Of a DNA stretch of 64,000 bases, positions 1 through 64,000 are shown in pieces (position 1 is the stretch's first letter; each line of letters begins with the position of its first letter). The notes beneath the pieces are model-generated. The model did not search any database. It saw nothing but the letters and a program-made list of their open reading frames with translations, and had not been told where the DNA came from. The DNA is from Ottowia thiooxydans DSM 14619 (GTDB lineage Bacteria; Pseudomonadota; Gammaproteobacteria; Burkholderiales; Burkholderiaceae_C), in assembly GCF_000422885.1 (NCBI RefSeq), contig NZ_AUGX01000001.1, forward strand, positions 559,238 to 623,237. The letters are read 5' to 3'. A program made the translations under genes and the position numbers.

Positions 1-688
1 GCTCGCTGCGGCGGTACCAGCGTAGCCCGAAGGCCAGAGCCATCAGCCGGTCAGCCTGTGGCGATGACCACAGCAACCGCCCCTGAGGCGTGGCCACCAG
101 CATGGCGTTGTCGCACACCACGCTGTCCTGCGCATTCAGCTCTCCGGTCTGCAGGATGCGCGCCAGCCAAGGTTCAAGCCCCGCCAACACTGCCGTATCT
201 GCGGGCGTGAAGCACGGGGCGCCCGGCTTGCGGCATAGCTTGAGCGAACCCAGGCCCCGCCCCTGCGGTGTGCGCAACACCAGGCTCAAAAAATCCTGCA
301 GCTCGGATGGTCGCGCCACCTGGTTGTAGAAATCGCTGCGAACGAATACGCTCCTGGGTACGGAGATGAGCTGCTCCATCACCCGCACCCCATGTTCATG
401 CCGCACGGCGGCGGCGAAGTCGTGCGAGCTGTAGTTGACGACCTCGTGCTCCAGCGCCGCCATCTGCGGATCAAAATAGCGGTGCATCCACTCGCGCGCT
501 ACCGAAGGCTCGATGTACGCATCCAGAGCCCCGCTGGCATCGGGGTGGAAATAAACACCCGTATCAAAGGCGATCAGTTGGTGCAGCTCATGCATCACTG
601 GCTCAATGAGCGCCAGCCCGCTGAAATCCAGACAGGCCATTAATTGCAGGCGCTCAGTGGCCTGCTGATGAATATGGGAACTTTGCAT
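1..688 (-). CDS. LuxR-type transcriptional regulator, partial (C-terminus beyond the left edge)
   Basis: An uninterrupted reading frame of 229 codons starts at the ATG at 688 and is still open at base 2. Its product begins MQSSHIHQQATERLQLMACL and aligns along its whole visible length with the neighbouring regulator at 713-1804: both share the blocks MACLDF, AYIEPS, SHDFAAAVR, MEQLI, RSDFYN, SLVLRTPQG, EPWLAR and ADRLMALAF. The DNA-binding helix-turn-helix expected at the C-terminus is outside the window, so the family is inferred from the paralogue. The gene lies 24 bp downstream of that paralogue in the same direction, with a GGCGC-TTT-GCGCC stem between them, so the two are probably co-transcribed. 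The partner that the sensor half recognises is unknown. Confidence 0.85.
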   Translation of the reverse strand, partial: MQSSHIHQQATERLQLMACLDFSGLALIEPVMHELHQLIAFDTGVYFHPDASGALDAYIEPSVAREWMHRYFDPQMAALEHEVVNYSSHDFAAAVRHEHGVRVMEQLISVPRSVFVRSDFYNQVARPSELQDFLSLVLRTPQGRGLGSLKLCRKPGAPCFTPADTAVLAGLEPWLARILQTGELNAQDSVVCDNAMLVATPQGRLLWSSPQADRLMALAFGLRWYRRSE

Positions 689-712
689 GGGTGATAGGCG
701 CTTTGCGCCGCA

Positions 713-1804
713 TCACTGCGGTGCAAACAAAAACGCTTGCAGCTCCTGCCTATTCTGCACCCCTAGCCGTATGTACACCTGCCTGCGATGGTAGGTGGCT
801 GTATTCGCGCTGATGCCCATGCGCGTGGCAATCTGCTCCTCAGGCAGGCCACGGACCAGCCAGTAGGCGAGCTCATGCTGGCGCTGCGGAAGACCCAGGG
901 CGCGCAGCGTGGGCAACAATTTGGCTACGCGCGGCACACGCTGCGTGATGGCGATACCTACCGCCCTGCCCTCGCCAGCGACCGCTTCCATCAGCGTAGC
1001 GCGCAGCGAGAACGTGCCGCTGGCGTTGTGCAAATCCAGTTGCGGTGGCTCAGGGAGACTGGCGCCCTGGCGGGCGTACTCCAGGCGCCGCAGCAATGCC
1101 TGCAACGCGGGCGGCAGCTCGCTGCGCCGATACCAGCGCGGCTCGAACGCCAGAGCCATCAGCCGGTCGGCCTCGGGCGATGTCCACAACAGTTGCCCCT
1201 GCGGGGATGCCACCAACATGGCGCTGTCATGCACCACAGTGTCCTTCGCATCCGCCTCACCTAGCTGCAGCACACGCGCCAGCCAAGGCTCCAGCTGCGC
1301 CATCATGGCCACCTCTTCGGGGCCGAAGCGCGGCGCCTGCGTCCCGCGATACAGCTTGATCGCACCCACACCGGCGCCCTGAGGCGTGCGCAACACCAGA
1401 CTCAGGCAGTCCAGCAGTTCTGCCGGGCGCAGCGTCAGATTGTAAAAATCGCTGCGCATCAACTCGGCAATCGGCACGGTAATGAGCTGCTCCATCATCT
1501 GCGGCCCGTGGTCACCACGCACCGCAGCAGCAAAGTCGTGCGCACTGCGCCGGATCACTTTTCGCTCGCTGGCCATGATCTCCGGGTCGAAGTAAATGTG
1601 CATCATGTCGCGCGCCAGCGAAGGCTCGATGTAGGCCCCCATCGCACCCTCGCTGCCGGGGTAGAAATAACCCCCCGTGTCAAAAAAGATCAGGTGATGC
1701 AGCTCGTGAAACAGGGCCTCGATCAGTTGCGGCCCGTTGAAATCCAAGCAGGCCATATGCTGCACGCGCGCCAGGGCTTGCTGCTGAACTCGAGAAAGAG
1801 ACAT
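713..1804 (-). CDS. LuxR-type transcriptional regulator
   Basis: The 363-residue protein has a long N-terminal sensor part without a recognisable enzymatic motif. It ends in a LuxR/GerE-like helix-turn-helix (about residues 297-360) with the family pattern LGLPQRQHELAYWLVRGLPE, then EEQIATRMGISANTATYHRR. No receiver or acyl-homoserine-lactone pocket could be recognised. The gene is the first of a tandem pair with the partial gene at 1-688. A 17-bp GC-rich palindrome lies about 63 bp upstream of its start and recurs upstream of the CTERM protein gene at 1941-4553. This suggests the regulator controls both itself and that surface protein; this is inference from shared sites only. Confidence 0.88.
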   Translation of the reverse strand: MSLSRVQQQALARVQHMACLDFNGPQLIEALFHELHHLIFFDTGGYFYPGSEGAMGAYIEPSLARDMMHIYFDPEIMASERKVIRRSAHDFAAAVRGDHGPQMMEQLITVPIAELMRSDFYNLTLRPAELLDCLSLVLRTPQGAGVGAIKLYRGTQAPRFGPEEVAMMAQLEPWLARVLQLGEADAKDTVVHDSAMLVASPQGQLLWTSPEADRLMALAFEPRWYRRSELPPALQALLRRLEYARQGASLPEPPQLDLHNASGTFSLRATLMEAVAGEGRAVGIAITQRVPRVAKLLPTLRALGLPQRQHELAYWLVRGLPEEQIATRMGISANTATYHRRQVYIRLGVQNRQELQAFLFAPQ

Positions 1805-1866
1805 GGTGTGGATCAGTCGGTTGTTAGTGCACTTTGTAACAACCTACCACATACACCGCGCTCTCC

Positions 1867-1887
1867 GCCCCACCCCAAGGGGTAGGG
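1867..1887. promoter_or_regulatory. GC-rich palindromic operator candidate upstream of the luxR pair
   Basis: GCCCCACCCCAAGGGGT followed by AGGG forms a near-perfect dyad (8 of 10 arm positions pair). It lies 63-83 bp upstream of the LuxR gene start. A copy with one change in 17 bases lies at 4608-4624, the same distance upstream of the CTERM protein gene. The repetition, dyad symmetry and spacing suggest a regulator-binding site, most simply for the LuxR proteins encoded here. Confidence 0.55.
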
Positions 1888-1940
1888 ATAAGTATTCACC
1901 GGCGAAAAAAGGCGAAATACCTATTGAGCAGTCAGAACGC

Positions 1941-4553
1941 TCAGCGCCTTGCTCGGCGGCGCCGGACCAAGGCCAGCATGGCCAATGACAGGCCCAGCAG
2001 GCCAACCGGACTGACCGCCGGCACCGGCACGGGCACGGGGTTGCTGGAGACGACGGGTGGAATTGAACCAGCGATATTCGTTAAGTCAAACGTTTGTGTA
2101 ATAGGTTCCTCAAGCACGGTGTCATACACCACAGCACTGACTTGATACGTCCCCACCGTGGCGTCGGCGGTGGCCGTGACTTCCGCAAAACCATTGGCAT
2201 CGGCCAGGGCGCTTTCGCTAGACAACACCGCCCCGCCGGATGCCAGGAAATAGACACGAACCTGCGGCGTCACGCTGCCATCCCAGCCCGTGACTTGCAC
2301 CCGCAGTTTCTGGACAAAAGCCGTGTTGATTGGTGTGCTTTGTGGCGTGCCACTCGCCGTTGTCATGAACTTTGGCAGATCCGCAATGTTTCTCAGCAGG
2401 TGGCTTTGAGGGCTGACCAATGCACTGCCTTGCACGCTGGCCTTCACAGCGTAGGTGCCCACAAACCCGTTGGCCGTCGCGCTCACTTGCGCGTCCCCTG
2501 CGGCGTTGGTCACCGCTGTGAGTGCGGAGAAGCTCGCCGTGGCGCCCGATACGGCATCAGGTGTGATGGCAAAAATAACCGTGGCGCCTTGCACTGGATT
2601 ACCAAAAAAGTCTTGGACATGCGCAGTGACGGGCCCTGAGAATGGCTGGGTGACATATGCCCATTGCGGAGTAGACACGCCAAAAGCAATCGCGGCAGCG
2701 GCTCCGGCAGGCGCGGAGTTTGACAGCTTGAACGACGTTCCCGCCGTGTTCGGCGCTGTGGCACTGACGCTATAGGCACCAGACATGCCTGCAGCTGTGG
2801 CCGTGACCGCCGCGTACCCGTTCGCATCAGTCACCGCTGTAGTCGAAGAAAGCGTCACACGCGACGGTACGCTAGGTCCGCCAAATGTCACCGTGACACC
2901 GGCCTTCGGATCATTCGACGCGTCGGTCAACCTCACTTGCAACTGCGTGCCAAAGGCCGTGTTGACCAGGGTGGTTTGGTTGTCGCCGGCCGTCACCGCC
3001 AGGCTATTCGTGTTGGTGTTGCACAAAGAAAAGATCGGCATATTGCCCAAGATGCCAATGGTTCCCTTCATCTCATAGCACCCCATCACGCCATTGGCCA
3101 CTGGGGTATAGCTAAAAATACCTTGCGCATTGGTGGTGCCCGAGCCGGTAGACGCTACTGGCAGGCTGGGCCCTGGGTTCACTGGGGTAATGCTCACCGC
3201 CAAGCCAGGCACTCCCACGCCATTGCTGTCGAGCACCTTGATGGTCAAGGATTGCGCAAAACTGGTATTGAAAACCGTGCTTTGCGGCGTGCCGGTATTC
3301 CCGACTGACGCAGCAGCGAGGGCAATGGTTTTGAAAACAGCAATCTTCCCGGCACCGGGGCCAGATGTCACCAGATCCACGCGACCATCACGGTTAATGT
3401 CAATTGCCGCAAGCATGCGGGTGACCGAATAACCAATATGCTCGTTTAAAACAAAGGTGTGGTTGGCTTGCTGCAGTCCTACATAGCCATCCGATATAAG
3501 GTCCAGCCGACCATCACCGTTCACATCGGCAATGATGATTCGCCCCATATCACGCTCGCCACCCCCAGATAAGCCTGTGGCATAAAGCTTGGTGCTCGGT
3601 AAGAAAATACCATTGCCAACACCCTTGGCCATCCATACGCCTTGGCCGTAGGAATTCTGCATCAATATATCGACTTTGCCGTCGCCGTCTATATCAGCGA
3701 CTTCAATATCCTCGAGGTCCGTGGCGCCAGCGCCTACTCCAAGCAATTGTGCCTGCGGTAAAAAACCTCCATTCCCTAGCCCTTTTAGCCATGAAATATT
3801 CGTTCCTTCGTAGCTGCCACGAAAGATCAGATCAGTTTTCCCGTCGCCATCAATATCAGCCAGATGCGAGGTTCTTATGGAAGAGCGAGCAGCATACCCG
3901 CTGCTACTTACTTCATATTGTCCAATTAATATGAAATTCCCGAACCCCACATTTTGCAAAACTTCAAAGTAATCAGTCCCACCAAAATTACCATACTCAT
4001 GCACACCAACAACAATGTCCAATTTCCCGTCGTGGTTGAGATCCGCAAGGCTCGCATTAAAGGCGCCAGTATCAGCATCCGAAAGCAGCGGTCTTTGAAT
4101 ACCAAATGCATTAAAATCGGCGTTATTGTTACCTGATCCTTTTAATACTGATACCCCCAGAGAATCAGTAATAACCAAGTCAATCTTGCCATCCCCATCG
4201 ATGTCTCCGGCAGAAATGCTCCTAGGTACTTGCAAACCGAATACCAGGTTATTGAAGTCCCGCGTAAGCGCCAGGCCGCCAATGGGCGTGCCGAGATAGA
4301 TGAGCAACTGGGAGGTGTTTTCATTGACCACCGCCAAGTCTGGGTAACCATCATTATTAAAGTCCGCGCTGACGGCGGCCGTCGACACGTTTGGAGCGTT
4401 GCTTGCGCTATTGGCCTGTAACTCCGCTGGCCCGTAAATATTGGCCGCTTGCGCTGGCAGCGCTACAGCGCAGAACGCGGCAGTTGCAGCCACGCTGGCG
4501 GCAACGCGTTTCGCTCTTTGCATCCATCTGCTTGCTATTGTTAAAGTTCTCAT
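1941..4553 (-). CDS. Exported FG-GAP/Ig-like repeat protein with IPTL-CTERM-like sorting tail
   Basis: The 870-residue protein has a clear signal peptide (about residues 1-36, ending LPAQA). Seven FG-GAP/VCBS-type repeats follow (about 60-410), each with a calcium-loop motif such as DIDGDGKIDL, DLNHDGKLDI or DVNGDGRLDL. The rest, about 415-830, is four bacterial Ig-like (Big_1-type) repeats of the kind TPQSTVFNTSFAQSLTIKV. The end, VPAVSPVGLLGLSLAMLAL followed by RRRRARR, is a proline-rich patch, a hydrophobic helix and a basic tail, matching the IPTL/PEP-CTERM class of C-terminal sorting signals. It is therefore probably a surface or matrix protein processed in the envelope. Its internal DNA is more AT-rich than the surroundings in the repeat half. 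It stands alone and is preceded by the palindrome shared with the LuxR genes. The ligand is unknown. Confidence 0.85.
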   Translation of the reverse strand: MRTLTIASRWMQRAKRVAASVAATAAFCAVALPAQAANIYGPAELQANSASNAPNVSTAAVSADFNNDGYPDLAVVNENTSQLLIYLGTPIGGLALTRDFNNLVFGLQVPRSISAGDIDGDGKIDLVITDSLGVSVLKGSGNNNADFNAFGIQRPLLSDADTGAFNASLADLNHDGKLDIVVGVHEYGNFGGTDYFEVLQNVGFGNFILIGQYEVSSSGYAARSSIRTSHLADIDGDGKTDLIFRGSYEGTNISWLKGLGNGGFLPQAQLLGVGAGATDLEDIEVADIDGDGKVDILMQNSYGQGVWMAKGVGNGIFLPSTKLYATGLSGGGERDMGRIIIADVNGDGRLDLISDGYVGLQQANHTFVLNEHIGYSVTRMLAAIDINRDGRVDLVTSGPGAGKIAVFKTIALAAASVGNTGTPQSTVFNTSFAQSLTIKVLDSNGVGVPGLAVSITPVNPGPSLPVASTGSGTTNAQGIFSYTPVANGVMGCYEMKGTIGILGNMPIFSLCNTNTNSLAVTAGDNQTTLVNTAFGTQLQVRLTDASNDPKAGVTVTFGGPSVPSRVTLSSTTAVTDANGYAAVTATAAGMSGAYSVSATAPNTAGTSFKLSNSAPAGAAAAIAFGVSTPQWAYVTQPFSGPVTAHVQDFFGNPVQGATVIFAITPDAVSGATASFSALTAVTNAAGDAQVSATANGFVGTYAVKASVQGSALVSPQSHLLRNIADLPKFMTTASGTPQSTPINTAFVQKLRVQVTGWDGSVTPQVRVYFLASGGAVLSSESALADANGFAEVTATADATVGTYQVSAVVYDTVLEEPITQTFDLTNIAGSIPPVVSSNPVPVPVPAVSPVGLLGLSLAMLALVRRRRARR

Positions 4554-4607
4554 TGCTCTTAATTCCGACTGTAGATGGCATCAGTCTAGGAAGTTAAGTG
4601 CTACAAC

Positions 4608-4627
4608 GCCCCACCCCCAGGGGTGGG
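4608..4627. promoter_or_regulatory. Second copy of the GC-rich palindromic operator candidate
   Basis: GCCCCACCCCCAGGGGT followed by GGG lies 55-74 bp upstream of the CTERM protein gene. It matches the site at 1867-1883 in 16 of 17 positions and is in the same orientation relative to its gene. It probably binds the same regulator. Confidence 0.55.
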
Positions 4628-4735
4628 TTCAATCGCAAATGATTGCGTCGACGAGAAAATAGAAGCCGGGGATGGTTTGGCGCGATTGGCTGACGAAGTC
4701 AAAGCGTGACAAGCCACGCCGCTCAATGACGCAGG

Positions 4736-5833
4736 TCAACGCCCTCCGGCGAAGGTCAGCAGTCTTTTGGGGTTCTCCACCAGAATTGCAGCCTTTTCCT
4801 GCTCAGTGAACCCATGACGGTCCATGATTGGAATCACGTTCTCGAAGATGTGCCCATAGCCGTGGCCACCATTGCTCACCAAGCGGGTCTGGTGGCAAAT
4901 ATCGTGGCTGATCACGATCTGCGATAGATGCCCGCGGCTGATGAGCGTGCGAATGTACTTCAAACGCATCGCATCATTGAGTCCGTCAATGTCGCCTAGC
5001 GAATAGTAGGCATGCTCTTGCCCGAAGAGGTCAAACTCCAGAACGCACCCAGTGTCCGCAAGACGGAGAATACGTTCGTTATCAAAGATCGTGCGATCGA
5101 TGTGGCTGATGATCACTCGTTCCACGGGGTAGCCGTTGCTGATCATGAAATCGATCACTTCCTGCGGCTGGTCCTCGTGGCGGCCCGGGTGCACATTCAG
5201 CGCAGCGCCGGTATCGGCTTGTGCAATCAGCGCACCAAGCATGACTTTCTTTTCCAGGTCAGTCCAGGGCGCCTGGCATCCAATTTCTCCAATGATGCCG
5301 GCACGCACATCTGTGCCCCATGCGCCTTCAAGAATTTGCGATCTGATTTCCTGGGCAAAGCTTTCAACGGAACGGTCACGGTTGCTCTCGTCCTGATAGG
5401 CATCCACGTAATGACCACAGCCCATCACCACGTGAGCACCAGTGCTTTCCGAGATCTTTCTGAGGCCAAGCGGATCTGGCGCCAAGCCGCCATTGCTGAG
5501 CTCGACGATGGAATTCCCACCTGCATCAAGCATGAGCTGAACTTCACGGGTTGCGGTTTCCCAGCTCCTGAAGATTTTGTTTCGTGGAACCTTCAAGCGG
5601 CCATAGTTGATCTTGAAACAGTTGCACAGCGTAATCTCCGGCCCCTGATCCACGGCAGCTTTCTGCTCGGCGCTTCGAATGTCCCACAGCAAGTGCTCGT
5701 GCATCAGCGTCTTGCCCAGGGAATCCGGCTCTATCAGGCCGCGTACTGTTTGAATCTTCCCGCGAAGTTCATCGCTAGAAACCTTGGCCGCGTCTTCAGC
5801 TAAAAGTTGATTGAACATGGCAGGCGATCTCAC
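4736..5833 (-). CDS. Phosphotriesterase-family metal-dependent hydrolase
   Basis: The 365-residue TIM-barrel amidohydrolase carries the family's metal ligands in order: HEH in TLMHEHLLWD (about residue 45-47), Glu in GIIGEIG as the bridging ligand found in PHP-type members, His in LNVHPGRHED, His in VIISHIDRT and Asp in IVISHDICHQT. The use of Glu rather than the carboxylated Lys of true phosphotriesterases makes a lactonase or other carboxylic-ester hydrolase more likely than an organophosphatase. It is the last gene of a five-gene leftward cluster and overlaps the Bug gene by four bases through a GTG start at 5833. The ATG at 5818 is an alternative. The natural substrate cannot be read from the sequence. 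Confidence 0.82.
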   Translation of the reverse strand: MRSPAMFNQLLAEDAAKVSSDELRGKIQTVRGLIEPDSLGKTLMHEHLLWDIRSAEQKAAVDQGPEITLCNCFKINYGRLKVPRNKIFRSWETATREVQLMLDAGGNSIVELSNGGLAPDPLGLRKISESTGAHVVMGCGHYVDAYQDESNRDRSVESFAQEIRSQILEGAWGTDVRAGIIGEIGCQAPWTDLEKKVMLGALIAQADTGAALNVHPGRHEDQPQEVIDFMISNGYPVERVIISHIDRTIFDNERILRLADTGCVLEFDLFGQEHAYYSLGDIDGLNDAMRLKYIRTLISRGHLSQIVISHDICHQTRLVSNGGHGYGHIFENVIPIMDRHGFTEQEKAAILVENPKRLLTFAGGR

Positions 5834-6816
5834 TCACTGGTCGCGCCAGAAGCGCGAACAGCCTTACCCCACATGTCGGTTTCCGCCTTCACGAAACGGC
5901 CAAACTCGGCTGGCGTCATAGGCGAAGGAATGGCGCCCATCTGGTCCAGCTTCTGACGAACTGACGGCTCCGCCAGCGCCTTGTTGACTGCCGCGTTGAG
6001 CTTCATCACGATGTCAGAAGGAGTGCCTTTGGGAGCAAGCATTCCAAACCATGCGGAGACTGCATATTCGGGGTAGCCAGCTTCCGCCACTGTGGGAATA
6101 TCAGGCGCACTTGGTGATCTCTCGCGGCTCGTCACAGCAAGCGCACGTAGCTTGCCAGCGCGGGCATGGGGTAAGGCTGATGGCATGTTGTCAAAGCTCA
6201 GCTGCACCTGACCTGCGATCAGATCTTGAAGAGCTGGAGCACTCCCTTTGTAGGGAACGTGGAGCATGTCAACGCCTGCCTGGATCTTGAAGAGCTCACC
6301 AGCCATATGCGTCGAGCCACCTGTTCCAGCAGATGCGAAAGCCAGCTTGCCTGGATTCTTCTTGGCGTACTCCACCAACTCTTTCACATTCTTAATGGGA
6401 AGTGATGGGTTAACCACCAGCAAATTAGGCGAGAGAAAGAAGTTGGCAACGGGCTCGAAATCGGTGGTGATATCAAACTTGAGGTTCTTGAACAAGGTCT
6501 GATTGATCGCCGAGGTCACTGCAAAGACCAACAAGGTATACCCATCAGGCGCCGCAGCCTGGGTTTGAGCGGTCGCCAGGTTGCTGCTCGCACCGGCCTT
6601 GTTTTCCACTACAAACGATTGGCCCAGGGTCTTGGTTAGCTCAGCGGCAATGATGCGCGCCGCAATGTCCGTCGTGCCGCCTGCAGAGAACCCCACGAGC
6701 ACTTTCACAGGACGCTCCGGATAGGCTGCGAGCGCCGGTGCAGCAGCGCATGCTGCAACAACACCGAGCCCGAGCAAAGCGCGGCGAAGAACCGGGAAAC
6801 GCCAGAATTTTTCCAT
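5830..6816 (-). CDS. Bug-family (TctC) periplasmic substrate-binding protein
   Basis: The start at 6816 is chosen because AGGAG lies eight bases upstream and it gives a clean signal peptide (MEKFWRFPVLRRALLG to PALA). The mature part shows the Bug fold hallmarks: YPERPVKVLVGFSAGGTTD, the loop GQSFVVENKAG, APDGYTLL, MLHVPYKGSAPALQDLIAGQ and the RALAVTS strand. These proteins capture small carboxylated or amidated acids in the periplasm. No TctA or TctB membrane partner is in the window. Here it sits between an M20 hydrolase and a phosphotriesterase-like hydrolase, so its ligand is probably the substrate of those enzymes. Confidence 0.9.
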   Translation of the reverse strand: MEKFWRFPVLRRALLGLGVVAACAAAPALAAYPERPVKVLVGFSAGGTTDIAARIIAAELTKTLGQSFVVENKAGASSNLATAQTQAAAPDGYTLLVFAVTSAINQTLFKNLKFDITTDFEPVANFFLSPNLLVVNPSLPIKNVKELVEYAKKNPGKLAFASAGTGGSTHMAGELFKIQAGVDMLHVPYKGSAPALQDLIAGQVQLSFDNMPSALPHARAGKLRALAVTSRERSPSAPDIPTVAEAGYPEYAVSAWFGMLAPKGTPSDIVMKLNAAVNKALAEPSVRQKLDQMGAIPSPMTPAEFGRFVKAETDMWGKAVRASGATSE

Positions 6817-6872
6817 GATGATTTCTCCTGTAAAAATGAAATCGAAAAGCTGAATCAAACCGAAGACAAAAG

Positions 6873-8171
6873 CTAAATGGGCTCCAACGCGCAGCGGGCC
6901 AGCACCTTGACACCATCGAGAAAATCCCTGATCTCCATGGATTCATGCACGTTGTGACTGCCGTTCTGATTGCGGATGAGGACCATGCCGGCGGGCACGC
7001 CTGCTCGCGCAAACAAGGCCGCGTCGTGACCCACCGTAGGCATGGTGAGCACGGCAAGCCCAAGACCTCGCGCAGCTTTCTCAGTCTTCGAGATCAGCCC
7101 TGCATCCAGTTGAACCGCGTCTGTGCCTACTCGTGAGCCAAAGTCGAAGGACACCCGAAATTCCTTCTCTATGCGCGCAGCCTCGTTCAAGATGCGCTCA
7201 TACAGCGCGTCTCGGACGGCGTTGTTGGTGCCAGCCACGTTGAGGCTGAAGGTGACCTCGCCCGACACTTTTGTCAGTGCATGTTCCGCCGCATTGGTTG
7301 AGAAAATTCCGACGTTGATAATCAGGTCGTCGTTGCCGCCAGCATCAATCAACTCTTGCCAGAAGCGGTCTGCAGCGGCAACCAGATGGGCCGTTGCGAT
7401 GACGGTGTCTTTGCGCAGATGCCGCGGCGTTGCCGCCGAGTGCGCATACTCACCTCGGCAGGATGCGAAGGGCCTGCGAATGTTGCCCCGAATGGCCGTT
7501 GCAGCGCCTATGGGCACTCCTTCGGCTTCCAGAAGCGGCCCCTGTTCAATATGAAGCTCCAGATAGGCTTTAACGCAAGTCAGATCGAGCTTGTTTTTGC
7601 CGGGCGCATTGACGTCCACGCTGACGCCCAGTTCATGCAGATGCTGTTGCAATGTCTGGCCCGTCAAGCTGTGCCTGAGGGAAGTCAACTGCTCGCCCGC
7701 GAACTCTCCGAGCAGCAACCGGCTTCCGATGTAGGCGGTACCAAACCAGGGGCTCTCTTCCCCTCTGAACCCAATTGTTTTCAAGCTGAACTTGGGCACC
7801 AGACCGCAACGTTTGAGCGCGACCTGTAAAAGAACGCCCGCCACCACACCGGCCAGGCCGTCGTAGTTGCCGCCAATGGGAACTGAGTCCAGGTGAGAGC
7901 CCATCAAGACAAAGTTTTTCTTGTCCTCGCCTTCGAGCACATATTCAAAATTACCGACTGCATCAGGGCCACAACGCAGGCCTTCGGCTTCAGCAAACTC
8001 ACGCAGCACATGGCCTGCCGTGGTTTCTTGTTCGCAATAGGCAGGCCGAGTAATCCCTTCTCCATCACGGGAAGCCTCGGCAATCTTGAAAAACAGCTGT
8101 TCAGCCACCTGAGCAAGCTTGTCAATTTCGGCGTCAAACTTCATCAGCATGTGTGCGTCTTCGTGAGTCAT
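6873..8171 (-). CDS. M20-family Zn-dependent amidase (N-carbamoyl-L-amino acid hydrolase / ureidopropionase type)
   Basis: The 432-residue protein has the carbamoylase/allantoate amidohydrolase signature: GSHLDSVPIGGNYDG (metal His and bridging Asp), RGEESPWFG (catalytic and metal Glu pair), LELHIEQGP (metal His) and the final NGSHNVHESM (metal His), with a dimerisation domain in between. It should be a cytoplasmic dinuclear zinc enzyme that removes an N-carbamoyl or similar group from an amino acid. It is flanked by a class III aminotransferase upstream (gap 37 bp) and a Bug receptor downstream, fitting a pathway in which a captured N-substituted amino acid is deblocked and then transaminated. 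That order is inference. ATG codons at 8150 and 8144 are alternative starts. Confidence 0.87.
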   Translation of the reverse strand: MTHEDAHMLMKFDAEIDKLAQVAEQLFFKIAEASRDGEGITRPAYCEQETTAGHVLREFAEAEGLRCGPDAVGNFEYVLEGEDKKNFVLMGSHLDSVPIGGNYDGLAGVVAGVLLQVALKRCGLVPKFSLKTIGFRGEESPWFGTAYIGSRLLLGEFAGEQLTSLRHSLTGQTLQQHLHELGVSVDVNAPGKNKLDLTCVKAYLELHIEQGPLLEAEGVPIGAATAIRGNIRRPFASCRGEYAHSAATPRHLRKDTVIATAHLVAAADRFWQELIDAGGNDDLIINVGIFSTNAAEHALTKVSGEVTFSLNVAGTNNAVRDALYERILNEAARIEKEFRVSFDFGSRVGTDAVQLDAGLISKTEKAARGLGLAVLTMPTVGHDAALFARAGVPAGMVLIRNQNGSHNVHESMEIRDFLDGVKVLARCALEPI

Positions 8172-8208
8172 CTCTTATGGGCCTGGTATGAATTGGCGCT
8201 GACACACC

Positions 8209-9522
8209 TCATTGAGCGAGCGCGTTTCGCTCTCGCACAAAACGTGCGACAGCGTCTATCAGCCCATTGATCTCTGCTTCACCCATAGGCAGCGAGAGGT
8301 TGAACATTCCCCGCCGCGCAGGCCAGAAACCTTGTTCAACCATGTCGAAATAGAACAGGTCACGCAGCGGCATATTGCTCACCGTCAAATCGCGGATGCT
8401 GCGAACCGGCCCCTCACACATATGCACGTTCATCATCGATCCGATGCCCGTGAACTGCATAGGAAAAAGGGCTTTGCTGGCGATCTCGTTCAGCCGTGTT
8501 CGCAGAGCGTCTCCGCGCGCGGTAAGAGCTGCCGCGACTTCAGGGGTGTACAACTTTGAGAGGCCCGCGACACCCACGGACATCGTGAATACGTTGTTGT
8601 TGAAGGTACCGGCATGAGCTATGTAGTCCGGCCGCAAGGGGTTGAACCTTTCCATGATGTCGGCACGGCCACCGAAGGCACCAAAGCTAAATCCACCGCC
8701 TATGTATTTGCCAAGTGTTGTCATGTCGGGCTCGATACCGTAGACGCCTTGCAGCCCACCACCAGCCAGACGGGAGGTCTGGACTTCATCAAAGATCAGG
8801 ATCACGCCGCGCGCCATGGTCCAGGCACGCAAGGCCCGGAGAAACTCCGGATCTGCGGCAATACAACCCGCTGAACCTTGCATGGGCTCGATGATCACGC
8901 AAGCAAGATCTTCTCTATTCGCATCCAGCAAGGCCTCAGTTCCCTCCCAGTTGTTGAAGGGGGCACGTACAAAGTCAAAGGGCGCATTCAAGGGGCTCGT
9001 CTGCGCGCCAAAGGTGAACACGCCGCCGTGGTACGCGCCTTCAAATACGATGACCTTGTTTTTGCCACTGACCACACGCGCACTGGCGAGGGCATAAAGC
9101 GTGGCTTCGGTACCGGAGTTGGCAAAACGAATCTGCGCAATGGATGGAAAGCGGTCGCAGATCAAACTCGCCAGTTGCTCCTCTTGCTCAATGTGGCCGC
9201 CACGCACCCAACCACTTTCCATGGCTTGCAGCATGGCCTGCTTAAGAACAGGATCCGAATGACCGTACAGGCCTGCAGTGAACTCCCCCAGAAAATCCGT
9301 GTAGGTTCGGCCATCAAGCGATGTAACCCGACAGCCTTCGGCCGAGGTCAAAGTGATCGGGAAGGGGTCGCTGAACAGCACCGTGCGTGTGTTGCCACCC
9401 GGCAAAACGCGGGCTGCCTTTTGGTGCTGTGCCAGGCTCTTGGGATTGCTTGCGCGATAGCGGCTCTTCGCTTCGGCGATCGCAAGCTGGATAGCTGCGG
9501 AATTAGAGGTCTGTGCTGTCAT
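8209..9522 (-). CDS. Class III pyridoxal-phosphate aminotransferase (GSA-aminomutase-like)
   Basis: The 437-residue protein matches class III aminotransferases. It has the glycine motif NSGTEATLYALASAR for cofactor phosphate binding, FDEVQTSR with the Asp that holds the PLP ring, and TLGKYIGGG with the Schiff-base Lys. Overall it resembles glutamate-1-semialdehyde aminomutase, but the hemL gene of a genome normally lies among housekeeping genes. The position here, directly after an rpiR-type regulator and before a carbamoylase, points to a catabolic transaminase or mutase for an amino acid. The gene is read leftward, 55 bp downstream of the regulator. Confidence 0.85.
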   Translation of the reverse strand: MTAQTSNSAAIQLAIAEAKSRYRASNPKSLAQHQKAARVLPGGNTRTVLFSDPFPITLTSAEGCRVTSLDGRTYTDFLGEFTAGLYGHSDPVLKQAMLQAMESGWVRGGHIEQEEQLASLICDRFPSIAQIRFANSGTEATLYALASARVVSGKNKVIVFEGAYHGGVFTFGAQTSPLNAPFDFVRAPFNNWEGTEALLDANREDLACVIIEPMQGSAGCIAADPEFLRALRAWTMARGVILIFDEVQTSRLAGGGLQGVYGIEPDMTTLGKYIGGGFSFGAFGGRADIMERFNPLRPDYIAHAGTFNNNVFTMSVGVAGLSKLYTPEVAAALTARGDALRTRLNEIASKALFPMQFTGIGSMMNVHMCEGPVRSIRDLTVSNMPLRDLFYFDMVEQGFWPARRGMFNLSLPMGEAEINGLIDAVARFVRERNALAQ

Positions 9523-9577
9523 TGGGAAAAATGAAAGTGATCGCTTTAAAGGTGGCTGAGTAAAAACCGACGTGTCT

Positions 9578-10471
9578 TTAGGTGATTTCCACGTTCAGTG
9601 CTTTGTCCAGGCGCTCGCGGCGCTTCACCATGGCGACCGCAGAGGGGCCCAGGCGGCGCGCCGCCGCCAACAAAATGGTTTGGATGGCAAAAAACTGAGA
9701 AGTAGCTGAGTCGAAGTAAAAAGGCTCGTCAATGACGACAGAAGTGCCATGCTCTGGCCCTACATGAATGGCGGAATCCGCATCCGTCAGAGCAAGGATG
9801 GGCACGCCGTTTTCCTTCATGACTTCCACGGCGGCCACCACTGCGCGCGTATAGGGACGGAAACTCACCGCGACCAATAAGTCGTCTGGTGTGAGGCTGG
9901 CCAACTCCAAAGTCAGCCCCTGCCCGGGAACTCCCAAAATGGTCACGTTCTCGCGCAAGGTTCCAAGGTACGTGCCAAAGAAGTGGCTGAAGGCGTAGGT
10001 GGCACGCATGGCCAATACGTGCACGTGTTTGGCTGAAACGATGGCGTCGACCGCACGTGTCACGGCATCGGCGTCGAGGCTGTTCGCGAGCTTGAGCACA
10101 CGCTGGCACTCAGATTGGGCATGTACGCGGATCAGCTCCTGCGGATCATCAATGGTTACCGGCTCCGCCACCCGCTCCTGAACACGGCTGCTGTAGAACG
10201 GTTGGGTCTGTGCCACGTGGCGGCGGAACACATCCTGCAGTTCAGCAAAACCGGCAAACCCAAGCCTTTTTCCCAAGCGAGTGAGGGTTGAAGGATCAAC
10301 GCCATTCTTTGCAGCGAGCTCAGAAATGCTGTCCACCGCAGCGGGCCCTGGGCGGCTCAGCATGTCCTCAAGAACCACCAGCGCCTTTTCACCCACCCGA
10401 CTCCGCCCGCTTTTGGCTCGTTCTTCCCTCAGAATTTCACGCAAATTCTCAACGCTCAATTGAGTATTCAT
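9578..10471 (-). CDS. RpiR-family transcriptional regulator
   Basis: The 297-residue protein has an N-terminal RpiR helix-turn-helix (about residues 25-100, SISELAAKNGVDPSTLTRLG) and a C-terminal SIS sugar-phosphate-isomerase-like domain (about 130-270, VHVLAMRATYAFSHFF and LLVAVSFRPYTRAVV). It is first in a leftward run with the aminotransferase, M20 hydrolase, Bug and phosphotriesterase-like genes and is probably their local regulator. A 19-bp inverted repeat 34-52 bp upstream of its start may be its own site. The effector is unknown; SIS domains outside sugar metabolism often bind other phosphorylated or acidic ligands. Confidence 0.9.
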   Translation of the reverse strand: MNTQLSVENLREILREERAKSGRSRVGEKALVVLEDMLSRPGPAAVDSISELAAKNGVDPSTLTRLGKRLGFAGFAELQDVFRRHVAQTQPFYSSRVQERVAEPVTIDDPQELIRVHAQSECQRVLKLANSLDADAVTRAVDAIVSAKHVHVLAMRATYAFSHFFGTYLGTLRENVTILGVPGQGLTLELASLTPDDLLVAVSFRPYTRAVVAAVEVMKENGVPILALTDADSAIHVGPEHGTSVVIDEPFYFDSATSQFFAIQTILLAAARRLGPSAVAMVKRRERLDKALNVEIT

Positions 10472-10504
10472 TTCTAATTTCCTGCAACTCGTGCAAATTT
10501 TGAA

Positions 10505-10523
10505 TGCATCTTATGGCGATGCA
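10505..10523. promoter_or_regulatory. Inverted repeat upstream of the rpiR-type gene
   Basis: TGCATC-N7-GATGCA is a perfect 6-bp dyad lying 34-52 bp before the start of the RpiR-family gene, where an autoregulatory operator would be expected. Only this one copy was noticed, so the assignment is tentative. The rest of 10524-10821 shows no gene. Confidence 0.35.
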
Positions 10524-10821
10524 AATCTCTTTGATATAGGGATTACCCCAGGAAAGAAGTACTCGGACGTGATGAGGCGGGTAGCCTCCATAGAGATACG
10601 GCAACCCCAGCATGGCTATAGCAATGCGTCCGCCGTACAGAGCCGCTTTGAGGCACCTCGGCCAATCAGAACGAAGGGAATGTCCCGCTGAAAAGCGAGG
10701 TGGCCTGGTCTCGGATAGAGCTCAGCGCACTTGACCTAACTCAGCGCAAAACGCAGATGCGGTGGTCAACTCAAGCGCAACCCGCGCCAACGCAGTTGGC
10801 GTTGTACCGGGATGCGCAACG

Positions 10822-11064
10822 TCAGGCAGCGCTCATTTGCACTGCGCCAGCACGAAGTAGAACGGGATGCACGCCACTCAATGGCACGGCGCCCCAAGTT
10901 GGCTTGTAGCCAACCACGCCGCAAAAGCTGGCGGGCCGCAAGATGGAGCCTTGAGCCTGGGTGCCCAAGCCCGCCAGAACATGCCACTCGCAACCCCATC
11001 GGCCTACCTGAGCATGAGACCCCTGTTGTGCGCCCCATGCAACCGGCATCCCATCGATCGGCAA
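10822..11064 (-). pseudogene. Amidase-signature enzyme remnant
   Basis: An 80-codon leftward frame contains GTQAQGSILRPASFC followed by GVVGYKPTWGAVP, a near-exact match to the amidase-signature core in which the second serine belongs to the Ser-cisSer-Lys triad. A complete amidase is about 450-500 residues; here the catalytic lysine region, the GGSSSGS block and the C-terminal half are absent. Flanking fragments in other frames suggest frameshifts. The piece is therefore a decayed gene, just downstream of the hypothetical gene at 11097-11942. Confidence 0.7.
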
Positions 11065-11096
11065 AAGCGCTTGCCCCGTTTCGCGTAAGACCTGTC

Positions 11097-11942
11097 CTAA
11101 GAGTCAGAAACAACATGCAGAGGGCTAGCTTTGACAATAGCATCGATGAGAAGATGCGCCGAAATCACGCCGAGGTATCGAAAAACACCCTCTCCGCGGT
11201 AATACACCACGACAGACGGAAAGACAGTGAGTTGGGCTTGCCGGAGGGTCAACTTAGCCTCGGAATTAGGTTCGATCTCATGCAAAATCACTACTCGAAC
11301 TTCCGCACCCGGCAATTGCTCCTGCACAGCATCTGCAGTTTGAAGCATCTGCTGGTCTTGCCGATATTTTCCTGACCACACATAAAAATCCAGACGTACA
11401 CCTTGAAAATCCTGCGTAGGGCGAATGAAAAGGCGCGGACGTTCCTTTACCGTTCCGTTGGTGCCAGGGTAAATTCCGCGGCGCCGAACATAGGCCGGGT
11501 TTGGCATGGACGTGATATTGAAAATCTTGCTGATCAGTCCCAGTGGGCCCGTCTCAAAGGCCACGCTCACGACCGGTCGGGAGAGCCAGTTGCGGTCAAA
11601 AGCACCTAGTGGCTGGCAGCCTGAAGCGCAAGGCTGAAAATCGGGCCCTGTTTCAGCAAGTTCAAAGAGTGGCTGATGCTCGGGACTACTGCGCAATGTG
11701 TCGAATTTTCCTGACAGGAATTCAGTCACCCGCTTAACGCCTTCATACCCCTCAACACTGCCTTGCGTGCAGTAGTGCACGCCAGGCGCCAGCATGTTTT
11801 TCACCCAACCGATGTCAAGCAAGTTGTAAGCCAATGAATAGTACACACAGGCGCGTGCGGCAGCACTTTGCTCATGGGTTTGCAGCCATTGGGCGATAAC
11901 AGGATCGTCAGGTAGAGGTCGGGCAAGGAAGGTTTTTCGCAT
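11097..11942 (-). CDS. Hypothetical protein; NTF2-like-looking N-terminus and thioredoxin-like C-terminus
   Basis: The product from the ATG at 11942 has 281 residues; an in-frame TTG at 11954 is an alternative. No confident family is recognised. The first half contains helical segments and LLDIGWVKNMLAPGVHYCTQ, reminiscent of the alpha-beta cone of SnoaL/NTF2-like proteins. The last 100 residues (VRLDFYVWSGKYRQDQQ, then AEVRVVILHEIEPNSEAKL and FPSVVVYYRGEGVFRYLGV) read like a thioredoxin fold with a cis-proline position (VFPS) but without a CxxC motif. There is no signal peptide. It is followed by an amidase remnant and stands apart from other operons. Function unknown. Confidence 0.65.
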   Translation of the reverse strand: MRKTFLARPLPDDPVIAQWLQTHEQSAAARACVYYSLAYNLLDIGWVKNMLAPGVHYCTQGSVEGYEGVKRVTEFLSGKFDTLRSSPEHQPLFELAETGPDFQPCASGCQPLGAFDRNWLSRPVVSVAFETGPLGLISKIFNITSMPNPAYVRRRGIYPGTNGTVKERPRLFIRPTQDFQGVRLDFYVWSGKYRQDQQMLQTADAVQEQLPGAEVRVVILHEIEPNSEAKLTLRQAQLTVFPSVVVYYRGEGVFRYLGVISAHLLIDAIVKASPLHVVSDS

Positions 11943-12357
11943 GTTCAGTCCCAAGAATCAGTGTGTACAGGCAAGAAAATTTGCCTTAGACAACAGGTCA
12001 GGTGGGCCCTGCTAATGAACGCGGAGCACCTTTTTCGAATATGTCGGACTCAGCTTAGACCACCGCTCACTTCCGACGCGGACGGTCTTGCCCGCGAAAC
12101 CTTTGTCAGTACCTCCGGCGCATCATCCGGGCGCAGATCAAGCACTTCGCGGTCTGCTCCGGATAGCGAACGGAGATCGTATCGACTACTTCCTTCGAAT
12201 GAAAACTTTGGGAGAAAACCAAATGCATTCGTTCAGAGCTAGCGACGAGAGGGTGGCTCTCTGAAAACATGTCTTCTTTCTAGAATTGCAATCCGTTCAA
12301 TGAGCGTTGGGGAAGTCGATCTTGCTACAGGCGGCGGGTCAGCGCCACTGATCGCAC
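11943..12357. other. Intergenic region, no gene recognised
   Basis: About 415 bp between divergent genes. Short open frames exist on both strands but none has a ribosome site or recognisable product. The region should hold the promoters of the two flanking genes; no clear sigma-70 hexamers stood out. Confidence 0.5.
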
Positions 12358-12945
12358 ATGTATGAAAACCCAACAGAACCCAACTACGGCGTCTATGATC
12401 ACTGGGGTATTCCTACCAATGGCACGTTGCCGCCACTGCAACCATTGCACAACCACTTACACCATCCATCTCGCTTCTGCGAGCGCATTGTCTCCGGCGG
12501 ACAAACCGGTGTGGATCGTGGTGCGCTGAATTTTGCGATCGAACATGGATACTCACATGGTGGTTGGGTACCGCGGGGGCGCAGAGCCGAAGACGGCATC
12601 ATCCCATTGAACTATCAGCTCACCGAAATGACCGAAGGCGGCTATCGACAGCGGACCCGTCGCAATATTCAAGACAGCGACGGCACGCTAATAGTCAATC
12701 TCGGGCCGCTGGACGGCGGCACACTCGCGACCCAAACCTTTGCCGCACAAATAGGAAAAACGACTCTTGTTGCACAACTTGACATCGAGGCCACAGCGGA
12801 CGCCGTAACCAATGCGCTTGCATGGCTCCGTCACCACTCTATCAAGACGCTGAATATCGCCGGCCCCCGCGAAAGTAAGCGGCCAGGAATTCATAACCTA
12901 ACGGTTGAGTTTTTGCGAACGGTTGACCACGCAATTCGTTCATAG
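12358..12945 (+). CDS. Putative molybdenum-carrier (YpsA/SLOG-type nucleotide-binding) protein
   Basis: The 195-residue protein contains RIVSGGQTGVDRGALNFAI, a Rossmann-like phosphate loop typical of the putative molybdenum carrier family in the SLOG superfamily. GWVPRGRRAEDGIIP and a later GTLIVNLGPLDGGTLAT block follow. The family was named by resemblance to molybdopterin-binding proteins; nucleotide or cofactor binding is expected but no biochemical role is certain. The gene is isolated: no molybdoenzyme or cofactor-synthesis gene is nearby. The first 40 residues, rich in Pro and His, precede the fold and could be partly untranslated. Confidence 0.75.
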   Translation: MYENPTEPNYGVYDHWGIPTNGTLPPLQPLHNHLHHPSRFCERIVSGGQTGVDRGALNFAIEHGYSHGGWVPRGRRAEDGIIPLNYQLTEMTEGGYRQRTRRNIQDSDGTLIVNLGPLDGGTLATQTFAAQIGKTTLVAQLDIEATADAVTNALAWLRHHSIKTLNIAGPRESKRPGIHNLTVEFLRTVDHAIRS

Positions 12946-13283
12946 AGTCGCACTAGGGGTGGATTGCCGCCATAGCGGCCGTAGCGAATCCATCAGCTTC
13001 TCACCGAATGGTCGATAGTGAAGTTTGACCTTTACGTCAGACTTTGATTCAACGCAGCAACCGCACCTTGTCACCGGCAGCCATGAAGTTCTTTCAGTTG
13101 CTGATCACGGCAGGTGAGGGCCACCAGCAGCGTCTTACAGCTCGAAAGCACATTGCCCACTAAGGGCCATTGGTGTGCGAACCTGAGGAGCGACTTTCTC
13201 CAAGGACGCTCGAGAATCTGCAAACGCGACAATGCCAAGCGGGAGCTCGGCGGTCCCAGCAGGGAGACCCGCAGACAACCCGA
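12946..13283. other. Intergenic region ahead of the MITE-like element
   Basis: No gene was recognised. The last part holds a 37-bp repeat unit (13230-13266) that recurs at 37101-37137, followed 17 bp later by the left end of the 285-bp element. Confidence 0.5.
13230..13266 (+). repeat. 37-bp interspersed repeat (unit R2), copy 1
   Basis: The unit begins CAATGCCAAGCGGGAGCTCG and ends CAGCAGGGAG. It matches 37101-37137 in 34 of 37 positions. It contains a GCC(A/G)AGC-GGGA-GCTCGGC stem-loop. In both places the unit is followed on the same strand by a terminal sequence of the MITE-like element, so the two repeats may travel or insert together. Confidence 0.7.
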
Positions 13284-13568
13284 CTAGGGCGTGTTCACAC
13301 TAAATTCGCCCCCGCGCCGAGGTTTGCCGGGCTGCAGTGCAAGGCGCGCCGTGCCGCCAAGGTAGCGATCCTTGGCAAGAGGCGCATCGCGGCAATGCGG
13401 CCCGGCAAACCCCGGCCCTGAGGGTGAGGCTCTGGCAATCCTCACTCGGCGTTGCCGACGCCGGCCGCGCAAACCCTCGCCGGGTATCCAACCCGGCTGC
13501 GGTTTGCGCCTTGATTGCGGCTCGCCAGAATCTCACGCGGGGGTGAATTTAGTGTGAACACGCCCTAG
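13284..13568. mobile_element. MITE-like element, copy A (285 bp, 33-bp inverted ends)
   Basis: The element starts CTAGGGCGTGTTCACAC (13284) and ends with its inverse (13568). The 33-bp terminal inverted repeats differ at one base. A second 285-bp copy lies at 28552-28836. Both ends carry CTAG, which fits the YTAR target duplication preferred by many IS5-family transposons, so this may be a non-autonomous derivative mobilised in trans. The interior is GC-rich and strongly conserved between the copies, but a block of about 15 bp around GCCGGCCGCG sits at different places in the two. It holds a 78-codon leftward frame in both copies that is probably fortuitous. Confidence 0.8.
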
Positions 13569-13699
13569 CAGTTAAGCAAGCTGCGGAAACTCCAAGCGTA
13601 GTCCTTGCAGGCGCCCCAGGGCACATACGCTGTGGAGGGAAATTCTGAGCTTAGCCCCCACTCAGAAGGGCGCTGCCGCCGGAAGAGTACACTCCAGAT

Positions 13700-13726
13700 A
13701 TAAATAAGAACCATTCCTATTTATAT
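13700..13726. promoter_or_regulatory. Fur-box-like palindrome in front of fecI
   Basis: ATAAATAAGAACC followed by ATTCCTATTTATAT forms an AT-rich dyad with the (A)ATA-GAA...TTC-TAT pattern of Fur sites. It ends two bases before the ATG of the FecI-type gene, so it must overlap the promoter. Iron-dependent repression of the fecI-fecR pair is the natural reading; the site has not been scored against a matrix. Confidence 0.6.
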
Positions 13727-13728
13727 AC

Positions 13729-14277
13729 ATGGTTGCTGCCACCCTACCCTTGCACACTGACGTGCAAACACTCTATCTCGATCATCACAGCTGGTTGCTG
13801 GGATGGCTGCGTAAACGCCTGGGCAACGCTGCGGATGCTGCCGATCTGGCACACGACGCGTTCTTACGCTTGATCGTCAAGCCAGCTCCACGTGGGTTTG
13901 CCAGCGATGGAGAGGCTCGTGGGTATCTGCGCACCATGGCCCAAGGGATGTGCATCAACCTCTGGCATAGGAGGGAAATCGAGCAAGCCTGGCTGGATAC
14001 CCTGGCTACCTATCCGCAGGCCTTCGCCCCCTCTGCAGAACGGCAGGCCATTGTTCTGGAAGCGCTGCACGAAATTGGCACGCTATTGCTGGGTGCACCG
14101 CCCAAGGCAGCCCGGGCTTTCCTTCTATCCTCCGTGTGCGAAATGAGCGCCCAGGAAGTGGCGGACGAGCTGGGCGTTTCTACCCGGATGGTGCGCAAGT
14201 ACGTAGCGCAAGTCATGCTGCGTTGTATGCAGGCGCAGGCCAGCCAGACCGTAGCCGGCCTGCTTCAAGACTCCTGA
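13729..14277 (+). CDS. fecI: FecI-type ECF sigma factor
   Basis: The 182-residue protein has ECF sigma region 2 (YLDHHSWLLGWLRKRLGNAA, then DAADLAHDAFLRL) and region 4 (ARAFLLSSVCEMSAQEVADE, then LGVSTRMVRKYVAQ). It belongs to the iron-starvation group and should direct RNA polymerase to the receptor gene at 15562-18060 when its partner FecR signals ligand binding. No Shine-Dalgarno is possible in front of the ATG at 13729 because a Fur-like box occupies the space. Either the message is leaderless or a later GTG/TTG (13750 or 13762) is used. It is followed 10 bp later by fecR. Confidence 0.92.
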   Translation: MVAATLPLHTDVQTLYLDHHSWLLGWLRKRLGNAADAADLAHDAFLRLIVKPAPRGFASDGEARGYLRTMAQGMCINLWHRREIEQAWLDTLATYPQAFAPSAERQAIVLEALHEIGTLLLGAPPKAARAFLLSSVCEMSAQEVADELGVSTRMVRKYVAQVMLRCMQAQASQTVAGLLQDS

Positions 14278-14287
14278 CACGCGCCTC

Positions 14288-15262
14288 ATGCACACGCCTT
14301 CACATGCCGCCATGCAGCAAGCGGCCGATTGGTACGCCTTGCTGATCTCCGGCGAAGAAACAGCCAATGACCGGGCACGCTGGAAGGCCTGGCTGGTGAC
14401 CAATCCGGAGCATCGCCAAGCCTGGAGTTATGTAGAAACGGTCAGTCAGCGTGTATTGGCACCGTTGAAGGACACCACTGATCCTCATTTGACCGCAGAG
14501 AACCTGCACTCCGCCAACACCCGCACATGGCGCCGCCGCCATGTGCTCACCAGTGTGGCGGTGGCCACCAGTGCAGGCGCGCTGGGGTGGATGAGTTGGC
14601 GCAGCTCACTCGGCCCCATGGTGCTGGCTTTGAGTGCTGATCACCGCACGGGTGTGGGCGAGATACGCGAGATCGAGTTGCCCGACGGCACCCGCGTCTG
14701 GCTCAATACTGCCAGCGCATTCAACCAACACTACAACACGGACTTTCGGCGGCTACGACTGTTAGCCGGTGAGTTCCTCATCGACACCGCTGCGGACGGC
14801 GCCAAGCGCCCGTTCATCGTTGAGACACCGGAAGGCTGGCTGCGCGCACTTGGAACCCGCTTTACAGTCCGGCGCGAGGACGAGCAAACCGTGCTCGCCG
14901 TGTATCAGGGAGCAGTTGAAGTCCGTACGGCCGCAAGTGGTGACGTCAAAACCATTCCTTCTGGCCAGCAAACGCGCTTCAGTGCTCAAGGCATCAGACC
15001 TCTGACGTCCGCTGATCAATCCAGCGCTGCATGGAGCCGTGGCGATCTGGTGGCGCTAGACACGCCCTTGATCGAAGTGGTGGAAGAACTGCGTCGTTAC
15101 ACGCGCCAGCATATTGGTGTGGACCCATCCTTCGCGCAACAGCGGGTATTTGGTTCGTTCCCTCTGCATGACGTCAACACCACGCTGAATCTGCTGGCAG
15201 ATGCAGCCAACTTGCGAGTACGCCGCACACTACCGTGGTGGGTCACCCTGGAAGCTTTGTGA
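14288..15262 (+). CDS. fecR: FecR-type sigma regulator (inner-membrane anti-sigma factor)
   Basis: The 324-residue protein has the cytoplasmic N-terminal FecR region (ADWYALLISGEETANDRARW), a single transmembrane segment (about residues 80-100, VLTSVAVATSAGALGWMSW) and the periplasmic FecR domain (EIELPDGTRVWLNTASAF, then VETPEGWLRALGTRF). Its last 70 residues (VVEELRRYTRQHIGVDPSF) form the STN-like segment that contacts the receptor's signalling domain. It transmits ligand occupancy from the outer-membrane receptor to the sigma factor upstream. A run of ten G residues follows its stop codon before the receptor gene. Confidence 0.92.
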   Translation: MHTPSHAAMQQAADWYALLISGEETANDRARWKAWLVTNPEHRQAWSYVETVSQRVLAPLKDTTDPHLTAENLHSANTRTWRRRHVLTSVAVATSAGALGWMSWRSSLGPMVLALSADHRTGVGEIREIELPDGTRVWLNTASAFNQHYNTDFRRLRLLAGEFLIDTAADGAKRPFIVETPEGWLRALGTRFTVRREDEQTVLAVYQGAVEVRTAASGDVKTIPSGQQTRFSAQGIRPLTSADQSSAAWSRGDLVALDTPLIEVVEELRRYTRQHIGVDPSFAQQRVFGSFPLHDVNTTLNLLADAANLRVRRTLPWWVTLEAL

Positions 15263-15283
15263 ACCCCGGTTGACGCGCGCCGC

Positions 15284-15293
15284 GGGGGGGGGG
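15284..15293 (+). repeat. Ten-base G homopolymer between fecR and the receptor gene
   Basis: A run of ten G residues lies 22 bp after the fecR stop codon and about 270 bp before the receptor start. Runs of this length are prone to slippage; here it is outside any recognised coding sequence. Confidence 0.9.
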
Positions 15294-15561
15294 TCTTTCC
15301 CTCGCTGGACGTCCCTGCGCTACCGCATGCCGTTCTCATCGGTAGCCCATCCTCAGATGAAAAAGCTTGCCGAGGAAACCACCGACGGGGAAATCTTGAA
15401 AAAATTTGCAGAAATGGTTCCGCTTTTTTTGTCTCGGCTGATTTACCTAGTGAGAGAGGGCCACATCCAAGAGCGACAGCCACCGCGCAGCAGGCAGCCA
15501 GTTCGAACCAGGAAATGAGGCGCTCGCCATTTCTCCACATTTCTTGATCAAGACCATCACC

Positions 15562-18060
15562 ATGCCTCGTGGTACTCACGCCTCCGTTACCTTCGCCCTG
15601 CGACCCATTGCAACCGCTCTGCACATTGCACTGGCAAGCAGTTCATTCCTGGCGATAACCTCTCCTGCACACGCGCAGACCGCTCCATCCGCGGTGCGAA
15701 CCTATGACATTCCCTCTGGGCCACTCCCCTTCGCACTCACGCGATTTTCGGCTGAATCAGGTATTCATCTAGCGGCTTCCAGCAGTCTGGCCCAAGGCAA
15801 AACCAGCCCGGGATTAAAGGGCGAATTCAATGTAGCCGGTGGCTTGGTCGCGCTGCTGGCGGGCACCGGCCTGCAAGCTGTCCCATTGAGCGGAGGTGGA
15901 TATGGGCTGCGGGCAATACCTGTGTCAAGAGTGGCCACTGAAGCACCATCCTCAACCGCCGAGCCGAGTGAAGTGCAGCAACTGGCCACAGTCACAGTGA
16001 CTGGGCGCACACAGAACAACCTGACAGCACCCGCCAGACAGGTCACTGTTCTGGAGGCAGAGGAGATTCAGCAGCTCAGACAAGGCTCGGATAGTCTTGC
16101 CACCATGCTCAGCAAAGTGGTTCCGGGGATGGCGGACTCCAGCCACACCATCACCGATTACGGGCAAACGCTTCGCGGCCGCAACATGCTGGTGCTGATA
16201 GATGGAATTCCTCTCAACACCAACCGTGACTCATCCAGAAATCTAGCCAACATCAACCCTGCGGATATTGAGCAGATAGAAGTGCTGCGTGGCAGCAGTG
16301 CCATCTACGGCAGTGGCGCAGCAGGCGGCATCATTGCCATTCAAACCAAGAGGCCTTCAGGCGAGGCCAAGGCTGAAACCACAGTGAGCGGCTTGAGCCC
16401 ACTCTCCAGGCTGGGAGGTTCAGGCCTTGGCGGTGAAGTGCAGCACTACATTTCCGGTGGCAACGACAAGCTCGACTACTCGTTCAGTGTAGGCGGCCGG
16501 CGAATTGGTGGATCATTTGATGCCAAGGGTGACCGAATTGCACCAGAGCCAAGCCAAGGGGATTTGTTCGACTCCAATGTGTACAACGCCTCTGGCAAGG
16601 TAGGCTTCAAGATCGATGCCAACCAGCGCTTGCAACTATCTGCCAGCCACTACAACGCCAATCAGGACACCAGCTACGCCTCCGATCCCTCTGTGGCTCG
16701 CTTGCCGGCGGGCACCACCGCTGCCCGGCCTATAAAAGGCCTGGTGCTTGCCGATCAGAATCAGATCAAGAATACTTTGCTTGGTCTGGACTATGAGAAT
16801 CGAGACATTGCGGGCAGCAAGCTTGCCGCACAACTGTATTACCGTGATTTCTTCACCCGGTTCTCGCCTTTCGATGCGCGCGCGGTTCCCGTACGTGGCG
16901 CCAATATCGATCAGGCCATGCAGAACTCAAAAGTATTTGGTGGCCGGCTCACCATCAAAACTCCATTAGGGCAAGACAAGAAAACCCTGCTCATCTGGGG
17001 CGCGGACTTCAACCATGAACGCACGGACATGCCAATTGACGTGTTCGACCCCAAAGCATATGACGCCAGTGGCGGCCTCGTCTTCAACAAGACGGGCCGC
17101 TTGATCTACATGCCGCCCATCACCACCAGCAGTTTTGGCGGCTTTGCGCAGTTGCAGCACAAGTTCAACGAAAAATGGTCTCTTGAAGGCGGCGCGCGGT
17201 ATGACCGGGCTGAAGCTCGTTTCAATGACTTCACGCCGCTCTCTCAATCAAAGTTGCCTTCGCCGCAGTCAATTACTGGAGGCACTGTGAAGTATGGTTC
17301 ATCTACCTTCAACGTGGGGACTGTATTCACGCCGGTCAAACGCCAGGAGTTCTATGCGTCTTACAGCCAAGGCTTCGAATTACCGGATATTGGAGTGGTG
17401 GTACGCAATGCCACACTTGGATTTGACATAGGCAACTCCAATCTTCAGCCCATCAAGACCAATACCTTTGAACTCGGCTGGCGCGGCAAATTCAACAACA
17501 TGCAAGCGAACCTGAGCGTCTTCCAATCCCAATCCAACCTGGGAGCAGTTCAAAGTTTCAATAACGGGTTGACGCTGCTGCGTACCAAGGAAAAGATTCA
17601 CGGCCTGGAGGCGGGTCTGGACTATTTCAGCACAGACGATCGCTGGAGTATGGGAGGCACCCTCACCTGGATGAAGGGCCGCGAGCTGTTGCAGACCGCG
17701 AGCAACTACCAGAGCATGACTGGCTTTCGGATCCCTCCTCAGAAACTGACGGCGTATGTGGAATACAGGCCAAACGCGCGTTGGAGCCATCGGGTACAGG
17801 CTACTTCCTACGCATCCAAAGATTACCGCCTGGACGGAAAAACAAGTTTCGGCCGCTACGACACCCAGGGCTACACCACAGTGGACTTGATCAGCCAATG
17901 GAAGATCGATTCGAAGAACCGGCTTTCGTTCGGTATTGAAAACTTGTTCAATCGCCACTACTACCCACTCTACAGCCAACTGCTCAGAAGCAATAACAAC
18001 ACCAGTCGCCTCCCAGCGGCAGGCGCTGTGCTGAAAATCAGCTACACGCACGTTTGGTGA
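15562..18060 (+). CDS. FecA-type TonB-dependent siderophore receptor with signalling domain
   Basis: The product has a signal peptide ending SPAHA and an STN secretin/TonB signalling domain (RTYDIPSGPLPFALTRFS and GGLVALLAGTGLQAVP). A TonB-box-like segment (LATVTVTG) precedes the plug (RGRNMLVLIDGIPLNTNRD, EQIEVLRGSSAIYGSGAAGG). A long beta-barrel follows and ends in the aromatic residue W, as outer-membrane proteins do. The plug resembles that of hydroxamate/IutA-like receptors, but the ligand is not certain. The STN domain and the fecI-fecR genes upstream make this a surface-signalling uptake system that induces itself. The ATG at 15562 is chosen over an in-frame TTG at 15544; neither has a strong ribosome site. 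Confidence 0.9.
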   Translation: MPRGTHASVTFALRPIATALHIALASSSFLAITSPAHAQTAPSAVRTYDIPSGPLPFALTRFSAESGIHLAASSSLAQGKTSPGLKGEFNVAGGLVALLAGTGLQAVPLSGGGYGLRAIPVSRVATEAPSSTAEPSEVQQLATVTVTGRTQNNLTAPARQVTVLEAEEIQQLRQGSDSLATMLSKVVPGMADSSHTITDYGQTLRGRNMLVLIDGIPLNTNRDSSRNLANINPADIEQIEVLRGSSAIYGSGAAGGIIAIQTKRPSGEAKAETTVSGLSPLSRLGGSGLGGEVQHYISGGNDKLDYSFSVGGRRIGGSFDAKGDRIAPEPSQGDLFDSNVYNASGKVGFKIDANQRLQLSASHYNANQDTSYASDPSVARLPAGTTAARPIKGLVLADQNQIKNTLLGLDYENRDIAGSKLAAQLYYRDFFTRFSPFDARAVPVRGANIDQAMQNSKVFGGRLTIKTPLGQDKKTLLIWGADFNHERTDMPIDVFDPKAYDASGGLVFNKTGRLIYMPPITTSSFGGFAQLQHKFNEKWSLEGGARYDRAEARFNDFTPLSQSKLPSPQSITGGTVKYGSSTFNVGTVFTPVKRQEFYASYSQGFELPDIGVVVRNATLGFDIGNSNLQPIKTNTFELGWRGKFNNMQANLSVFQSQSNLGAVQSFNNGLTLLRTKEKIHGLEAGLDYFSTDDRWSMGGTLTWMKGRELLQTASNYQSMTGFRIPPQKLTAYVEYRPNARWSHRVQATSYASKDYRLDGKTSFGRYDTQGYTTVDLISQWKIDSKNRLSFGIENLFNRHYYPLYSQLLRSNNNTSRLPAAGAVLKISYTHVW

Positions 18061-18064
18061 TCGG

Positions 18065-19279
18065 GTGCGCGCCCTGCTCCGCAGGCTGCACCGCTGGTGC
18101 GGTCTGAGTGTCGCGGTCTTTCTGTTGGCAAGCAGCCTCACGGGGAGCTTGATAGCCTTTGAACACGAGCTGGACGCTTGGCTCAACCCTGAGCTTTTCT
18201 ATACGGGAACCACCGGGAAAGCACTGCCCCTTGATGCGCTGATTGCCAGAATCGAGGGGCAAGATTCAAGGCTCCGCGTGACGCAGATGCCGTTGGATAC
18301 AGAGCCAGGGCAAGCGCGCGAAGTACAGGTAGAAACCAAGGCCATTACAGGCTCCGCGCGAGCGCCGATCGGGTTTGATCGTCTGTTCGTAGACCCCACC
18401 ACAGGCCGTGTACTTGGGGCGCGTCAATGGGGGGTTTGGCAATGGGATCGTGCTCACCTGATGCCGTGGATGAACCGCTTCCATCGCAGCCTTACCTTAC
18501 CTGGGCGCATAGGCAACCAACTGCTGGGTTCGGTGGCGGTGGTGTGGCTGTCCATATCGTTCGCGGGCCTCTACCTCACATTGCCCGCCAAACTGAAAAC
18601 GAGCAAGACATCAGATCCCGGCACTCACCGGCAGGCGGGTGCCACCTACTGGAGCCGTTGGAAGCCAGCATGGCAGATCAAACGAGGAGCCAAGGGTTTT
18701 AGGAGAATCAATGATCTGCACCGGGCTGCAGGTTTATGGGTACTGCTGCTTACCTTGTCCACCGCATTCACCGGCATTTACCTCAATCTTGGGAACGAGC
18801 TGTTCAAACCAGCGGTCAGCCTGTTTGGCCCCATCACGCCCCACCCCTTCACGACCATACCCAAGGCCCGAGTGCCATTGGCCACCTCTCCAACACTTTC
18901 TCCCGAGCAAGGGCTCAAACTAGCGCGCGAGCTATTGCCAGATGAAGCGCGACACTATGAAAACTGGTACTTGGGCTACGACGCTTCCCGAGGCTTGTAT
19001 CGCGCTGCCTTCAAGGAACGTGGGCTGCGAGAGCATATTCTTCGTGTCCGGTATGAGCAGATATTCGTAGATGCGGAATCCGGCAACTTGCTGAGCCGCT
19101 TCGGATATATCAGCGGGACCGCTTCCGATCGTTTCCTGGTGTGGCTGTATCCGGTTCATTCCGGCAAACTTCTGGGGGTGCCTGGGCGTTTGGCCATCAG
19201 TTTAGGTGGCTTGTTCGTGGCACTGATCTGTGTGACCGGTGTGCTGCGGTGGATAAAAAGAAAAAACGCCAAGGTTTGA
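18065..19279 (+). CDS. PepSY-domain inner-membrane protein (putative siderophore ferric reductase)
   Basis: The 404-residue protein starts with GTG five bases after the receptor stop codon, so it is translated from the same message. It has the PepSY-associated membrane architecture of four or so helices: LHRWCGLSVAVFLLASSLTG at the N-terminus, LLGSVAVVWLSISFAGLYL, LHRAAGLWVLLLTLSTAF and a last helix AISLGGLFVALICVTGVL. Conserved His residues lie next to the helices (LHRW, MNRFHRSL, DLHRAAG, YPVHSGK) and could bind haem. Such proteins accompany TonB receptors and are thought to reduce or process ferric siderophores at the inner membrane. Confidence 0.85.
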   Translation: MRALLRRLHRWCGLSVAVFLLASSLTGSLIAFEHELDAWLNPELFYTGTTGKALPLDALIARIEGQDSRLRVTQMPLDTEPGQAREVQVETKAITGSARAPIGFDRLFVDPTTGRVLGARQWGVWQWDRAHLMPWMNRFHRSLTLPGRIGNQLLGSVAVVWLSISFAGLYLTLPAKLKTSKTSDPGTHRQAGATYWSRWKPAWQIKRGAKGFRRINDLHRAAGLWVLLLTLSTAFTGIYLNLGNELFKPAVSLFGPITPHPFTTIPKARVPLATSPTLSPEQGLKLARELLPDEARHYENWYLGYDASRGLYRAAFKERGLREHILRVRYEQIFVDAESGNLLSRFGYISGTASDRFLVWLYPVHSGKLLGVPGRLAISLGGLFVALICVTGVLRWIKRKNAKV

Positions 19280-19404
19280 TTGCTGCATTCCAATCCTGAA
19301 GCCATGTACACCAACTCCTGAGAGGTGTGATGACGTTCAAGTCGATACGTCTCAACACCAACGGGGGCTGGAAACGCAGCCAACGCAGGTTTGAATCACG
19401 GCTG

Positions 19405-20544
19405 CTACCTGAGCAAGCTCAGTTGGATTTCCAATTGCGCCAGGCTGGGGGTAATGATCGGGATCAACGCAGACTCTCGCCAGCGACGAGCAAAACCGGG
19501 AGCGTGATCTTCCAGGTACGCATGTCCGCCCCAAGCTTGCAACTCAAGGTTCAGGGCTTGCTGCACGTGGCGAGCAAATGCGATTCTCAAACGAAACAGG
19601 GCAGCCGGGTCGCTGCTGAACCGGCCGTTCTTCAAGCCCTGCAATAGCATTCCGGCATCAGTCTCCAGAGCGCGGCTCAGCTTAAGGAGATGAGGCGCTA
19701 AAACTGCACGACGGCCAACGCGCTCCTGGGCGGCGGCGACGCTGGCGCGCGCCAAACCAATCGACATACCGCACTGAAACCCCAGAAACTGCGGTCGAAC
19801 CTGTGTCAACCAGACCGTCAGGTTGTCATGCAGCCGGTGTTCCGCGCCCATAAGTACCGCATCCAACTGGACAGATGAAACTTCGCAGCCCCGAAGGCCA
19901 ATCAAACCCAAATCCCGGCCACGATGAACGCCTGGCATATCTGACCGGAAGGCAAAGACCGGTACAGGTCCGGGGGCCGCAGGTTGCGCAGCTGCTGCGA
20001 TACTGAAACCACTGGCGCGGAGGTTGGTGACCCAAGGAAGCACGCCATCAATGCGCCACTTTTTTTCTCGCGATTCGGCTCTTGCCATTGGCTTGGCGAC
20101 CACCTCAAGGGGTTCAAGCCCGCAAACAAACTTCATTGCATTTGACAAGGCAACCGCTCCGGCCCACTCACCTGCGAGCAGTCTTGGCAGCTCTCGTTCA
20201 CGCAATGCGGGGTTATTGCTGCGGACCACACATTCGATATAAGTACGGTGGCTCCAGAGGACGAAAGAGGCTGCCAATGAGTGCTCTGCCAACTCCGCGA
20301 TGGATTCAGCAGTCTCAGCCCAAGACCCGCCACTGCCTCCCATTGCTTCAGGAACCCCTATGCGTGTCAGCCCCTCAGATGCAAATTTTCTCAGCAGATC
20401 AATACCTGCTGTGCCTTGATCCAGAGCCTCTGACAAATCAACCAGCCAATGGGCGGACCTTGCCCCCATTTGGCCGCTTGCCGCCACTGGTTGGGTCGAA
20501 GTGGGTTTGGATTGACGAGGCAAAAACCCGGAGGGGCTGGACAT
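19405..20544 (-). CDS. Acyl-CoA dehydrogenase-family flavoprotein
   Basis: The 379-residue protein shows the acyl-CoA dehydrogenase fold: an N-terminal helical domain (GVPEAMGGSGGSWAETAESI), a middle beta domain (WRIDGVLPWVTNLRASGFSI) and a C-terminal helical bundle (LNLELQAWGGHAYLEDH). The usual catalytic Glu position of fatty acyl-CoA enzymes was not evident, and the overall shape recalls the DszC/SfnB-like oxidoreductase branch. A different substrate is therefore possible. It is transcribed leftward, convergent with the iron-uptake operon and downstream of the MocR regulator, from which a stem-loop at 20635-20657 separates it. Confidence 0.75.
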   Translation of the reverse strand: MSSPSGFLPRQSKPTSTQPVAASGQMGARSAHWLVDLSEALDQGTAGIDLLRKFASEGLTRIGVPEAMGGSGGSWAETAESIAELAEHSLAASFVLWSHRTYIECVVRSNNPALRERELPRLLAGEWAGAVALSNAMKFVCGLEPLEVVAKPMARAESREKKWRIDGVLPWVTNLRASGFSIAAAAQPAAPGPVPVFAFRSDMPGVHRGRDLGLIGLRGCEVSSVQLDAVLMGAEHRLHDNLTVWLTQVRPQFLGFQCGMSIGLARASVAAAQERVGRRAVLAPHLLKLSRALETDAGMLLQGLKNGRFSSDPAALFRLRIAFARHVQQALNLELQAWGGHAYLEDHAPGFARRWRESALIPIITPSLAQLEIQLSLLR

Positions 20545-20634
20545 GCGTTTTCTACGGAGAAGTAAAGGGGAACATCAGCGGCTGTGTATGCACGTTCTGA
20601 GCCCCTTCACTATCGCTAGGACATCCCCGCAGGG

Positions 20635-20657
20635 AAAGCAGCAGATGCTGCTTTTTT
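20635..20657. terminator. Stem-loop with T-run between the MocR and acyl-CoA-dehydrogenase-like genes
   Basis: AAAGCAGCA-GA-TGCTGCTTT followed by TTT forms a 9-bp stem 14 bp past the MocR stop codon. The T-run is better on the + strand, while the adjacent genes are read leftward, so its efficiency for the MocR transcript is uncertain. Confidence 0.5.
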
Positions 20658-20670
20658 GACCGGATCAGCG

Positions 20671-22245
20671 CTATGCCAACGAGCTTGCCAACTTGCCCAG
20701 TACCGCCAAGGCGGTTTCCAGTTCCGACGCATCCGCCTGCCCAAAGTTGATTCGCAGATGATGATGGAATCGATGATCTGCAGAGAAAAGATGTCCTGGC
20801 GCGCTACTCACCTGGTTCGCAAGAGCCAGCCGATGCAATGCCAGCGCATCTATGTTCATCGGCAGTTCGATCCAGAGGAAGTAACCGCCCTCCGGCGGTG
20901 AAGCCCGTGTTCCTGGAGGGAAGTGCTTCGCAATAGCGCGCAATGCGGCGGCTCGGTTCCCTAGCAGGGTGAGCCGCAATCGCCGCAGATGCTTGTCGTA
21001 GCCGCCTTGCTGGAGGTAGCGTGACAACGCTTCCTGAGAAGGCACAGCGGCCGTCAAGGAGCTCATCAGCTTTCGACGTGCGAGAGTGGCGGCAAAGCGG
21101 CCAGCGGCCACCCAGCCAATTCGGTAGCCAGGAGCCACCGTTTTGGAGAAGGAACTGCAATGCAGTACAAGCCCTTGCGTGTCCCAAGCTTTGGCAGGCC
21201 GCGGCTTGTGCGCGCCGAAGTACAACTCTCCGTAGACATCGTCTTCGATCAGCGGGATCTGCCGCTCCGTAATGAGCTGCACCAGTGCTTGCTTGGCTTC
21301 ATCAGGCATCAGGCTGCCCAAAGGGTTCTGAAAATTGGGCATGAACCAACATGCCTTCACGGGGTGTCGCTCCAAAATAGCGGCAAGCGCTGACACGTCT
21401 ACCCCTGTGCGAGGATGGGTGGGCACTTCTATGGCCCGCAAGTTGAGCCGCTCCAATGCCTGCAGCGCGCCGTAGAAAGTGGGTGACTCCACGGCAACGA
21501 GATCGCCGGGTTGGGTCACTACTTCGAGACTCAAATTCAGGGCCTCCATCGCGCCGTTGGTAATGACCAGCTCATTTGAGTCGATAGCGAAGGCCGTTGC
21601 AAGGTAGCGCAAGGTGATCTGTCGGCGCAGCTCGGGGTTACCTGGCGAGAGATGCTCCACGGTACGCCATGGATCCAGTCTGCGCATAGCCTTGCTTTGC
21701 GCCATCGCAAGCTTTTCGAGTGGAAACAAAGTGGGATCAGGAAAGGCCGATCCCAAGGGCGCCAGATGGCGGTCTCGCATGTGCTCCAGCACCTGAAATA
21801 CCAGTTCAGAAACCTCTACATCTTGCTGCTCACCACTGGGCCGGGAAGACTCAGGCTCAGGCACGCTGGAGGCGCTGCTGGCCACAAAATAACCCGAGCG
21901 AGGACGCGCCTGAATCAAGCCTCGATCTTCAAGCAAGTAATAGGCTTGGAAGACGGTGGAAGGGCTGACGCCACGGTTGGCGCAGGTTTGCCGCACTGAG
22001 GGCAGCCGCGCTCCGATAGGCAGGGTTCCATTGGCTATGGACTCCGCGATGTCACTGGCCAGTTGTTCGTAGCGCTTCACTTTCTTTCGCTCTTCTGGAA
22101 GTACACCATGGTGGGACTGATTTGCTTGGAGCTTTGCTAAGGTTTTACTCAGTATATCGACCGGATCTGAGCTGATTTTTTCTTTCAATTCTGAGCATTG
22201 AAGCGTCCCGGCTGGACGTGCAGACTCTCTGGCATGTGTGAGCAC
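20671..22245 (-). CDS. MocR-type (GntR helix-turn-helix plus aminotransferase domain) regulator
   Basis: The protein combines a winged GntR domain (RYEQLASDIAESIANGTLP, LPSVRQTCANRGVSPSTVFQ, GLIQARPRSGYFV) with a fold type I aminotransferase-like domain. The latter includes ITNGAMEALNLSLEV, the PLP-site block FMPNFQNPLGSL, IPLIEDDVYGEL and the Schiff-base Lys in SSFSKTVAPGYRIGW. MocR proteins use PLP or its adducts as effector. The long frame starts at 22245, but its first 55 residues are unlike the family; the GTG at 22080, just before the GntR domain, is an equally good start. It is divergent from lrgA-lrgB with about 40 bp between the longest frames and may regulate them. Confidence 0.88.
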   Translation of the reverse strand: MLTHARESARPAGTLQCSELKEKISSDPVDILSKTLAKLQANQSHHGVLPEERKKVKRYEQLASDIAESIANGTLPIGARLPSVRQTCANRGVSPSTVFQAYYLLEDRGLIQARPRSGYFVASSASSVPEPESSRPSGEQQDVEVSELVFQVLEHMRDRHLAPLGSAFPDPTLFPLEKLAMAQSKAMRRLDPWRTVEHLSPGNPELRRQITLRYLATAFAIDSNELVITNGAMEALNLSLEVVTQPGDLVAVESPTFYGALQALERLNLRAIEVPTHPRTGVDVSALAAILERHPVKACWFMPNFQNPLGSLMPDEAKQALVQLITERQIPLIEDDVYGELYFGAHKPRPAKAWDTQGLVLHCSSFSKTVAPGYRIGWVAAGRFAATLARRKLMSSLTAAVPSQEALSRYLQQGGYDKHLRRLRLTLLGNRAAALRAIAKHFPPGTRASPPEGGYFLWIELPMNIDALALHRLALANQVSSAPGHLFSADHRFHHHLRINFGQADASELETALAVLGKLASSLA

Positions 22246-22286
22246 GATCCATCAGGCTCGCACTCGCAAGAGGAATTGACTGAGAT

Positions 22287-22688
22287 ATGAGTGAAGGATC
22301 ATTACGCCTAACGGAAATAGCTTCGAGAATTCCAAAGTTCTCGCTGGGTTTCGTTGTCTTGGTATTCATGCTGCTTGCAGGCGACAAACTCTCTCAATGG
22401 CTGGCCTTGTCAATACCGCCAGCCATCATCGGCATGGTGCTTCTTCTCATCGTGCTCGGTATTTTTGGCCGCTTGGCCCCTACCGCGGAAGCTGCAGGCA
22501 AGCCGCTTTTGAGGCACATGATGTTGTTCTTCATTCCCGCTGTGGTGGGCGTGATGGAGCAATTTCAAGCATTGAAGTCTGGCTGGCTGCCGTTCGTAGT
22601 GGCCAGTATTGCGGGCGCGGCGCTCACCCTCGTGGTGACAGCGTTCACCCTGGAAAAGCTGATGAAGCGCCAGGAAGCGGTTGAATGA
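22287..22688 (+). CDS. lrgA: LrgA/CidA-family small membrane protein
   Basis: The 133-residue protein has four predicted membrane helices and the family pattern IPPAIIGMVLLLIVLGIFGR, followed by LLRHMMLFFIPAVVGVMEQF. Proteins of this family were first described as holin-like modulators of murein hydrolases, and some pairs act in overflow-metabolite (pyruvate, glycolate) transport. It overlaps lrgB by four bases (ATGA). The MocR regulator is divergent upstream. Confidence 0.9.
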   Translation: MSEGSLRLTEIASRIPKFSLGFVVLVFMLLAGDKLSQWLALSIPPAIIGMVLLLIVLGIFGRLAPTAEAAGKPLLRHMMLFFIPAVVGVMEQFQALKSGWLPFVVASIAGAALTLVVTAFTLEKLMKRQEAVE

Positions 22689-23392
22689 TCGACGCGTTGG
22701 CATCGCCTTCCGGCGCTGCGATGGTGCTGGCCGCGACACTCCTCACGCTGGTGGCCTATGGGCTGGCTCTATGGGCATATCAGCGTAGCGGCTGGGAGCT
22801 GCTCCTTCCGATTCTCACGGGCACCACGCTGGTAGTGGTCACGCTGCTAGCTATGGATATTCCGTACCGCGTGTACAGGGAAGGCACCGCCCTGCTCTCC
22901 TGGCTTGCAGGCCCAGCCACTGTCGCGCTCGCCCTGCCCCTCTACGCGCAACGTGCACGGCTACGAGGCATCTGGTGGCCGGTCGTGGGCGCAGTGTTGG
23001 CGGGATCAGCTACCGCTGTGATTTCCGCTATAGGGATAGCGTGGCTATTGGGTGCCAACTGGGAACTGATGATGTCCCTGGCTCCAAAATCTGCCACCAT
23101 GCCCGTGGCCATGCCTCTCGCTCAAAGCGTGGGAGGGGTAGCCTCTATGAGTGCAGTGGCGGTGGCTTTGACGGGCATCGCAGCAGCCGTTTTCTCCACG
23201 AGACTGTTCTCCCTGCTCCGCGTAAAGAGCGACACGGTGCGCGGCTTGGCGTTAGGCGCTGCGGCTCACGCCATTGGAACCGCCCGAGCCGTTCAGCTGA
23301 GCGAGACGGCGGTTGCCTTCGCCGCTTTGGCGATGGGACTCACTGCACTGATCACCAGCATTCTGGTTCCGCTGATTGTGAGGCTGCTGTGA
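22685..23392 (+). CDS. lrgB: LrgB/CidB-family membrane protein
   Basis: The 235-residue multi-helix protein has the LrgB signatures SWLAGPATVALALPLYAQ, LAPKSATMPVAMPLAQSVGG and LALGAAAHAIGTARAVQL. It is the obligate partner of LrgA and is translated from an overlapping start. Its stop codon overlaps the GTG start of a further small gene, so the operon has three members. The transported or exported compound is not visible from sequence. Confidence 0.92.
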   Translation: MIDALASPSGAAMVLAATLLTLVAYGLALWAYQRSGWELLLPILTGTTLVVVTLLAMDIPYRVYREGTALLSWLAGPATVALALPLYAQRARLRGIWWPVVGAVLAGSATAVISAIGIAWLLGANWELMMSLAPKSATMPVAMPLAQSVGGVASMSAVAVALTGIAAAVFSTRLFSLLRVKSDTVRGLALGAAAHAIGTARAVQLSETAVAFAALAMGLTALITSILVPLIVRLL

Positions 23393-23436
23393 ACTCCTCT
23401 GTGAACTCCTCTACGAACTCGACTACGAACTCAACC
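23389..23436 (+). repeat. Four 12-bp tandem repeats at the lrgB stop codon
   Basis: Two perfect copies of GTGAACTCCTCT are followed by two diverged copies (ACGAACTCGACT, ACGAACTCAACC). The first GTG is the proposed start of the small gene. Confidence 0.9.
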
Positions 23437-23697
23437 GTGATTTATATCAACCCACCGCCGGAGATCGTGCCGGAGACGGTGAAGGTTCTTGGCATAAGCA
23501 CCACCGATGAAATCTTGTTCTCCGCGCATGCATCTGAGGCACGTTCAGCAGAAGAGATCACGACGGTGGCATTCGATCAGTCAGTGCTCAGCGTAGACGG
23601 AAAGCAACTGCGCCTTGAAGGGCTGGCAACCATCCAAAATTCACGGAGTGCTGGCATGCTCATTGTGCGAAGCAAATTCACTGTGTTGAAAAGCTAG
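23389..23697 (+). CDS. Small hypothetical protein with N-terminal Asn-Ser/Thr repeats, third gene of the lrg operon
   Basis: A 102-codon frame starts at a GTG that overlaps the lrgB stop (GTGA). It opens with a 12-bp tandem repeat giving NSSVNSSTNSTTNSTV. A compact 85-residue part follows (VIYINPPPEIVPETVKVLG to SKFTVLKS) that matches no family I recognise. The tight overlap argues for translational coupling. The GTG at 23437, after the repeats, is an alternative start that would leave the repeats untranslated. No signal peptide or membrane helix is seen. Confidence 0.5.
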   Translation: MNSSVNSSTNSTTNSTVIYINPPPEIVPETVKVLGISTTDEILFSAHASEARSAEEITTVAFDQSVLSVDGKQLRLEGLATIQNSRSAGMLIVRSKFTVLKS

Positions 23698-23718
23698 CGG
23701 CTTCATTAAGCTTGAATT

Positions 23719-23769
23719 CCGTTCGCCCTTAGAAAGGTCTAAGCCCTTCGACAAGCTCAGGGCGAACGG
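23719..23769. repeat. REP-like inverted repeat between convergent genes
   Basis: CCGTTCGCCCTT and AGGGCGAACGG form the two arms of a 51-bp imperfect hairpin with TTCGACAAGCTC inside the right arm. This sequence type is a common interspersed repeat in beta- and gamma-proteobacterial genomes. It lies between the stop codons of two convergent genes (23697 and 23791) and may also serve as transcript end protection. Confidence 0.75.
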
Positions 23770-23790
23770 TGAATGCATCATCACACCAGA

Positions 23791-25314
23791 TCAATCAGCC
23801 TCAAATTCTTCCAAGCCATAAGGGTAAAAATTGCCGATGCGAACATGCTCATAGGCAAGCGCATCAAGGCGTGTAGTTCCGAGAAACGGACTTTCCGGTT
23901 CCACGAGAAAGATACGGGCGGCGAACCCACTGTCATCGAAACCACGCCTGAAATGCACCCGTGACTTGATGGCGAAAATCTCAAACTCCCCGACATTCAG
24001 CCCCATCTTTGTCAACATGCCGGGCTCAATGATTTGCATGAGGTAGGCACTGATGACAACGACATTTCCGTTGCCCAGCGCCACACTGATCCACTCGCTT
24101 CTACTGCCAGTGCCGTCGTTGGCCATTCCTGAACCCAGAACAGTTCCGACGACGCGAACGGCAACACCTGCTGACGGATCAACTCTGCCGCCGATCTCGT
24201 GGTCAAAGGGATCTCCTGGGCGAATGCCTTGCGCGATCAAGTCTTTAACCAACTCACCTTCGGCGATTGAAGCCAGCAAGGTCTTGCGCGTATCTCGCCT
24301 CTGTAGCTCCTCGAACAACCAGGTCGCATGCCCGGAACGATCACTGTGATCGGCCAAGACCACAGGATATTGCCCATTCTCCACCGCCTGAAGCGCGAGG
24401 CTGACACCTTCCTCAATACTGTGAACCTTCGTTGATTGTGTGAGCGCCTCACGTAATCGCCAAGCGACATTGGCCATGTCTTTCGCCACTTCCTGGGCGA
24501 GACTTTGGTCGCCGTTGGAGGTAACCTGAATCGTCATACCCGCGTCCGCAGTATCTGCCCAAGGGAATCCGAAGAATACGTTCACATAGACGCCAGGCTT
24601 GCGCGCTTCCCAGACCAGTGCCCGCTGAACCAGATCCATCCAGGGCGAAGCACCTGTCCATTGCATGACCGTGGGCGAGAGGATGGGCACCTTGATGCAC
24701 GCAGACGTTGGCCTGTATTCACCACGAATGGAGCGAACCATGGTTCTCGCTGCCCGCTCCCCCTGCAAATGCGTGTCGTAGTGCGGGTAAAACTTGACGC
24801 AGAACGCGAGGTCAGCCGATTGATGAAACTTCTCGTCTTCATTTCCATGGGGATCGAAGGTGGCAGCCAAAATGGCCTCGGGACCGACCACCTTACGAAT
24901 TCGAGCCGCCAGTTCCGCCTCCGGATGTGCAACGCCTCTTGCGGCCATCGCACCATGCAACGCCATGTAGACGCCGTCGAACGGGCCTCGCTCTTGCAGA
25001 TCTTGAATCATTTCGCCAACGAAATGTTCATACGCTTCGTTGGTCACCCATCCGGAACCAATTCCGGTTTTAGGAAACAACGGAGACTGGATACCGACGA
25101 GATCTACCTCGGTGAATTCCCGAGCACATTGAACAAAGCCGCCGATGTAGCCATTGGGGTCATACGCCAGAAGCGCATCGTCCCTGCAAGGCGAGCCCTC
25201 GTACACGAAATCTGAGAGTTGGGTGTCGTTGGGCAAGAACGTCACTGTCTCGTGCGAGAAATGTACAACCGCAATTCGAATCCGCTTGGGGAAGCTGTGA
25301 GTCAATTTTCCCAC
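23791..25314 (-). CDS. M81-family metallopeptidase-like protein (MlrC type)
   Basis: The 507-residue protein belongs to the MlrC family, named after the enzyme that breaks down the linearised microcystin product. Visible hallmarks are RIAVVHFSHETVTFLP at the N-terminus, GVYMALHGAMAARGVAHPEA, FDPHGNEDEK, KFYPHYDTHLQGERAARTM, VVLADHSDRSGHATWLFEE and the C-terminal VHFRRGFDDSGF. The GTG start at 25314 sits two bases after the stop codon of the Bug gene upstream, which argues for coupling and gives the usual N-terminus. With the racemase and Bug receptor it forms a three-gene unit for peptide or D-amino-acid-like compounds; a real microcystin substrate is not implied. Confidence 0.85.
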   Translation of the reverse strand: MGKLTHSFPKRIRIAVVHFSHETVTFLPNDTQLSDFVYEGSPCRDDALLAYDPNGYIGGFVQCAREFTEVDLVGIQSPLFPKTGIGSGWVTNEAYEHFVGEMIQDLQERGPFDGVYMALHGAMAARGVAHPEAELAARIRKVVGPEAILAATFDPHGNEDEKFHQSADLAFCVKFYPHYDTHLQGERAARTMVRSIRGEYRPTSACIKVPILSPTVMQWTGASPWMDLVQRALVWEARKPGVYVNVFFGFPWADTADAGMTIQVTSNGDQSLAQEVAKDMANVAWRLREALTQSTKVHSIEEGVSLALQAVENGQYPVVLADHSDRSGHATWLFEELQRRDTRKTLLASIAEGELVKDLIAQGIRPGDPFDHEIGGRVDPSAGVAVRVVGTVLGSGMANDGTGSRSEWISVALGNGNVVVISAYLMQIIEPGMLTKMGLNVGEFEIFAIKSRVHFRRGFDDSGFAARIFLVEPESPFLGTTRLDALAYEHVRIGNFYPYGLEEFEAD

Positions 25315-25316
25315 GA

Positions 25317-26291
25317 TCAATTGGTGTCCGCGCCGCTGCTCTTGACCAAGGCGGCCCACTTTTTCTGCTCTGCTTCAACGAACTTGGTGAACTGCTCTTC
25401 CGTCATCGGAGCAACTGCCTTGATGCCCGTTTGCTTGTTGAACGCAATATTTTCAGGGCTTGCATTGGCCTTATCCACGGCTTGCTTCAGCGCCTGCACA
25501 ATGGCTGCGGGTGTTCCCTTTGGCGCGGCCAATCCGGCCCAGGTCGTCATTTCGTAGTCCTTCAAGCCGACCTCTTGCAGAGTGGGAATACTGGGAAAAT
25601 TCTCGTTTCTCTGGGCGCTTGTCACTGCAAGTAGTTTCACCCTGCCGTCCTTTGCGTAGGGCGATACCGATACGAGGTTATCGAACATGAAATCAATCCG
25701 CCCGGCGATCAGATCGGTGTAGGCAGCAGAAGAGCCTTTGTACGGCACATGCACGGCCGAAGCACCGGTCATCTTGAGAAAAAGTTCGCCGCTCAAGTGG
25801 CCCGTCGTGCCTGTACCTGATGAGCCCATACTCAGCTTGCCAGGGTTTGCTTTTCCATAAGCAATCAGCTCGGCAGCATTCGCCACTTTCAGGTCAGGAC
25901 GAATGACCAAGCCATTGGCTGTAGAGGCCACGATGGCGATGGGGGCGATATCCTTCAGCGGGTCATACTTCTGCTTGGGAAACAAGAACGGGTTGATGGC
26001 CAATGTGCCCACGTTGACCGAAAGCAAGTTGTAGCCATCCGCAGGTGCGGCCAGTCCCGCGATGGTTCCGGTGATCCCATTGGCGCCAGGCCGGTTGTCA
26101 ATGATCACCGGCTGACCAATGACCTTGGTCAGCTCATTGGCAAAGAATCGGTTTGTAGTGTCTGGCGAGCTGCCGGATGCGAACGGCACGATCAACCTAA
26201 CGGGTTTGCTAGGGAACGTATCCGCCCACACAGCGTGACCCGATAAAGCGAGGGTTGCACATAGGCTAAGGGCAAGTTGGCGGCGGTTCAT
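25317..26291 (-). CDS. Bug-family (TctC) periplasmic substrate-binding protein
   Basis: The start at 26291 gives a standard signal peptide (MNRRQLALSLCATLALSG, cleavage after VWA). The mature protein has the Bug motifs FPSKPVRLIVPFASGSSPDT, GQPVIIDNRPGANG, ADGYNLL, VHVPYKGSSAAYTDLIAGR and VKLLAVTS. It lies between an Asp/Glu racemase and an MlrC-type peptidase in one leftward unit, so its ligand is likely an amino-acid or short peptide derivative handled by those enzymes. Confidence 0.9.
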   Translation of the reverse strand: MNRRQLALSLCATLALSGHAVWADTFPSKPVRLIVPFASGSSPDTTNRFFANELTKVIGQPVIIDNRPGANGITGTIAGLAAPADGYNLLSVNVGTLAINPFLFPKQKYDPLKDIAPIAIVASTANGLVIRPDLKVANAAELIAYGKANPGKLSMGSSGTGTTGHLSGELFLKMTGASAVHVPYKGSSAAYTDLIAGRIDFMFDNLVSVSPYAKDGRVKLLAVTSAQRNENFPSIPTLQEVGLKDYEMTTWAGLAAPKGTPAAIVQALKQAVDKANASPENIAFNKQTGIKAVAPMTEEQFTKFVEAEQKKWAALVKSSGADTN

Positions 26292-26301
26292 CGTTGGTCT
26301 T

Positions 26302-27036
26302 TCAAAGTGCGTTAACAGGGGTTGGTCGGTAGGTGCCATACGCTTTCGCGGCGAGTGCTCGCGCGAGTACGGTCGCCGCATCAGTGACTTGATGCTTCCG
26401 GTAGTCGCCCTCATGGACCACTAATCCAAGTTCTGTGCATCCCAGAACTACGGTGTCGACCGATTGCAAAAGGCGCTCTACGCTACTGTTGAGCCAATGC
26501 CGGGCTGCTTCAAGGTTCCCCGCTTTGATGTCAAAGATGGCGCGGTGCGTTGACTCGTCATCTTCTTGCGGCTGCTTCACGACTTCCAAACCCAACTTCT
26601 CAAATGCAGAGGCGTACATCCCGAGCCGCTGAGTAGCCGAGGTGGCGAGCACAGCGCACCGCCTTGATCCGGAATTGACCACGTGTTCGGCAGTCTCCGT
26701 GGCAATGTGAAGAAGATCGATGTCAGGAAAGAGCGTCTGCAGATCCTCATGCCAGAAGTGCGCGGTATTGCACGCGATGCCGAAGACGTCTGCTCCAGTG
26801 GCTTGGGCAGCGCCGATGGCTTTCACCAGTCCGGGCAGTGGGCTTGTTCCGCCATTCAGCAACGCCGATGACCGATCAGGGATGGGGTACTGAATGAGCA
26901 CGTGCGCGGGATACGCCTGATCGCTGACGGGGTGACCAGTCTTCACAATCTCATCACGGCACGCATGCAAAAATCGCATCAACATGTCGCCCCCGGCTTC
27001 AGGCCCCATACCAGCGATCAAACCAATTTGCTTCAT
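26302..27036 (-). CDS. Aspartate/glutamate racemase-family protein
   Basis: The 244-residue protein from ATG 27036 (AGGCG upstream) has the racemase halves with both catalytic cysteines: FGIACNTAHFW (first Cys) and TVVLGCTELGLVV (second Cys), plus the N-terminal MKQIGLIAGMGPEAGGDM. The Cys pair supports true racemase chemistry without a cofactor on aspartate, glutamate or a hydantoin-like acid. It is the first gene of the racemase-Bug-MlrC unit, with a divergent LysR gene 87 bp away that probably regulates it. Confidence 0.88.
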   Translation of the reverse strand: MKQIGLIAGMGPEAGGDMLMRFLHACRDEIVKTGHPVSDQAYPAHVLIQYPIPDRSSALLNGGTSPLPGLVKAIGAAQATGADVFGIACNTAHFWHEDLQTLFPDIDLLHIATETAEHVVNSGSRRCAVLATSATQRLGMYASAFEKLGLEVVKQPQEDDESTHRAIFDIKAGNLEAARHWLNSSVERLLQSVDTVVLGCTELGLVVHEGDYRKHQVTDAATVLARALAAKAYGTYRPTPVNAL

Positions 27037-27123
27037 TTTTACGCCTATGTTTTTGCTGTCGAATGGCATTTCATAGGCTTACGTGAGGTGAACTTGCGCA
27101 AATAGTAGGATCAGCACGAATGA

Positions 27124-28092
27124 ATGTACAGCGATAATGGCGCATCAAGTCCATGCAAAAAACTCATGAAGAGAAGCTTACATGCCGCACTACCCTCGGT
27201 CGACTCACTGCTGATCTTCGAGCAGGCTGCTCGCTATGCCAGCTTTACCAAAGCGGGTGAGCAACTTGGTTTGACTCAGAGTGCAGTGAGCCGCCAAGTC
27301 ATCGATCTGGAAGCGCTCCTGGGTGTGAAGCTGTTTTCCAGAGAGCGTCAACGGGTGGCACTCACCACAGCTGGAGTTGAGTTCAGAGAGCTCATAAAGC
27401 CGGTCATCCAGGATCTGCGGGCGGCCACTTTGCGCATGCAGATGCGTGCCTTGCGAAGCAACGTGCTCAATTTATCTGTGGCTGCCAGCTTTTGCAACCT
27501 ATGGTTCATTCCCAACCTGCCGGGCTACTCCGCGTTGGAGGACGCGGCGCAGATAAACGTCATGCCGCATGTTGGCGCCGTGAATTTCGAGCGAGGCTCA
27601 ATCGATGCGGCCATCGTGAACTCAACGACCCCACCCGAGAACTGCGAGAGCTTCAAGCTGATGGACATCGCCATGTCTCCCTTCGCATCGCCCAGCCTTC
27701 TGAAGCGGCTTGGTGCCAACAAGCTTGAAGATCTAGAACGCATTCCAGCCGTCGACCTACAAGAACAAGACGCGTCCTGGGCCATCTATATGGCGGCCAC
27801 ATCGTTGAAAACTCCGTTGGACTTCGTGGGTCAGCACTCGCTGTACTTGTTGACTTTCGAGGTTGCGCTGACCGGGCTTGGTGTAGTGTTGCTTCCGCCA
27901 GAGTTCGTTCCAAGCTCTGGTTTGGGCGCGCTGAAGCGCCTGCACAAATTGAAAATTCCCACCGGCAGGTCTTACTACTATTGCTGGCCACGGCTCAGCA
28001 ACAAACAAGACGCTGTGGCCCTGCTAGGAAAATGGCTTGCGCAAGAATTGGCTGCCGCACAAAAGCGGGGAAGCCGCACGGCGGCAGCTTAA
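27124..28092 (+). CDS. LysR-family transcriptional regulator
   Basis: The 322-residue protein has the GcvA-like LysR N-terminus LPSVDSLLIFEQAARYASF, then KAGEQLGLTQSAVSRQVIDL as helix-turn-helix, and a periplasmic-binding-protein-like effector domain to the end. The ATG at 27166 is an alternative start nearer the family consensus. It is divergent from the racemase-Bug-MlrC unit, the arrangement expected for its own target operon, and its end faces the carboxymuconolactone decarboxylase gene. Confidence 0.9.
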   Translation: MYSDNGASSPCKKLMKRSLHAALPSVDSLLIFEQAARYASFTKAGEQLGLTQSAVSRQVIDLEALLGVKLFSRERQRVALTTAGVEFRELIKPVIQDLRAATLRMQMRALRSNVLNLSVAASFCNLWFIPNLPGYSALEDAAQINVMPHVGAVNFERGSIDAAIVNSTTPPENCESFKLMDIAMSPFASPSLLKRLGANKLEDLERIPAVDLQEQDASWAIYMAATSLKTPLDFVGQHSLYLLTFEVALTGLGVVLLPPEFVPSSGLGALKRLHKLKIPTGRSYYYCWPRLSNKQDAVALLGKWLAQELAAAQKRGSRTAAA

Positions 28093-28114
28093 GCCTCAGT
28101 CTGAGAATCCGTTC

Positions 28115-28513
28115 TCAGATCTCCATTTCCTTGAACACTTCTGATGCAACGCGGAACGAGTCGATAGCAGCAGGCACCCCGCAGTAGATCGCTGTTTGCA
28201 AGAACACCTCTTTGACTTCGTCCTTGGTCAAGCCATTGTTGATGGCTCCACGCACATGGAGCTTCAGCTCATGTGGACGGTTCAATGCAGTGAGCATGGC
28301 CAGGTTCAAGAACGAGCGGGTTTTGCGGTCCAGGCCAGGACGATTCCACACATCACCCCAGCAGTACTGCGTGACCAACTCCTGCATATCAATGTTGAAA
28401 TCCGTCGCGTTCTTAAGTGCAGCATCCACATACTCGGATCCGAGCACATCGCGGCGGGTGGACAAGCCTTGTTCGAACAGGGCTGGATTTTTGGGGTCAA
28501 AGGCACGGGTCAT
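28115..28513 (-). CDS. Carboxymuconolactone decarboxylase-family protein
   Basis: The 132-residue protein has the CMD/AhpD-like helical core of 4-carboxymuconolactone decarboxylase: RRDVLGSEYVDAALKNATDF, YCWGDVWNRPGLDRKTRSFL, NLAMLTALNRPHELKLHVRG and VFLQTAIYCGVPAAIDSF. In the beta-ketoadipate route this enzyme makes 3-oxoadipate enol-lactone, and the 3-oxoacid CoA-transferase genes lie 4 kb away. The gene is alone here, with a MITE-like element 38 bp upstream of its start that must carry or displace its promoter. Confidence 0.85.
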   Translation of the reverse strand: MTRAFDPKNPALFEQGLSTRRDVLGSEYVDAALKNATDFNIDMQELVTQYCWGDVWNRPGLDRKTRSFLNLAMLTALNRPHELKLHVRGAINNGLTKDEVKEVFLQTAIYCGVPAAIDSFRVASEVFKEMEI

Positions 28514-28551
28514 ATAAGTTCCTTGGTTGGTTTTGGGGAGTGATTTGGGAG

Positions 28552-28836
28552 CTAGGGCGTGTTCACACTAAATTCGCCCCCGCGCCGGGGTTTGCCGTAC
28601 CGAAGCCGGCCGCGCTGTAGTGCAAGGCGCGCCGTGCCGCCAAGGTAGCGATCCTTGGCAAGAGGCGCAACGCGGCAATGCGGCCCGGCAAACCCCGGCC
28701 CGAAGGGTGAGGCTCTGGCAACCCGCACTCAGCGTTGCAATCCCTCGCCGGGTGTCCAACCCGGCTGCGGTTTGCGCCTTGATTGCGGCTCGCCAGAACC
28801 TCACGCGGGGGTGAATTTAGTGTGAACACGCCCTAG
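28552..28836. mobile_element. MITE-like element, copy B (285 bp)
   Basis: This is the same element as at 13284-13568 and is exactly the same length. It has CTAG at both ends and 33-bp inverted termini that differ from each other at one base. The 15-bp block around GCCGGCCGCG is near the left end here but near the right end in copy A. It lies between the leftward CMD-type gene (start 28513) and the stop of ccoG (28874), so it separates two genes of the same strand. Confidence 0.8.
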
Positions 28837-28873
28837 TGTCTTGGATAGATCGAAGCGGCGCTCAGCAGAGGAT

Positions 28874-30304
28874 TCATCGCGGCACCAGGAAAGAGGACTT
28901 CTCTGATACGTACTCTGGCTCTGGACTCAATGACTCCACTTCAAAGTACACCGGATGCGCACCCGAGGGCACGGTTCCGTAAGGAACTTGCAGGCGCACG
29001 GAGACCCACTGAGATTCGGTTGCACCGACGCTCACTTCCGGCTCAGACGCCACTTCAACGCCCTCAATACCACGCGCGCTTATTCGGTAGCGCTGTGGTG
29101 ACTCGGTCGCGTTCATGATCTGCAATCTATAGATATTCTCTATTTTTCCACCCGGCACAATTCTCGACAACGCAGCCCGATCGCGCACCACATCCACCTT
29201 GAAGGGTGTACGCACGGCCAAACTGATGATCATGGCGCTGCTTAACGCCACAAGGACTGCGGCGTAGATCAGCACACGCGGGCGAATCATCCGGCGCAAC
29301 ATGCGTGCAGCGTTCCATTGACCGGCCATGCTGTTAGTGGTGGCCAAGCGGATCAACCCGCGTGGTTGAGCCACTTTATCCATCACGCTGTTGCAGGCAT
29401 CAATGCACAGCCCACAGCCTATGCATTCGTACTGCAGGCCATTGCGGATATCTATTCCCACAGGGCAGACCTGCACGCACAGCGTGCAGTCAATACAGCT
29501 GCCCAACCCTTCGGAGGCCGCATTCTTGCTCCGCGCACCTCGTGGTTCTCCGCGTTTCGCATCGTATGTGACGACCAGTGTGTCGTTATCGAGCATGGCA
29601 CTTTGAAACCGCGCGTAGGGGCACATGTGCTTGCAGACCTGCTCACGCAGAAAGCCCGCATTGCCGTACGTGGCCAAGCCGTAAAACAGCACCCAGAAGA
29701 GCTGCCAGGAACCCTGTAGCATCAGCAGCTCACTGCCAAGCTGCCGAATAGGTACGAAGAAGCCCACAAAGGTAAAACCTGTCCATAGCGACACCGCAAT
29801 CCAGGCGCCGTGCTTGGCCGTTCTCTTCCAGAGCTTCTCGAACGTCCAGCGGCTCGCATCAAGGCGCAGACGCGCACTTCGCTCACCTTCCACCTTGTGC
29901 TCAATCCAGAGGAACATCTCGGTGTAGACCGTCTGCGGGCACGCAAAGCCGCACCAAAGGCGCCCTGCCAGCGCCGTAAAGAGAAACAAGGCCAACGCCG
30001 AGATGATAAGCAGGCCCGTCAGGTAGATGAAGTCCTGCGGGTACAACACTAGGCCAAAAAGGTAAAAGCGCCGGGTTTCCAGATCAAACAGCACCATTTG
30101 GCGCTCTCCCCATTCCAGCCAGGGCAGCACGTAGAACACCAGTTGCGTGACCCACACCATGATCCAGCGCCATGCGGAAAAAACATCACTGATGGACCGC
30201 GGTTGGATCTTCTTGCGCGGCTCAAGTAAAGCGACCGACTCCGGGAGGATCGGTATGATTTTCTTGGCTTTTTTGTCGGGTGATGAATGTTCTGGATGTG
30301 GCAT
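28874..30304 (-). CDS. ccoG: CcoG/FixG-family cytochrome c oxidase accessory protein
   Basis: The 476-residue membrane protein has about five helices and two ferredoxin-type clusters: CGFACPQTVYTEMFLWIE, then CIDCTLCVQVCPVGIDIRNG and CIGCGLCIDACNSV. It ends in an Ig-like periplasmic domain (VEVASEPEVSVGATESQWVS). CcoG is a cupric reductase that supplies copper for cbb3 oxidase assembly. In most relatives it follows ccoNOQP; here no oxidase gene is adjacent, so it is either displaced or serves an oxidase encoded elsewhere. Confidence 0.93.
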   Translation of the reverse strand: MPHPEHSSPDKKAKKIIPILPESVALLEPRKKIQPRSISDVFSAWRWIMVWVTQLVFYVLPWLEWGERQMVLFDLETRRFYLFGLVLYPQDFIYLTGLLIISALALFLFTALAGRLWCGFACPQTVYTEMFLWIEHKVEGERSARLRLDASRWTFEKLWKRTAKHGAWIAVSLWTGFTFVGFFVPIRQLGSELLMLQGSWQLFWVLFYGLATYGNAGFLREQVCKHMCPYARFQSAMLDNDTLVVTYDAKRGEPRGARSKNAASEGLGSCIDCTLCVQVCPVGIDIRNGLQYECIGCGLCIDACNSVMDKVAQPRGLIRLATTNSMAGQWNAARMLRRMIRPRVLIYAAVLVALSSAMIISLAVRTPFKVDVVRDRAALSRIVPGGKIENIYRLQIMNATESPQRYRISARGIEGVEVASEPEVSVGATESQWVSVRLQVPYGTVPSGAHPVYFEVESLSPEPEYVSEKSSFLVPR

Positions 30305-30456
30305 AGAAACCTCGAGACGCGGCGCATGGTGCTATCACCAGTACGCCGTTTCAGCTTGGAACTATGGCCTCGATCCCTTTAGAAGAACAGCGTCAGATTC
30401 GACTCGATTTTTCGTATCAGATGGACTTCGATGCGCTCAGGCGTGCTCGCACGGCC

Positions 30457-31401
30457 CTAGTAACCTGTTTTCCGATCCACGCTAATGGGCAGAACGCCGG
30501 TGGTCCGATAGTTGAGGATATTGGCGGCTGCCAATGCCGAAGCTGTTCGGCGATTCGTGGGGCCCGATATATGTGGAAGCACGGTTACACGAGGATGGGC
30601 CCACTGCCAGGCGTTTACGGGTAAGGGCTCCCGGTTGAACACATCGAGTACGGCGTGCGAAAGTTTGCTTTCGTCCAACGCACGCCGCAGCGCGTGTTCA
30701 TCCACAACGGGACCCCGAGCGAAGTTAATGATCGATGCGCCTTGAGGCAAGGCACCAAGCACCTCTGCGCTCAAGATGCCCTCGGTTTTGGATGTAAGAG
30801 GTAGCAGGCATACGAGAATGTCGGTACGCCCCAGCATCTGCAGCAACTCCTCTTCGCCCGCATAGCATTGCACGCCTGATATCGATTTGCGAGTTCTGCT
30901 CCAACCGCACACCTGGAAACCGGCACCACGCAACTTCACCGCAGACGCAGTACCCAAAGCGCCGAGTCCGAGCAATGAGACGGTCTTATCCCCCGCGCCA
31001 ACATACTCGTGCTCCAACCATTCCCGAGACGCTTGCTGCTTGGCATAACGGGGCATGTCGCGATGAAGGTAGAGCGTCCAAGCGAGTACTGCTTCCGACA
31101 TGGTCTCCGCCATGACGGGATCGACAAGCCTCACGATCTTCAAGTCAAGATCCCCAAGATCCGCGACAAGACGCTCCACGCCCGCCCAAACGCTATGCAC
31201 CCACTTGAGATTGGGTAACGCACGCAAGTCCTCAATGGAGGGGTTGGCAACCACAGCGACGTCACACGATGCGAGATCCCGTGCGTCCAACTCGTGAAAC
31301 ACCACCACGTGCTCATCCGGCATAGCCTCTTGAAGAGCTGCAACCCATTGACGCCAAAACGGATAGGAGGGCGGACAAACAAAGGGAAGTACCCGTCTCA
31401 T
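30457..31401 (-). CDS. D-isomer-specific 2-hydroxyacid dehydrogenase (GhrA-like)
   Basis: The 314-residue enzyme has the NAD(P) loop LLGLGALGTASAV and the catalytic triad in sequence: Arg in NFARGPVVDE, Glu in FNREPLPV and His in LPHISGPTN. It most resembles glyoxylate/hydroxypyruvate reductase A, which reduces 2-ketoacids. It is read leftward and stands alone between ccoG and the IclR gene. AT-rich sequence at 31440-31490 probably holds its promoter. The substrate is not defined by context. Confidence 0.87.
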   Translation of the reverse strand: MRRVLPFVCPPSYPFWRQWVAALQEAMPDEHVVVFHELDARDLASCDVAVVANPSIEDLRALPNLKWVHSVWAGVERLVADLGDLDLKIVRLVDPVMAETMSEAVLAWTLYLHRDMPRYAKQQASREWLEHEYVGAGDKTVSLLGLGALGTASAVKLRGAGFQVCGWSRTRKSISGVQCYAGEEELLQMLGRTDILVCLLPLTSKTEGILSAEVLGALPQGASIINFARGPVVDEHALRRALDESKLSHAVLDVFNREPLPVNAWQWAHPRVTVLPHISGPTNRRTASALAAANILNYRTTGVLPISVDRKTGY

Positions 31402-31517
31402 GTCATCTACAACCTGAATCTTTGAAGTAGCCGATTCTCATGGATATACCTAGACGATCAATATAGATAAATAGATAAAAGATCAGTTAGCCAAGCCGAT
31501 GCGTTGAACGAGCGCCC

Positions 31518-32315
31518 TCACCCACCCTTGCGGCGAAGCAGGCGACTAATCGTCTGCGCGGTCTCCAGCAGGGGCGGCAAGATTTTTTCTTGAATTTCCT
31601 GCGCATTGGTTCGATTGGCCTGCCCGCTCACATTGATGGCGGCTGTGATGCGGCCATCCGCGCTGCGCAGGGGTGCTGCCACCGAGATCAGCCCTTCTTC
31701 AAGTTCCTGGTTGGCCAGGCACCAGCCCTGCTTTCGCACCTGCTGAATACGAGCCAAGATCTTGGGAATATCGGTCACTGTGTGGCGAGTCAGCGCAGCA
31801 TGTGGGGCGCTCTCCAGGCGTTGCACAATTTCGCTGTCTTCCAGATCTGACATCAATACCCGGCCGAGCGATGTGCAGAACGCCGGCAAACGCGAGCCTA
31901 TGCCCAGCGAGATTTTCATGATCTTGTGCGTAGGCACGCGCATCACGTAAACGATCTCCGCACCATCCAGCACCGCGACGGAGCTTGATTCCTTCACGCG
32001 GTTCACCAGCGCTTCCACCTCCGGCTCTGCAAGGTCCCAAATGGGCATGGACGACAGGTACGCAAAACCCAGGTCCAGCACCCGGGGGGTGAGCCTGAAG
32101 AGCTTGCCATCCGACTGCACATAACCCAAGGTTTGCATGGTCAGAAGAATGCGGCGTGCGCCCGCCCGTGTGATCCCGGCGCGTTCGGCCACTTCGCTGA
32201 GAGTCTGCCGCGGGGCTTGTGCGCTGAAGCTCCTCAAGACCTGCAGGCCACGCGCAAACGATTGCACGTAGTTGTCGCCAGGGCGCGGCGTGGTGGGCTC
32301 GGTTGGGCTCTTCAT
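31518..32315 (-). CDS. IclR-family transcriptional regulator (PcaR/PcaU-like)
   Basis: The 265-residue protein has an IclR winged helix (QSFARGLQVLRSFSAQAPRQ, then EVAERAGITRAGARRILLTM) and the C-terminal effector domain (SSVAVLDGAEIVYVMRVPTH, GSRLPAFCTSLGRVLMSDL). This is the branch that controls beta-ketoadipate genes. It is divergent from the pcaIJ-type CoA-transferase genes, and two IclR-like palindromes lie between them. Confidence 0.9.
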   Translation of the reverse strand: MKSPTEPTTPRPGDNYVQSFARGLQVLRSFSAQAPRQTLSEVAERAGITRAGARRILLTMQTLGYVQSDGKLFRLTPRVLDLGFAYLSSMPIWDLAEPEVEALVNRVKESSSVAVLDGAEIVYVMRVPTHKIMKISLGIGSRLPAFCTSLGRVLMSDLEDSEIVQRLESAPHAALTRHTVTDIPKILARIQQVRKQGWCLANQELEEGLISVAAPLRSADGRITAAINVSGQANRTNAQEIQEKILPPLLETAQTISRLLRRKGG

Positions 32316-32323
32316 GGCGGGGT

Positions 32324-32384
32324 TTGAATTGAATTCACAAGTTCTTTATAATTCGCATTATGAACAAATGTTCGTATTACGAAC
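32324..32384 (+). promoter_or_regulatory. Promoter and tandem IclR-type operators for the CoA-transferase genes
   Basis: A -35 TTGAAT (32324-32329), 17-bp spacer and perfect -10 TATAAT (32347-32352) point toward the CoA-transferase genes. Two related dyads overlap the expected transcription start: TTCGCATTATGAAC (32352-32365) and the perfect odd-centred palindrome GTTCGTATTACGAAC (32370-32384), with centres 19 bp apart. This spacing and pattern resemble PcaR/PobR-family sites, so the divergent IclR protein probably acts here. Confidence 0.7.
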
Positions 32385-32397
32385 AGAAAAGGGACAT

Positions 32398-33096
32398 GTG
32401 ATCAACAAAATCGCTGAATCGATCGCCGCTGCACTGGCAGACACTCAAGATGGCGCTACTGTGCTGATAGGCGGCTTTGGCACCTCAGGCATTCCCGGCG
32501 AGCTCATTGACGGGCTCATTGAGCAAGGGGCCCGTGAGTTGACCGTAGTCAACAACAACGCAGGCAACGGCGAAACTGGCTTGGCTGCCCTTCTCAAGGC
32601 CGGCCGGGTACGCAAGGTGGTGTGCAGCTTCCCCCGGCAAGCAGACAGCCAGGTGTTCGACGGGCTTTACCGCAGCGGCAAACTGGAATTGGAACTCGTT
32701 CCGCAGGGCAACCTGGCGGAACGCCTGCGCGCTGCGGGCGCAGGGATTGGTGGTTTCTTCACCCCCACGGGCTACGGCACAGAACTGGCCAAAGGCAAGG
32801 AAACCCGCATCATCAACGGCAAAGGCTACGTGCTGGAAGAGCCCATTCACGGTGATGTGGCACTGATCAAGGCTGAACGCGGTGACCGCTGGGGCAACCT
32901 CACCTACCGCAAGGCTGCGCGCAACTTCGGCCCCGTCATGGCCATGGCCGCACGCAAAACCATTGCCACAGTCCATGAAATTGTTGAGCTCGGTGAACTC
33001 GACCCCGAAACCGTGGTCACGCCAGGCATCCATGTGAATAAGATTGTGCGCATTGCCCGCACGCAGACACAGGCAGGTGGCTTCAAGGCCGCATGA
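32398..33096 (+). CDS. pcaI: 3-oxoacid/3-oxoadipate CoA-transferase, subunit A
   Basis: The 232-residue subunit starts at the GTG at 32398 (GGGA upstream); longer in-frame extensions run through the operator and are unlikely. It shows the family glycine loop TVLIGGFGTSGIPGELIDGL, NNNAGNGETGLAAL and RWGNLTYRKAARNF. With subunit B it moves CoA from succinyl-CoA to 3-oxoadipate in aromatic degradation. A closely related role on acetoacetate cannot be excluded, but the IclR neighbour and operators favour PcaIJ. Confidence 0.88.
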   Translation: MINKIAESIAAALADTQDGATVLIGGFGTSGIPGELIDGLIEQGARELTVVNNNAGNGETGLAALLKAGRVRKVVCSFPRQADSQVFDGLYRSGKLELELVPQGNLAERLRAAGAGIGGFFTPTGYGTELAKGKETRIINGKGYVLEEPIHGDVALIKAERGDRWGNLTYRKAARNFGPVMAMAARKTIATVHEIVELGELDPETVVTPGIHVNKIVRIARTQTQAGGFKAA

Positions 33097-33107
33097 AAGG
33101 ACACCCC

Positions 33108-33749
33108 ATGAGCTACACCCGCCGCAGCAAAACCGAACTGGCCCAACGCGTCGCACGCGACATTCATGATGGCGCGTATGTCAACCTGGGTATTGGCATG
33201 CCCACTCAAGTGGCCAACCACCTGCCTTCTGGCGTGGAAGTGGTCCTGCACAGCGAAAACGGCATTCTGGGCATGGGCCCGGCTCCAGCCGCAGGACAAG
33301 AAGACTACGACCTCATCAACGCAGGCAAGCAACCTGTGACCTTGCTGGCTGGTGGCTGCTATTTTCACCACGCAGACAGCTTCGGCATGATGCGCGGAGG
33401 CCATATTGATATCTGCGTGCTGGGAGCCTTCCAGGTTTCAGCCACCGGCGATCTCGCCAACTGGAGCACGGGCGAGCCAGACTCGATCCCAGCAGTCGGT
33501 GGCGCCATGGACCTGGCGGTGGGCGCAAAGCAAACCTGGGTCATGATGGATCTGCTGACCAAACAAGGTCAAAGCAAGGTTGTCGAGAGCTGCAGCTATC
33601 CGCTGACGGGCGTGAGCTGCGTCAAGCGGATCTATTCGGATCTGGTCACACTGGAGTGCACCGCTGAGGGCCTGCGCTTGATTGACAAGGTTGATGGCTT
33701 AAGCCATGCCGAACTGGAGCAGTTGATCGGGCTTCCGGTGAAGGCTTGA
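33108..33749 (+). CDS. pcaJ: 3-oxoacid/3-oxoadipate CoA-transferase, subunit B
   Basis: The 213-residue subunit starts at ATG 33108, with AAAGGA seven bases upstream, 11 bp after the subunit A stop. It has the catalytic glutamate in LHSENGILGMGP and the family blocks YVNLGIGMPTQVANHL and RGGHIDICVLGAFQVS. The two genes form a complete heteromeric transferase operon. No thiolase (pcaF) follows; the next gene is a convergent LysR. Confidence 0.9.
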   Translation: MSYTRRSKTELAQRVARDIHDGAYVNLGIGMPTQVANHLPSGVEVVLHSENGILGMGPAPAAGQEDYDLINAGKQPVTLLAGGCYFHHADSFGMMRGGHIDICVLGAFQVSATGDLANWSTGEPDSIPAVGGAMDLAVGAKQTWVMMDLLTKQGQSKVVESCSYPLTGVSCVKRIYSDLVTLECTAEGLRLIDKVDGLSHAELEQLIGLPVKA

Positions 33750-33781
33750 TGCGTTACGCGTAAGGCCTAAGGTCTGAGGCA

Positions 33782-34747
33782 TCAGAAAAATGCCTCGTTC
33801 TTACCTGCCTTCAGCAACGCGTCTCGAAAAATCTTCATCCGGGGGTGCTCCAGATCCGTCCTGTAGACGAAAGCAAGGATGCTCTCGGGCAAGCGCTTTG
33901 CAAGCTGCAGGCTGACAATAGCGTCTGGGTTTTCCACCAGGCGCAAGCATTCCTGAGGAACAGCCGCGAGCCCTAGCCCCGCCGCCACAAACCGCAGGTT
34001 GGTAATGGGGTTGCCTGACTCAATCATGGGCTGTGGAGTGAGATAGCCAGCTTGGGCGAACATATCGTTCAAGAAGCGCCGGACTCGAGAGTCTTGCGGA
34101 GGAAGAATCCAAGGCTCCTGGGCGAGCATGGCCCAACTGATCTGGCGCCTTCGAGCCAGCGGGTGAGAAGAAGCCGCCACCACCGAAATCCGAGTCGATT
34201 TGAGGCGCTCGAACTTCAGCCCTTCGCTCTCAGACATGTCGCTCGCAAAGCTGGTAACCAGCGCGTCCAGCTTGCCATCCAGCAACATGCGATGCAGCCG
34301 CGGAACGCCACCTTCCGTCAGCTCCACTCGGACATCTGCCGACAACGATCTCAATTCGGTAAAGACTTGTGGCATCAAGGAATGCGCTACGAACGGCGGC
34401 GTTCCAATGCGCAGCAGCATCTGTGGTCGTTGCGTACTCAACTCACGTGAGAGCCGATCGAGTTCGCCCAGGAGCATCTCAGCTCCGTGCATGGCTGAAT
34501 CGCCTGAAGGCGTGGGCTGCAAGCCTCGGGCGCTGCGCTCAAAAAGCGGTTGACCAAAAGCTTGCTCCACCTCATGGAGCATCTTGCTCAGCGAAGGCTG
34601 CGTCAGGTGCAGCAATTTGGCTGCGGCATGCAGGCTTCCGGCTTTTCGCAGCGCTGCCAACAATTGCAGGTGCCTGAATCGAAGCCGCAGCACTAGTCGT
34701 CGCAAACGTTCTTCATTGCCAGCGTTGGGTGGGTCTTGTTTTTCCAT
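33782..34747 (-). CDS. LysR-family transcriptional regulator
   Basis: The 321-residue protein has the LysR N-terminus RHLQLLAALRKAGSLHAAAK, then LLHLTQPSLSKMLHEVEQAF, and the effector domain (RIGTPPFVAHSLMPQVF). It is divergent from a Bug-CaiB pair with 93 bp between. That gap contains two TATCAG direct repeats separated by AT-rich sequence, a plausible LysR site. Control of the Bug-CaiB operon is the natural inference. Confidence 0.9.
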   Translation of the reverse strand: MEKQDPPNAGNEERLRRLVLRLRFRHLQLLAALRKAGSLHAAAKLLHLTQPSLSKMLHEVEQAFGQPLFERSARGLQPTPSGDSAMHGAEMLLGELDRLSRELSTQRPQMLLRIGTPPFVAHSLMPQVFTELRSLSADVRVELTEGGVPRLHRMLLDGKLDALVTSFASDMSESEGLKFERLKSTRISVVAASSHPLARRRQISWAMLAQEPWILPPQDSRVRRFLNDMFAQAGYLTPQPMIESGNPITNLRFVAAGLGLAAVPQECLRLVENPDAIVSLQLAKRLPESILAFVYRTDLEHPRMKIFRDALLKAGKNEAFF

Positions 34748-34840
34748 ACCAATTCAAGAAAGCTATCAGTAAATAGAAATTTATCAGTTCCGTGAATCAG
34801 ATAACAGGCCTACAGTGAGGAAAACCACAAAGGAGACAGC

Positions 34841-35815
34841 ATGAATCGACGCAATTTCTGCATAGCCGCCTCAGCCCTGGCGCTGCCGATGGGGTCTGTT
34901 TGGGCCGCCACAGGCTATCCCACCCGCCCTGTACGCGTGATCGTCCCCTATGCGGCCGGGGGCGGGCCAGATGTACTCATGCGCCAGATGGCGCCCGCCA
35001 TTGGCGATGCGCTTGGGCAAACGATCGTGATTGAGAACAAGGTGGGAGCGGCCGGCGTCCTTGCGGCCCAATTCGTAGCCGCCGCGCCTGCAGACGGATA
35101 TACGCTGCTCATGGGAGCGAGTACGCACCTGATCCTCAAAATACTGCAGCCCTCACTCGGTTTCGATCCGTTGAAGGATTTCGCCTTCGCCGGAAACATG
35201 TCTACCTCGCCATCGATTCTCATCGTGCCGAGCGACTCGCCTTACAAAAACATTGACCAACTGGCAGCCGCCGCCAAAGCCGCCCCCGGGAAATTCAACT
35301 ATGGATCGGGAGGGGTAGGTACAGGCGCCCACCTGGCAGCGGCGACATTTGCAGCTCTCAAGGGGCTGCAGGTAGTGCACATTCCACTTCGTGGTTCGGT
35401 GGAAATCACAGCATCACTGCTTCGCGGAGATACGCAGTTCGCTTTTCCTACAGCGGGAACCGCAGTGCCTCAAGTAAAGGGCGGAAAAGTTCGCGCGCTC
35501 GCCGTCACGAGTACCAAGCGTTTACCTGAGCTACCGGATGTACCCACTATGAATGAACTCACGCGTGACCCACTGACTATTCAGGAATCCTGGTCGGGCC
35601 TTTGGGCCCCCGCCAAGACACCGCCGGACATCATCAACCGCATTCATGCGGCCGTTAACAGCGCTCTGAAAGCGCCGGCTGTCCAGGCGAAGGCACGAGA
35701 CGGGGGTAGTGAGGTGGAAACCAGTGAAAGCCCGGCGTCGTATTCAGCGTTCGTTCACGCGGAAAACTCCAAGTGGGCTGAAATCATCCGCAAAGGCAAT
35801 GTCACGGGAGGCTGA
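34841..35815 (+). CDS. Bug-family (TctC) periplasmic substrate-binding protein
   Basis: The 324-residue protein follows an AAAGGAG ribosome site. Its signal peptide is MNRRNFCIAASALALPMG to VWA, with an N-terminal double Arg. The Bug motifs are YPTRPVRVIVPYAAGGGPDV, GQTIVIENKVGAAG, PADGYTLL, QVVHIPLRGSVEITASLLRG and VRALAVTSTKR. It is directly followed by a class III CoA-transferase gene, so it probably captures an organic acid that is then activated as a CoA ester. Confidence 0.9.
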   Translation: MNRRNFCIAASALALPMGSVWAATGYPTRPVRVIVPYAAGGGPDVLMRQMAPAIGDALGQTIVIENKVGAAGVLAAQFVAAAPADGYTLLMGASTHLILKILQPSLGFDPLKDFAFAGNMSTSPSILIVPSDSPYKNIDQLAAAAKAAPGKFNYGSGGVGTGAHLAAATFAALKGLQVVHIPLRGSVEITASLLRGDTQFAFPTAGTAVPQVKGGKVRALAVTSTKRLPELPDVPTMNELTRDPLTIQESWSGLWAPAKTPPDIINRIHAAVNSALKAPAVQAKARDGGSEVETSESPASYSAFVHAENSKWAEIIRKGNVTGG

Positions 35816-35820
35816 TGCAT

Positions 35821-37008
35821 ATGACTACCAAGCTTCCACTGGCGGGCATCCGCGTTCTTGATCTCTCCCACGTGATCGCCGGGCCTATGGCCTCCTTCTA
35901 CCTGGCGCAGTTCGGCGCTGAAGTCATCAAAATTGAAACACCAGCGGGTGGCGATGTCATGCGCTCCAGCAAGGCAGGCCCAGGCGAAGGGGACACACCC
36001 ACCGGGTTTGTGTCTTTCAACGCTGGCAAGAAATCAATGGCCATTGACATCCGGAAACCGGAGGGGCATGAAGCCGTGCGCGCACTGGCAGCCAGCGCCG
36101 ATGTTTTCATTGAGAATTTCCGCCCGGGCGTGGTGGCCAAGTATGGCCTCGACTACGAGAGCATCAAGGCCGTGAAGCCGGACATCATCTATTGCTCGGT
36201 CTCTGGCTACGGCCAGCAGGGAGATTGGTCAGAGCGCGGCGCTTACGATCACGTCGTACAGGCTCTCACGGGCATGATGATGATGTCAGGCGATTCAGCG
36301 GATGCCCCTCCGCTGAAGGTAGGTTTTCCGGTGATCGACGTAGCTGCCGGGCTCCTGGGCGCGCTTTCCGTCGTTTCTGCTGTGCATCAGCGCTCCCGGG
36401 ACGGCACGGGCGCACGCATAGATGTGTCCATGGTTCAAGCGGCCATGACGCTTATGTATCCCAATGCGAGCGCATTTCTGACCCAGCGGGTAGAACCCCA
36501 GCGGGTAGGTAACCGGGGATACACCGGCAGTCCAACGGCAGATACCTATCAATGCAACGACGGTTGGCTTTCAACAGCGGCGAACACCCCGGCCCAGTTC
36601 CGCAAGCTGACCAAGATTCTCGAGCTGGAGCACCTGTGTGAGGATGGCAACGCCATCGACCTGGCAGCATTCAATGCCCCAGGAGGCGGGTTCGTGGTTG
36701 CGCGCGATATGGACTACGTGCGCCAGCAGTTCAACGCCGCCTTCGCGCAACGCTCAGCGCGAGATATGGAAGAGCAACTCAATGCGGTAGGGGTTCCGGC
36801 GGCGCGCGTCAGGCGGTTGGGTGAATTCCTGGACGAAGTAGAAAGTGGTTCGCACTTGCCGCTTCCGGTACGCAGTTATGGGCAGGGGGATCGCACGATT
36901 CGCACACCTGGCCTGGGTTTCACGTATGTGGGAGAAGACTCTGAATTGAGAGCCGGCGCTCCATCGCTGGGGCAGCATACGGAGGCACTGCTTAGAGGGG
37001 GCAGATAA
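35821..37008 (+). CDS. Class III CoA-transferase (CaiB/BaiF family)
   Basis: The 395-residue enzyme starts at the second ATG (35821), nine bases after GGGAGG; the ATG at 35815 is too close to that site. Family marks are LAGIRVLDLSHVIAGPMASF, FGAEVIKIETPAGGD, the catalytic Asp region DVFIENFRPGVVAKYGLDYE and DIIYCSVSGYGQQG. It transfers CoA between carboxylic acids in the cytoplasm. With the Bug gene upstream and the divergent LysR gene it forms a compact acid uptake and activation unit. No lyase or dehydrogenase follows to complete a pathway. Confidence 0.9.
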   Translation: MTTKLPLAGIRVLDLSHVIAGPMASFYLAQFGAEVIKIETPAGGDVMRSSKAGPGEGDTPTGFVSFNAGKKSMAIDIRKPEGHEAVRALAASADVFIENFRPGVVAKYGLDYESIKAVKPDIIYCSVSGYGQQGDWSERGAYDHVVQALTGMMMMSGDSADAPPLKVGFPVIDVAAGLLGALSVVSAVHQRSRDGTGARIDVSMVQAAMTLMYPNASAFLTQRVEPQRVGNRGYTGSPTADTYQCNDGWLSTAANTPAQFRKLTKILELEHLCEDGNAIDLAAFNAPGGGFVVARDMDYVRQQFNAAFAQRSARDMEEQLNAVGVPAARVRRLGEFLDEVESGSHLPLPVRSYGQGDRTIRTPGLGFTYVGEDSELRAGAPSLGQHTEALLRGGR

Positions 37009-37067
37009 ACGGGTAAGTGACTGCAAGGATTCGCGAACTTGGCTGTTTGCGCGGGACAGCCGAGCTT

Positions 37068-37145
37068 CGTATTGGCATACCGAGCTACCTGGATACGTTG
37101 CAATGCCGAGCGGGAGCTCGGCGGTCGCAGCGGGGAGCCAATACG
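37068..37145. repeat. Nested inverted repeats containing unit R2, copy 2
   Basis: An outer pair CGTATTGGC / GCCAATACG (37068-37076 and 37137-37145) encloses a perfect stem GCCGAGC-GGGA-GCTCGGC (37105-37122). The inner 37 bp (37101-37137) is the second copy of repeat R2 (see 13230-13266), and a MITE tip lies 24 bp further right. It lies between the convergent CaiB-type and merR genes and may act as a transcript end. Confidence 0.65.
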
Positions 37146-37160
37146 TGGGCCCCTGGAGAC

Positions 37161-37181
37161 CAGGGCGTGTTCACCCCCTAG
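37161..37181. mobile_element. Footprint of the MITE-like element
   Basis: AGGGCGTGTTCAC followed by CCCCTAG joins 13 bases of the element's left end to about 6 bases of its right end, as expected from a deleted copy. The CTA at 37178-37180 is the stop codon of merR on the other strand. Confidence 0.5.
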
Positions 37182-37648
37182 AAGACCGTTAGCAGGTCGC
37201 GGATGGCTTTCAGTTCCCGCTCCACCTGGCGGATCTGCTCTGGCATGGGGCCATCTTCAAAGACCATGGCTACGGCCTGATCGGATGGTTCTGGCAATCC
37301 GTTCGATTGGCCCAGCTCATCCCCGTGCAAATCGAGTTCGTCTATGACGGGTAGACCGAAATCGCCCGAGCGGCTGCGTTCGCGCTCCGACTGGGCGATT
37401 TCCTGAAGCTTGTGGCGGGCACCGTTAATAGTGAAACCCTGGTCATACAGCAGGCCGCGGATACGCCGGATCATCAGCACTTCGTGGTGTTGGTAATAAC
37501 GGCGGTTGCCCCTTCGCTTCATGGGGCGCAGCTGCGTGAATTCCTGTTCCCAATAGCGCAGCACATGCGGCTTGACGCCACACAACTCCGCTACCTCACC
37601 AATGGTGAAGTAGCGCTTAGCTGGAATGGGGGGGAGTACGTTCTCCAT
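37178..37648 (-). CDS. MerR-family regulator of the ihfA-linked type
   Basis: The 156-residue protein begins MENVLPPIPAKRYFTIGEV, with a MerR helix-turn-helix (EVAELCGVKPHVLRYWEQEF, then RRGNRRYYQHHEVLMIRRIR) and a C-terminal acidic helix. This small MerR gene downstream of ihfA is typical of Burkholderiales; its target is unknown. Its stop codon falls within a remnant of the MITE-like element, so the extreme C-terminus may have been altered by an insertion. Confidence 0.9.
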   Translation of the reverse strand: MENVLPPIPAKRYFTIGEVAELCGVKPHVLRYWEQEFTQLRPMKRRGNRRYYQHHEVLMIRRIRGLLYDQGFTINGARHKLQEIAQSERERSRSGDFGLPVIDELDLHGDELGQSNGLPEPSDQAVAMVFEDGPMPEQIRQVERELKAIRDLLTVF

Positions 37649-37850
37649 TTAACCTAGACCTTGGGCGACCATCCGAAAGGGTAGCGCAAGTTGAAGCAGA
37701 TCGCTACAGGGTAAGAGCGAAGATGTGACTTATTGATCAGTAACATGGGGCCAGAGGGGCATCCCGAAGTAAACCGAAACAATTCAATCCCTTCGAAACG
37801 CTTTCATAGGCTCGGTACGAGAGGTGCAACGCTAGCGTCTCGTTGTACCT

Positions 37851-38186
37851 TCAAGTTTCAGAACTCACGTTTGAATCTGACTGCACCTGGTCCTTGAGTT
37901 TCTGGCTGGCATGAAAAGTAATGACGCGACGAGCCTCAATGGGAATCAGCTCGCCCGTACGCGGGTTGCGGCCAGGACGCGGAGCTTTCACCCGTATCTG
38001 GAAGTTCCCAAAACCCGACAGTTTGACTTCTTCGCCCGAGATCAAACGCTGACTGATCAGATCGAAAAATGCATCGATCATGTCTTTTGATTCGCGTTTG
38101 TTCAGGCCAATCTGCTCGAACAGCACTTCTGCAAGTTGTGCCTTGGTCAGCGCCGAAATTTCCAGGCTCTCAACCGATAGTTCCAT
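37851..38186 (-). CDS. ihfA: Integration host factor subunit alpha
   Basis: The 111-residue protein has the HU/IHF fold with [37 protein letters not shown] and the DNA-intercalating arm [20 protein letters not shown]. It pairs with IHF beta to bend DNA. Position directly after pheT is the conserved arrangement, with 40 bp between them, so it is probably on the pheST transcript as well as its own. Confidence 0.97.
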
Positions 38187-38226
38187 GACGTCCTCGCTCC
38201 TTCTTTTTATTCGCTGCTAACTATGC

Positions 38227-40662
38227 CTAAGCCCGAAGCCTGGCGCCCAAATCGCGTTGCAGCGCTCCGGACACAGACTGCATCACCGCATCGATGCGTT
38301 CATCAGTCAAAGTAGCCTCTGCACTGCTGAGGGTTAGCCGCACCGCCAAGCTCTTCTCACCTGCCGCCACACCCCCAGCAGACGCTGCGTCAGCTTTGGG
38401 ACGATAGACGTCAAAAAGAACGGCATCGCGCAGCAGCCCGTCGGTGGGGGTATCCCAGATGACCTGCATCAATTGAGCGTGCGTAACCGCCTCGCGCACC
38501 ACCACGGCCAGATCGCGCTCGGCCGGCTGATGCCGGGGCACGGCCTGGGCTTGCGGTAGTGTGCGATCAAGCACGGCTTCCAGATCGAGTTCAAACACCA
38601 CGGGCGCCTGTGGCAGTTCCCAGCTTTGGCGCCAGCGTGGATGCAATTCACCCACAAAGCCAATAGCAACCCCATCCAGCAGCACAGCGGCCGACCGACC
38701 AGGGTGCAGCGCGGGGTGGGAAACGGGCTCAAAACGAGGCTGACGAGGTGAAAGCAAGGCCTCCACGTCTCCTTTGGCATCGTAGAAATCTGCAGGGGCT
38801 TGGCGGCCCTCCCAGCCTTGGCGACCGCTCAAGCCATAGGCGATGGCGGCTACGCGCATGGGCTGACGAACGCCTTGCACGCTGGTGTCCGAGGCCTTGG
38901 CCGCGGGATCACGCAAAAAGGTGCGGCCAATCTCAAACGCCCGAACCCGATCAGCCCGGCGATTGGTGTTGTGTTTGACCACTTGAAGCAGTGAGCCGAC
39001 CAGCGACGAGCGCATGACACTCATCTGGCTTGCGATAGGGTTCAGCAGGCGGATCGGATCCAAATTACCCGCCAAATCCCGCTCCCAGCTTTCTTCCACG
39101 AAGCTGAAATTGATGGTTTCCAGATACCCCAACCCAGCCAACATGTGCCGCACAGCAAAAGGGCTGCGGCGCGATTCAGACCGAACGCGCGGAACAATGG
39201 GCGCCAACGGCGCAGTGGTGGGCAACTGTTGGAAACCAATCAGGCGAGCAACCTCTTCGATCAGGTCTTCCTCTATGCGCAGATCAAACCTGTACGCTGG
39301 CGGCACAACGGTAATCGTGCCCTCACCCTCTTGCAAGGACAAACCGAGGCGGCTCAATGCATCAGCGCATTGAACTTGCGTGAGCGGCATGCCGATCACT
39401 TTGACAGCCCGCGCCACGCGCAGTGTCACCGGCTGCGGTGCAGGCATGTTCGGCTGATGATCATCGATCGGGCCGCATACCGTTGCCGAAGTACCGCAAA
39501 TATCAATGATGAGTTGGCTCACGCGCTCAATGTGCGCGGCTGTGAGTTCTGGGTCCACCCCACGCTCGAAGCGGTGTCCAGCATCTGTGTTGAAGTTAAA
39601 ACGCCGGGAACGGCCTGCAACCGCATCTGGCCACCAAAAAGCGGCTTCCACATACACGTGCTGCGTGTCGTCAGACACGGCTGTGGCGTCACCGCCCATG
39701 ATGCCAGCCAGAGATTCAACCTCACGTTCGTCTGCGATCACACCCACGGTCTCATCGAGACTGATGGTGTTGCCGTTCAGCAGTTTGAGCTGTTCACCCG
39801 CCCTGCCCCAGCGCACATCCAGGCTTCCATGGATTTTCTCAAGGTCAAAAATATGAGAGGGCCGGCCATACTCGAACATCACGTAGTTGGAGATATCGAC
39901 CAGCGCGGTAACGCTACGCTGCCCGCAGCGCGCCAGGCGATCAATCATCCATTGGGGAGTGGCAGCCTTGGTATTGACGTTGCGAACTACTCGGCCCGAG
40001 AAACGCCCACACAGATCAGGGGCGCTGATCTTGACAGGCAACACATCAGTAGAACCTACAGCCACCGGAGGATGCTCAGGGGTCAGCAAAGGTGAGCCGG
40101 TAATGGCAGACAGCTCTCTGGCGATGCCGTAGACGCTCAGCGCATGGCCCAGGTTGGGCGTGAGCTTGAGCGTGAACAGCGCTTCATCCAGTGCCAGCAC
40201 TTCGCGAATGTCCTTGCCAACAGGAGCATCCGCCGCAAGTTCCAGCAAGCCTCCATGATCTTCAGATAGTTTCAGTTCGCGGGCCGAGCAAAGCATGCCC
40301 TCGCTGTCTACGCCACGCAGCTTGCCGTTCTTGATAATGAAGGGCTTGCCATCTTCACCGGGCGGCAGTTCAGCCCCCACAAGAGCACAAGGCACCTTGA
40401 TGCCAACGCGCGCATTTGGCGCGCCGCATACGATGTTCAGCAGCGCCCCTTGACCGACATCCACCTGGCATACGCGCAGGCGATCGGCATTGGGGTGCTG
40501 TTCGGCTTGTTTGATTTCACCGACAACGATCTTGGAAAACGGCGGCGCAAACGCGCTGACTTCTTCTACTTCCAGGCCAGCCATCGTGAGGGCTTCGGCC
40601 AATTGCTCAGTAGACAGCGGCGGATTGCAGAACTCGCGCAGCCAGGATTCAGGAAACTGCAT
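38227..40662 (-). CDS. pheT: Phenylalanyl-tRNA synthetase beta subunit
   Basis: The 811-residue protein has the full bacterial layout: an N-terminal tRNA-binding OB domain (VGEIKQAEQHPNADRLRVCQ), B3/B4 editing region, B5 domain (DLRIEEDLIEEVARLIGF), the catalytic-like core and a C-terminal ferredoxin-like anticodon-binding domain (HQPAERDLAVVVREAVTHAQ). It forms an alpha2-beta2 enzyme with PheS, which charges tRNA-Phe. It starts 21 bp after pheS. Confidence 0.97.
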   Translation of the reverse strand: MQFPESWLREFCNPPLSTEQLAEALTMAGLEVEEVSAFAPPFSKIVVGEIKQAEQHPNADRLRVCQVDVGQGALLNIVCGAPNARVGIKVPCALVGAELPPGEDGKPFIIKNGKLRGVDSEGMLCSARELKLSEDHGGLLELAADAPVGKDIREVLALDEALFTLKLTPNLGHALSVYGIARELSAITGSPLLTPEHPPVAVGSTDVLPVKISAPDLCGRFSGRVVRNVNTKAATPQWMIDRLARCGQRSVTALVDISNYVMFEYGRPSHIFDLEKIHGSLDVRWGRAGEQLKLLNGNTISLDETVGVIADEREVESLAGIMGGDATAVSDDTQHVYVEAAFWWPDAVAGRSRRFNFNTDAGHRFERGVDPELTAAHIERVSQLIIDICGTSATVCGPIDDHQPNMPAPQPVTLRVARAVKVIGMPLTQVQCADALSRLGLSLQEGEGTITVVPPAYRFDLRIEEDLIEEVARLIGFQQLPTTAPLAPIVPRVRSESRRSPFAVRHMLAGLGYLETINFSFVEESWERDLAGNLDPIRLLNPIASQMSVMRSSLVGSLLQVVKHNTNRRADRVRAFEIGRTFLRDPAAKASDTSVQGVRQPMRVAAIAYGLSGRQGWEGRQAPADFYDAKGDVEALLSPRQPRFEPVSHPALHPGRSAAVLLDGVAIGFVGELHPRWRQSWELPQAPVVFELDLEAVLDRTLPQAQAVPRHQPAERDLAVVVREAVTHAQLMQVIWDTPTDGLLRDAVLFDVYRPKADAASAGGVAAGEKSLAVRLTLSSAEATLTDERIDAVMQSVSGALQRDLGARLRA

Positions 40663-40683
40663 AAAAACTCTCTAGGAAACTGA

Positions 40684-41757
40684 TTAGCTGAACTGGCGCA
40701 GGAAGCGCACATCGCCCTCGAAGAACAGGCGCAAATCATTCACGCCGTAGCGCAACATAGCCAACCGGTCGATGCCGGAGCCGAAGGCGAAGCCGATAAA
40801 ACGCTCAGGATCAAGGCCCATGTTGCGCACCACTTGGGGATGCACCTGGCCGGAACCGGAAACTTCCAGCCATTTACCTGCCAAGGGCCCGGTTTGGAAC
40901 TGGATATCGATCTCGGCGCTGGGCTCTGTAAACGGAAAGTAGCTCGGCCGGAAACGCAAAATGAGATCGTCGGTTTCGAAAAATGCTTTGCAGAAATTAA
41001 GGTAGGTGACCTTCAAATCCTTGAAGCTCACGTTTTCGCCCAACCAGAGTCCTTCGACCTGATGGAACATGGGTGAGTGTGTGGCGTCGTTATCTACGCG
41101 GTACGTGCGACCAGGCGCGATCACGCGGATTTCGCTCATCTCACCGCGTGCGAGACGCTCTGCTTGCGCCTTGGCGTGCGCCGTGGCGTAGCGGATCTGC
41201 ATGGGGCTGGTGTGGGTACGCAGGCAGTACGGCTGGCCGTCTGCGTCTTTCATATCCACGTAAAAGGTGTCCTGCATGGATCGCGCTGGGTGGTTCGGCG
41301 GATTGTTCAACGCCGTGAAGTTGAACCAATCGCTTTCGATCTCCGGGCCATCGGCCACGTCGAATCCCATGCTGCCAAAGATGGCCTCAATGCGTTCCCA
41401 GGCCAGGGAAATGGGATGCAGGCCACCCGTACCGCGTTGGCGTCCGGGCAATGTGACATCCAGCGCTTCGGCACGCAGTTGGCGGTCCAGGTCAGCATCT
41501 TGCAGTGCTTGACGGCGCGCATTCAGGGCGCCTTCGACCGCTTGTTTGACTACGTTGATGGCGGCGCCGCGTGTTTTCTTTTCTTCCACTGGCAGCGCGC
41601 CCAGGCCTTTCATCAGCTCCGTAAGACGGCCGGTCTTACCGAGGTACTGAGCCTTGGCGTTTTCCAGATCGGCCGGAGTGGTGGCCTCGCTGAAAGCCGC
41701 GCGCGCGCTTTCGACAATCGTATCGAGTTCAGAGGCGGCGGAAACGGGTGCGTTCAT
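40684..41757 (-). CDS. pheS: Phenylalanyl-tRNA synthetase alpha subunit
   Basis: The 357-residue product starts at ATG 41757 ([20 protein letters not shown]); the frame stays open upstream, but that segment is the leader. It has the coiled-coil arm, the class II motif 2 and motif 3 regions ([43 protein letters not shown]) and the usual C-terminal QFS end. It lies 112 bp downstream of rplT, with two stem-loops in between (41793-41813 and 41827-41860). Confidence 0.97.
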
Positions 41758-41792
41758 GGCAGACGGAAAACAACGATGAAATGAAAAAGGGA

Positions 41793-41860
41793 TTGAGGCC
41801 GGTCTGGCCTCAACCCCTTGGGCAATCTGCAAACCTCACTATGGGAGGTGATGTTTGCAG
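41793..41860 (-). terminator. Two stem-loops between rplT and pheS (possible terminator/attenuator)
   Basis: Reading leftward from the rplT stop, the first stem is CTGCAAACATCAC with its near-complement GTGAGGTTTGCAG (41827-41860). It is followed by TTGAGGCC-AGACC-GGCCTCAA (41793-41813), then ATCCC and a T5 run. The second resembles a weak intrinsic terminator that would reduce read-through into pheST. No Phe-rich leader reading frame was found before it. Confidence 0.5.
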
Positions 41861-41868
41861 AGAGGGTT

Positions 41869-42228
41869 TCAGGCAGCCAGCTTAGCTTTGGCCTGCTCCA
41901 CGATGCCGGCAAAAGCCGCCTTGTCATGCACAGCGATGTCAGCAAGGACTTTGCGATCGATTTCGATGCCGGCCTTGCGGATGCCGTTGGCAAACTGGCT
42001 GTAGGTCATACCGCATTCACGCGCAGCGGCGTTGATACGGGCAATCCACAGACGACGGAATACGCGCTTCTTGGCACGGCGGTCACGGTATGCATATTGA
42101 CCGGCCTTCATCACCGCCTGTTTGGCGATGCGATAGACGTTACCGCGGCGACCGCGGAAACCCTTAGCAAGGGCGAGGACTTTCTTATGGCGAGCTCGGG
42201 CTGTTACACCACGTTTAACGCGAGGCAT
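41869..42228 (-). CDS. rplT: 50S ribosomal protein L20
   Basis: The 119-residue protein begins [20 protein letters not shown] and keeps the L20 core [20 protein letters not shown] and [16 protein letters not shown]. It is needed early in 50S assembly and represses its own operon in several bacteria. It is 26 bp downstream of rpmI. Confidence 0.98.
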
Positions 42229-42254
42229 GTTATTTTTCCTTGTTCGTCAGTTGA

Positions 42255-42458
42255 TCAAAGGCCAGCGAATGGCAGCATTTGTGCCATGTGACCCATATTG
42301 GTCTCATGCACATTCACCGCACCGCGCAATTGGCGTTTGTTCTTGGTGGTCTTCTTGGTCAAGATGTGACGTTTGAAGGCTTGACCGCGCTTGACGGTGC
42401 CACCGGGACGAACGCGAAAACGTTTCTTCGCGCTGCTCTTAGTTTTCATTTTGGGCAT
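42255..42458 (-). CDS. rpmI: 50S ribosomal protein L35
   Basis: The 67-residue protein, [20 protein letters not shown], then [18 protein letters not shown], is a standard L35. It lies between infC and rplT. The 178-bp gap before it is structured (see 42459-42636). Confidence 0.98.
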
Positions 42459-42636
42459 TTAAATGCTCACTTTTGAATTGTGCTCGTGAGGCGTCTGCAA
42501 ACTGCTTGCAGCCTTGTTGGCCCCGAGACACTTCTTATAGTCAGCCTTTCAGCTGACTCATCTGCCTGCACACCCCTCTCCAGAGGAGTGGAGCGCACTG
42601 GCAAATTCTCATCTCACCATCTACCCCAATTCGGGA
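42459..42636 (-). promoter_or_regulatory. Structured infC-rpmI spacer (candidate L20-responsive leader)
   Basis: The spacer, read leftward, contains the stem AGTCAGC-TGAAAG-GCTGACT (42539-42558), a CCTC-TGGA-GAGG stem and a CTGCAA...TTGCAG pair nearer rpmI. In Escherichia coli and Bacillus, L20 represses this operon through RNA in the same place. The structures are visible; the function is by analogy. Confidence 0.4.
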
Positions 42637-43251
42637 TCAGCTATCTGCCTGCACCGCTGCTGGTTGACCCGCCACGACAGGCTTGACCGCACCGCCACCG
42701 CCTGGTTTCTTGCGCGCCGGAGCAAGCATCATGATCATCTGACGACCTTCAAGCTTCGGAAACTGCTCGACCAGAATCTGATCGGCCAGCTCGTCCCGAA
42801 TACGGTTCAGCAACGCCATGCCCAGATCTTGGTGCGTGATTTCGCGGCCGCGAAAACGCAGCGTGACTTTCACCTTGTCGCCATCGCCCAGGAAGCGGCG
42901 AATATTGCGCATCTTGATGTTGTAGTCACCATCGTCCGTACCAGGGCGGAACTTGACTTCCTTGATCTCGATAACCGTTTGCTTGGCCTTGGCTTCGGCG
43001 GCCTTCTTCTGTTCGAGATACTTGAACTTGCCGTAATCCATCAGCCGGCAAACCGGCGGATTGGCATTGGCAACAACTTCGACCAAATCAACGTCGTACT
43101 CACCAGCCAGGCGCAAAGCCTCCTGGATTGGCACAACGCCAAGGGGTTCATTTTCAGGACCGTTGAGGCGAACCTCTGGGGCCATGATTTCTCGATTCAG
43201 ACGGTGGGCACGTTCCTCCCGCTGGCGGCGATCACGAAAATTGGTAGCTAT
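42637..43251 (-). CDS. infC: Translation initiation factor IF-3, probable AUA start
   Basis: IF-3 domains are complete: [20 protein letters not shown] and [13 protein letters not shown] at the N-terminus, [20 protein letters not shown] in the linker and ITLRF-type C-terminal strands ([20 protein letters not shown]). The conserved N-terminal segment begins at IATNFRDRR, whose first codon is ATA at 43251, exactly eight bases after GAGGA. The only canonical-type starts are a TTG at 43266, which overlaps that ribosome site, and an ATG inside the folded domain. An AUU-like rare start is the known basis of infC autoregulation in E. coli, so AUA here fits. Confidence 0.9.
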
Positions 43252-43337
43252 GGCAAAAATCCTCAATACAAAATGCTACGAACACGTAGCGAAAGCCGCT
43301 CATTACACGCGGGCCAGAGCTTGTTTCGGGTAGAAAT

Positions 43338-45245
43338 TCAGGCTTTGGAAGCAATGTCTTCGGCGATACGCTTGGAAAACGCATCCAGAGACATTACGCC
43401 GAGATCAACATTGCCTCGGGCGCGCACTGCGACGGCGCCAGCCTCCCTTTCCTTGTCCCCTACGACCAGGATAAAAGGTAGCTTTTGCAACGAATGCTCT
43501 CGTATTTTATACGTTATCTTCTCGTTGCGCAGATCCGTCTGCACTCTAACCCCTTGATCACGCAGCGTTTTCGCCACGGTTTCAACGTAATCAGCCTGTG
43601 AATCAGTGATATTGAGGACCGCAACCTGTACCGGAGCCAGCCATACAGGCAATGCGCCAGCGTAGTGCTCAATCAGCATTCCGATGAAGCGTTCCAGGCT
43701 GCCCACGATAGCGCGGTGCAGCATGACAGGCCGGTGCCGCGCGCCGTCTTCGCCTACATATTCCGCATCCAGCCGTTCCGGCATGTTGGGATCCACCTGC
43801 ATGGTGCCGCACTGCCATTCCCGGCCAAGGGCGTCTTTCAGGGTGTATTCGATCTTGGGGCCATAGAAGGCACCCTCGCCGGGGCTGATCTGAAACTCAC
43901 ATCCAGAGGCGCGCAGACCTGCCTTCAAGGCTTCTTCAGCCTGATCCCAGCTTTCCTCAGTTCCAATGCGCTGCTCAGGCCGTGTGGCCAATTTGTAGAT
44001 GATCTCGGTGAAGCCGAAATCCTTGTACACGTCTTGCAGCAGTGTGGTGTAGGCCGTGCATTCGGCCTGGATCTGCTCAGGCGTGCAGAAAATGTGGCCA
44101 TCGTCTTGAGTGAACCCGCGCACACGCATGATGCCGTGCAGGCCGCCACTTGGCTCGTTGCGGTGGCAATTGCCGAACTCGCCGTAGCGCAGGGGCAGAT
44201 CACGGTAGCTTTTAAGGCCTTGCTTGAAAATCAGGATGTGGCCGGGGCAGTTCATCGGCTTGAGCGCGTAATCCCGCTTTTCCGATTCAGTGACAAACAT
44301 GTTGTCGCGGTATTTGTCCCAGTGCCCTGTTTTCTCCCACAGGGATTTGTCCAGAATCTGCGGGCCTTTGACCTCGTGGTAGCCGTTGTCAATATAGATG
44401 CGGCGCATGTACTGCTCCACCTGCTGCCACAAGGTCCAGCCTTTGGGATGCCAGAACACTGTACCGGGCGAATGCTCGTCAATATGGAAGAGATCAAGTT
44501 CCCGGCCCAGCTTGCGGTGATCGCGCTTTTCCGCTTCTTCAAGCATGCGCAGGTAGTTTTGCAGCTCGTCCTTACTGGTCCAGGCCGTGCCATAAATACG
44601 CTGCAGCATTTCGTTGCGATGGTCACCGCGCCAGTAAGCACCGGCCAATTTCATCAGCTTGAAATGTTTGAGCTTGCCTGTAGACGGCACGTGGGGGCCA
44701 CGGCACAAGTCTTCAAACGCGCCTTCACGGTACAGCGAGACGTCTTCGTTGGAAGGAATGCTGGCAATGATTTCGGCCTTGTAAGCCTCGCCAATGCCTT
44801 TGAAATACGAAACCGCTTCATCACGAGGCAATACGCGACGAACCACAGGCTCGTCCTTGGCCGCCAGTTCGGTCATTTTTTTCTCAATGGCCGCCAAATC
44901 CTCAGGCGTGAATGGGCGTTTGTACGAGAAATCGTAGAAAAACCCGTTTTCAATCACCGGGCCAATGGTGACTTGCGCGTCCGGGAACAACTCTTTGACG
45001 GCATAAGCCAACAAGTGAGCCGTGGAATGGCGAATCACCTCCAGGCCATCTGGATCTTTGGCGGTGATGATGGACAGAGGGCTGTCTTGCGTGATCTGAA
45101 AGCTGGTGTCAACGACCTTGCCATCGATCTTGCCAGCCAGTGCCGCTTTCGCCAGACCTGAGCCAATGGAAGCGGCCACCTCGGCCACAGTCACCGGGCC
45201 GGGGAACTCGCGTTGGGAACCGTCAGGGAGTGTGATGTGAATCAT
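43338..45245 (-). CDS. thrS: Threonyl-tRNA synthetase
   Basis: The 635-residue enzyme starts at ATG 45245 ([20 protein letters not shown]). It carries the TGS domain, the editing domain ([20 protein letters not shown]), the catalytic core with zinc ligands (MNCPGH) and motif 2 ([18 protein letters not shown]), and the anticodon-binding domain ([20 protein letters not shown]). It heads the thrS-infC-rpmI-rplT-pheST-ihfA block. The frame continues upstream through the leader, but a strong terminator hairpin there and a Thr-rich leader frame show that segment is untranslated regulatory RNA. Confidence 0.97.
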
Positions 45246-45269
45246 GTGGGAATCCTGGTCTTCAAAATG

Positions 45270-45301
45270 AAAAAAGCGCGGAGCAAGGTCCGCGCTTTTT
45301 T
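45270..45301 (-). terminator. Intrinsic terminator in the thrS leader (attenuator)
   Basis: Read leftward, AAAAAAGCGCGGA-CCTTGC-TCCGCGCTTTTTT is a perfect 13-bp stem with a T6 run, ending 25 bp before the thrS ATG. Sitting inside the 5' leader of a synthetase gene, it must be read through conditionally. The upstream sequence at 45329-45336 can pair with its left arm. Confidence 0.85.
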
Positions 45302-45343
45302 CGAGGGCAAAGGCTAAATCTCGTGCAGGCGCGAACGGCCAGC

Positions 45344-45385
45344 CTAGCGGCTGGTGAGAATCTCCGTTGTAGTTCGCGGTGTCAT
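45344..45385 (-). CDS. Threonine-rich leader peptide of thrS ([13 protein letters not shown])
   Basis: A 13-codon frame, ATG at 45385 to TAG at 45344, encodes [13 protein letters not shown]: five threonines in 13 residues, three of them consecutive and using ACT, ACA and ACG codons. AAGG lies about 11 bases upstream. Its CGCGAAC (45372-45378) can pair with GTTCGCG (45330-45336), and TTCGCGC (45329-45335) can instead pair with GCGCGGA in the terminator's left arm. A ribosome stalled on the Thr codons would cover the first partner and free the second to block the terminator. This is the classical attenuation layout; no homologue comparison was possible. Confidence 0.7.
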
Positions 45386-45566
45386 AACCGACTATGCCTT
45401 TCTCGCCCTTATGGGTTACAGATGGTGAGATTCTACCGGGTCCCGAGTTGGTTTGCCTGGCCACTGGCTCGGATTTTCTCACCAGCCGGGGATGAACGTG
45501 ATCGGCTGTGAAGTGGTGGCAAGGATCGAAAAACGTGGCAAAACACCAGTCGCAGCCGTCATACAA

Positions 45567-45895
45567 GCCGAAACGGCCTTCTCATCCTAGATTTCAAAAA
45601 ACCTTTGAGTTGCCGCAACACGCAGCGCTTTAGCGCCCCACTTCGCTTGGCTCGAAACTGAAAACTCTCCCCTCCTCGACCGTGTATCAGGCCATTTTCA
45701 GTGCTCGCTCTTCAGCCGAAATCGAGGCGCACAACGAACCAAGGGTTTTTACCAAGACACCCTGAATCCATAGCTTGAGGGAATCAAACAATCTCCACAT
45801 TTGATTGGACGGTTATCGATTGAGGCTCTCTAATCCGGCCCACGCAAAGCCCTCTTTCGAGGGGCGAAGAGCGTCGCAACAAATAGGAGACAACA
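45567..45895. other. Divergent intergenic region between the thrS leader and the TRAP operon
   Basis: No gene or tRNA was recognised. It contains the inverted repeat AATCAAA-N11-TTTGATT (45782-45806), about 90 bp before the first TRAP gene, a likely operator for that operon's unidentified regulator. A good GGAG ribosome site precedes 45896. Confidence 0.5.
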
Positions 45896-46438
45896 ATGGA
45901 TGCATTGGGCCGAGGCGCACTCGCTGTGCTGCGCTGGCTGATCGTGCTATGCGTGGGTGCCATGGTGGTGCTCGTGTTCGGGAACGTCGTACTAAGGTAC
46001 GGTTTCAACTCCGGCATCAGCATCTCGGAGGAGGCAGCGCGGTACTTTTTCGTATGGCTCACCTTCCTGGGTGCTGTAGTCGCCATGTACGACCACGCGC
46101 ATCTAGGTGTGGACACCTTGGTCTCGCGGCTGCCGGTGATGGGTAAGAAATTCTGCGCAGTACTCAGCGACGTATTCATGCTCGGCTGTTGCGTACTGCT
46201 GCTGATTGGAAGTTGGAAACAAACGCTTTTCAACATGGACAACGCGGCCCCGGTCTCCGGTGTACCGGTCGGCGTCATGCACGCAGCAGCAGTGGTGTCC
46301 AGTGTAGGACTGATCATCGTGATCACGTCGCACTTGATGCGAGTGCTTAGCGGCCGAGCTGGCGTGGACGAGCTTGTGCAGGTGGTCGAAAGTGAAGAGC
46401 GTATGCCTGAAGCGGCGTTGCCAGAGGTGCGCAAGTGA
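45896..46438 (+). CDS. dctQ: TRAP transporter small membrane subunit (DctQ type)
   Basis: The 180-residue protein has the four-helix DctQ pattern: ALAVLRWLIVLCVGAMVVLV, RYGFNSGISISEEAARYFFV (amphipathic link), TFLGAVVAMYDHAHLGVDTL and a last helix AVVSSVGLIIVITSHLM. With DctM it forms the sodium-driven channel for acids delivered by DctP. The ribosome site GGAG is well placed, and the gene opens a six-gene operon. Confidence 0.92.
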   Translation: MDALGRGALAVLRWLIVLCVGAMVVLVFGNVVLRYGFNSGISISEEAARYFFVWLTFLGAVVAMYDHAHLGVDTLVSRLPVMGKKFCAVLSDVFMLGCCVLLLIGSWKQTLFNMDNAAPVSGVPVGVMHAAAVVSSVGLIIVITSHLMRVLSGRAGVDELVQVVESEERMPEAALPEVRK

Positions 46439-47712
46439 CCATCGCCGTCTTCCTTTTCTCGCTGCTCGGCGCCATGGCGCTTGGTATGCCAATTGCCTTC
46501 GCGCTAGTCGTTTGCGGCGTCGCGCTGATGGTTCAGCTCAACAACTTCGATGCGCAAATCATTGCGCAAAACCTGGTCAACGGGGCTGACAGCTTTTCGC
46601 TGTTGGCAGTGCCTTTCTTCATGTTGGCAGGCGAATTCATGAATGCGGGCGGCATCTCACGTCGCATCGTGAACCTGGCCATGTCGTTGATCGGCCATAA
46701 ACGCGGCGGCCTGGGTTACGTGGCGGTGTTCGCTGCCATTTTGATGGCCAGCATGTCAGGCTCCGCCGTCGCCGATACCGCCGCCGTGGGCGCGCTTTTG
46801 ATTCCGATGATGCGCAAAGCAGGTTACGACGTGCCACGCTCGGCTGGCTTGATCGCCTCCGGGGGGATCATTGCACCGGTGTTGCCGCCATCCATTCCAT
46901 TCATCATCTTCGGCGTCGCGGGCGGTGTTTCGATCAGCAAGCTGTTCTTGGCAGGCATTGTTCCGGGGCTGATGATGGGCATCGTACTGGTGTTCACATG
47001 GTGGCTTGTCAACCGCAAGGAAGAACTCACGGTGGCGCCACGCCAGTCGATGCGCGAAGTGCTGTATTGCCTCAAGGATGGCATCTGGGCGTTGGTCATC
47101 CCGGTACTGATCGTAGGGGGTATCAAGGCGGGTGTCTTCACACCCACCGAAGCCGGTGTGGTGGCTGCGGTTTACTCCTTCCTCGTGGGTAAATTTGTCT
47201 ATAAGGAACTGAAGTTTTCGCAGCTCTATGAGCTGATGTTGTCAGCGGGCAAAACAACCGCAGTGATCATGTTCCTGGTCGCGGCAGCGGCGGTTTCAGC
47301 CTGGCTCATCACTATCGCTGATTTGCCGCAAGCCGTTATTGGATTGCTGGAGCCATTGATCGACAACAAGATCTTGTTGATGGTGGTCATCATGATCATT
47401 GTGGTGCTCGTGGGAACCGCGATGGATCTGGTACCTACGATCTTGATCCTGACACCTGTACTGATGCCAGTGGTCAAGCAAGCAGGCATTGATCCGGTGT
47501 ACTTCGGCGTGTTGTTCATCATGAATAACGCCATCGGCCTCATCACGCCGCCAGTAGGCACTGTGCTCAACGTGATCTGCGGCGTCAGCAAGATCACCAT
47601 GGATCAAGTGATGAAGGGCATCTGGCCATTCCTGCTCGCGCACTTGTTGCTACTGGCCGCGTTCACTTTATTCCCGCAGCTCGTGCTGATCCCCATGAAG
47701 TGGTGGATGTGA
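46435..47712 (+). CDS. dctM: TRAP transporter large membrane subunit (DctM type)
   Basis: The 425-residue protein with about twelve helices has the DctM signatures LAVPFFMLAGEFMNAGGISR, then GSAVADTAAVGALLIPMMRK, and ILILTPVLMPVVKQAGIDPV with FFGVLFIMNN-like text (YFGVLFIMNNAIGLITPPVG). It starts at a GTG overlapping the dctQ stop (GTGA). It is the transport channel subunit shared by both DctP proteins downstream. Confidence 0.94.
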   Translation: MTIAVFLFSLLGAMALGMPIAFALVVCGVALMVQLNNFDAQIIAQNLVNGADSFSLLAVPFFMLAGEFMNAGGISRRIVNLAMSLIGHKRGGLGYVAVFAAILMASMSGSAVADTAAVGALLIPMMRKAGYDVPRSAGLIASGGIIAPVLPPSIPFIIFGVAGGVSISKLFLAGIVPGLMMGIVLVFTWWLVNRKEELTVAPRQSMREVLYCLKDGIWALVIPVLIVGGIKAGVFTPTEAGVVAAVYSFLVGKFVYKELKFSQLYELMLSAGKTTAVIMFLVAAAAVSAWLITIADLPQAVIGLLEPLIDNKILLMVVIMIIVVLVGTAMDLVPTILILTPVLMPVVKQAGIDPVYFGVLFIMNNAIGLITPPVGTVLNVICGVSKITMDQVMKGIWPFLLAHLLLLAAFTLFPQLVLIPMKWWM

Positions 47713-48632
47713 GCGAGATCGCAGATATGCAGGCCCGTGATTTCCCTATCGTCGATGCGCACCAGCATTTCTGGGAGCCAGAACGAAACTATCACCCCTG
47801 GCTAAACGACGAGCCAATGATCCCGTTCCGCTATGGGGATTACACGGCGATTCGCAGCCGATTTCTGCCACCGGACTATATGGCGGCAACCGGTGGGTGG
47901 AAGGTTGCAAAGACCGTCTACGTTGAAACCGAATGGGATCACCGCGACCCTTTGGGCGAAACGCGGTATATCCATAAGGTAGCCGCGGAATTCGGAGTGC
48001 CGAATGCTGTGGTTGCCCAGGCTTGGCTCGATAGCGAAAACGCCAGGGACTTGATCGTTGCCCAGGCGGCCTTCCCGTTGGTACGTAGCGTGCGCCACAA
48101 GCCTCGTGCAGCCGCCAGCGCGGCGCTAGCGCAACGCGGTGCCAGGGGCAGCATGGATGACCCGCGATGGCGCGACGGTTTCGCTCATCTGGCCCCAAAT
48201 CATCTGATGTTTGATTTGCAAACGCCTTGGTGGCATCTGGACGCAGCCGCAGACCTGGCGGGGGACTTTCCCTCCACCACGATAGTGCTCAACCACGCGG
48301 GGCTTCCGTCAGACCGCAGCGTACCCGGCTTGGCCGCCTGGCGTTCGGCTATGGAGCATCTGGCGAGAGCTCCCAACGTCATGCTCAAGATCTCGGGAAT
48401 AGGACTGGCAGACCGACCATGGCGCGCGGAGGACAACATACCAGTGGTGCGCGATGCGATCTCGATCTTCGGGGCAGAGCGCTGCATGTTCGCCAGCAAT
48501 TTCCCCGTTGACAGTCTGATCGGAGACTTCAACACCATCTTCAGCGGTTTTGCACAGGCCACGGCATCAATGCCATGGGAAGTCCAACGTGGGCTCTTTC
48601 ATGACAACGCGTGCCGGGTCTACCAACTATGA
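47709..48632 (+). CDS. Amidohydrolase 2-family metal-dependent hydrolase (lactonase-like), copy 1
   Basis: The protein of about 307 residues belongs to the COG3618 TIM-barrel group that includes fucono-, rhamnono- and galactaro-lactonases. It has the metal motif IVDAHQHFWEP, the phenolic-wall block KVAKTVYVETEWDHRDPLG, RSVRHKP, TTIVLNHAGLP (metal His) and MFASNFPVDSL. The GTG at 47709 overlaps the dctM stop (GTGA); GTG 47700 or ATG 47727 are alternatives. A paralogue with matching motifs is two genes downstream, each copy followed by a dctP gene. Hydrolysis of an imported sugar lactone is plausible. Confidence 0.85.
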   Translation: MSEIADMQARDFPIVDAHQHFWEPERNYHPWLNDEPMIPFRYGDYTAIRSRFLPPDYMAATGGWKVAKTVYVETEWDHRDPLGETRYIHKVAAEFGVPNAVVAQAWLDSENARDLIVAQAAFPLVRSVRHKPRAAASAALAQRGARGSMDDPRWRDGFAHLAPNHLMFDLQTPWWHLDAAADLAGDFPSTTIVLNHAGLPSDRSVPGLAAWRSAMEHLARAPNVMLKISGIGLADRPWRAEDNIPVVRDAISIFGAERCMFASNFPVDSLIGDFNTIFSGFAQATASMPWEVQRGLFHDNACRVYQL

Positions 48633-48669
48633 CCCCTGTTCACTGAATTCATAAACGAAGGAGACAAAC

Positions 48670-49689
48670 ATGAAGAAATCATTTCACCTCGCTATCCTGG
48701 CCGCTCTCACGTGCACCGCTTTGGCAGTTCCCCTGGGCGCCAACGCTCAAGTGCGTGAGCACACCTTCCGCATCAGCACCGGCGATCCATCTGCCGCCCC
48801 AGGACCCATGGGTAATAAGCGCTTCGCAGAGTTGGTCGCCAAAGCCAGCGGCGGCAAGATGAAGGTCAAAACCTACGACTCTGCCATGCTCGGAAACGAT
48901 GTTCAGATGCAAGGCATGCTGCAAGGTGGGACCATGGATTTCGCACTTGTTGGCGCGCCCACGCTGGGCGGCCTGGTCAAGGAATTCGGCGTCCTGGACT
49001 TCCCCTTCAGCTTTCGCAACGTGCGAGAAGTCGACGCCATGCTCGATGGCCCGATGGGTACACAGCTACTCGATAAGTTGAAGGCCAAGGGCCTTATCGG
49101 CCTGGGGTTCTGGGAAATCGGGTTCCGTCAAGTCACCAATAGCCGGCGTGCAATCACCAAATGGGAAGACCTCGATGGTCTCAAGATCCGAACAGTGCAG
49201 AGCCCGGTCTTCCGCGAGTTCTTCAACAGCACGGGTGCCAATGCCGTTCCGATGGCTATCAACGAGGTTTACACGGCTCTTGAGACCAAAGCCATTGATG
49301 CACAAGAGAACCCGCCATCGATTGTGTCCACACAGAAGTTCTTTGAGGTCCAAAAGCACCTTTCATTGACCAACCACATCTATACCGCGTACGTGCTGCT
49401 GGCAAGCCAGAAGAGTTGGGACAAACTCAACGCGGATGAGCGCAAGATCCTTACGGACGCCGCTGCTAGCGCACGCAGCTACGAGCGCCAGATCGCCCGC
49501 GAGCAAAATTCGGCCTTGCTGGTAGAGCTGCGCAAGCAGATGACGGTCAATGAGCTGAGCCCCGCCGAGACCGCCCGCTTCGCCGAAAAGGCCAAACCTG
49601 TACAGACGAAATTCTCATCCACGCTCGGCGAGGATTTCGTCAAGGCGTGGCTCGGCGCGCTTGATCAAGTTCGTGCCACCGTCAAATGA
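48670..49689 (+). CDS. dctP: TRAP transporter periplasmic binding protein (DctP type), copy 1
   Basis: The 339-residue protein follows AAGGAGACAAAC. It has a signal peptide (MKKSFHLAILAALTCTAL to NAQ) and the DctP fold with the substrate Arg in EDLDGLKIRTVQSPVFREF, NAVPMAINEVYTALETKAID and GFRQVTNSRRAITKWED. It binds an organic or sugar acid and passes it to DctQM. Its partner at 50630-51649 is a paralogue of identical length with the same ribosome site. Confidence 0.92.
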   Translation: MKKSFHLAILAALTCTALAVPLGANAQVREHTFRISTGDPSAAPGPMGNKRFAELVAKASGGKMKVKTYDSAMLGNDVQMQGMLQGGTMDFALVGAPTLGGLVKEFGVLDFPFSFRNVREVDAMLDGPMGTQLLDKLKAKGLIGLGFWEIGFRQVTNSRRAITKWEDLDGLKIRTVQSPVFREFFNSTGANAVPMAINEVYTALETKAIDAQENPPSIVSTQKFFEVQKHLSLTNHIYTAYVLLASQKSWDKLNADERKILTDAAASARSYERQIAREQNSALLVELRKQMTVNELSPAETARFAEKAKPVQTKFSSTLGEDFVKAWLGALDQVRATVK

Positions 49690-50633
49690 CCTCCATGGGT
49701 GATGCAGCACCACTCAATTTGGTGGATGCGCACCATCACCTTTGGGATCTGAAAGCTCACCGCTATCCTTGGCTTCAGGATGCGGTGGAGCCCAACTTTT
49801 TCCTAGGTGACTACGCAGGCATACGGCGCGACTATCTTCCAGGCGACTATCGCAACGATACCCGCCACCATAAAGTCATCGCCACGGTACATGTGGAGGC
49901 TGAACGTGCACGGGATGACCAAGTCGGTGAAACCGCCTGGCTACATCGCCAGCACGCTCGGCACGGGCTGCCAAACGCGGTTGTCGCGCACGCCTGGTTC
50001 CACACGCCTGAAGCCGAGGAAGTACTCGCTGCACAGGCAGCCTGGCCCCTGGTGAAAGGCATCCGGAGCAAACCAGTGACATCTGCCACGCCCGACGCGC
50101 CCCCCCCTCGTGGCGCCGGGTCCATGCATGACCCCCAATGGCTGCGCGGGTTCTCCTTGCTGGAGCAGCACGGCTTCTCATGGGATCTGCGCGTGCCCTA
50201 CTGGCATCTGGCTGAGGCGGCTGAGGTTGCACGGCAGTTTCCAAATACGCCCATCGTGCTGAACCACACAGGTTTCCCTTGGAATCGCTCCGCTGAAGGA
50301 ATAGCTGCCTGGCGGACTGCCATGGAGGAGTTAGCACGCCAGCCCAATGTGCACGTGAAGATATCCGAGCTAGGCCTGCGAGATCTGCCATGGACGATTG
50401 AGTCCAATCGCGGCGTCGTACGTGACACGATCACCATTTTCGGCATGGAACGTTGCATGTTCGCAAGCAATTTTCCAGTGGCCGGTCTACGAATCGGATA
50501 CGACGCATTGATAGAGGCTATGCAGCAGATCCTCGCCGATTTCACGGCCTCCGAGCGCGACGCCTTCTTTCGTCGTAATGCACTGAATTTCTATCGGATT
50601 TCCCCCCCTGACTTACAAGGAGACAAACCATGA
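49686..50633 (+). CDS. Amidohydrolase 2-family metal-dependent hydrolase (lactonase-like), copy 2
   Basis: The 315-residue protein starts at ATG 49686, overlapping the stop of dctP copy 1 (ATGA). It shows the same sequence landmarks as copy 1: NLVDAHHHLWDLKAHRYPWL, KVIATVHVEAERARDDQVGE, GLPNAVVAHAWF, TPIVLNHTGFP and MFASNFPVAGL. The metal His-x-His and C-terminal elements are intact, so both copies should be active, perhaps on related lactones with different sugar parts. Confidence 0.85.
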   Translation: MTSMGDAAPLNLVDAHHHLWDLKAHRYPWLQDAVEPNFFLGDYAGIRRDYLPGDYRNDTRHHKVIATVHVEAERARDDQVGETAWLHRQHARHGLPNAVVAHAWFHTPEAEEVLAAQAAWPLVKGIRSKPVTSATPDAPPPRGAGSMHDPQWLRGFSLLEQHGFSWDLRVPYWHLAEAAEVARQFPNTPIVLNHTGFPWNRSAEGIAAWRTAMEELARQPNVHVKISELGLRDLPWTIESNRGVVRDTITIFGMERCMFASNFPVAGLRIGYDALIEAMQQILADFTASERDAFFRRNALNFYRISPPDLQGDKP

Positions 50634-51649
50634 TTTCCCGCCAACGATTCATTTTGAGTGCCGTCGCTGCTACAGCATTGGCTGTGTTAAGCACACCGAC
50701 TCTTGCACAAGTGCGAGAACAAAACTTCAAGATTGGTACAACCCTGCCGGATGATCACCCGATCACCCAGGGGGCCAAGAAGTTTGGTGAACTACTACAG
50801 GCCAAGAGCGCGGGCAAGATGAAGGCCAGGGTATACAGCTCCGCATCATTGGGCAATGAGATGCAGATGCAGTCTGCACTCCAGGGTGGTGTGCAGGATT
50901 TCTCCATCGCAACGACCACGACGCTGGTAGGCATGGTCAAGGAGTACTCACTCTTTGATATGCCCTACATGTTCCGCACCACTGCAGAGGCAGATGCCAT
51001 TTTGGATGGCGCCATTGGCAAGCAGCTTTTCGCGCTGCTGGAGCCAAAAAATCTGATTGGTCTCACCTACATGGAGCAGGGATTTCGTGACACCACGAAC
51101 AGCAAGCACCCCATCTCGAAATGGGAAGACTTCAAAGGTCTGAAGATCCGGGTACAGCCTTCCGCCTTCTACGTTGACATGTTCAACGCCTTGGGCGCAA
51201 ACGCAGTGCCCATGACCATCAACGAGGTCTATACGGCCATGGAAACCAAGGCCATCGATGGCCATGAGAACAGCCTCGCAGCAGTCAATTCCAACCGCTT
51301 CCAGGAAGTACAGAAGTACTTGAGCCTCACTGGGCACGCGTACAACGCGGTCGCTTTGCTGATGTCAAAAAAGACTTATGACAAGCTCAACCCGGACGAG
51401 CGAAAGCTGGTTTCAGAAGCCGCCCAGGAAGCAGCCATTTACGAACGCGGTGTGAGCCGTGCATTGGCTGGCTCATTGCTCGAAAAACTGAAGAAGGACG
51501 GAATGCAAGTCAACGACGTTACTCCGGCGGAGAAGCAACGCCTCGCAGAAAAGCTCCAGCCCGTCGTGACTAAGTATGCTGGCATTATTGGCGGTGACTG
51601 GATGCAGCGCATGGGTTCTGAATTGGCAAAGATCCGCACAGGCAAGTGA
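50630..51649 (+). CDS. dctP: TRAP transporter periplasmic binding protein (DctP type), copy 2
   Basis: The 339-residue paralogue of the protein at 48670 overlaps the upstream amidohydrolase by four bases. Its signal peptide ends TLAQ. It keeps the DctP motifs EDFKGLKIRVQPSAFYVDMF, NAVPMTINEVYTAMETKAID and DTTNSKHPISKWED. Two binding proteins for one DctQM pair suggest two related ligands. The operon ends at the hairpins of 51680-51792. Confidence 0.92.
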   Translation: MISRQRFILSAVAATALAVLSTPTLAQVREQNFKIGTTLPDDHPITQGAKKFGELLQAKSAGKMKARVYSSASLGNEMQMQSALQGGVQDFSIATTTTLVGMVKEYSLFDMPYMFRTTAEADAILDGAIGKQLFALLEPKNLIGLTYMEQGFRDTTNSKHPISKWEDFKGLKIRVQPSAFYVDMFNALGANAVPMTINEVYTAMETKAIDGHENSLAAVNSNRFQEVQKYLSLTGHAYNAVALLMSKKTYDKLNPDERKLVSEAAQEAAIYERGVSRALAGSLLEKLKKDGMQVNDVTPAEKQRLAEKLQPVVTKYAGIIGGDWMQRMGSELAKIRTGK

Positions 51650-51754
51650 AATTTTGGTGCTCTGAGAAGCATAAGAAATCCCCCCGCGCTCCCCGCTTCG
51701 CGAGGTTCGCTGGGCCCCGTGGGGGGCTTTTCTGCTTTGAGGCGGCCCGGCCAC

Positions 51755-51792
51755 AAAAAAAGCCCGTGGAGCGAATCCACGGGCTTTTTTTT
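51755..51792. terminator. Bidirectional intrinsic terminator
   Basis: AAAAAAAGCCCGTGGA-GCGAA-TCCACGGGCTTTTTTT forms a 16-bp stem with T-runs on both strands between convergent operons. A second, G/C-rich hairpin (CCCCCC at 51680 with GGGGGG at 51721, then CTTTTC) precedes it and may also end the TRAP transcript. Confidence 0.92.
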
Positions 51793-51803
51793 CGGAGGAC
51801 GAA

Positions 51804-53255
51804 TCAGGCCAGCGTGTAGGACGTCTTCACTGTGGTGAAAAACTCCTGCGCATACTTGCCCTGCTCTCGCGAGCCGTAGCTTGATCCTTTGCGGCCGCCG
51901 AACGGCACGTGGTAGTCAACACCGGCTGTTGGCAGATTCACCATCACCATGCCTGCCTGACTATGGCGCTTGAAGTGCGTCGCGTACTTCAAGCTGGTGG
52001 TCGCAATTCCTGCGGACAGACCAAACTCTGTGTCGTTAGCAGTAGCCAGCGCTTCATCGTAGTTCTTCACCCGGATCACGCTTGCGACCGGGCCAAAGAT
52101 CTCTTCCCTGTTGATACGCATGTCCTTATCCGTATCCACCAACAGAGCCGGAGACATGTAGAAACCTTCGGTAGCCAGTTTCAGTCGTTCGCCCCCGGTG
52201 AGCAGCGTAGCGCCTTCGTCCTGGCCAATCCGCACATAGCTCAGGTCCTGCTCAAGCTGGCTCTGACTGGAAACGGGGCCAATATCCGTTCCCTCCGCCA
52301 AGGCATCGCCTACTTTGATCTTGGACATGCGAGCCTTCATGGCATCGATGAACTTAGGGTAAATGCCCTCAGTGACGATCAGACGGCTTGAAGCTGTGCA
52401 GCGTTGGCCAGTGGAATAGAAAGCGCTCTGCACGCTCAACTCTACCGCTTGAGCCAGATCGGCATCATCCAGCACGATCTGCGGGTTCTTGCCGCCCATC
52501 TCCAGTTGGACTTTCTTCTGACGGGTCACGCATTCCACAGCAATGGCTCGGCCCACACCGACTGACCCGGTGAAGCTGATGGCATGTATGCCGGGATGGC
52601 TTACCAGCGCGCTACCAATGACGCTACCGCGCCCCATGACCAAGTTGAAGACGCCCGCCGGAATGCCCGAACGGCTGATGATCTCAGCCAAAGCCCAAGC
52701 GGAGCCTGGCACCAGATCTGCGGGTTTGAGGACAACGCAATTGCCAAAGGCCAAGGCAGGCGCGATCTTCCAGGCCGGAATGGCGATGGGAAAGTTCCAA
52801 GGAGTGATCAAACCCACCACACCGATGGGCTCGCGAGTGATCTCCACGCCGATGTTCGGGCGTACCGACGGCAAGAGTTCGCCCGACAGGCGCAGACATT
52901 CACCGGCAAAGAACTTGAAGATCTGTCCGGCGCGCGTGGCTTCTCCAATGCCTTCAGCCTTGGTTTTCCCCTCTTCTCGCGACAGCAGCGTACCGAGTTC
53001 TTCACGACGTGCCAGGATTTCGGTACCGATCTTGTCGAGCGCATCCGAGCGTGCCTGAACCCCGCCCGTGGCCCAGGCCGGGAATGCGGCGGTGGCAGCA
53101 GCTACTGCGGCATCCACGCTCGCGGCATCGCCCTGCGTGTATTCAGCGATGGTGTCGGCAAGGTTGGAGGGATTCAGGTTGGGGCTGTAGCTGTTTCCAC
53201 TAACCCACTGACCGCCAATGAAGTTGTCGTTCTTTTTCATTCGTGATCCGTTCAT
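51804..53255 (-). CDS. NAD(P)-dependent aldehyde dehydrogenase (semialdehyde dehydrogenase type)
   Basis: The 483-residue enzyme has FIGGQWVSGNSYSPNLNPSN at the N-terminus, TPWNFPIAIPAWKIAPALAF, the glycine loop ISFTGSVGVGRAI, the catalytic Glu (LEMGGKNPQIVLDDAD), the catalytic Cys (STGQRCTASSRLI) and NREEIFGPVASVIRV. The N-terminus resembles alpha-ketoglutaric semialdehyde dehydrogenase of the non-phosphorylative pentose-acid route. An ATG at 53255 overlaps the stop of the DapA-type gene (ATGA); a second ATG at 53240 is possible. It is last in the acid-sugar operon. Confidence 0.88.
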   Translation of the reverse strand: MNGSRMKKNDNFIGGQWVSGNSYSPNLNPSNLADTIAEYTQGDAASVDAAVAAATAAFPAWATGGVQARSDALDKIGTEILARREELGTLLSREEGKTKAEGIGEATRAGQIFKFFAGECLRLSGELLPSVRPNIGVEITREPIGVVGLITPWNFPIAIPAWKIAPALAFGNCVVLKPADLVPGSAWALAEIISRSGIPAGVFNLVMGRGSVIGSALVSHPGIHAISFTGSVGVGRAIAVECVTRQKKVQLEMGGKNPQIVLDDADLAQAVELSVQSAFYSTGQRCTASSRLIVTEGIYPKFIDAMKARMSKIKVGDALAEGTDIGPVSSQSQLEQDLSYVRIGQDEGATLLTGGERLKLATEGFYMSPALLVDTDKDMRINREEIFGPVASVIRVKNYDEALATANDTEFGLSAGIATTSLKYATHFKRHSQAGMVMVNLPTAGVDYHVPFGGRKGSSYGSREQGKYAQEFFTTVKTSYTLA

Positions 53256-54193
53256 TTTCCCCAGCGTAGCACAAGGGGATCGAGCCGTTTAGCCGTTGCG
53301 ATTAACCCTTCACGCACGGCCGGGTGCATAGGCGGCCACGGATGACGCGGTGCTTCGCAAGCAATTACCCCGCCTTCCTTCATGAGCGCCTTCGCCGCAA
53401 GAATTCCTGCCTGCCGATTCTCGACATTGATCAGTGGCAACCAGCGCTGGTACAGCGTAAAAGCCAAATCCATATTGCCCAGGCGGTGCGCTTCGATGAT
53501 TGGGCGTATGCCATCCGCAAAGGCACCACCGGTCATCGCGCCGGTCGCCCCGGCGTCCAGATCGGGCAGCAATGTAATGGCTTCCTCGCCATCCCATGGC
53601 CCTTCTATGACCTCACCGCCCAGACGAATGAGCTCGCGCAGTTTGCTTGCTGCGCCAGCGGTTTCGATCTTGAAATAGCTGACCTGTTCAATTTCCTTTG
53701 CCATCTTCGCAAGGAAAGCAGCGGAAAGCGCCGTTCCACTGGCCGGTGCATCCTGCACCATGATGGGAATGGAGACCGAGTCCGATAGCCCGGCATAGAA
53801 CTCGAAGATCTGAGTCTCAGGCACACGGAAGGTAGCGCCGTGGTAGGGCGGCATGACCATCAGCATGGCCGCACCCATGTCTTGCGCTCGCCTGCTGCGT
53901 GCAGCGCAAACCGCTGTACTGAAGTGAGTGGTCGTCACAATGACCGGCACTCGCCCGGCAACATGTTCGAGTGCAGTCCGGGTCAAGATCTCGCGCTCTT
54001 CGTCTGAAAGCAAAAATTGCTCCGAAAAGTTGGCAAGAATGCAGATTCCGTCTACGCCCGAGTCGATCATGAAGTCGAGACAGCGCTTCTGGCTTTCGAG
54101 ATCAAGCGCACCGAATTCGTCGAAGGTGGTGGGTGCTACGGGAAAGATGCCCCGATAGCGAGGGTTGGAAAGTCCAGGCATGGGATGGCTCAC
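53252..54193 (-). CDS. DapA-family lyase/dehydratase (2-keto-3-deoxy acid type)
   Basis: The 313-residue class I aldolase-fold protein has [20 protein letters not shown], the Tyr/Thr region [20 protein letters not shown] and the Schiff-base Lys in [14 protein letters not shown], followed by [20 protein letters not shown]. It is not the biosynthetic DapA, given its neighbours. Between a RhamD-like dehydratase and an aldehyde dehydrogenase it should act on a 2-keto-3-deoxy sugar acid, either dehydrating a pentose acid to the semialdehyde or cleaving a 6-deoxy acid. The GTG start at 54193 overlaps the upstream stop; ATG 54181 is an alternative. Confidence 0.83.
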
Positions 54194-55362
54194 TCGATGA
54201 TGTCGAACTGATCAAGAAACTCGGTCTTCAAGCTAAGACCGAGGCCGGGGACGTCATCGCGCAATTGCACAAACCCGTTCTCCGCGATCGGCTCGCCGTC
54301 AAAGATGTAATAGAACAGCTCGTTGCCCACCTCGACATCAAACATGGGGAAGTATTCGCTGATGGGCGACGCAATGGTGCTCATTGTCAGGTGGTAGTTG
54401 TGCATCTGACCTGCGTGCGGGATGACTGGCACCGAGTAGGCTTCACACAGAGCATTGATCTTGTGCGCAGCAGTGATGCCGCCCACACGGTTGGTGTCAT
54501 ATTGAACGACGCTCACCGCTTTCTTGTCTAGCAGTTGCTTGAATCCATAGAGCGAGAACTCATGTTCGCCCCCAGAGATGGGAATGCTCGTCAGTTGATT
54601 GAGTTCGGCGTAGCCATCGATATCGTCGGCAATCACTGGTTCCTCCACCCAACGCGGCTCGAACTTCTCCAGCTTGGGCAAGATGCGCTTGGCGTACTCC
54701 AGGTTCCAGCCCATGTAGCACTCGAGCATCAGATCGCTTTCGTAGCCAATTACTTCACGGAGTGCCTCAACGGCCTTCAGGTTCTCAGCCACACCACGAG
54801 TGCCGTGCGCTGGGCCGTAGCCGAAGCGAGACTTGAACATGGTGAAGCCCTGGTCAAGGAACTTCTGCGCTTCAGCCTGCATTTCATCCAGGTCGGTGCG
54901 GTAAAGCTTGGAGTAATAGACAGGAATTTTTTCCTTGGTGCGCCCGCCCAACAACTTGAAGACCGGCTTATTGACCGATTTGCCCAGAATGTCCCAGATG
55001 GCCAGATCAACCGCTGAGATGGCGGCCATGGTGACGCCCTTGCGCCCCCAGGCGTGCGTGCTGCGGTACATGCGTTGCCAGAGGTACTCATAGTCCCAGG
55101 GGTCCTGGCCAATCACCAACGGAGCCAGATACTGGTCAATGATGGCTTTGGCGACAGCAGGAGCCAAGGCCACGTTGCCTAGCCCGACGATACCGTCGTC
55201 AGTTTCGATCTCCACCACGGTCCAGGAGTGAAAGCGGAACGTACTCATGGACTCAGTATTTGAGTAGACCAGGTCCATCGCGTTAGAGCAGAAATTTCCT
55301 TGTGGTGGGACGGTCTTACCCTTCCATTGAAAAACGCGAGCGCGAACGGATTTGATTTTCAT
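54190..55362 (-). CDS. Enolase-superfamily acid-sugar dehydratase (RhamD-like, mandelate racemase subgroup)
   Basis: The 390-residue protein begins [20 protein letters not shown]. The barrel shows three acidic metal ligands in order, in [21 protein letters not shown] and ISGGEHEFS. An Asp-His dyad follows in [11 protein letters not shown] and [14 protein letters not shown], the last as in rhamnonate-dehydratase-type members. It should dehydrate an aldonate to a 2-keto-3-deoxy acid. Glu in place of the commoner Asp at the first metal position is a small oddity. It is followed by the DapA-like and aldehyde dehydrogenase genes, completing a short catabolic route. Confidence 0.87.
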
Positions 55363-55392
55363 GGCTGTCTCGTTGTGAATGAATTGATGGAC

Positions 55393-56436
55393 TCAAGCGG
55401 GTTGGACATCGCGCAGGCGCGCGGCGCCCATGCGACTGGCAATCTGAAAAGCCTGCCAGGTAGCTTCGACGTTGGCTTTGCCCATGCCGGCAATGTCGTA
55501 GGCGGTACCGTGGGCCGGCGTGGTGATGGGAATCGGCAAACCTCCCTGCACCGTGACGCCGCGCGAGAAGCCCAGAAGCTTGATTGCGATCTGGCCTTGG
55601 TCGTGGTACATGGTGACAATGGCCTGGTACTCGCCCGCCACCGCCTTCAGGAAGATGGTGTCAGCCGGGAAAGGGCCATGGAATGGCGTGTCGGTTGGCC
55701 ACTCACGCGCCTGAAGGGCACGCACAGCCGGAGCAATGATGTCAAGCTCTTCACGTCCGCAAACGCCGCCGTCTCCGCCGTGCGGATTGAACGCAGCAAT
55801 CGCCACCTTGGGCGCTGCGATGCCACTGGCCAAGAGTGACCGATATATCAGCTCCGAGGCCTGCTCGATGCGCTCAACGCTCAGGAAACTGGCAACCGTC
55901 TTGAGCGGTACGTGCGAAGAGATGCGTGATGTCCAAAGGTCGCCAAGCGTGTTGAATTCGCAGAAATACCCCTTCACCCCTAGATACTCGGCAAAGTGAT
56001 GCAACTCATCTTCATGCTGCATTCCACCGATCTTCATGGCCTGCTTGTTAAGTGGCGCAAAACAGATGGCATCGACTTCGCCGGCAAGTGCGGCGTCCAT
56101 GCAAAGATCAAGCACCTTCAAGACCGAGCGGCCACCAGGCGCTTCTGCCTGACCGCGATTCACCAAGGCACGATCAATGCTGTCAACTGCAATGAACGCG
56201 GGGCGCGAGCGGTCTGGACGTTGACGGACTTCGGCGAACGACGCCACTTCATCACACGGAACCGTCAGGCCTGCGATGCGCTGCCCTTCATTCCAAAGCC
56301 AGGGGTCGCCCACCAGCACGATGTTGGCCAATGCAGTAGCTTCAGGTTTGGCAAGCAGCCGGGCGATCAGCTCGGACCCTATCCCGGCGGGATCGCCGAG
56401 CATGACGGAGACTACAGGCAGTACGGGGTGACTCAT
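55393..56436 (-). CDS. PdxA-family NAD-dependent dehydrogenase (catabolic PdxA2 type)
   Basis: The 347-residue protein resembles 4-hydroxythreonine-4-phosphate dehydrogenase: VVSVMLGDPAGIGSELIARL, AFNPHGGDGGVCGREELDII with the metal His, and VTMYHDQGQIAIKLLGFSRG with the second His. The location in a sugar-acid operon suggests the PdxA2 branch, which oxidises phosphorylated four-carbon acids such as threonate or erythronate phosphate. The usual partner, a DUF1537-type kinase, is missing here. It lies 30 bp upstream of the dehydratase gene and 3 bp downstream of the Bug gene. Confidence 0.85.
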   Translation of the reverse strand: MSHPVLPVVSVMLGDPAGIGSELIARLLAKPEATALANIVLVGDPWLWNEGQRIAGLTVPCDEVASFAEVRQRPDRSRPAFIAVDSIDRALVNRGQAEAPGGRSVLKVLDLCMDAALAGEVDAICFAPLNKQAMKIGGMQHEDELHHFAEYLGVKGYFCEFNTLGDLWTSRISSHVPLKTVASFLSVERIEQASELIYRSLLASGIAAPKVAIAAFNPHGGDGGVCGREELDIIAPAVRALQAREWPTDTPFHGPFPADTIFLKAVAGEYQAIVTMYHDQGQIAIKLLGFSRGVTVQGGLPIPITTPAHGTAYDIAGMGKANVEATWQAFQIASRMGAARLRDVQPA

Positions 56437-56439
56437 TGA

Positions 56440-57402
56440 TTACTCCAGGCGGATGTTGCGCTTCTTGATGAGTTCGCCGAAACGCTTGTTTTCGGCTGCA
56501 TGGAAGTCAGCGAACTGAGCTTGCGTCGTTGGCGTGATCTCTGCGCCAATGCCGTCCAGGCGGGTCTTGGTTTCCGGCATGGCGAGCACGAGATTGACAG
56601 CGTCATGCACCTTGGTCTGCACAGCCTTTGGCGTTGAAGCAGGCATGTAGATGCCGTACCAGGCACTCATCTCAACGCCCTGCACACCGGCTTCGGCCAT
56701 CGTTGGTACATCAGGAAGTTGCGGATTGCGCTTTGGTGTGGTGACCGCAAGCGCCCGGATCTTCCCGCTCTTGATGTGGCCCAGGATGGAAGGCAAGGTG
56801 TCGAAGCTCATCTGGACTTGCCCGCCCACCAGATCGATCAGGGCCGGGCTACTTCCCTTGTAAGGCACCTGAGCTATATCAACTTCAGCGGCATCCTTGA
56901 ACATCTCTGCTGCGATGTGCTGTGTGCTACCGGAGCCACTACTCGCATAGTTGAGCTTTCCGGGTGAAGCCTTCGCAATCTGGATGAGCTCTTTCACGGT
57001 TTTCGCAGGTACACCATTGCCCACGACGAGTACATTGGGAACAGAGCCCACGAACGCCACCGGAACCAGGTCGCGGTTGCTATCGTAGGTTAGCTTTAGC
57101 AGGTGCGGCGCAATGGCGTGCGCTGTCACCACACCCATCAGCATGGTGTTCCCGTCGGTAGACTTGGCGGTGACGCCAGCTGCCAGGGTGTTTGACGCAC
57201 CGGGGCGGTTTTCCACCACGACGGGCTGTTTAAGTAGCGGCCCCAACCTGTCTGCCACTGCACGCGCCATAGCATCAGTGCCCCCGCCCGGCGCGGACCC
57301 CACCAGGATGCGCACCGGATGAGTGGGCCACTCCTGCGCCTGAGCACCACCAGGGCCCAACACAAGCACAGTGGCAGCCGTTAAGGCCATCATGAATTTC
57401 AT
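56440..57402 (-). CDS. Bug-family (TctC) periplasmic substrate-binding protein
   Basis: The 320-residue protein has a signal peptide (MKFMMALTAATVLVLGPGGA, cleaved near QAQ) and the Bug motifs WPTHPVRILVGSAPGGGTDA, KQPVVVENRPGASN, IAQVPYKGSSPALIDLVGGQ and IRALAVTTPKR. It opens the leftward acid-sugar operon, so a sugar acid or its lactone is the expected ligand. A LysR gene is divergent, 108 bp away. Confidence 0.9.
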   Translation of the reverse strand: MKFMMALTAATVLVLGPGGAQAQEWPTHPVRILVGSAPGGGTDAMARAVADRLGPLLKQPVVVENRPGASNTLAAGVTAKSTDGNTMLMGVVTAHAIAPHLLKLTYDSNRDLVPVAFVGSVPNVLVVGNGVPAKTVKELIQIAKASPGKLNYASSGSGSTQHIAAEMFKDAAEVDIAQVPYKGSSPALIDLVGGQVQMSFDTLPSILGHIKSGKIRALAVTTPKRNPQLPDVPTMAEAGVQGVEMSAWYGIYMPASTPKAVQTKVHDAVNLVLAMPETKTRLDGIGAEITPTTQAQFADFHAAENKRFGELIKKRNIRLE

Positions 57403-57479
57403 CTAGCTGTCTCCGAATACGTTTTATAAGAAGTGAACCGATGGTAGGCATGCAATTGATTGCCGTAAACTGAAAGCTC

Positions 57480-57491
57480 TTGATCGATCAA
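57480..57491. promoter_or_regulatory. TTGATCGATCAA palindrome between the Bug gene and lysR
   Basis: A perfect 12-bp dyad lies 20 bp upstream of the LysR start and 78 bp upstream of the divergent Bug gene. This is a position where a LysR autoregulatory site is usual. The TCGA-centred sequence is short, so chance occurrence is possible. Confidence 0.4.
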
Positions 57492-57510
57492 TAACCTCAG
57501 GTAATAGAAA

Positions 57511-58452
57511 ATGGGCTCTATCGACCGGCAGGACAGCACTCCACAACTGCTTAATCGGCTACGCATGCGGCAAGTAGCCTTGTTGCTCGCTATCGAGGAT
57601 CGGCATACGCTGAGTGGCGCAGCGAATCAGCTGGGCCTGACCCAGCCAGCCGCAACCAAGATGCTTCACGAATTGGAAGACGCCTTGGGTCAGACGCTTT
57701 TTGACCGGGTAGGCCGGGGCCTGCAGCTCAATGCGGCCGGCGAGCGCGCCACGGGCTATTTCCGCAGCATCCGCGGTTGTATGGAAGCTTTGAACCGTGA
57801 ACTCAGTGAGATGCGCCTGGGCAGCGCCGGCAAATTCTCGCTAGGCAGCATCATGGCGGCGTCGCCCGGGCGACTGACTGACGCTTTGCTAGGGCTAAAG
57901 GCCCAGTTTCCACTGCTTGCCATGGAGATCGCCGTCGACACCAGCGACCGCCTGCTCGCTCAATTGAGGGAAGGCGTGCTTGAGGTGATGGTTGGGCGCC
58001 TGGTGGACGACCCCGGTATGGAGTGCGCCTTTCGCGCCATTGACGACGAAGCGCTGGCCGTGGTGGTAGCCAGCGATCACCCTCTGGTTGGCAAGCGGCG
58101 CATCGAATTCACATCTCTGCTCGAATTCTCCTGGGTACTGCAATCCAACGGAAGTCCAATGCGCGACCTGATAGAGCATGAGTTTCGCCACCACCATGCA
58201 CTGATCCCCAAGGGTTTGATCGAGACGGGCTCCATCCTCACCACCATCAACCTGATCCGGCGCTCACAACTGATCGGCGTGATTCCGGAAGCCGTGGCCC
58301 AGCAGTATTCAGGAAACAATCTGCTGCACATCCTGCCCTATCGCTTTAGACAGAAGCTCGAAGCTTACGGCAGCGTGGTCCGATCGGATCGTCCTCTAAG
58401 CAAACCGGCACAGGAGTTTCTCACGTTGCTGCACGCGCCAAGGAAGCTTTGA
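57511..58452 (+). CDS. LysR-family transcriptional regulator (GbpR/pca-type)
   Basis: The 313-residue protein has the branch-specific N-terminus LRMRQVALLLAIEDRHTLSG, then AANQLGLTQPAATKMLHELE and DALGQTLFDRVGRGLQLN. Its effector domain includes FSLGSIMAASPGRLTDALL. This LysR group often controls sugar and galactose-type genes. It is divergent from the Bug-PdxA-RhamD-DapA-ALDH operon and is its probable activator. Confidence 0.9.
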   Translation: MGSIDRQDSTPQLLNRLRMRQVALLLAIEDRHTLSGAANQLGLTQPAATKMLHELEDALGQTLFDRVGRGLQLNAAGERATGYFRSIRGCMEALNRELSEMRLGSAGKFSLGSIMAASPGRLTDALLGLKAQFPLLAMEIAVDTSDRLLAQLREGVLEVMVGRLVDDPGMECAFRAIDDEALAVVVASDHPLVGKRRIEFTSLLEFSWVLQSNGSPMRDLIEHEFRHHHALIPKGLIETGSILTTINLIRRSQLIGVIPEAVAQQYSGNNLLHILPYRFRQKLEAYGSVVRSDRPLSKPAQEFLTLLHAPRKL

Positions 58453-58578
58453 CTCTGGTTAGATTTTGGAATCAAAGCTAGAGGGGACGCCGTAAAACAT
58501 CGCCGGTAAGTATCAGCCCAGTCTAGGCATGTTGGCCATCGCGCCGCCCTTCTTTTCGGATGGTGCGGAGGATAGCGA

Positions 58579-58640
58579 TCAACCACCTCAAGCGCCAATC
58601 TCCTCAGAACCGCTGCAGCGGTCTTCGCGATTCTTTGGCT
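58579..58640 (+). repeat. Degenerate copy of the terminator region at 61769-61845
   Basis: TCAACCACCTCAAGCGCC, then CCGCTGCAG-CGGTCTT, matches 61769-61845 closely. It lacks the 12 bases CTCACGCTGCAG that make the second arm of that hairpin, as expected from deletion between two GCTGCAG copies. The two repeats are direct and bracket 3.2 kb containing a Bug, an oxidoreductase and a DUF1330 gene. Confidence 0.65.
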
Positions 58641-58755
58641 CGGCAGCCCGCCACGGGCGTGCCGTTGTGCACTGGCCCTTCAACACGGGCTTGATGGCCT
58701 CGAACTGCCTTCGGCTGATGGCACTGGGGTAGCCGTTGCCCCCTGAGCTTCCCAT
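58588..58755 (-). pseudogene. IS5-type transposase N-terminal remnant
   Basis: A 55-codon leftward frame starts MGSSGGNGYPSAISRRQFEA, then IKPVLKG. YPS-(I/L)SR-QFE-I-P-L is the usual N-terminus of IS5/IS1031-group transposases. The rest of the roughly 270-residue enzyme is absent and the frame ends in the repeat at 58588. This is an inactive insertion-sequence scar. Confidence 0.55.
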
Positions 58756-59284
58756 GAAATTGAGAGGCGCGGCGTCTCAGCTGCCGATGAGGACCAAGCT
58801 CGCATCCATCTCAAGATGATATGGCAGGCAGTGAATTAGGTATTGGACAGATGGGATCACGCTGCCTAATCTCCACGCATCTTGTTGCGTTCGCGGCAAC
58901 TCAAATCCCAGGCGCCGCCAAGACAACCAAGAAGACGGCGCAGTAAATGGGCGCTTGATGAACTGACTCAGTCGGCGAACCACGCAAATCGGAGGGTTCT
59001 TGAATTTCTCTCTATTCACAGCATTCGCCCCTTCTGGGCCATCTGCGCTGAGCTTATTCAGCCTTTCAAGGCATCGCTCTCCGTCAGGAATGCATGAAGC
59101 TTCGTGTATCGGACGCATGTGCGCCTAAACAGACGCCTGCGAGCACTAGAAGCCAGCAGCCAGTGCCACTAAAAAAGAGAAGTACCGAGCAAGGGTTGGA
59201 CATTCTGACCCTTGCAAATTTCAGTGGATCAGAGAACGCACTTAGAAGGCGTTCCATTTTTAACCTAAGCAACGGAGACAAATC
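58756..59284. other. Intergenic region, no gene recognised
   Basis: The region holds an unrecognised leftward frame of 113 codons (58777-59118) with no ribosome site or known motif, probably chance. The last 60 bp, with AACGGAGACAAATC before 59285, provide the ribosome site of the Bug gene. Confidence 0.5.
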
Positions 59285-60322
59285 ATGAAACAAGAACGCA
59301 AAACTCAAGAAGCTCATTCGTACATGGAGAAAGCGGCCATGCTCGACCGCCGCGCGGCCCTGACCAAAACCGTCGGTGGACTTTTTGCCCTGCAGGGAAT
59401 GGGAATGAGCATGGCACATGCTCAGCCGGCCAACTGGCCTTCCCGCTCCATCCGCATGGTGATCCCACAGGCGCCCGGCGGCGGCATCGATATCCTGGGC
59501 AGATTGGTTGCGCCACGCCTTACCGACGTGTTCAATCAACCCGTCGTCGTGGAGAACAAACCCGGTGCTTCCGCGAACATAGGGGCCGCCGACATCGCCA
59601 AGGCAGCGCCGGATGGGTACAGCATTCTGTATGGCATTAACCAGATCGTTACCTTCAACCCCCACATTTACCCCAAGTTGACCTATAACCCGTTAACTGA
59701 TTTGGTGCCGGTAACGCAAACCAGCACCGTGGGTTTCATTCTGGTGGTGAACAATAATTTGCCAGTCAAATCGGTCAAGGACTTGGTGGAGCACGCCAAG
59801 AAGAACCCCGGCAAATTGAACTACGGTAGCTGGGGCGCGGGGTCCGCCCATCACATTGGGATGGAGCTGTTTTGCGGTATGGGCGGCGTCAAGATCACTC
59901 ACGTTCCTTACAAGCAAGCGCCTGTTACCGACCTGATAGGTGGCAACATCGACATTCAATTGGAGGTGCCACCCTCCATTCGCTCCTTCATTTCAGAAGG
60001 CAAGGTCCGAGCCTTGGCATACACGGGTGCGACCCGCCACCCAGACTTCCCTGACCTGCCTACTGTCGCCGAAACCTTACCCGGGTACGAGTTGATTTCA
60101 TGGCATGGGGTTTGGCTTCCAAAGGGTGCCTCGCCAGAACTCGTTGAGCGCTTCAATACCGAATTTGTCCGCATCGTGAAGACGCCGGAAATTAACAAAA
60201 AAATGGCGGAGTTTGCGTTTACGCCTACCGGCACTACTTCGGCGGAGTTTGCGCAAATTATCGCGCGCGACAACAAAAAGTGGGGCCAGGTGATCCGCGA
60301 TCGCGATATCAAAATGGACTGA
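59285..60322 (+). CDS. Bug-family (TctC) periplasmic substrate-binding protein
   Basis: The 345-residue protein follows CGGAGACAAATC. Its leader, MKQERKTQEAHSYMEKAAML, then DRRAALTKTVGGL, has a double Arg and a hydrophobic stretch ending AHAQ. It is longer than usual and could be Tat-directed. Bug motifs: WPSRSIRMVIPQAPGGGIDI, NQPVVVENKPGASAN, APDGYSILY, ITHVPYKQAPVTDLIGGNID and VRALAYTGATR. It heads a three-gene unit with a quinone oxidoreductase and a DUF1330 protein. Confidence 0.88.
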   Translation: MKQERKTQEAHSYMEKAAMLDRRAALTKTVGGLFALQGMGMSMAHAQPANWPSRSIRMVIPQAPGGGIDILGRLVAPRLTDVFNQPVVVENKPGASANIGAADIAKAAPDGYSILYGINQIVTFNPHIYPKLTYNPLTDLVPVTQTSTVGFILVVNNNLPVKSVKDLVEHAKKNPGKLNYGSWGAGSAHHIGMELFCGMGGVKITHVPYKQAPVTDLIGGNIDIQLEVPPSIRSFISEGKVRALAYTGATRHPDFPDLPTVAETLPGYELISWHGVWLPKGASPELVERFNTEFVRIVKTPEINKKMAEFAFTPTGTTSAEFAQIIARDNKKWGQVIRDRDIKMD

Positions 60323-60437
60323 AAGCGAAGGTCGCGTTGATTTCTAATGGCGACTCAGACCATGCCAATGCGTTTTCCTCGCATTGAAGGCCTGGATCGC
60401 CTTCTCTTTTCCCCGCTTATCGACCATTGCAGAAACC

Positions 60438-61418
60438 ATGAAAATTAAAGCCATCAGATTTCACGCCCCAGGCGAGGCCAAGGTCCTCCAATTCGACGAC
60501 ATTGACCTTCCAGAGCCTGGCGTTGGAGAGGTCCGCATCCGCCACACGGCTATAGGTTTGAATTATCAGGATATCTATGCCCGTTCGGGCCAGTATCCTG
60601 TACCCACACCTAGTGGACTCGGGACCGAGGCCGCAGGTATCGTGGAGGCTGTGGCCCCTGATGTGACCGACTTCAAGGCAGGCGACCGCGTTTTCTATAT
60701 CAGCGGCCCGAACCTGGGGGCCTATGCCACGCACCGCAACTACCCCGCTCAGCGACTGCTGCATTCGCCCGATCACACCAGCGACGAACAACTGGCCGGC
60801 TCGATGCTCAAAGCGATGACGGTCGAGTACCTGATGCGCCGCTGCTATGCCGTGCAAGCCGGTCAGCACGTGTTATGGCATGCCGCCGCGGGTGGCGTGG
60901 GCCTGCTCGCGGGACAGTGGGGCCGACACTTGGGTGCGCACATGATCGGAGTAGTCCGAGGCTCAGAAAAAGCTGCCTTGGCGAAAGCCAATGGCTATGA
61001 ACACGTGATCGACCGGTTGACCGAAAACGTGCCTGAGCGCGTCAAGGCCATCACAGGCGGTGCGGGCGTACCAGTCGTGTACGACTCGGTGGGCAAGAGC
61101 AGCTTTGAGCAGTCTCTCGCCAGCTTGGCGCCCCGCGGGTACTTTGTTTCCTTTGGCACGACCACGGGCGCGCCGCCTCCAATTGAAGCGGCCACATTGC
61201 AAAAGCTGGGGTCTTTGTACTTCACCCGTCCGACACTAGTGACCTATACGGCTTCCACAGAAGATCTACGGACATCTGCAGCGGCAGTATTTGAGCTGCG
61301 TTCGCAGGGACTTCTCGAAGTCTCTATTAACCAGCGGTATGCACTTGCTGATGCTGCCCAGGCGCACGCGGATCTGGAATCTGGGCGCACCATGGGTTCG
61401 AGCGTTCTCCTGCCCTGA
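60438..61418 (+). CDS. Zinc-free NADPH:quinone oxidoreductase (zeta-crystallin type)
   Basis: The 326-residue MDR-family enzyme starts at ATG 60438 (MKIKAIRFHAPGEAKVLQFD). It has GLNYQDIYARSGQYPVPTPS, the QOR block VLWHAAAGGVGLLAGQWGRH with the NADPH loop, and no zinc-binding Cys. It reduces quinones or enones with NADPH. It is 115 bp downstream of the Bug gene and 10 bp before a DUF1330 gene, so the three are probably one unit. Confidence 0.9.
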   Translation: MKIKAIRFHAPGEAKVLQFDDIDLPEPGVGEVRIRHTAIGLNYQDIYARSGQYPVPTPSGLGTEAAGIVEAVAPDVTDFKAGDRVFYISGPNLGAYATHRNYPAQRLLHSPDHTSDEQLAGSMLKAMTVEYLMRRCYAVQAGQHVLWHAAAGGVGLLAGQWGRHLGAHMIGVVRGSEKAALAKANGYEHVIDRLTENVPERVKAITGGAGVPVVYDSVGKSSFEQSLASLAPRGYFVSFGTTTGAPPPIEAATLQKLGSLYFTRPTLVTYTASTEDLRTSAAAVFELRSQGLLEVSINQRYALADAAQAHADLESGRTMGSSVLLP

Positions 61419-61428
61419 GCCATCCAAA

Positions 61429-61731
61429 ATGAGTGCCTACTGGATCTCCCGTTGCATCGTCCGCGATCCTGTTCAATACAAGCGGTACACCGATCTGGTT
61501 CCGGGCATCCTTGCCGCACACGGGGGCAAAGTGCTCGCGCGCGGCGGCCGCTACCAGATCATGGAGGGCCCGGAAACGTTTCATCGTTTCGTCGTCATCG
61601 AGTTCCCTAGTCTCGAAGCGGGCGTCAGGTGCTTTGAGTCCGCCGAGTACCGCGAGGCTGCCTCGTTTCGCCGGGGCGATGCGGGGATAGTGGAGAACGT
61701 CATCGTCGAGGGCGTTGATCCCTCCACTTGA
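61429..61731 (+). CDS. DUF1330-family dimeric alpha-beta barrel protein
   Basis: The 100-residue protein starts at ATG 61429 and reads MSAYWISRCIVRDPVQYKRY, then PGILAAHGGKVLARGG and RFVVIEFPSLEAGVRCFES. This is the DUF1330 pattern, a small stress/ferredoxin-like fold protein related to EthD. Its role is unknown; placement after a quinone oxidoreductase suggests handling of an aromatic or unsaturated intermediate. A strong terminator follows at 61796. Confidence 0.85.
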   Translation: MSAYWISRCIVRDPVQYKRYTDLVPGILAAHGGKVLARGGRYQIMEGPETFHRFVVIEFPSLEAGVRCFESAEYREAASFRRGDAGIVENVIVEGVDPST

Positions 61732-61795
61732 TCCTTACCTTTTGAACTGATCGAACACGCTCCAGGCATCAACGACCTCAAGCGCCGATCTTCCC

Positions 61796-61830
61796 AAGAC
61801 CGCTGCAGCTCACGCTGCAGCGGTCTTTTT
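61796..61830 (+). terminator. Intrinsic terminator after the DUF1330 gene
   Basis: AAGACCGCTGCAG-CTCACG-CTGCAGCGGTCTT followed by TTT is a perfect 13-bp stem with a T-run, 65 bp past the stop codon. The remaining bases to 62125 show no gene; GAAGGAG precedes the next start. Confidence 0.93.
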
Positions 61831-62125
61831 CATTTTCTGGTTAGGGGCACAACCAGATCAACCGATCGCCAACTACCGCTTCCGCCGCACTCAACTCCGC
61901 GCAAAGACACGCCTGCAACCCCATTCCAAATACACCCAAATGCGGAGAAAACTCTTCTAAGAAACAAGAGATATCCGCCAAATTGCGCAGCAAAAAACTC
62001 CATGCATCAACCGACAATTTTTGAACGAACACGGGGCCTTGTTCCTTGATTCACAGGGCATCCGGCGGCTTTCACGTTTTCCGTAAAGGCCGCCCAACGA
62101 TCTCATATTTATTGAAGGAGATAGC

Positions 62126-63109
62126 GTGAAGTCAAACGTTTTTTCGGTCATTCTTTGCAGCGCCGGGTTGTTGTGCGCAACGCCTTCGGTCACGTGGGCA
62201 CAAGTGGTCAGCACAAGCAAACCGGTACGCTTCATCGTGCCGTTCGCGGCTGGCGGAGCGCAAGATGCCATAGGTCGATACTTTGCCCACAAGCTGACCA
62301 CCCGTGCAGGAATGACCGTTGTGGTGGAGAACAAAGGCGGAGCGGGTGGCGTGATTGCGGCAGACCAAGTGGCGAAATCCACGCCGGACGGCACCACTCT
62401 ACTGATTGCCACGGGCAGTCCCATCACTATCGCGCCTCACCTGCAACCCAAACTGCCCTACGACCCAAAACGCGACTTCGTGCCCCTGGCGATCCTGGCC
62501 GACACGCCCATGACGTTGGCAGTGCGCAGCCAGAGCCGCTACACCACCATGGCTGAACTGATCCGCGACGCGAAGACCCGCTCAGCGCCGCTGAGCTTCG
62601 CATCCAACGGGACAGGCACGATTTCGCATTTGGTCGGCGAGCTGTTTGCCCAGCGTGTGGGCGTTCCGATCCTGCCCGTTCCGTACCGGGGTGCCGGCCC
62701 GGCCATGACCGATCTGATGGGCGGGCAAGTCGAAGTGATGGTGGCGAGTTCGGCATCCATTGATCCCGCCGTGAAGATGGGCACAGCGCGCGTATTGGGG
62801 AGCTTCACTGCCAAGCGCCTACCCACGCTGGGTGGAGCGCCGACGGTGAACGAAAGCGCCGGTATGAGCGGGCTGGAGGTGCCCGTGTGGGTTGGCGTGA
62901 TGGCTCCGGCCAAGACACCCGCAGCCCGTATCGCTCATTTGACCCAAGAGCTCCAGGCCATCTGCAAGTTGCCGGAGACACAGGAAATGTTTCTCGGCCT
63001 GGGCGCCCTCCCCTCCTGCGGCGGGCCGGCGGATCTGGAGAAAGTAGTAGCGGAGGACTTCGATCGATGGAGCCGCGTGATTCGCCAAAGCAACATCAAA
63101 GTGAACTGA
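62126..63109 (+). CDS. Bug-family (TctC) periplasmic substrate-binding protein
   Basis: The 327-residue protein starts at GTG 62126, four bases after GAAGGAGAT-type sequence. The signal peptide is MKSNVFSVILCSAGLLCA to WAQ. Bug motifs: TSKPVRFIVPFAAGGAQDAI, GMTVVVENKGGAGG, TPDGTTLLIAT, ILPVPYRGAGPAMTDLMGGQ. It is followed 11 bp later by an opine-dehydrogenase-type gene, so an amino-acid-keto-acid conjugate is a plausible ligand. Confidence 0.9.
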   Translation: MKSNVFSVILCSAGLLCATPSVTWAQVVSTSKPVRFIVPFAAGGAQDAIGRYFAHKLTTRAGMTVVVENKGGAGGVIAADQVAKSTPDGTTLLIATGSPITIAPHLQPKLPYDPKRDFVPLAILADTPMTLAVRSQSRYTTMAELIRDAKTRSAPLSFASNGTGTISHLVGELFAQRVGVPILPVPYRGAGPAMTDLMGGQVEVMVASSASIDPAVKMGTARVLGSFTAKRLPTLGGAPTVNESAGMSGLEVPVWVGVMAPAKTPAARIAHLTQELQAICKLPETQEMFLGLGALPSCGGPADLEKVVAEDFDRWSRVIRQSNIKVN

Positions 63110-63120
63110 AAGGGAACGCC

Positions 63121-64000
63121 ATGAATATTGGAATCGTAGGCTCGGGCGCCGTGGCGTTGGCATCAGCCGCCTGGCTCGCTCACGGCGGACACAAGGTGAA
63201 CGTGTGGTCGCCCACGGGCCACAATGCGGATGCATTGCGCGACGAACCTCTGAGCGCCTCCGGCGTGCTGACGACCCAGGTGCGGGTGGGGGTTGTGGAC
63301 AACGCCGCCGCTTTGACTGAGGCCGCTGATGTGCTGTTGATCGCCGTGATCGTCAACGCCCATCGGCGCGTCATGGATGCACTCCTTCCTCATCTGCGCG
63401 ATGGCCAGACCATCATCATCAGCTCCATGAGTTCGTTGTCCGCGCTGTACTTGGCAGAGCAGGCACGTCAGCTTGGGCACGACATCACTGTGGCTAGTTG
63501 GGGCACCACCGTATTGACGGCACGCAGGCAGAGCGACACCCATGTGAAGATCATGACGTGCAGGGTTGCGCTGGGAGTCTCCGCCATTCCATGCAGGCGC
63601 ACAGAAGCCGTGGTGAGCCTATGCAACACACTCTTTGGCGAAAGGTTCACAGCACAAGACAATGCGCTGGCCAGTGCATTGACCAACATCAACCCTGTGG
63701 CGCACGGACCGTTGGCGCTCTACAACTGGACGCGCATAGAACGCGCCGAGCACTGGCCGCAGTACCACTACATGACCTCCATGGTGTCTGGCGCTATCAA
63801 AAAGCTGGACGCCGAGCGGATAGCCCTGGCCGACGCATTTGGCACCCGGGTACGCACGATCGAACAGCACTTCGCCCAATCGTTCTCCACTTCGGCTGAA
63901 AACTTGAGTGGAATTGCCGACGAGCTCCACGCCACGCGTGGTGGTCCGCCCGGACCGACCGACGTGGCGACGCGCTTCCTTGCTGAGGACGTTCCGTTCG
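63121..64000 (+). CDS. NAD/NADP octopine/nopaline dehydrogenase-family protein, partial at right edge
   Basis: The frame from ATG 63121 (GGGAACGCC before it) is open to the end of the window: 293 residues visible of about 360. It begins with a Rossmann loop, MNIGIVGSGAVALASAAWLA, and a ribose-binding region VWSPTGHNADAL. The C-terminal opine dehydrogenase part includes TNINPVAHGPLALYNWTRIE and the closing segment DVATRFLAEDVPF. Enzymes of this family oxidise or form N-(carboxyalkyl) amino acids. With the Bug gene directly upstream, catabolism of an imported opine-like compound is the likely role. The start is firm; the end is not seen. Confidence 0.87.
   Translation, partial: MNIGIVGSGAVALASAAWLAHGGHKVNVWSPTGHNADALRDEPLSASGVLTTQVRVGVVDNAAALTEAADVLLIAVIVNAHRRVMDALLPHLRDGQTIIISSMSSLSALYLAEQARQLGHDITVASWGTTVLTARRQSDTHVKIMTCRVALGVSAIPCRRTEAVVSLCNTLFGERFTAQDNALASALTNINPVAHGPLALYNWTRIERAEHWPQYHYMTSMVSGAIKKLDAERIALADAFGTRVRTIEQHFAQSFSTSAENLSGIADELHATRGGPPGPTDVATRFLAEDVPF

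Follow-up and report, generated by a model that had tools for sequence, protein, structure and literature searches.

A probable ribosome-mediated transcription attenuator with a threonine-rich leader peptide in front of thrS in Burkholderiales

The thrS gene in the window (the stretch of 64,000 nucleotides that was analysed) is very probably controlled by a ribosome-mediated transcription attenuator that senses the charging of tRNA-Thr. In the proposed mechanism, a ribosome would start on a 13-codon leader while RNA polymerase transcribes the remaining leader. When charged tRNA-Thr is scarce, the ribosome would stall at codons 5-7 (ACT ACA ACG) and cover the segment CGCGAAC; this would leave the segment GTTCGCGC past the stop codon available to the terminator's 5′ arm (GCGCGGAC), and once these two pair, RNA polymerase would continue into thrS. 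When charged tRNA-Thr is plentiful, the ribosome would reach the stop codon and cover GTTCG, or would leave and allow CGCGAAC:GTTCGCG to re-form, in which case the terminator would fold and transcription would stop. A helix of the start region would close the finished leader and would probably limit re-initiation. The attenuator reading, put forward in the original prediction, gains support from the frame, which comparison among relatives indicates to be conserved as a coding, Thr-rich sequence, and from the terminator, antiterminator and competitors, which persist with some covariation. Moreover, the computed fold switches as required between an early stall and the stop codon, in both Comamonadaceae-type and Oxalobacteraceae-type leaders. 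We infer that the frame is translated, that the leader responds to threonine and that the start-region helix has a role of its own.

The regulated gene, thrS (43338-45245, minus strand), encodes a threonine--tRNA ligase of 635 aa, as identified from its translation and from the NCBIfam equivalog TIGR00418 (728 bits, cut-off 384). The genes infC, rplT and pheS (40684-43266, minus strand; TIGR00168, TIGR01032, and TIGR00468) lie downstream and probably share an operon with thrS. All parts of the leader are on the minus strand as well. The 13-codon leader ORF (45385-45344) begins with ATG at 45385, ends with TAG at 45346-45344, and holds five Thr codons (ACA, ACT, ACA, ACG, and ACC), just as originally described, and the perfect 13-bp intrinsic terminator announced for the space before thrS is also present (45301-45270). 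Its arms, AAAAAAGCGCGGA (45301-45289) and TCCGCGCTTTTTT (45282-45270), form 13 perfect pairs around the 6-nt loop CCTTGC (45288-45283) and are accompanied by a U-run, with 24 bases separating the terminator from the thrS ATG (45245). The putative competitor, or anti-antiterminator, CGCGAAC (45378-45372) lies in codons 3-5 and can pair with GTTCGCG (45336-45330) as predicted, and this pairing also appears in the minimum-energy fold. The second predicted pairing, in which the antiterminator segment GTTCGCGC (45336-45329) takes up GCGCGGAC (45295-45288; the terminator 5′ arm with the first loop base), exists but is one pair longer than claimed, with eight pairs including one G-U. A further hairpin (45354-45339) surrounds the leader stop codon with the arms CCAGCC (45354-45349) and GGCTGG (45344-45339), and its Oxalobacteraceae-type counterpart, CGAC/GTCG, covaries.

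Leader codons 1-5, together with the region that precedes the start codon, form a near-invariant block (45413-45369; GCGAGAAAGGCA-nnnn-GGTTATGACACCGCGAACT), recognized by BLASTN within the genus and by codon counts. Part of this upstream region, GGGCGAGAAAGGC (45408-45396), is the 5′ strand of a long-range helix whose 3′ strand, GCCTTTGCCC (45314-45305), ends 3 nt short of the terminator; in the window the pairing is GGGC..AAAGGC with GCCTTT.GCCC. The window leader folds at -65 kcal/mol (z -4.6; 0 of 200 shuffles were equally low), and the stop-codon hairpin, terminator and long-range helix are all present in the minimum-energy fold beside CGCGAAC:GTTCGCG; the original prediction named neither this hairpin nor the long-range helix. 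The hexamer TAGAAT (45435-45430), read from the sequence, is a candidate -10 promoter element of the leader. A consensus pattern scan for promoters and terminators found no sigma-70-type site there and gave no match in the leader region, despite the plain terminator. In 73 of 91 Comamonadaceae-type leaders and 3 of 49 Oxalobacteraceae-type leaders, the 60 nt that precede the block contain a hexamer of the form TAN[AC]AT. The next gene upstream of the leader encodes DctQ (PF04290; 45896-46438, plus strand) and is divergent; it belongs to a stretch (45896-50633, plus strand) divergent from thrS that carries a TRAP transporter (DctQ, DctM, and DctP) and two amidohydrolase genes (both PF04909).

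Relatives were compared in Comamonadaceae-type regions, the family of the window, and in Oxalobacteraceae-type regions, both family assignments being putative. With thrS as the query, the Comamonadaceae-type survey covered 88 genomes with thrS (86 upstream regions read, two left out), and the Oxalobacteraceae-type survey covered 67 (61 read, six left out). An order-level survey of 108 genomes provided 68 regions that were read (L303-L370), 64 of them outside these two families and four within them, and some genomes are shared with the earlier sets. At the class level, 58 genomes were surveyed and 29 loci from other orders of the class (L371-L399) were examined. The tblastn search did not place thrS in 8 of the 183 first loci and in three order-level loci, and nine of these 11 were oriented by their known strand. 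Finally, 25 diverged leaders (22 from other families and three diverged Oxalobacteraceae-type leaders) were selected by eye because they showed an Arg-Thr or Thr-rich frame; 24 of them were scored in the tests, with L355 dropped. Because the sequences are related, the p-values reported here overstate independence.

The leader is conserved in the genus mainly through its start-proximal block. Of 29 genomes of the genus searched with the leader by BLASTN, 20 gave a match, which in 16 genomes was confined to the block (45413-45369); among the 23 matches listed, 17 (from the 16 genomes) cover only 34-47 bases of it. These block-only matches all precede thrS except for L023, in which the contig end is too near to tell. 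A pattern search for the block across the order (300 genomes) matched 19 genomes at one place each, 18 of them before thrS and one (L042) elsewhere. The surveys by thrS query, which are independent of the block, recovered the leader frame in 72 of 86 regions of Comamonadaceae type and in 51 of 61 of Oxalobacteraceae type; a chance origin of the frame was rejected because it recurs in thrS regions found in this independent way. Block, short ORF and terminator were parsed together in 143 of 165 distinct thrS upstream regions, a set that includes block-selected loci and in which the block-carrying region L151 is absent from the parsed count. A script identified a mismatch-free stem (G-U allowed) with a T-run in all 143 leaders. 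The ORF spans 11-27 codons in Comamonadaceae-type and 11-14 codons in Oxalobacteraceae-type leaders, with median distances from stop to stem of 43 and 29 nt, respectively.

Loss of the frame with retention of the hairpin had been named beforehand as an observation that would count against the attenuator. Most regions do not show it, but a minority does, as 14 of 86 Comamonadaceae-type and 7 of 61 Oxalobacteraceae-type regions lack the frame and several of these keep a hairpin. By eye, three of the ten Oxalobacteraceae-type misses (L173, L181, and L183) hold a diverged Thr frame. Inspection by eye of L069, L070, L105, L109, and L153, which have no leader frame, found a GC-rich hairpin and T-run a few tens of bases past a TAAAAT-like box. 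Among the matches listed (80 of 119 stretches), the block pattern was also found in L191, L209, and L259, which carry Alphaproteobacteria, Omnitrophota and Chitinophaga labels; all come from binned metagenomes and are probably mis-binned Burkholderiales contigs. The genome of the window measures 7.05 Mb, whereas the 28 others searched in the genus are given as 1.3-4.5 Mb; it could be a composite or atypical for the genus.

We take the leader frame as coding and threonine-selected, a reading of the alignments that rests on the in-frame enrichment of Thr, the variety at codon 6, the gaps of 3 nt, the in-frame stop and a GTG start. After codon 5, Thr accounts for 24% of codons in frame against 2-10% in the other frames: 201 of 840 codons against 16 and 20 of 748 in Comamonadaceae-type leaders, and 97 of 399 against 7 and 35 of 350 in Oxalobacteraceae-type leaders. 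The enrichment is greater in the three codons directly after codon 5, where Thr occupies 131 of 276 and 88 of 147 positions in frame and 1-3% out of frame. All four Thr codons are used at codon 6 (ACC 39, ACG 31, ACA 24, and ACT 9 of 143). In the Oxalobacteraceae-type alignment, all 24 gaps within the ORF are of 3 nt, and all 34 occurrences of the stop motif TAGTCG are in frame. One leader (L139) starts with GTG, and synonymous changes occur. The expected conservation of the Thr codons in relatives was borne out at codon 5 (every distinct peptide) and codon 2 (98%) but only in part at codons 6-8, with Thr in 72, 48, and 22% of distinct Comamonadaceae-type peptides and 69, 67, and 36% of distinct Oxalobacteraceae-type peptides. 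Some leaders have only two Thr codons (e.g., MTPRTFPSLI and MTPRTWSFHSGL).

Two features near the leader start are less typical of a coding frame that only reports on threonine. As a Shine-Dalgarno sequence, the GAAAGG that precedes the start codon matches poorly, on average worse than its shuffled counterparts (mean z +1.0 and +0.8), and, taken at face value, this speaks against strong initiation on the leader ORF. Codons 2-5 are near-invariant in their nucleotides (ACA 138, CCG 139, CGA 140, and ACT 128 of 143), and this strictness, down to the third base, exceeds the needs of Thr sensing.

The layout of the leader is that of an attenuator: Thr codons cluster in a short upstream ORF, an intrinsic terminator lies between this ORF and thrS, a mutually exclusive antiterminator uses the terminator 5′ arm (the swap test is not significant in Comamonadaceae-type leaders and the fold test is positive), and a competitor that overlaps the ORF is opened by a stalled ribosome in the computed fold (the diverged leaders and the ORF:spacer swaps are not in favour). 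Covarying pairings, which had been proposed as a check, were obtained in part, through partial covariation and a swap test in the diverged leaders, but the antiterminator and ORF:spacer swap tests in the Comamonadaceae-type leaders were not significant. In the Oxalobacteraceae-type alignment of 46 rows, the antiterminator is formed by CTAGTCG, which holds the stop codon, and CGGCTAG of the terminator arm and loop, with 95.3% of cells paired compared with 22-34% in slid controls. Two of its seven pairs show two-sided change, and among 500 shuffles 19 match the covariation score and 50 the number of two-sided pairs, a control of only moderate strength. The stop-codon hairpin CGAC/GTCG is 85.3% paired with two-sided change in three of four pairs, and none of 500 shuffles matches its covariation score; the terminator is 97.1% paired with two-sided change in one of six pairs. 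Single cases that fit include ACCACG with CGTGGT in L170 and GACGCG with CGCGCC in L036-L038.

When each antiterminator was compared with swapped partners, its own partner was better in 33 of 49 Oxalobacteraceae-type (p 0.007) and 17 of 24 diverged leaders (p 0.004), and in 44 of 92 Comamonadaceae-type leaders (p 0.3, not significant). For pairing between the spacer and the opening 18 bases of the ORF, which would correspond to the competitor, mean z is -1.13 in Comamonadaceae-type leaders (p ≤ 0.05 in 22 of 92), and there is no signal in Oxalobacteraceae-type leaders (z 0.02). The own-versus-swapped test of this pairing was neutral in the former (own better in 44 of 92, p 0.73), and in the latter the own pairing was the weaker one, being better in only 12 of 49 (p 0.004). 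A different antiterminator, in which codons 2-4 (CCGCG) would pair with the terminator arm CGCGG, was dropped because leaders with an altered terminator arm (L036-L040 and L170, by eye) keep identical codons.

Folds computed with a ribosome placed on the leader are consistent with the proposed switch. The terminator arm is sequestered to 0.72 with the ribosome at codon 6 and to 0.55 with the ribosome at the stop codon in 92 Comamonadaceae-type leaders, and to 0.65 and 0.47, respectively, in 49 Oxalobacteraceae-type leaders. The difference shrinks to 0.03 and 0.00 with shuffled spacers, and the real difference exceeds the shuffled one in 61 of 92 (p 2e-6) and 37 of 49 leaders (p 6e-7), with p-values that ignore relatedness. 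In the window leader, sequestration is 0.77 at codon 6, 0.81 at codon 7, 0.35 at the stop codon, and 0.34 without a ribosome. Because sequestration is greatest when codon 2 is occupied (0.84 and 0.74), the test marks an early stall and not the Thr run as such. The fold would thus read an early stall in general, and the threonine specificity of the signal would come from the codons. The same masking test was flat in the 24 diverged leaders (13 of 24, p 0.46).

Upstream of the leader start, the sequence varies between families but still pairs with bases that closely precede the terminator. Examples of this start-region helix include ATCAAGCTC with GAGCTTGAT in L345, ATCAAACTC with GAGTTTGAT in L336, GGAATCAGA with TCTGATTCT in L318, and GTTTGGAGT with ACTCCAAGC in L347. 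In the diverged leaders, the own partner outperformed swapped partners in 20 of 24 cases (mean -14.2 vs -10.8 kcal/mol, p 0.0003), a test that is not independent of the idea because the idea came from the same leaders, and the helix beat shuffles at the 0.05 level in 7 of 24. The own partner was also better in 52 of 92 Comamonadaceae-type (p 0.03) and 33 of 49 Oxalobacteraceae-type leaders (p 0.02). We infer that this helix closes the leader after the first ribosome.

The reach of the leader extends beyond these two families. As had been hoped of an alignment of relatives, Comamonadaceae-type and Oxalobacteraceae-type genomes share a conserved Thr-rich frame, and a diverged form occurs in several other families of Burkholderiales. 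A Thr-rich short ORF beyond 95% of shuffles was present in 17 of 60 scored order-level regions (about 3 of 60 expected), three of which belong to the two main families; example frames include MFKRTTTTRISR, MSFRTTTTGTLNQG, MFRTSTTTQS, and MLKTDTTTLMISG. The codon CGA followed in frame by ACT or ACG was found in 18 of 25 diverged leaders, which had been picked partly by the Arg-Thr pair. Other order-level regions consist of a tRNA gene and a short hairpin, with no Thr frame seen. A tRNA gene directly precedes thrS in many of the order-level regions, for example L328, L341, L346, and L360; by eye, it is a tRNA-Val, judging from the anticodon region.

Such tRNA genes bear on an alternative in which the hairpin is a plain terminator of an upstream unit and thrS is expressed by constant read-through or from its own promoter. 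Of 65 order-level regions, 48 carry a tRNA T-arm ahead of thrS, and the hairpin is kept in some regions without the frame. In the window, however, a tRNA gene search found none and the upstream gene is divergent, which leaves nothing known there for the terminator to end except the leader. A plain terminator also accounts for neither the Thr frame nor the antiterminator, and we consider it extremely improbable. An RNA-based alternative would be a structured sensor, riboswitch-like or protein-binding, that includes the conserved block and drives the terminator, with the frame as a by-product of this constraint. The conservation of codons 1-5 at the nucleotide level, which exceeds coding needs, the weak Shine-Dalgarno match, and a hairpin (CGGT/ACCG) that places the start codon in its loop and is 98.9% paired would all fit such a sensor. 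This hairpin, which was tried as a candidate element and set aside, shows no covariation. Moreover, a sensor would leave unexplained the frame-specific Thr enrichment, the free third positions, the gaps of only 3 nt and the in-frame stop; other families vary in length and sequence before the Arg-Thr pair, yet the Thr-rich frame is still seen; and no Rfam family scored above its threshold in 43000-48000. The sensor is accordingly judged quite improbable. The Rfam scan of that interval (E up to 10) returned five matches, none a T-box; Thr_leader (RF00506) reached 21.4 bits on the plus and 21.2 bits on the minus strand against a threshold of 55, and both matches rest on the terminator. A T-box or another Rfam family was rejected on the same grounds.

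In the remaining alternative, threonyl-tRNA synthetase (ThrRS) would bind a tRNA-Thr-like hairpin in its own leader and block thrS translation, and the terminator and frame would be incidental. This is the known mechanism in E. coli, as described in PMC8058203, and the start-proximal block is conserved enough for a protein site. Among the 29 leaders examined outside the order, 16 have a hairpin with an NGU anticodon-like loop within the 150 bases that precede thrS; one example among these loci, GTGATCTCTCGTATGGATCAC, mimics the anticodon arm of tRNA-Thr and is of the E. coli operator kind. The corresponding hairpin is at chance level in Burkholderiales, where a 6-bp stem was required in 165 Comamonadaceae-type and Oxalobacteraceae-type regions (none found, 0.7 expected from shuffles) and in 61 regions of other families (one found, 0.6 expected). 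Relaxing the stem to 5 bp gave 1 of the 165 (1.1 expected). An E. coli-type operator in this order was rejected on these counts, and the contrast with E. coli thrS control that had been anticipated is in agreement with them. The ThrRS mechanism also needs neither a premature terminator nor a coding Thr frame, and it is a highly improbable account of the leader. In L380, from another order, the frame MWPLVSATTTLG passes through the operator-like hairpin, a possible overlap of the operator and leader-peptide solutions.

Attenuation by the leader peptide is thus the reading we prefer, and if true it means that Burkholderiales control thrS by reading threonine codons. The E. coli gene is the standard example of a synthetase repressing its own messenger by tRNA mimicry, and the boundary between operator and attenuator would be visible in sequence (16 of 29 leaders in other orders against chance level in Burkholderiales); an essential gene would then have cleanly exchanged one kind of RNA control for another. 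The attenuator further predicts that infC, rplT and pheS may also respond to threonine. It would add a leader peptide and an RNA element that no Rfam family recognizes in the scanned part of the window (43000-48000). A 2010 paper by Lopatovskaya et al. (doi 10.1134/S0026893310010164), cited in PMC4833913, reportedly covers the same kind of system, to go by its title. No thrS leader peptide in Betaproteobacteria was found among the open-access titles and abstracts covered, which were part of some result listings. The main texts of PMC2965389, PMC4833913, and PMC2659441 do not mention thrS.

It is possible, though rather doubtful, that the near-invariant Arg-Thr core CGA-AC(T/G), which recurs in other families amid diverged sequence, and the start-region helix with its co-changing strands, which would close just when the terminator is due to form, go beyond textbook attenuation, in an order from which the ThrRS-bound operator would be absent and replaced by the attenuator. 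On the same tentative reading, the core could be a pacing codon (a slow CGA) or a site for ThrRS or another factor; the leader would then read a second signal besides tRNA-Thr charging, and a single ribosome would read each transcript.

Classical ribosome-mediated attenuation and the E. coli operons that use it (thr, trp, his, leu, ilv, and phe) are described in PMC1183508. As in the operons described there, the putative thrS attenuator has a short ORF rich in cognate codons, a stop codon in or next to a competing hairpin, an antiterminator that takes the terminator 5′ arm, and a logic of stall versus completion. Unlike them, it would control an aminoacyl-tRNA synthetase and not a biosynthetic operon, and it has early regulatory codons (5-8), a near-invariant start-proximal block and an extra start-region helix. 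The nearest synthetase case of attenuation would be E. coli pheM-pheST. The translational operator of E. coli thrS, a tRNA-Thr-like element bound by ThrRS according to PMC8058203, concerns the same gene and also acts from the 5′ leader. The Burkholderiales leader would instead act by ribosome stalling and termination in place of protein binding and a translational block, and the mimic hairpin is at chance. With the thrS T-box of Firmicutes, which senses tRNA-Thr charging and acts by antitermination, the proposed attenuator would share both the signal and the mode of output; the T-box differs in that it binds uncharged tRNA directly, without a leader ORF. In the E. coli trp leader, the start region of the peptide pairs with distal leader RNA, and the thrS leader likewise appears to sequester its translation start region by a later segment. 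However, the thrS-leader helix is located just before the terminator, and both of its strands change together between families.
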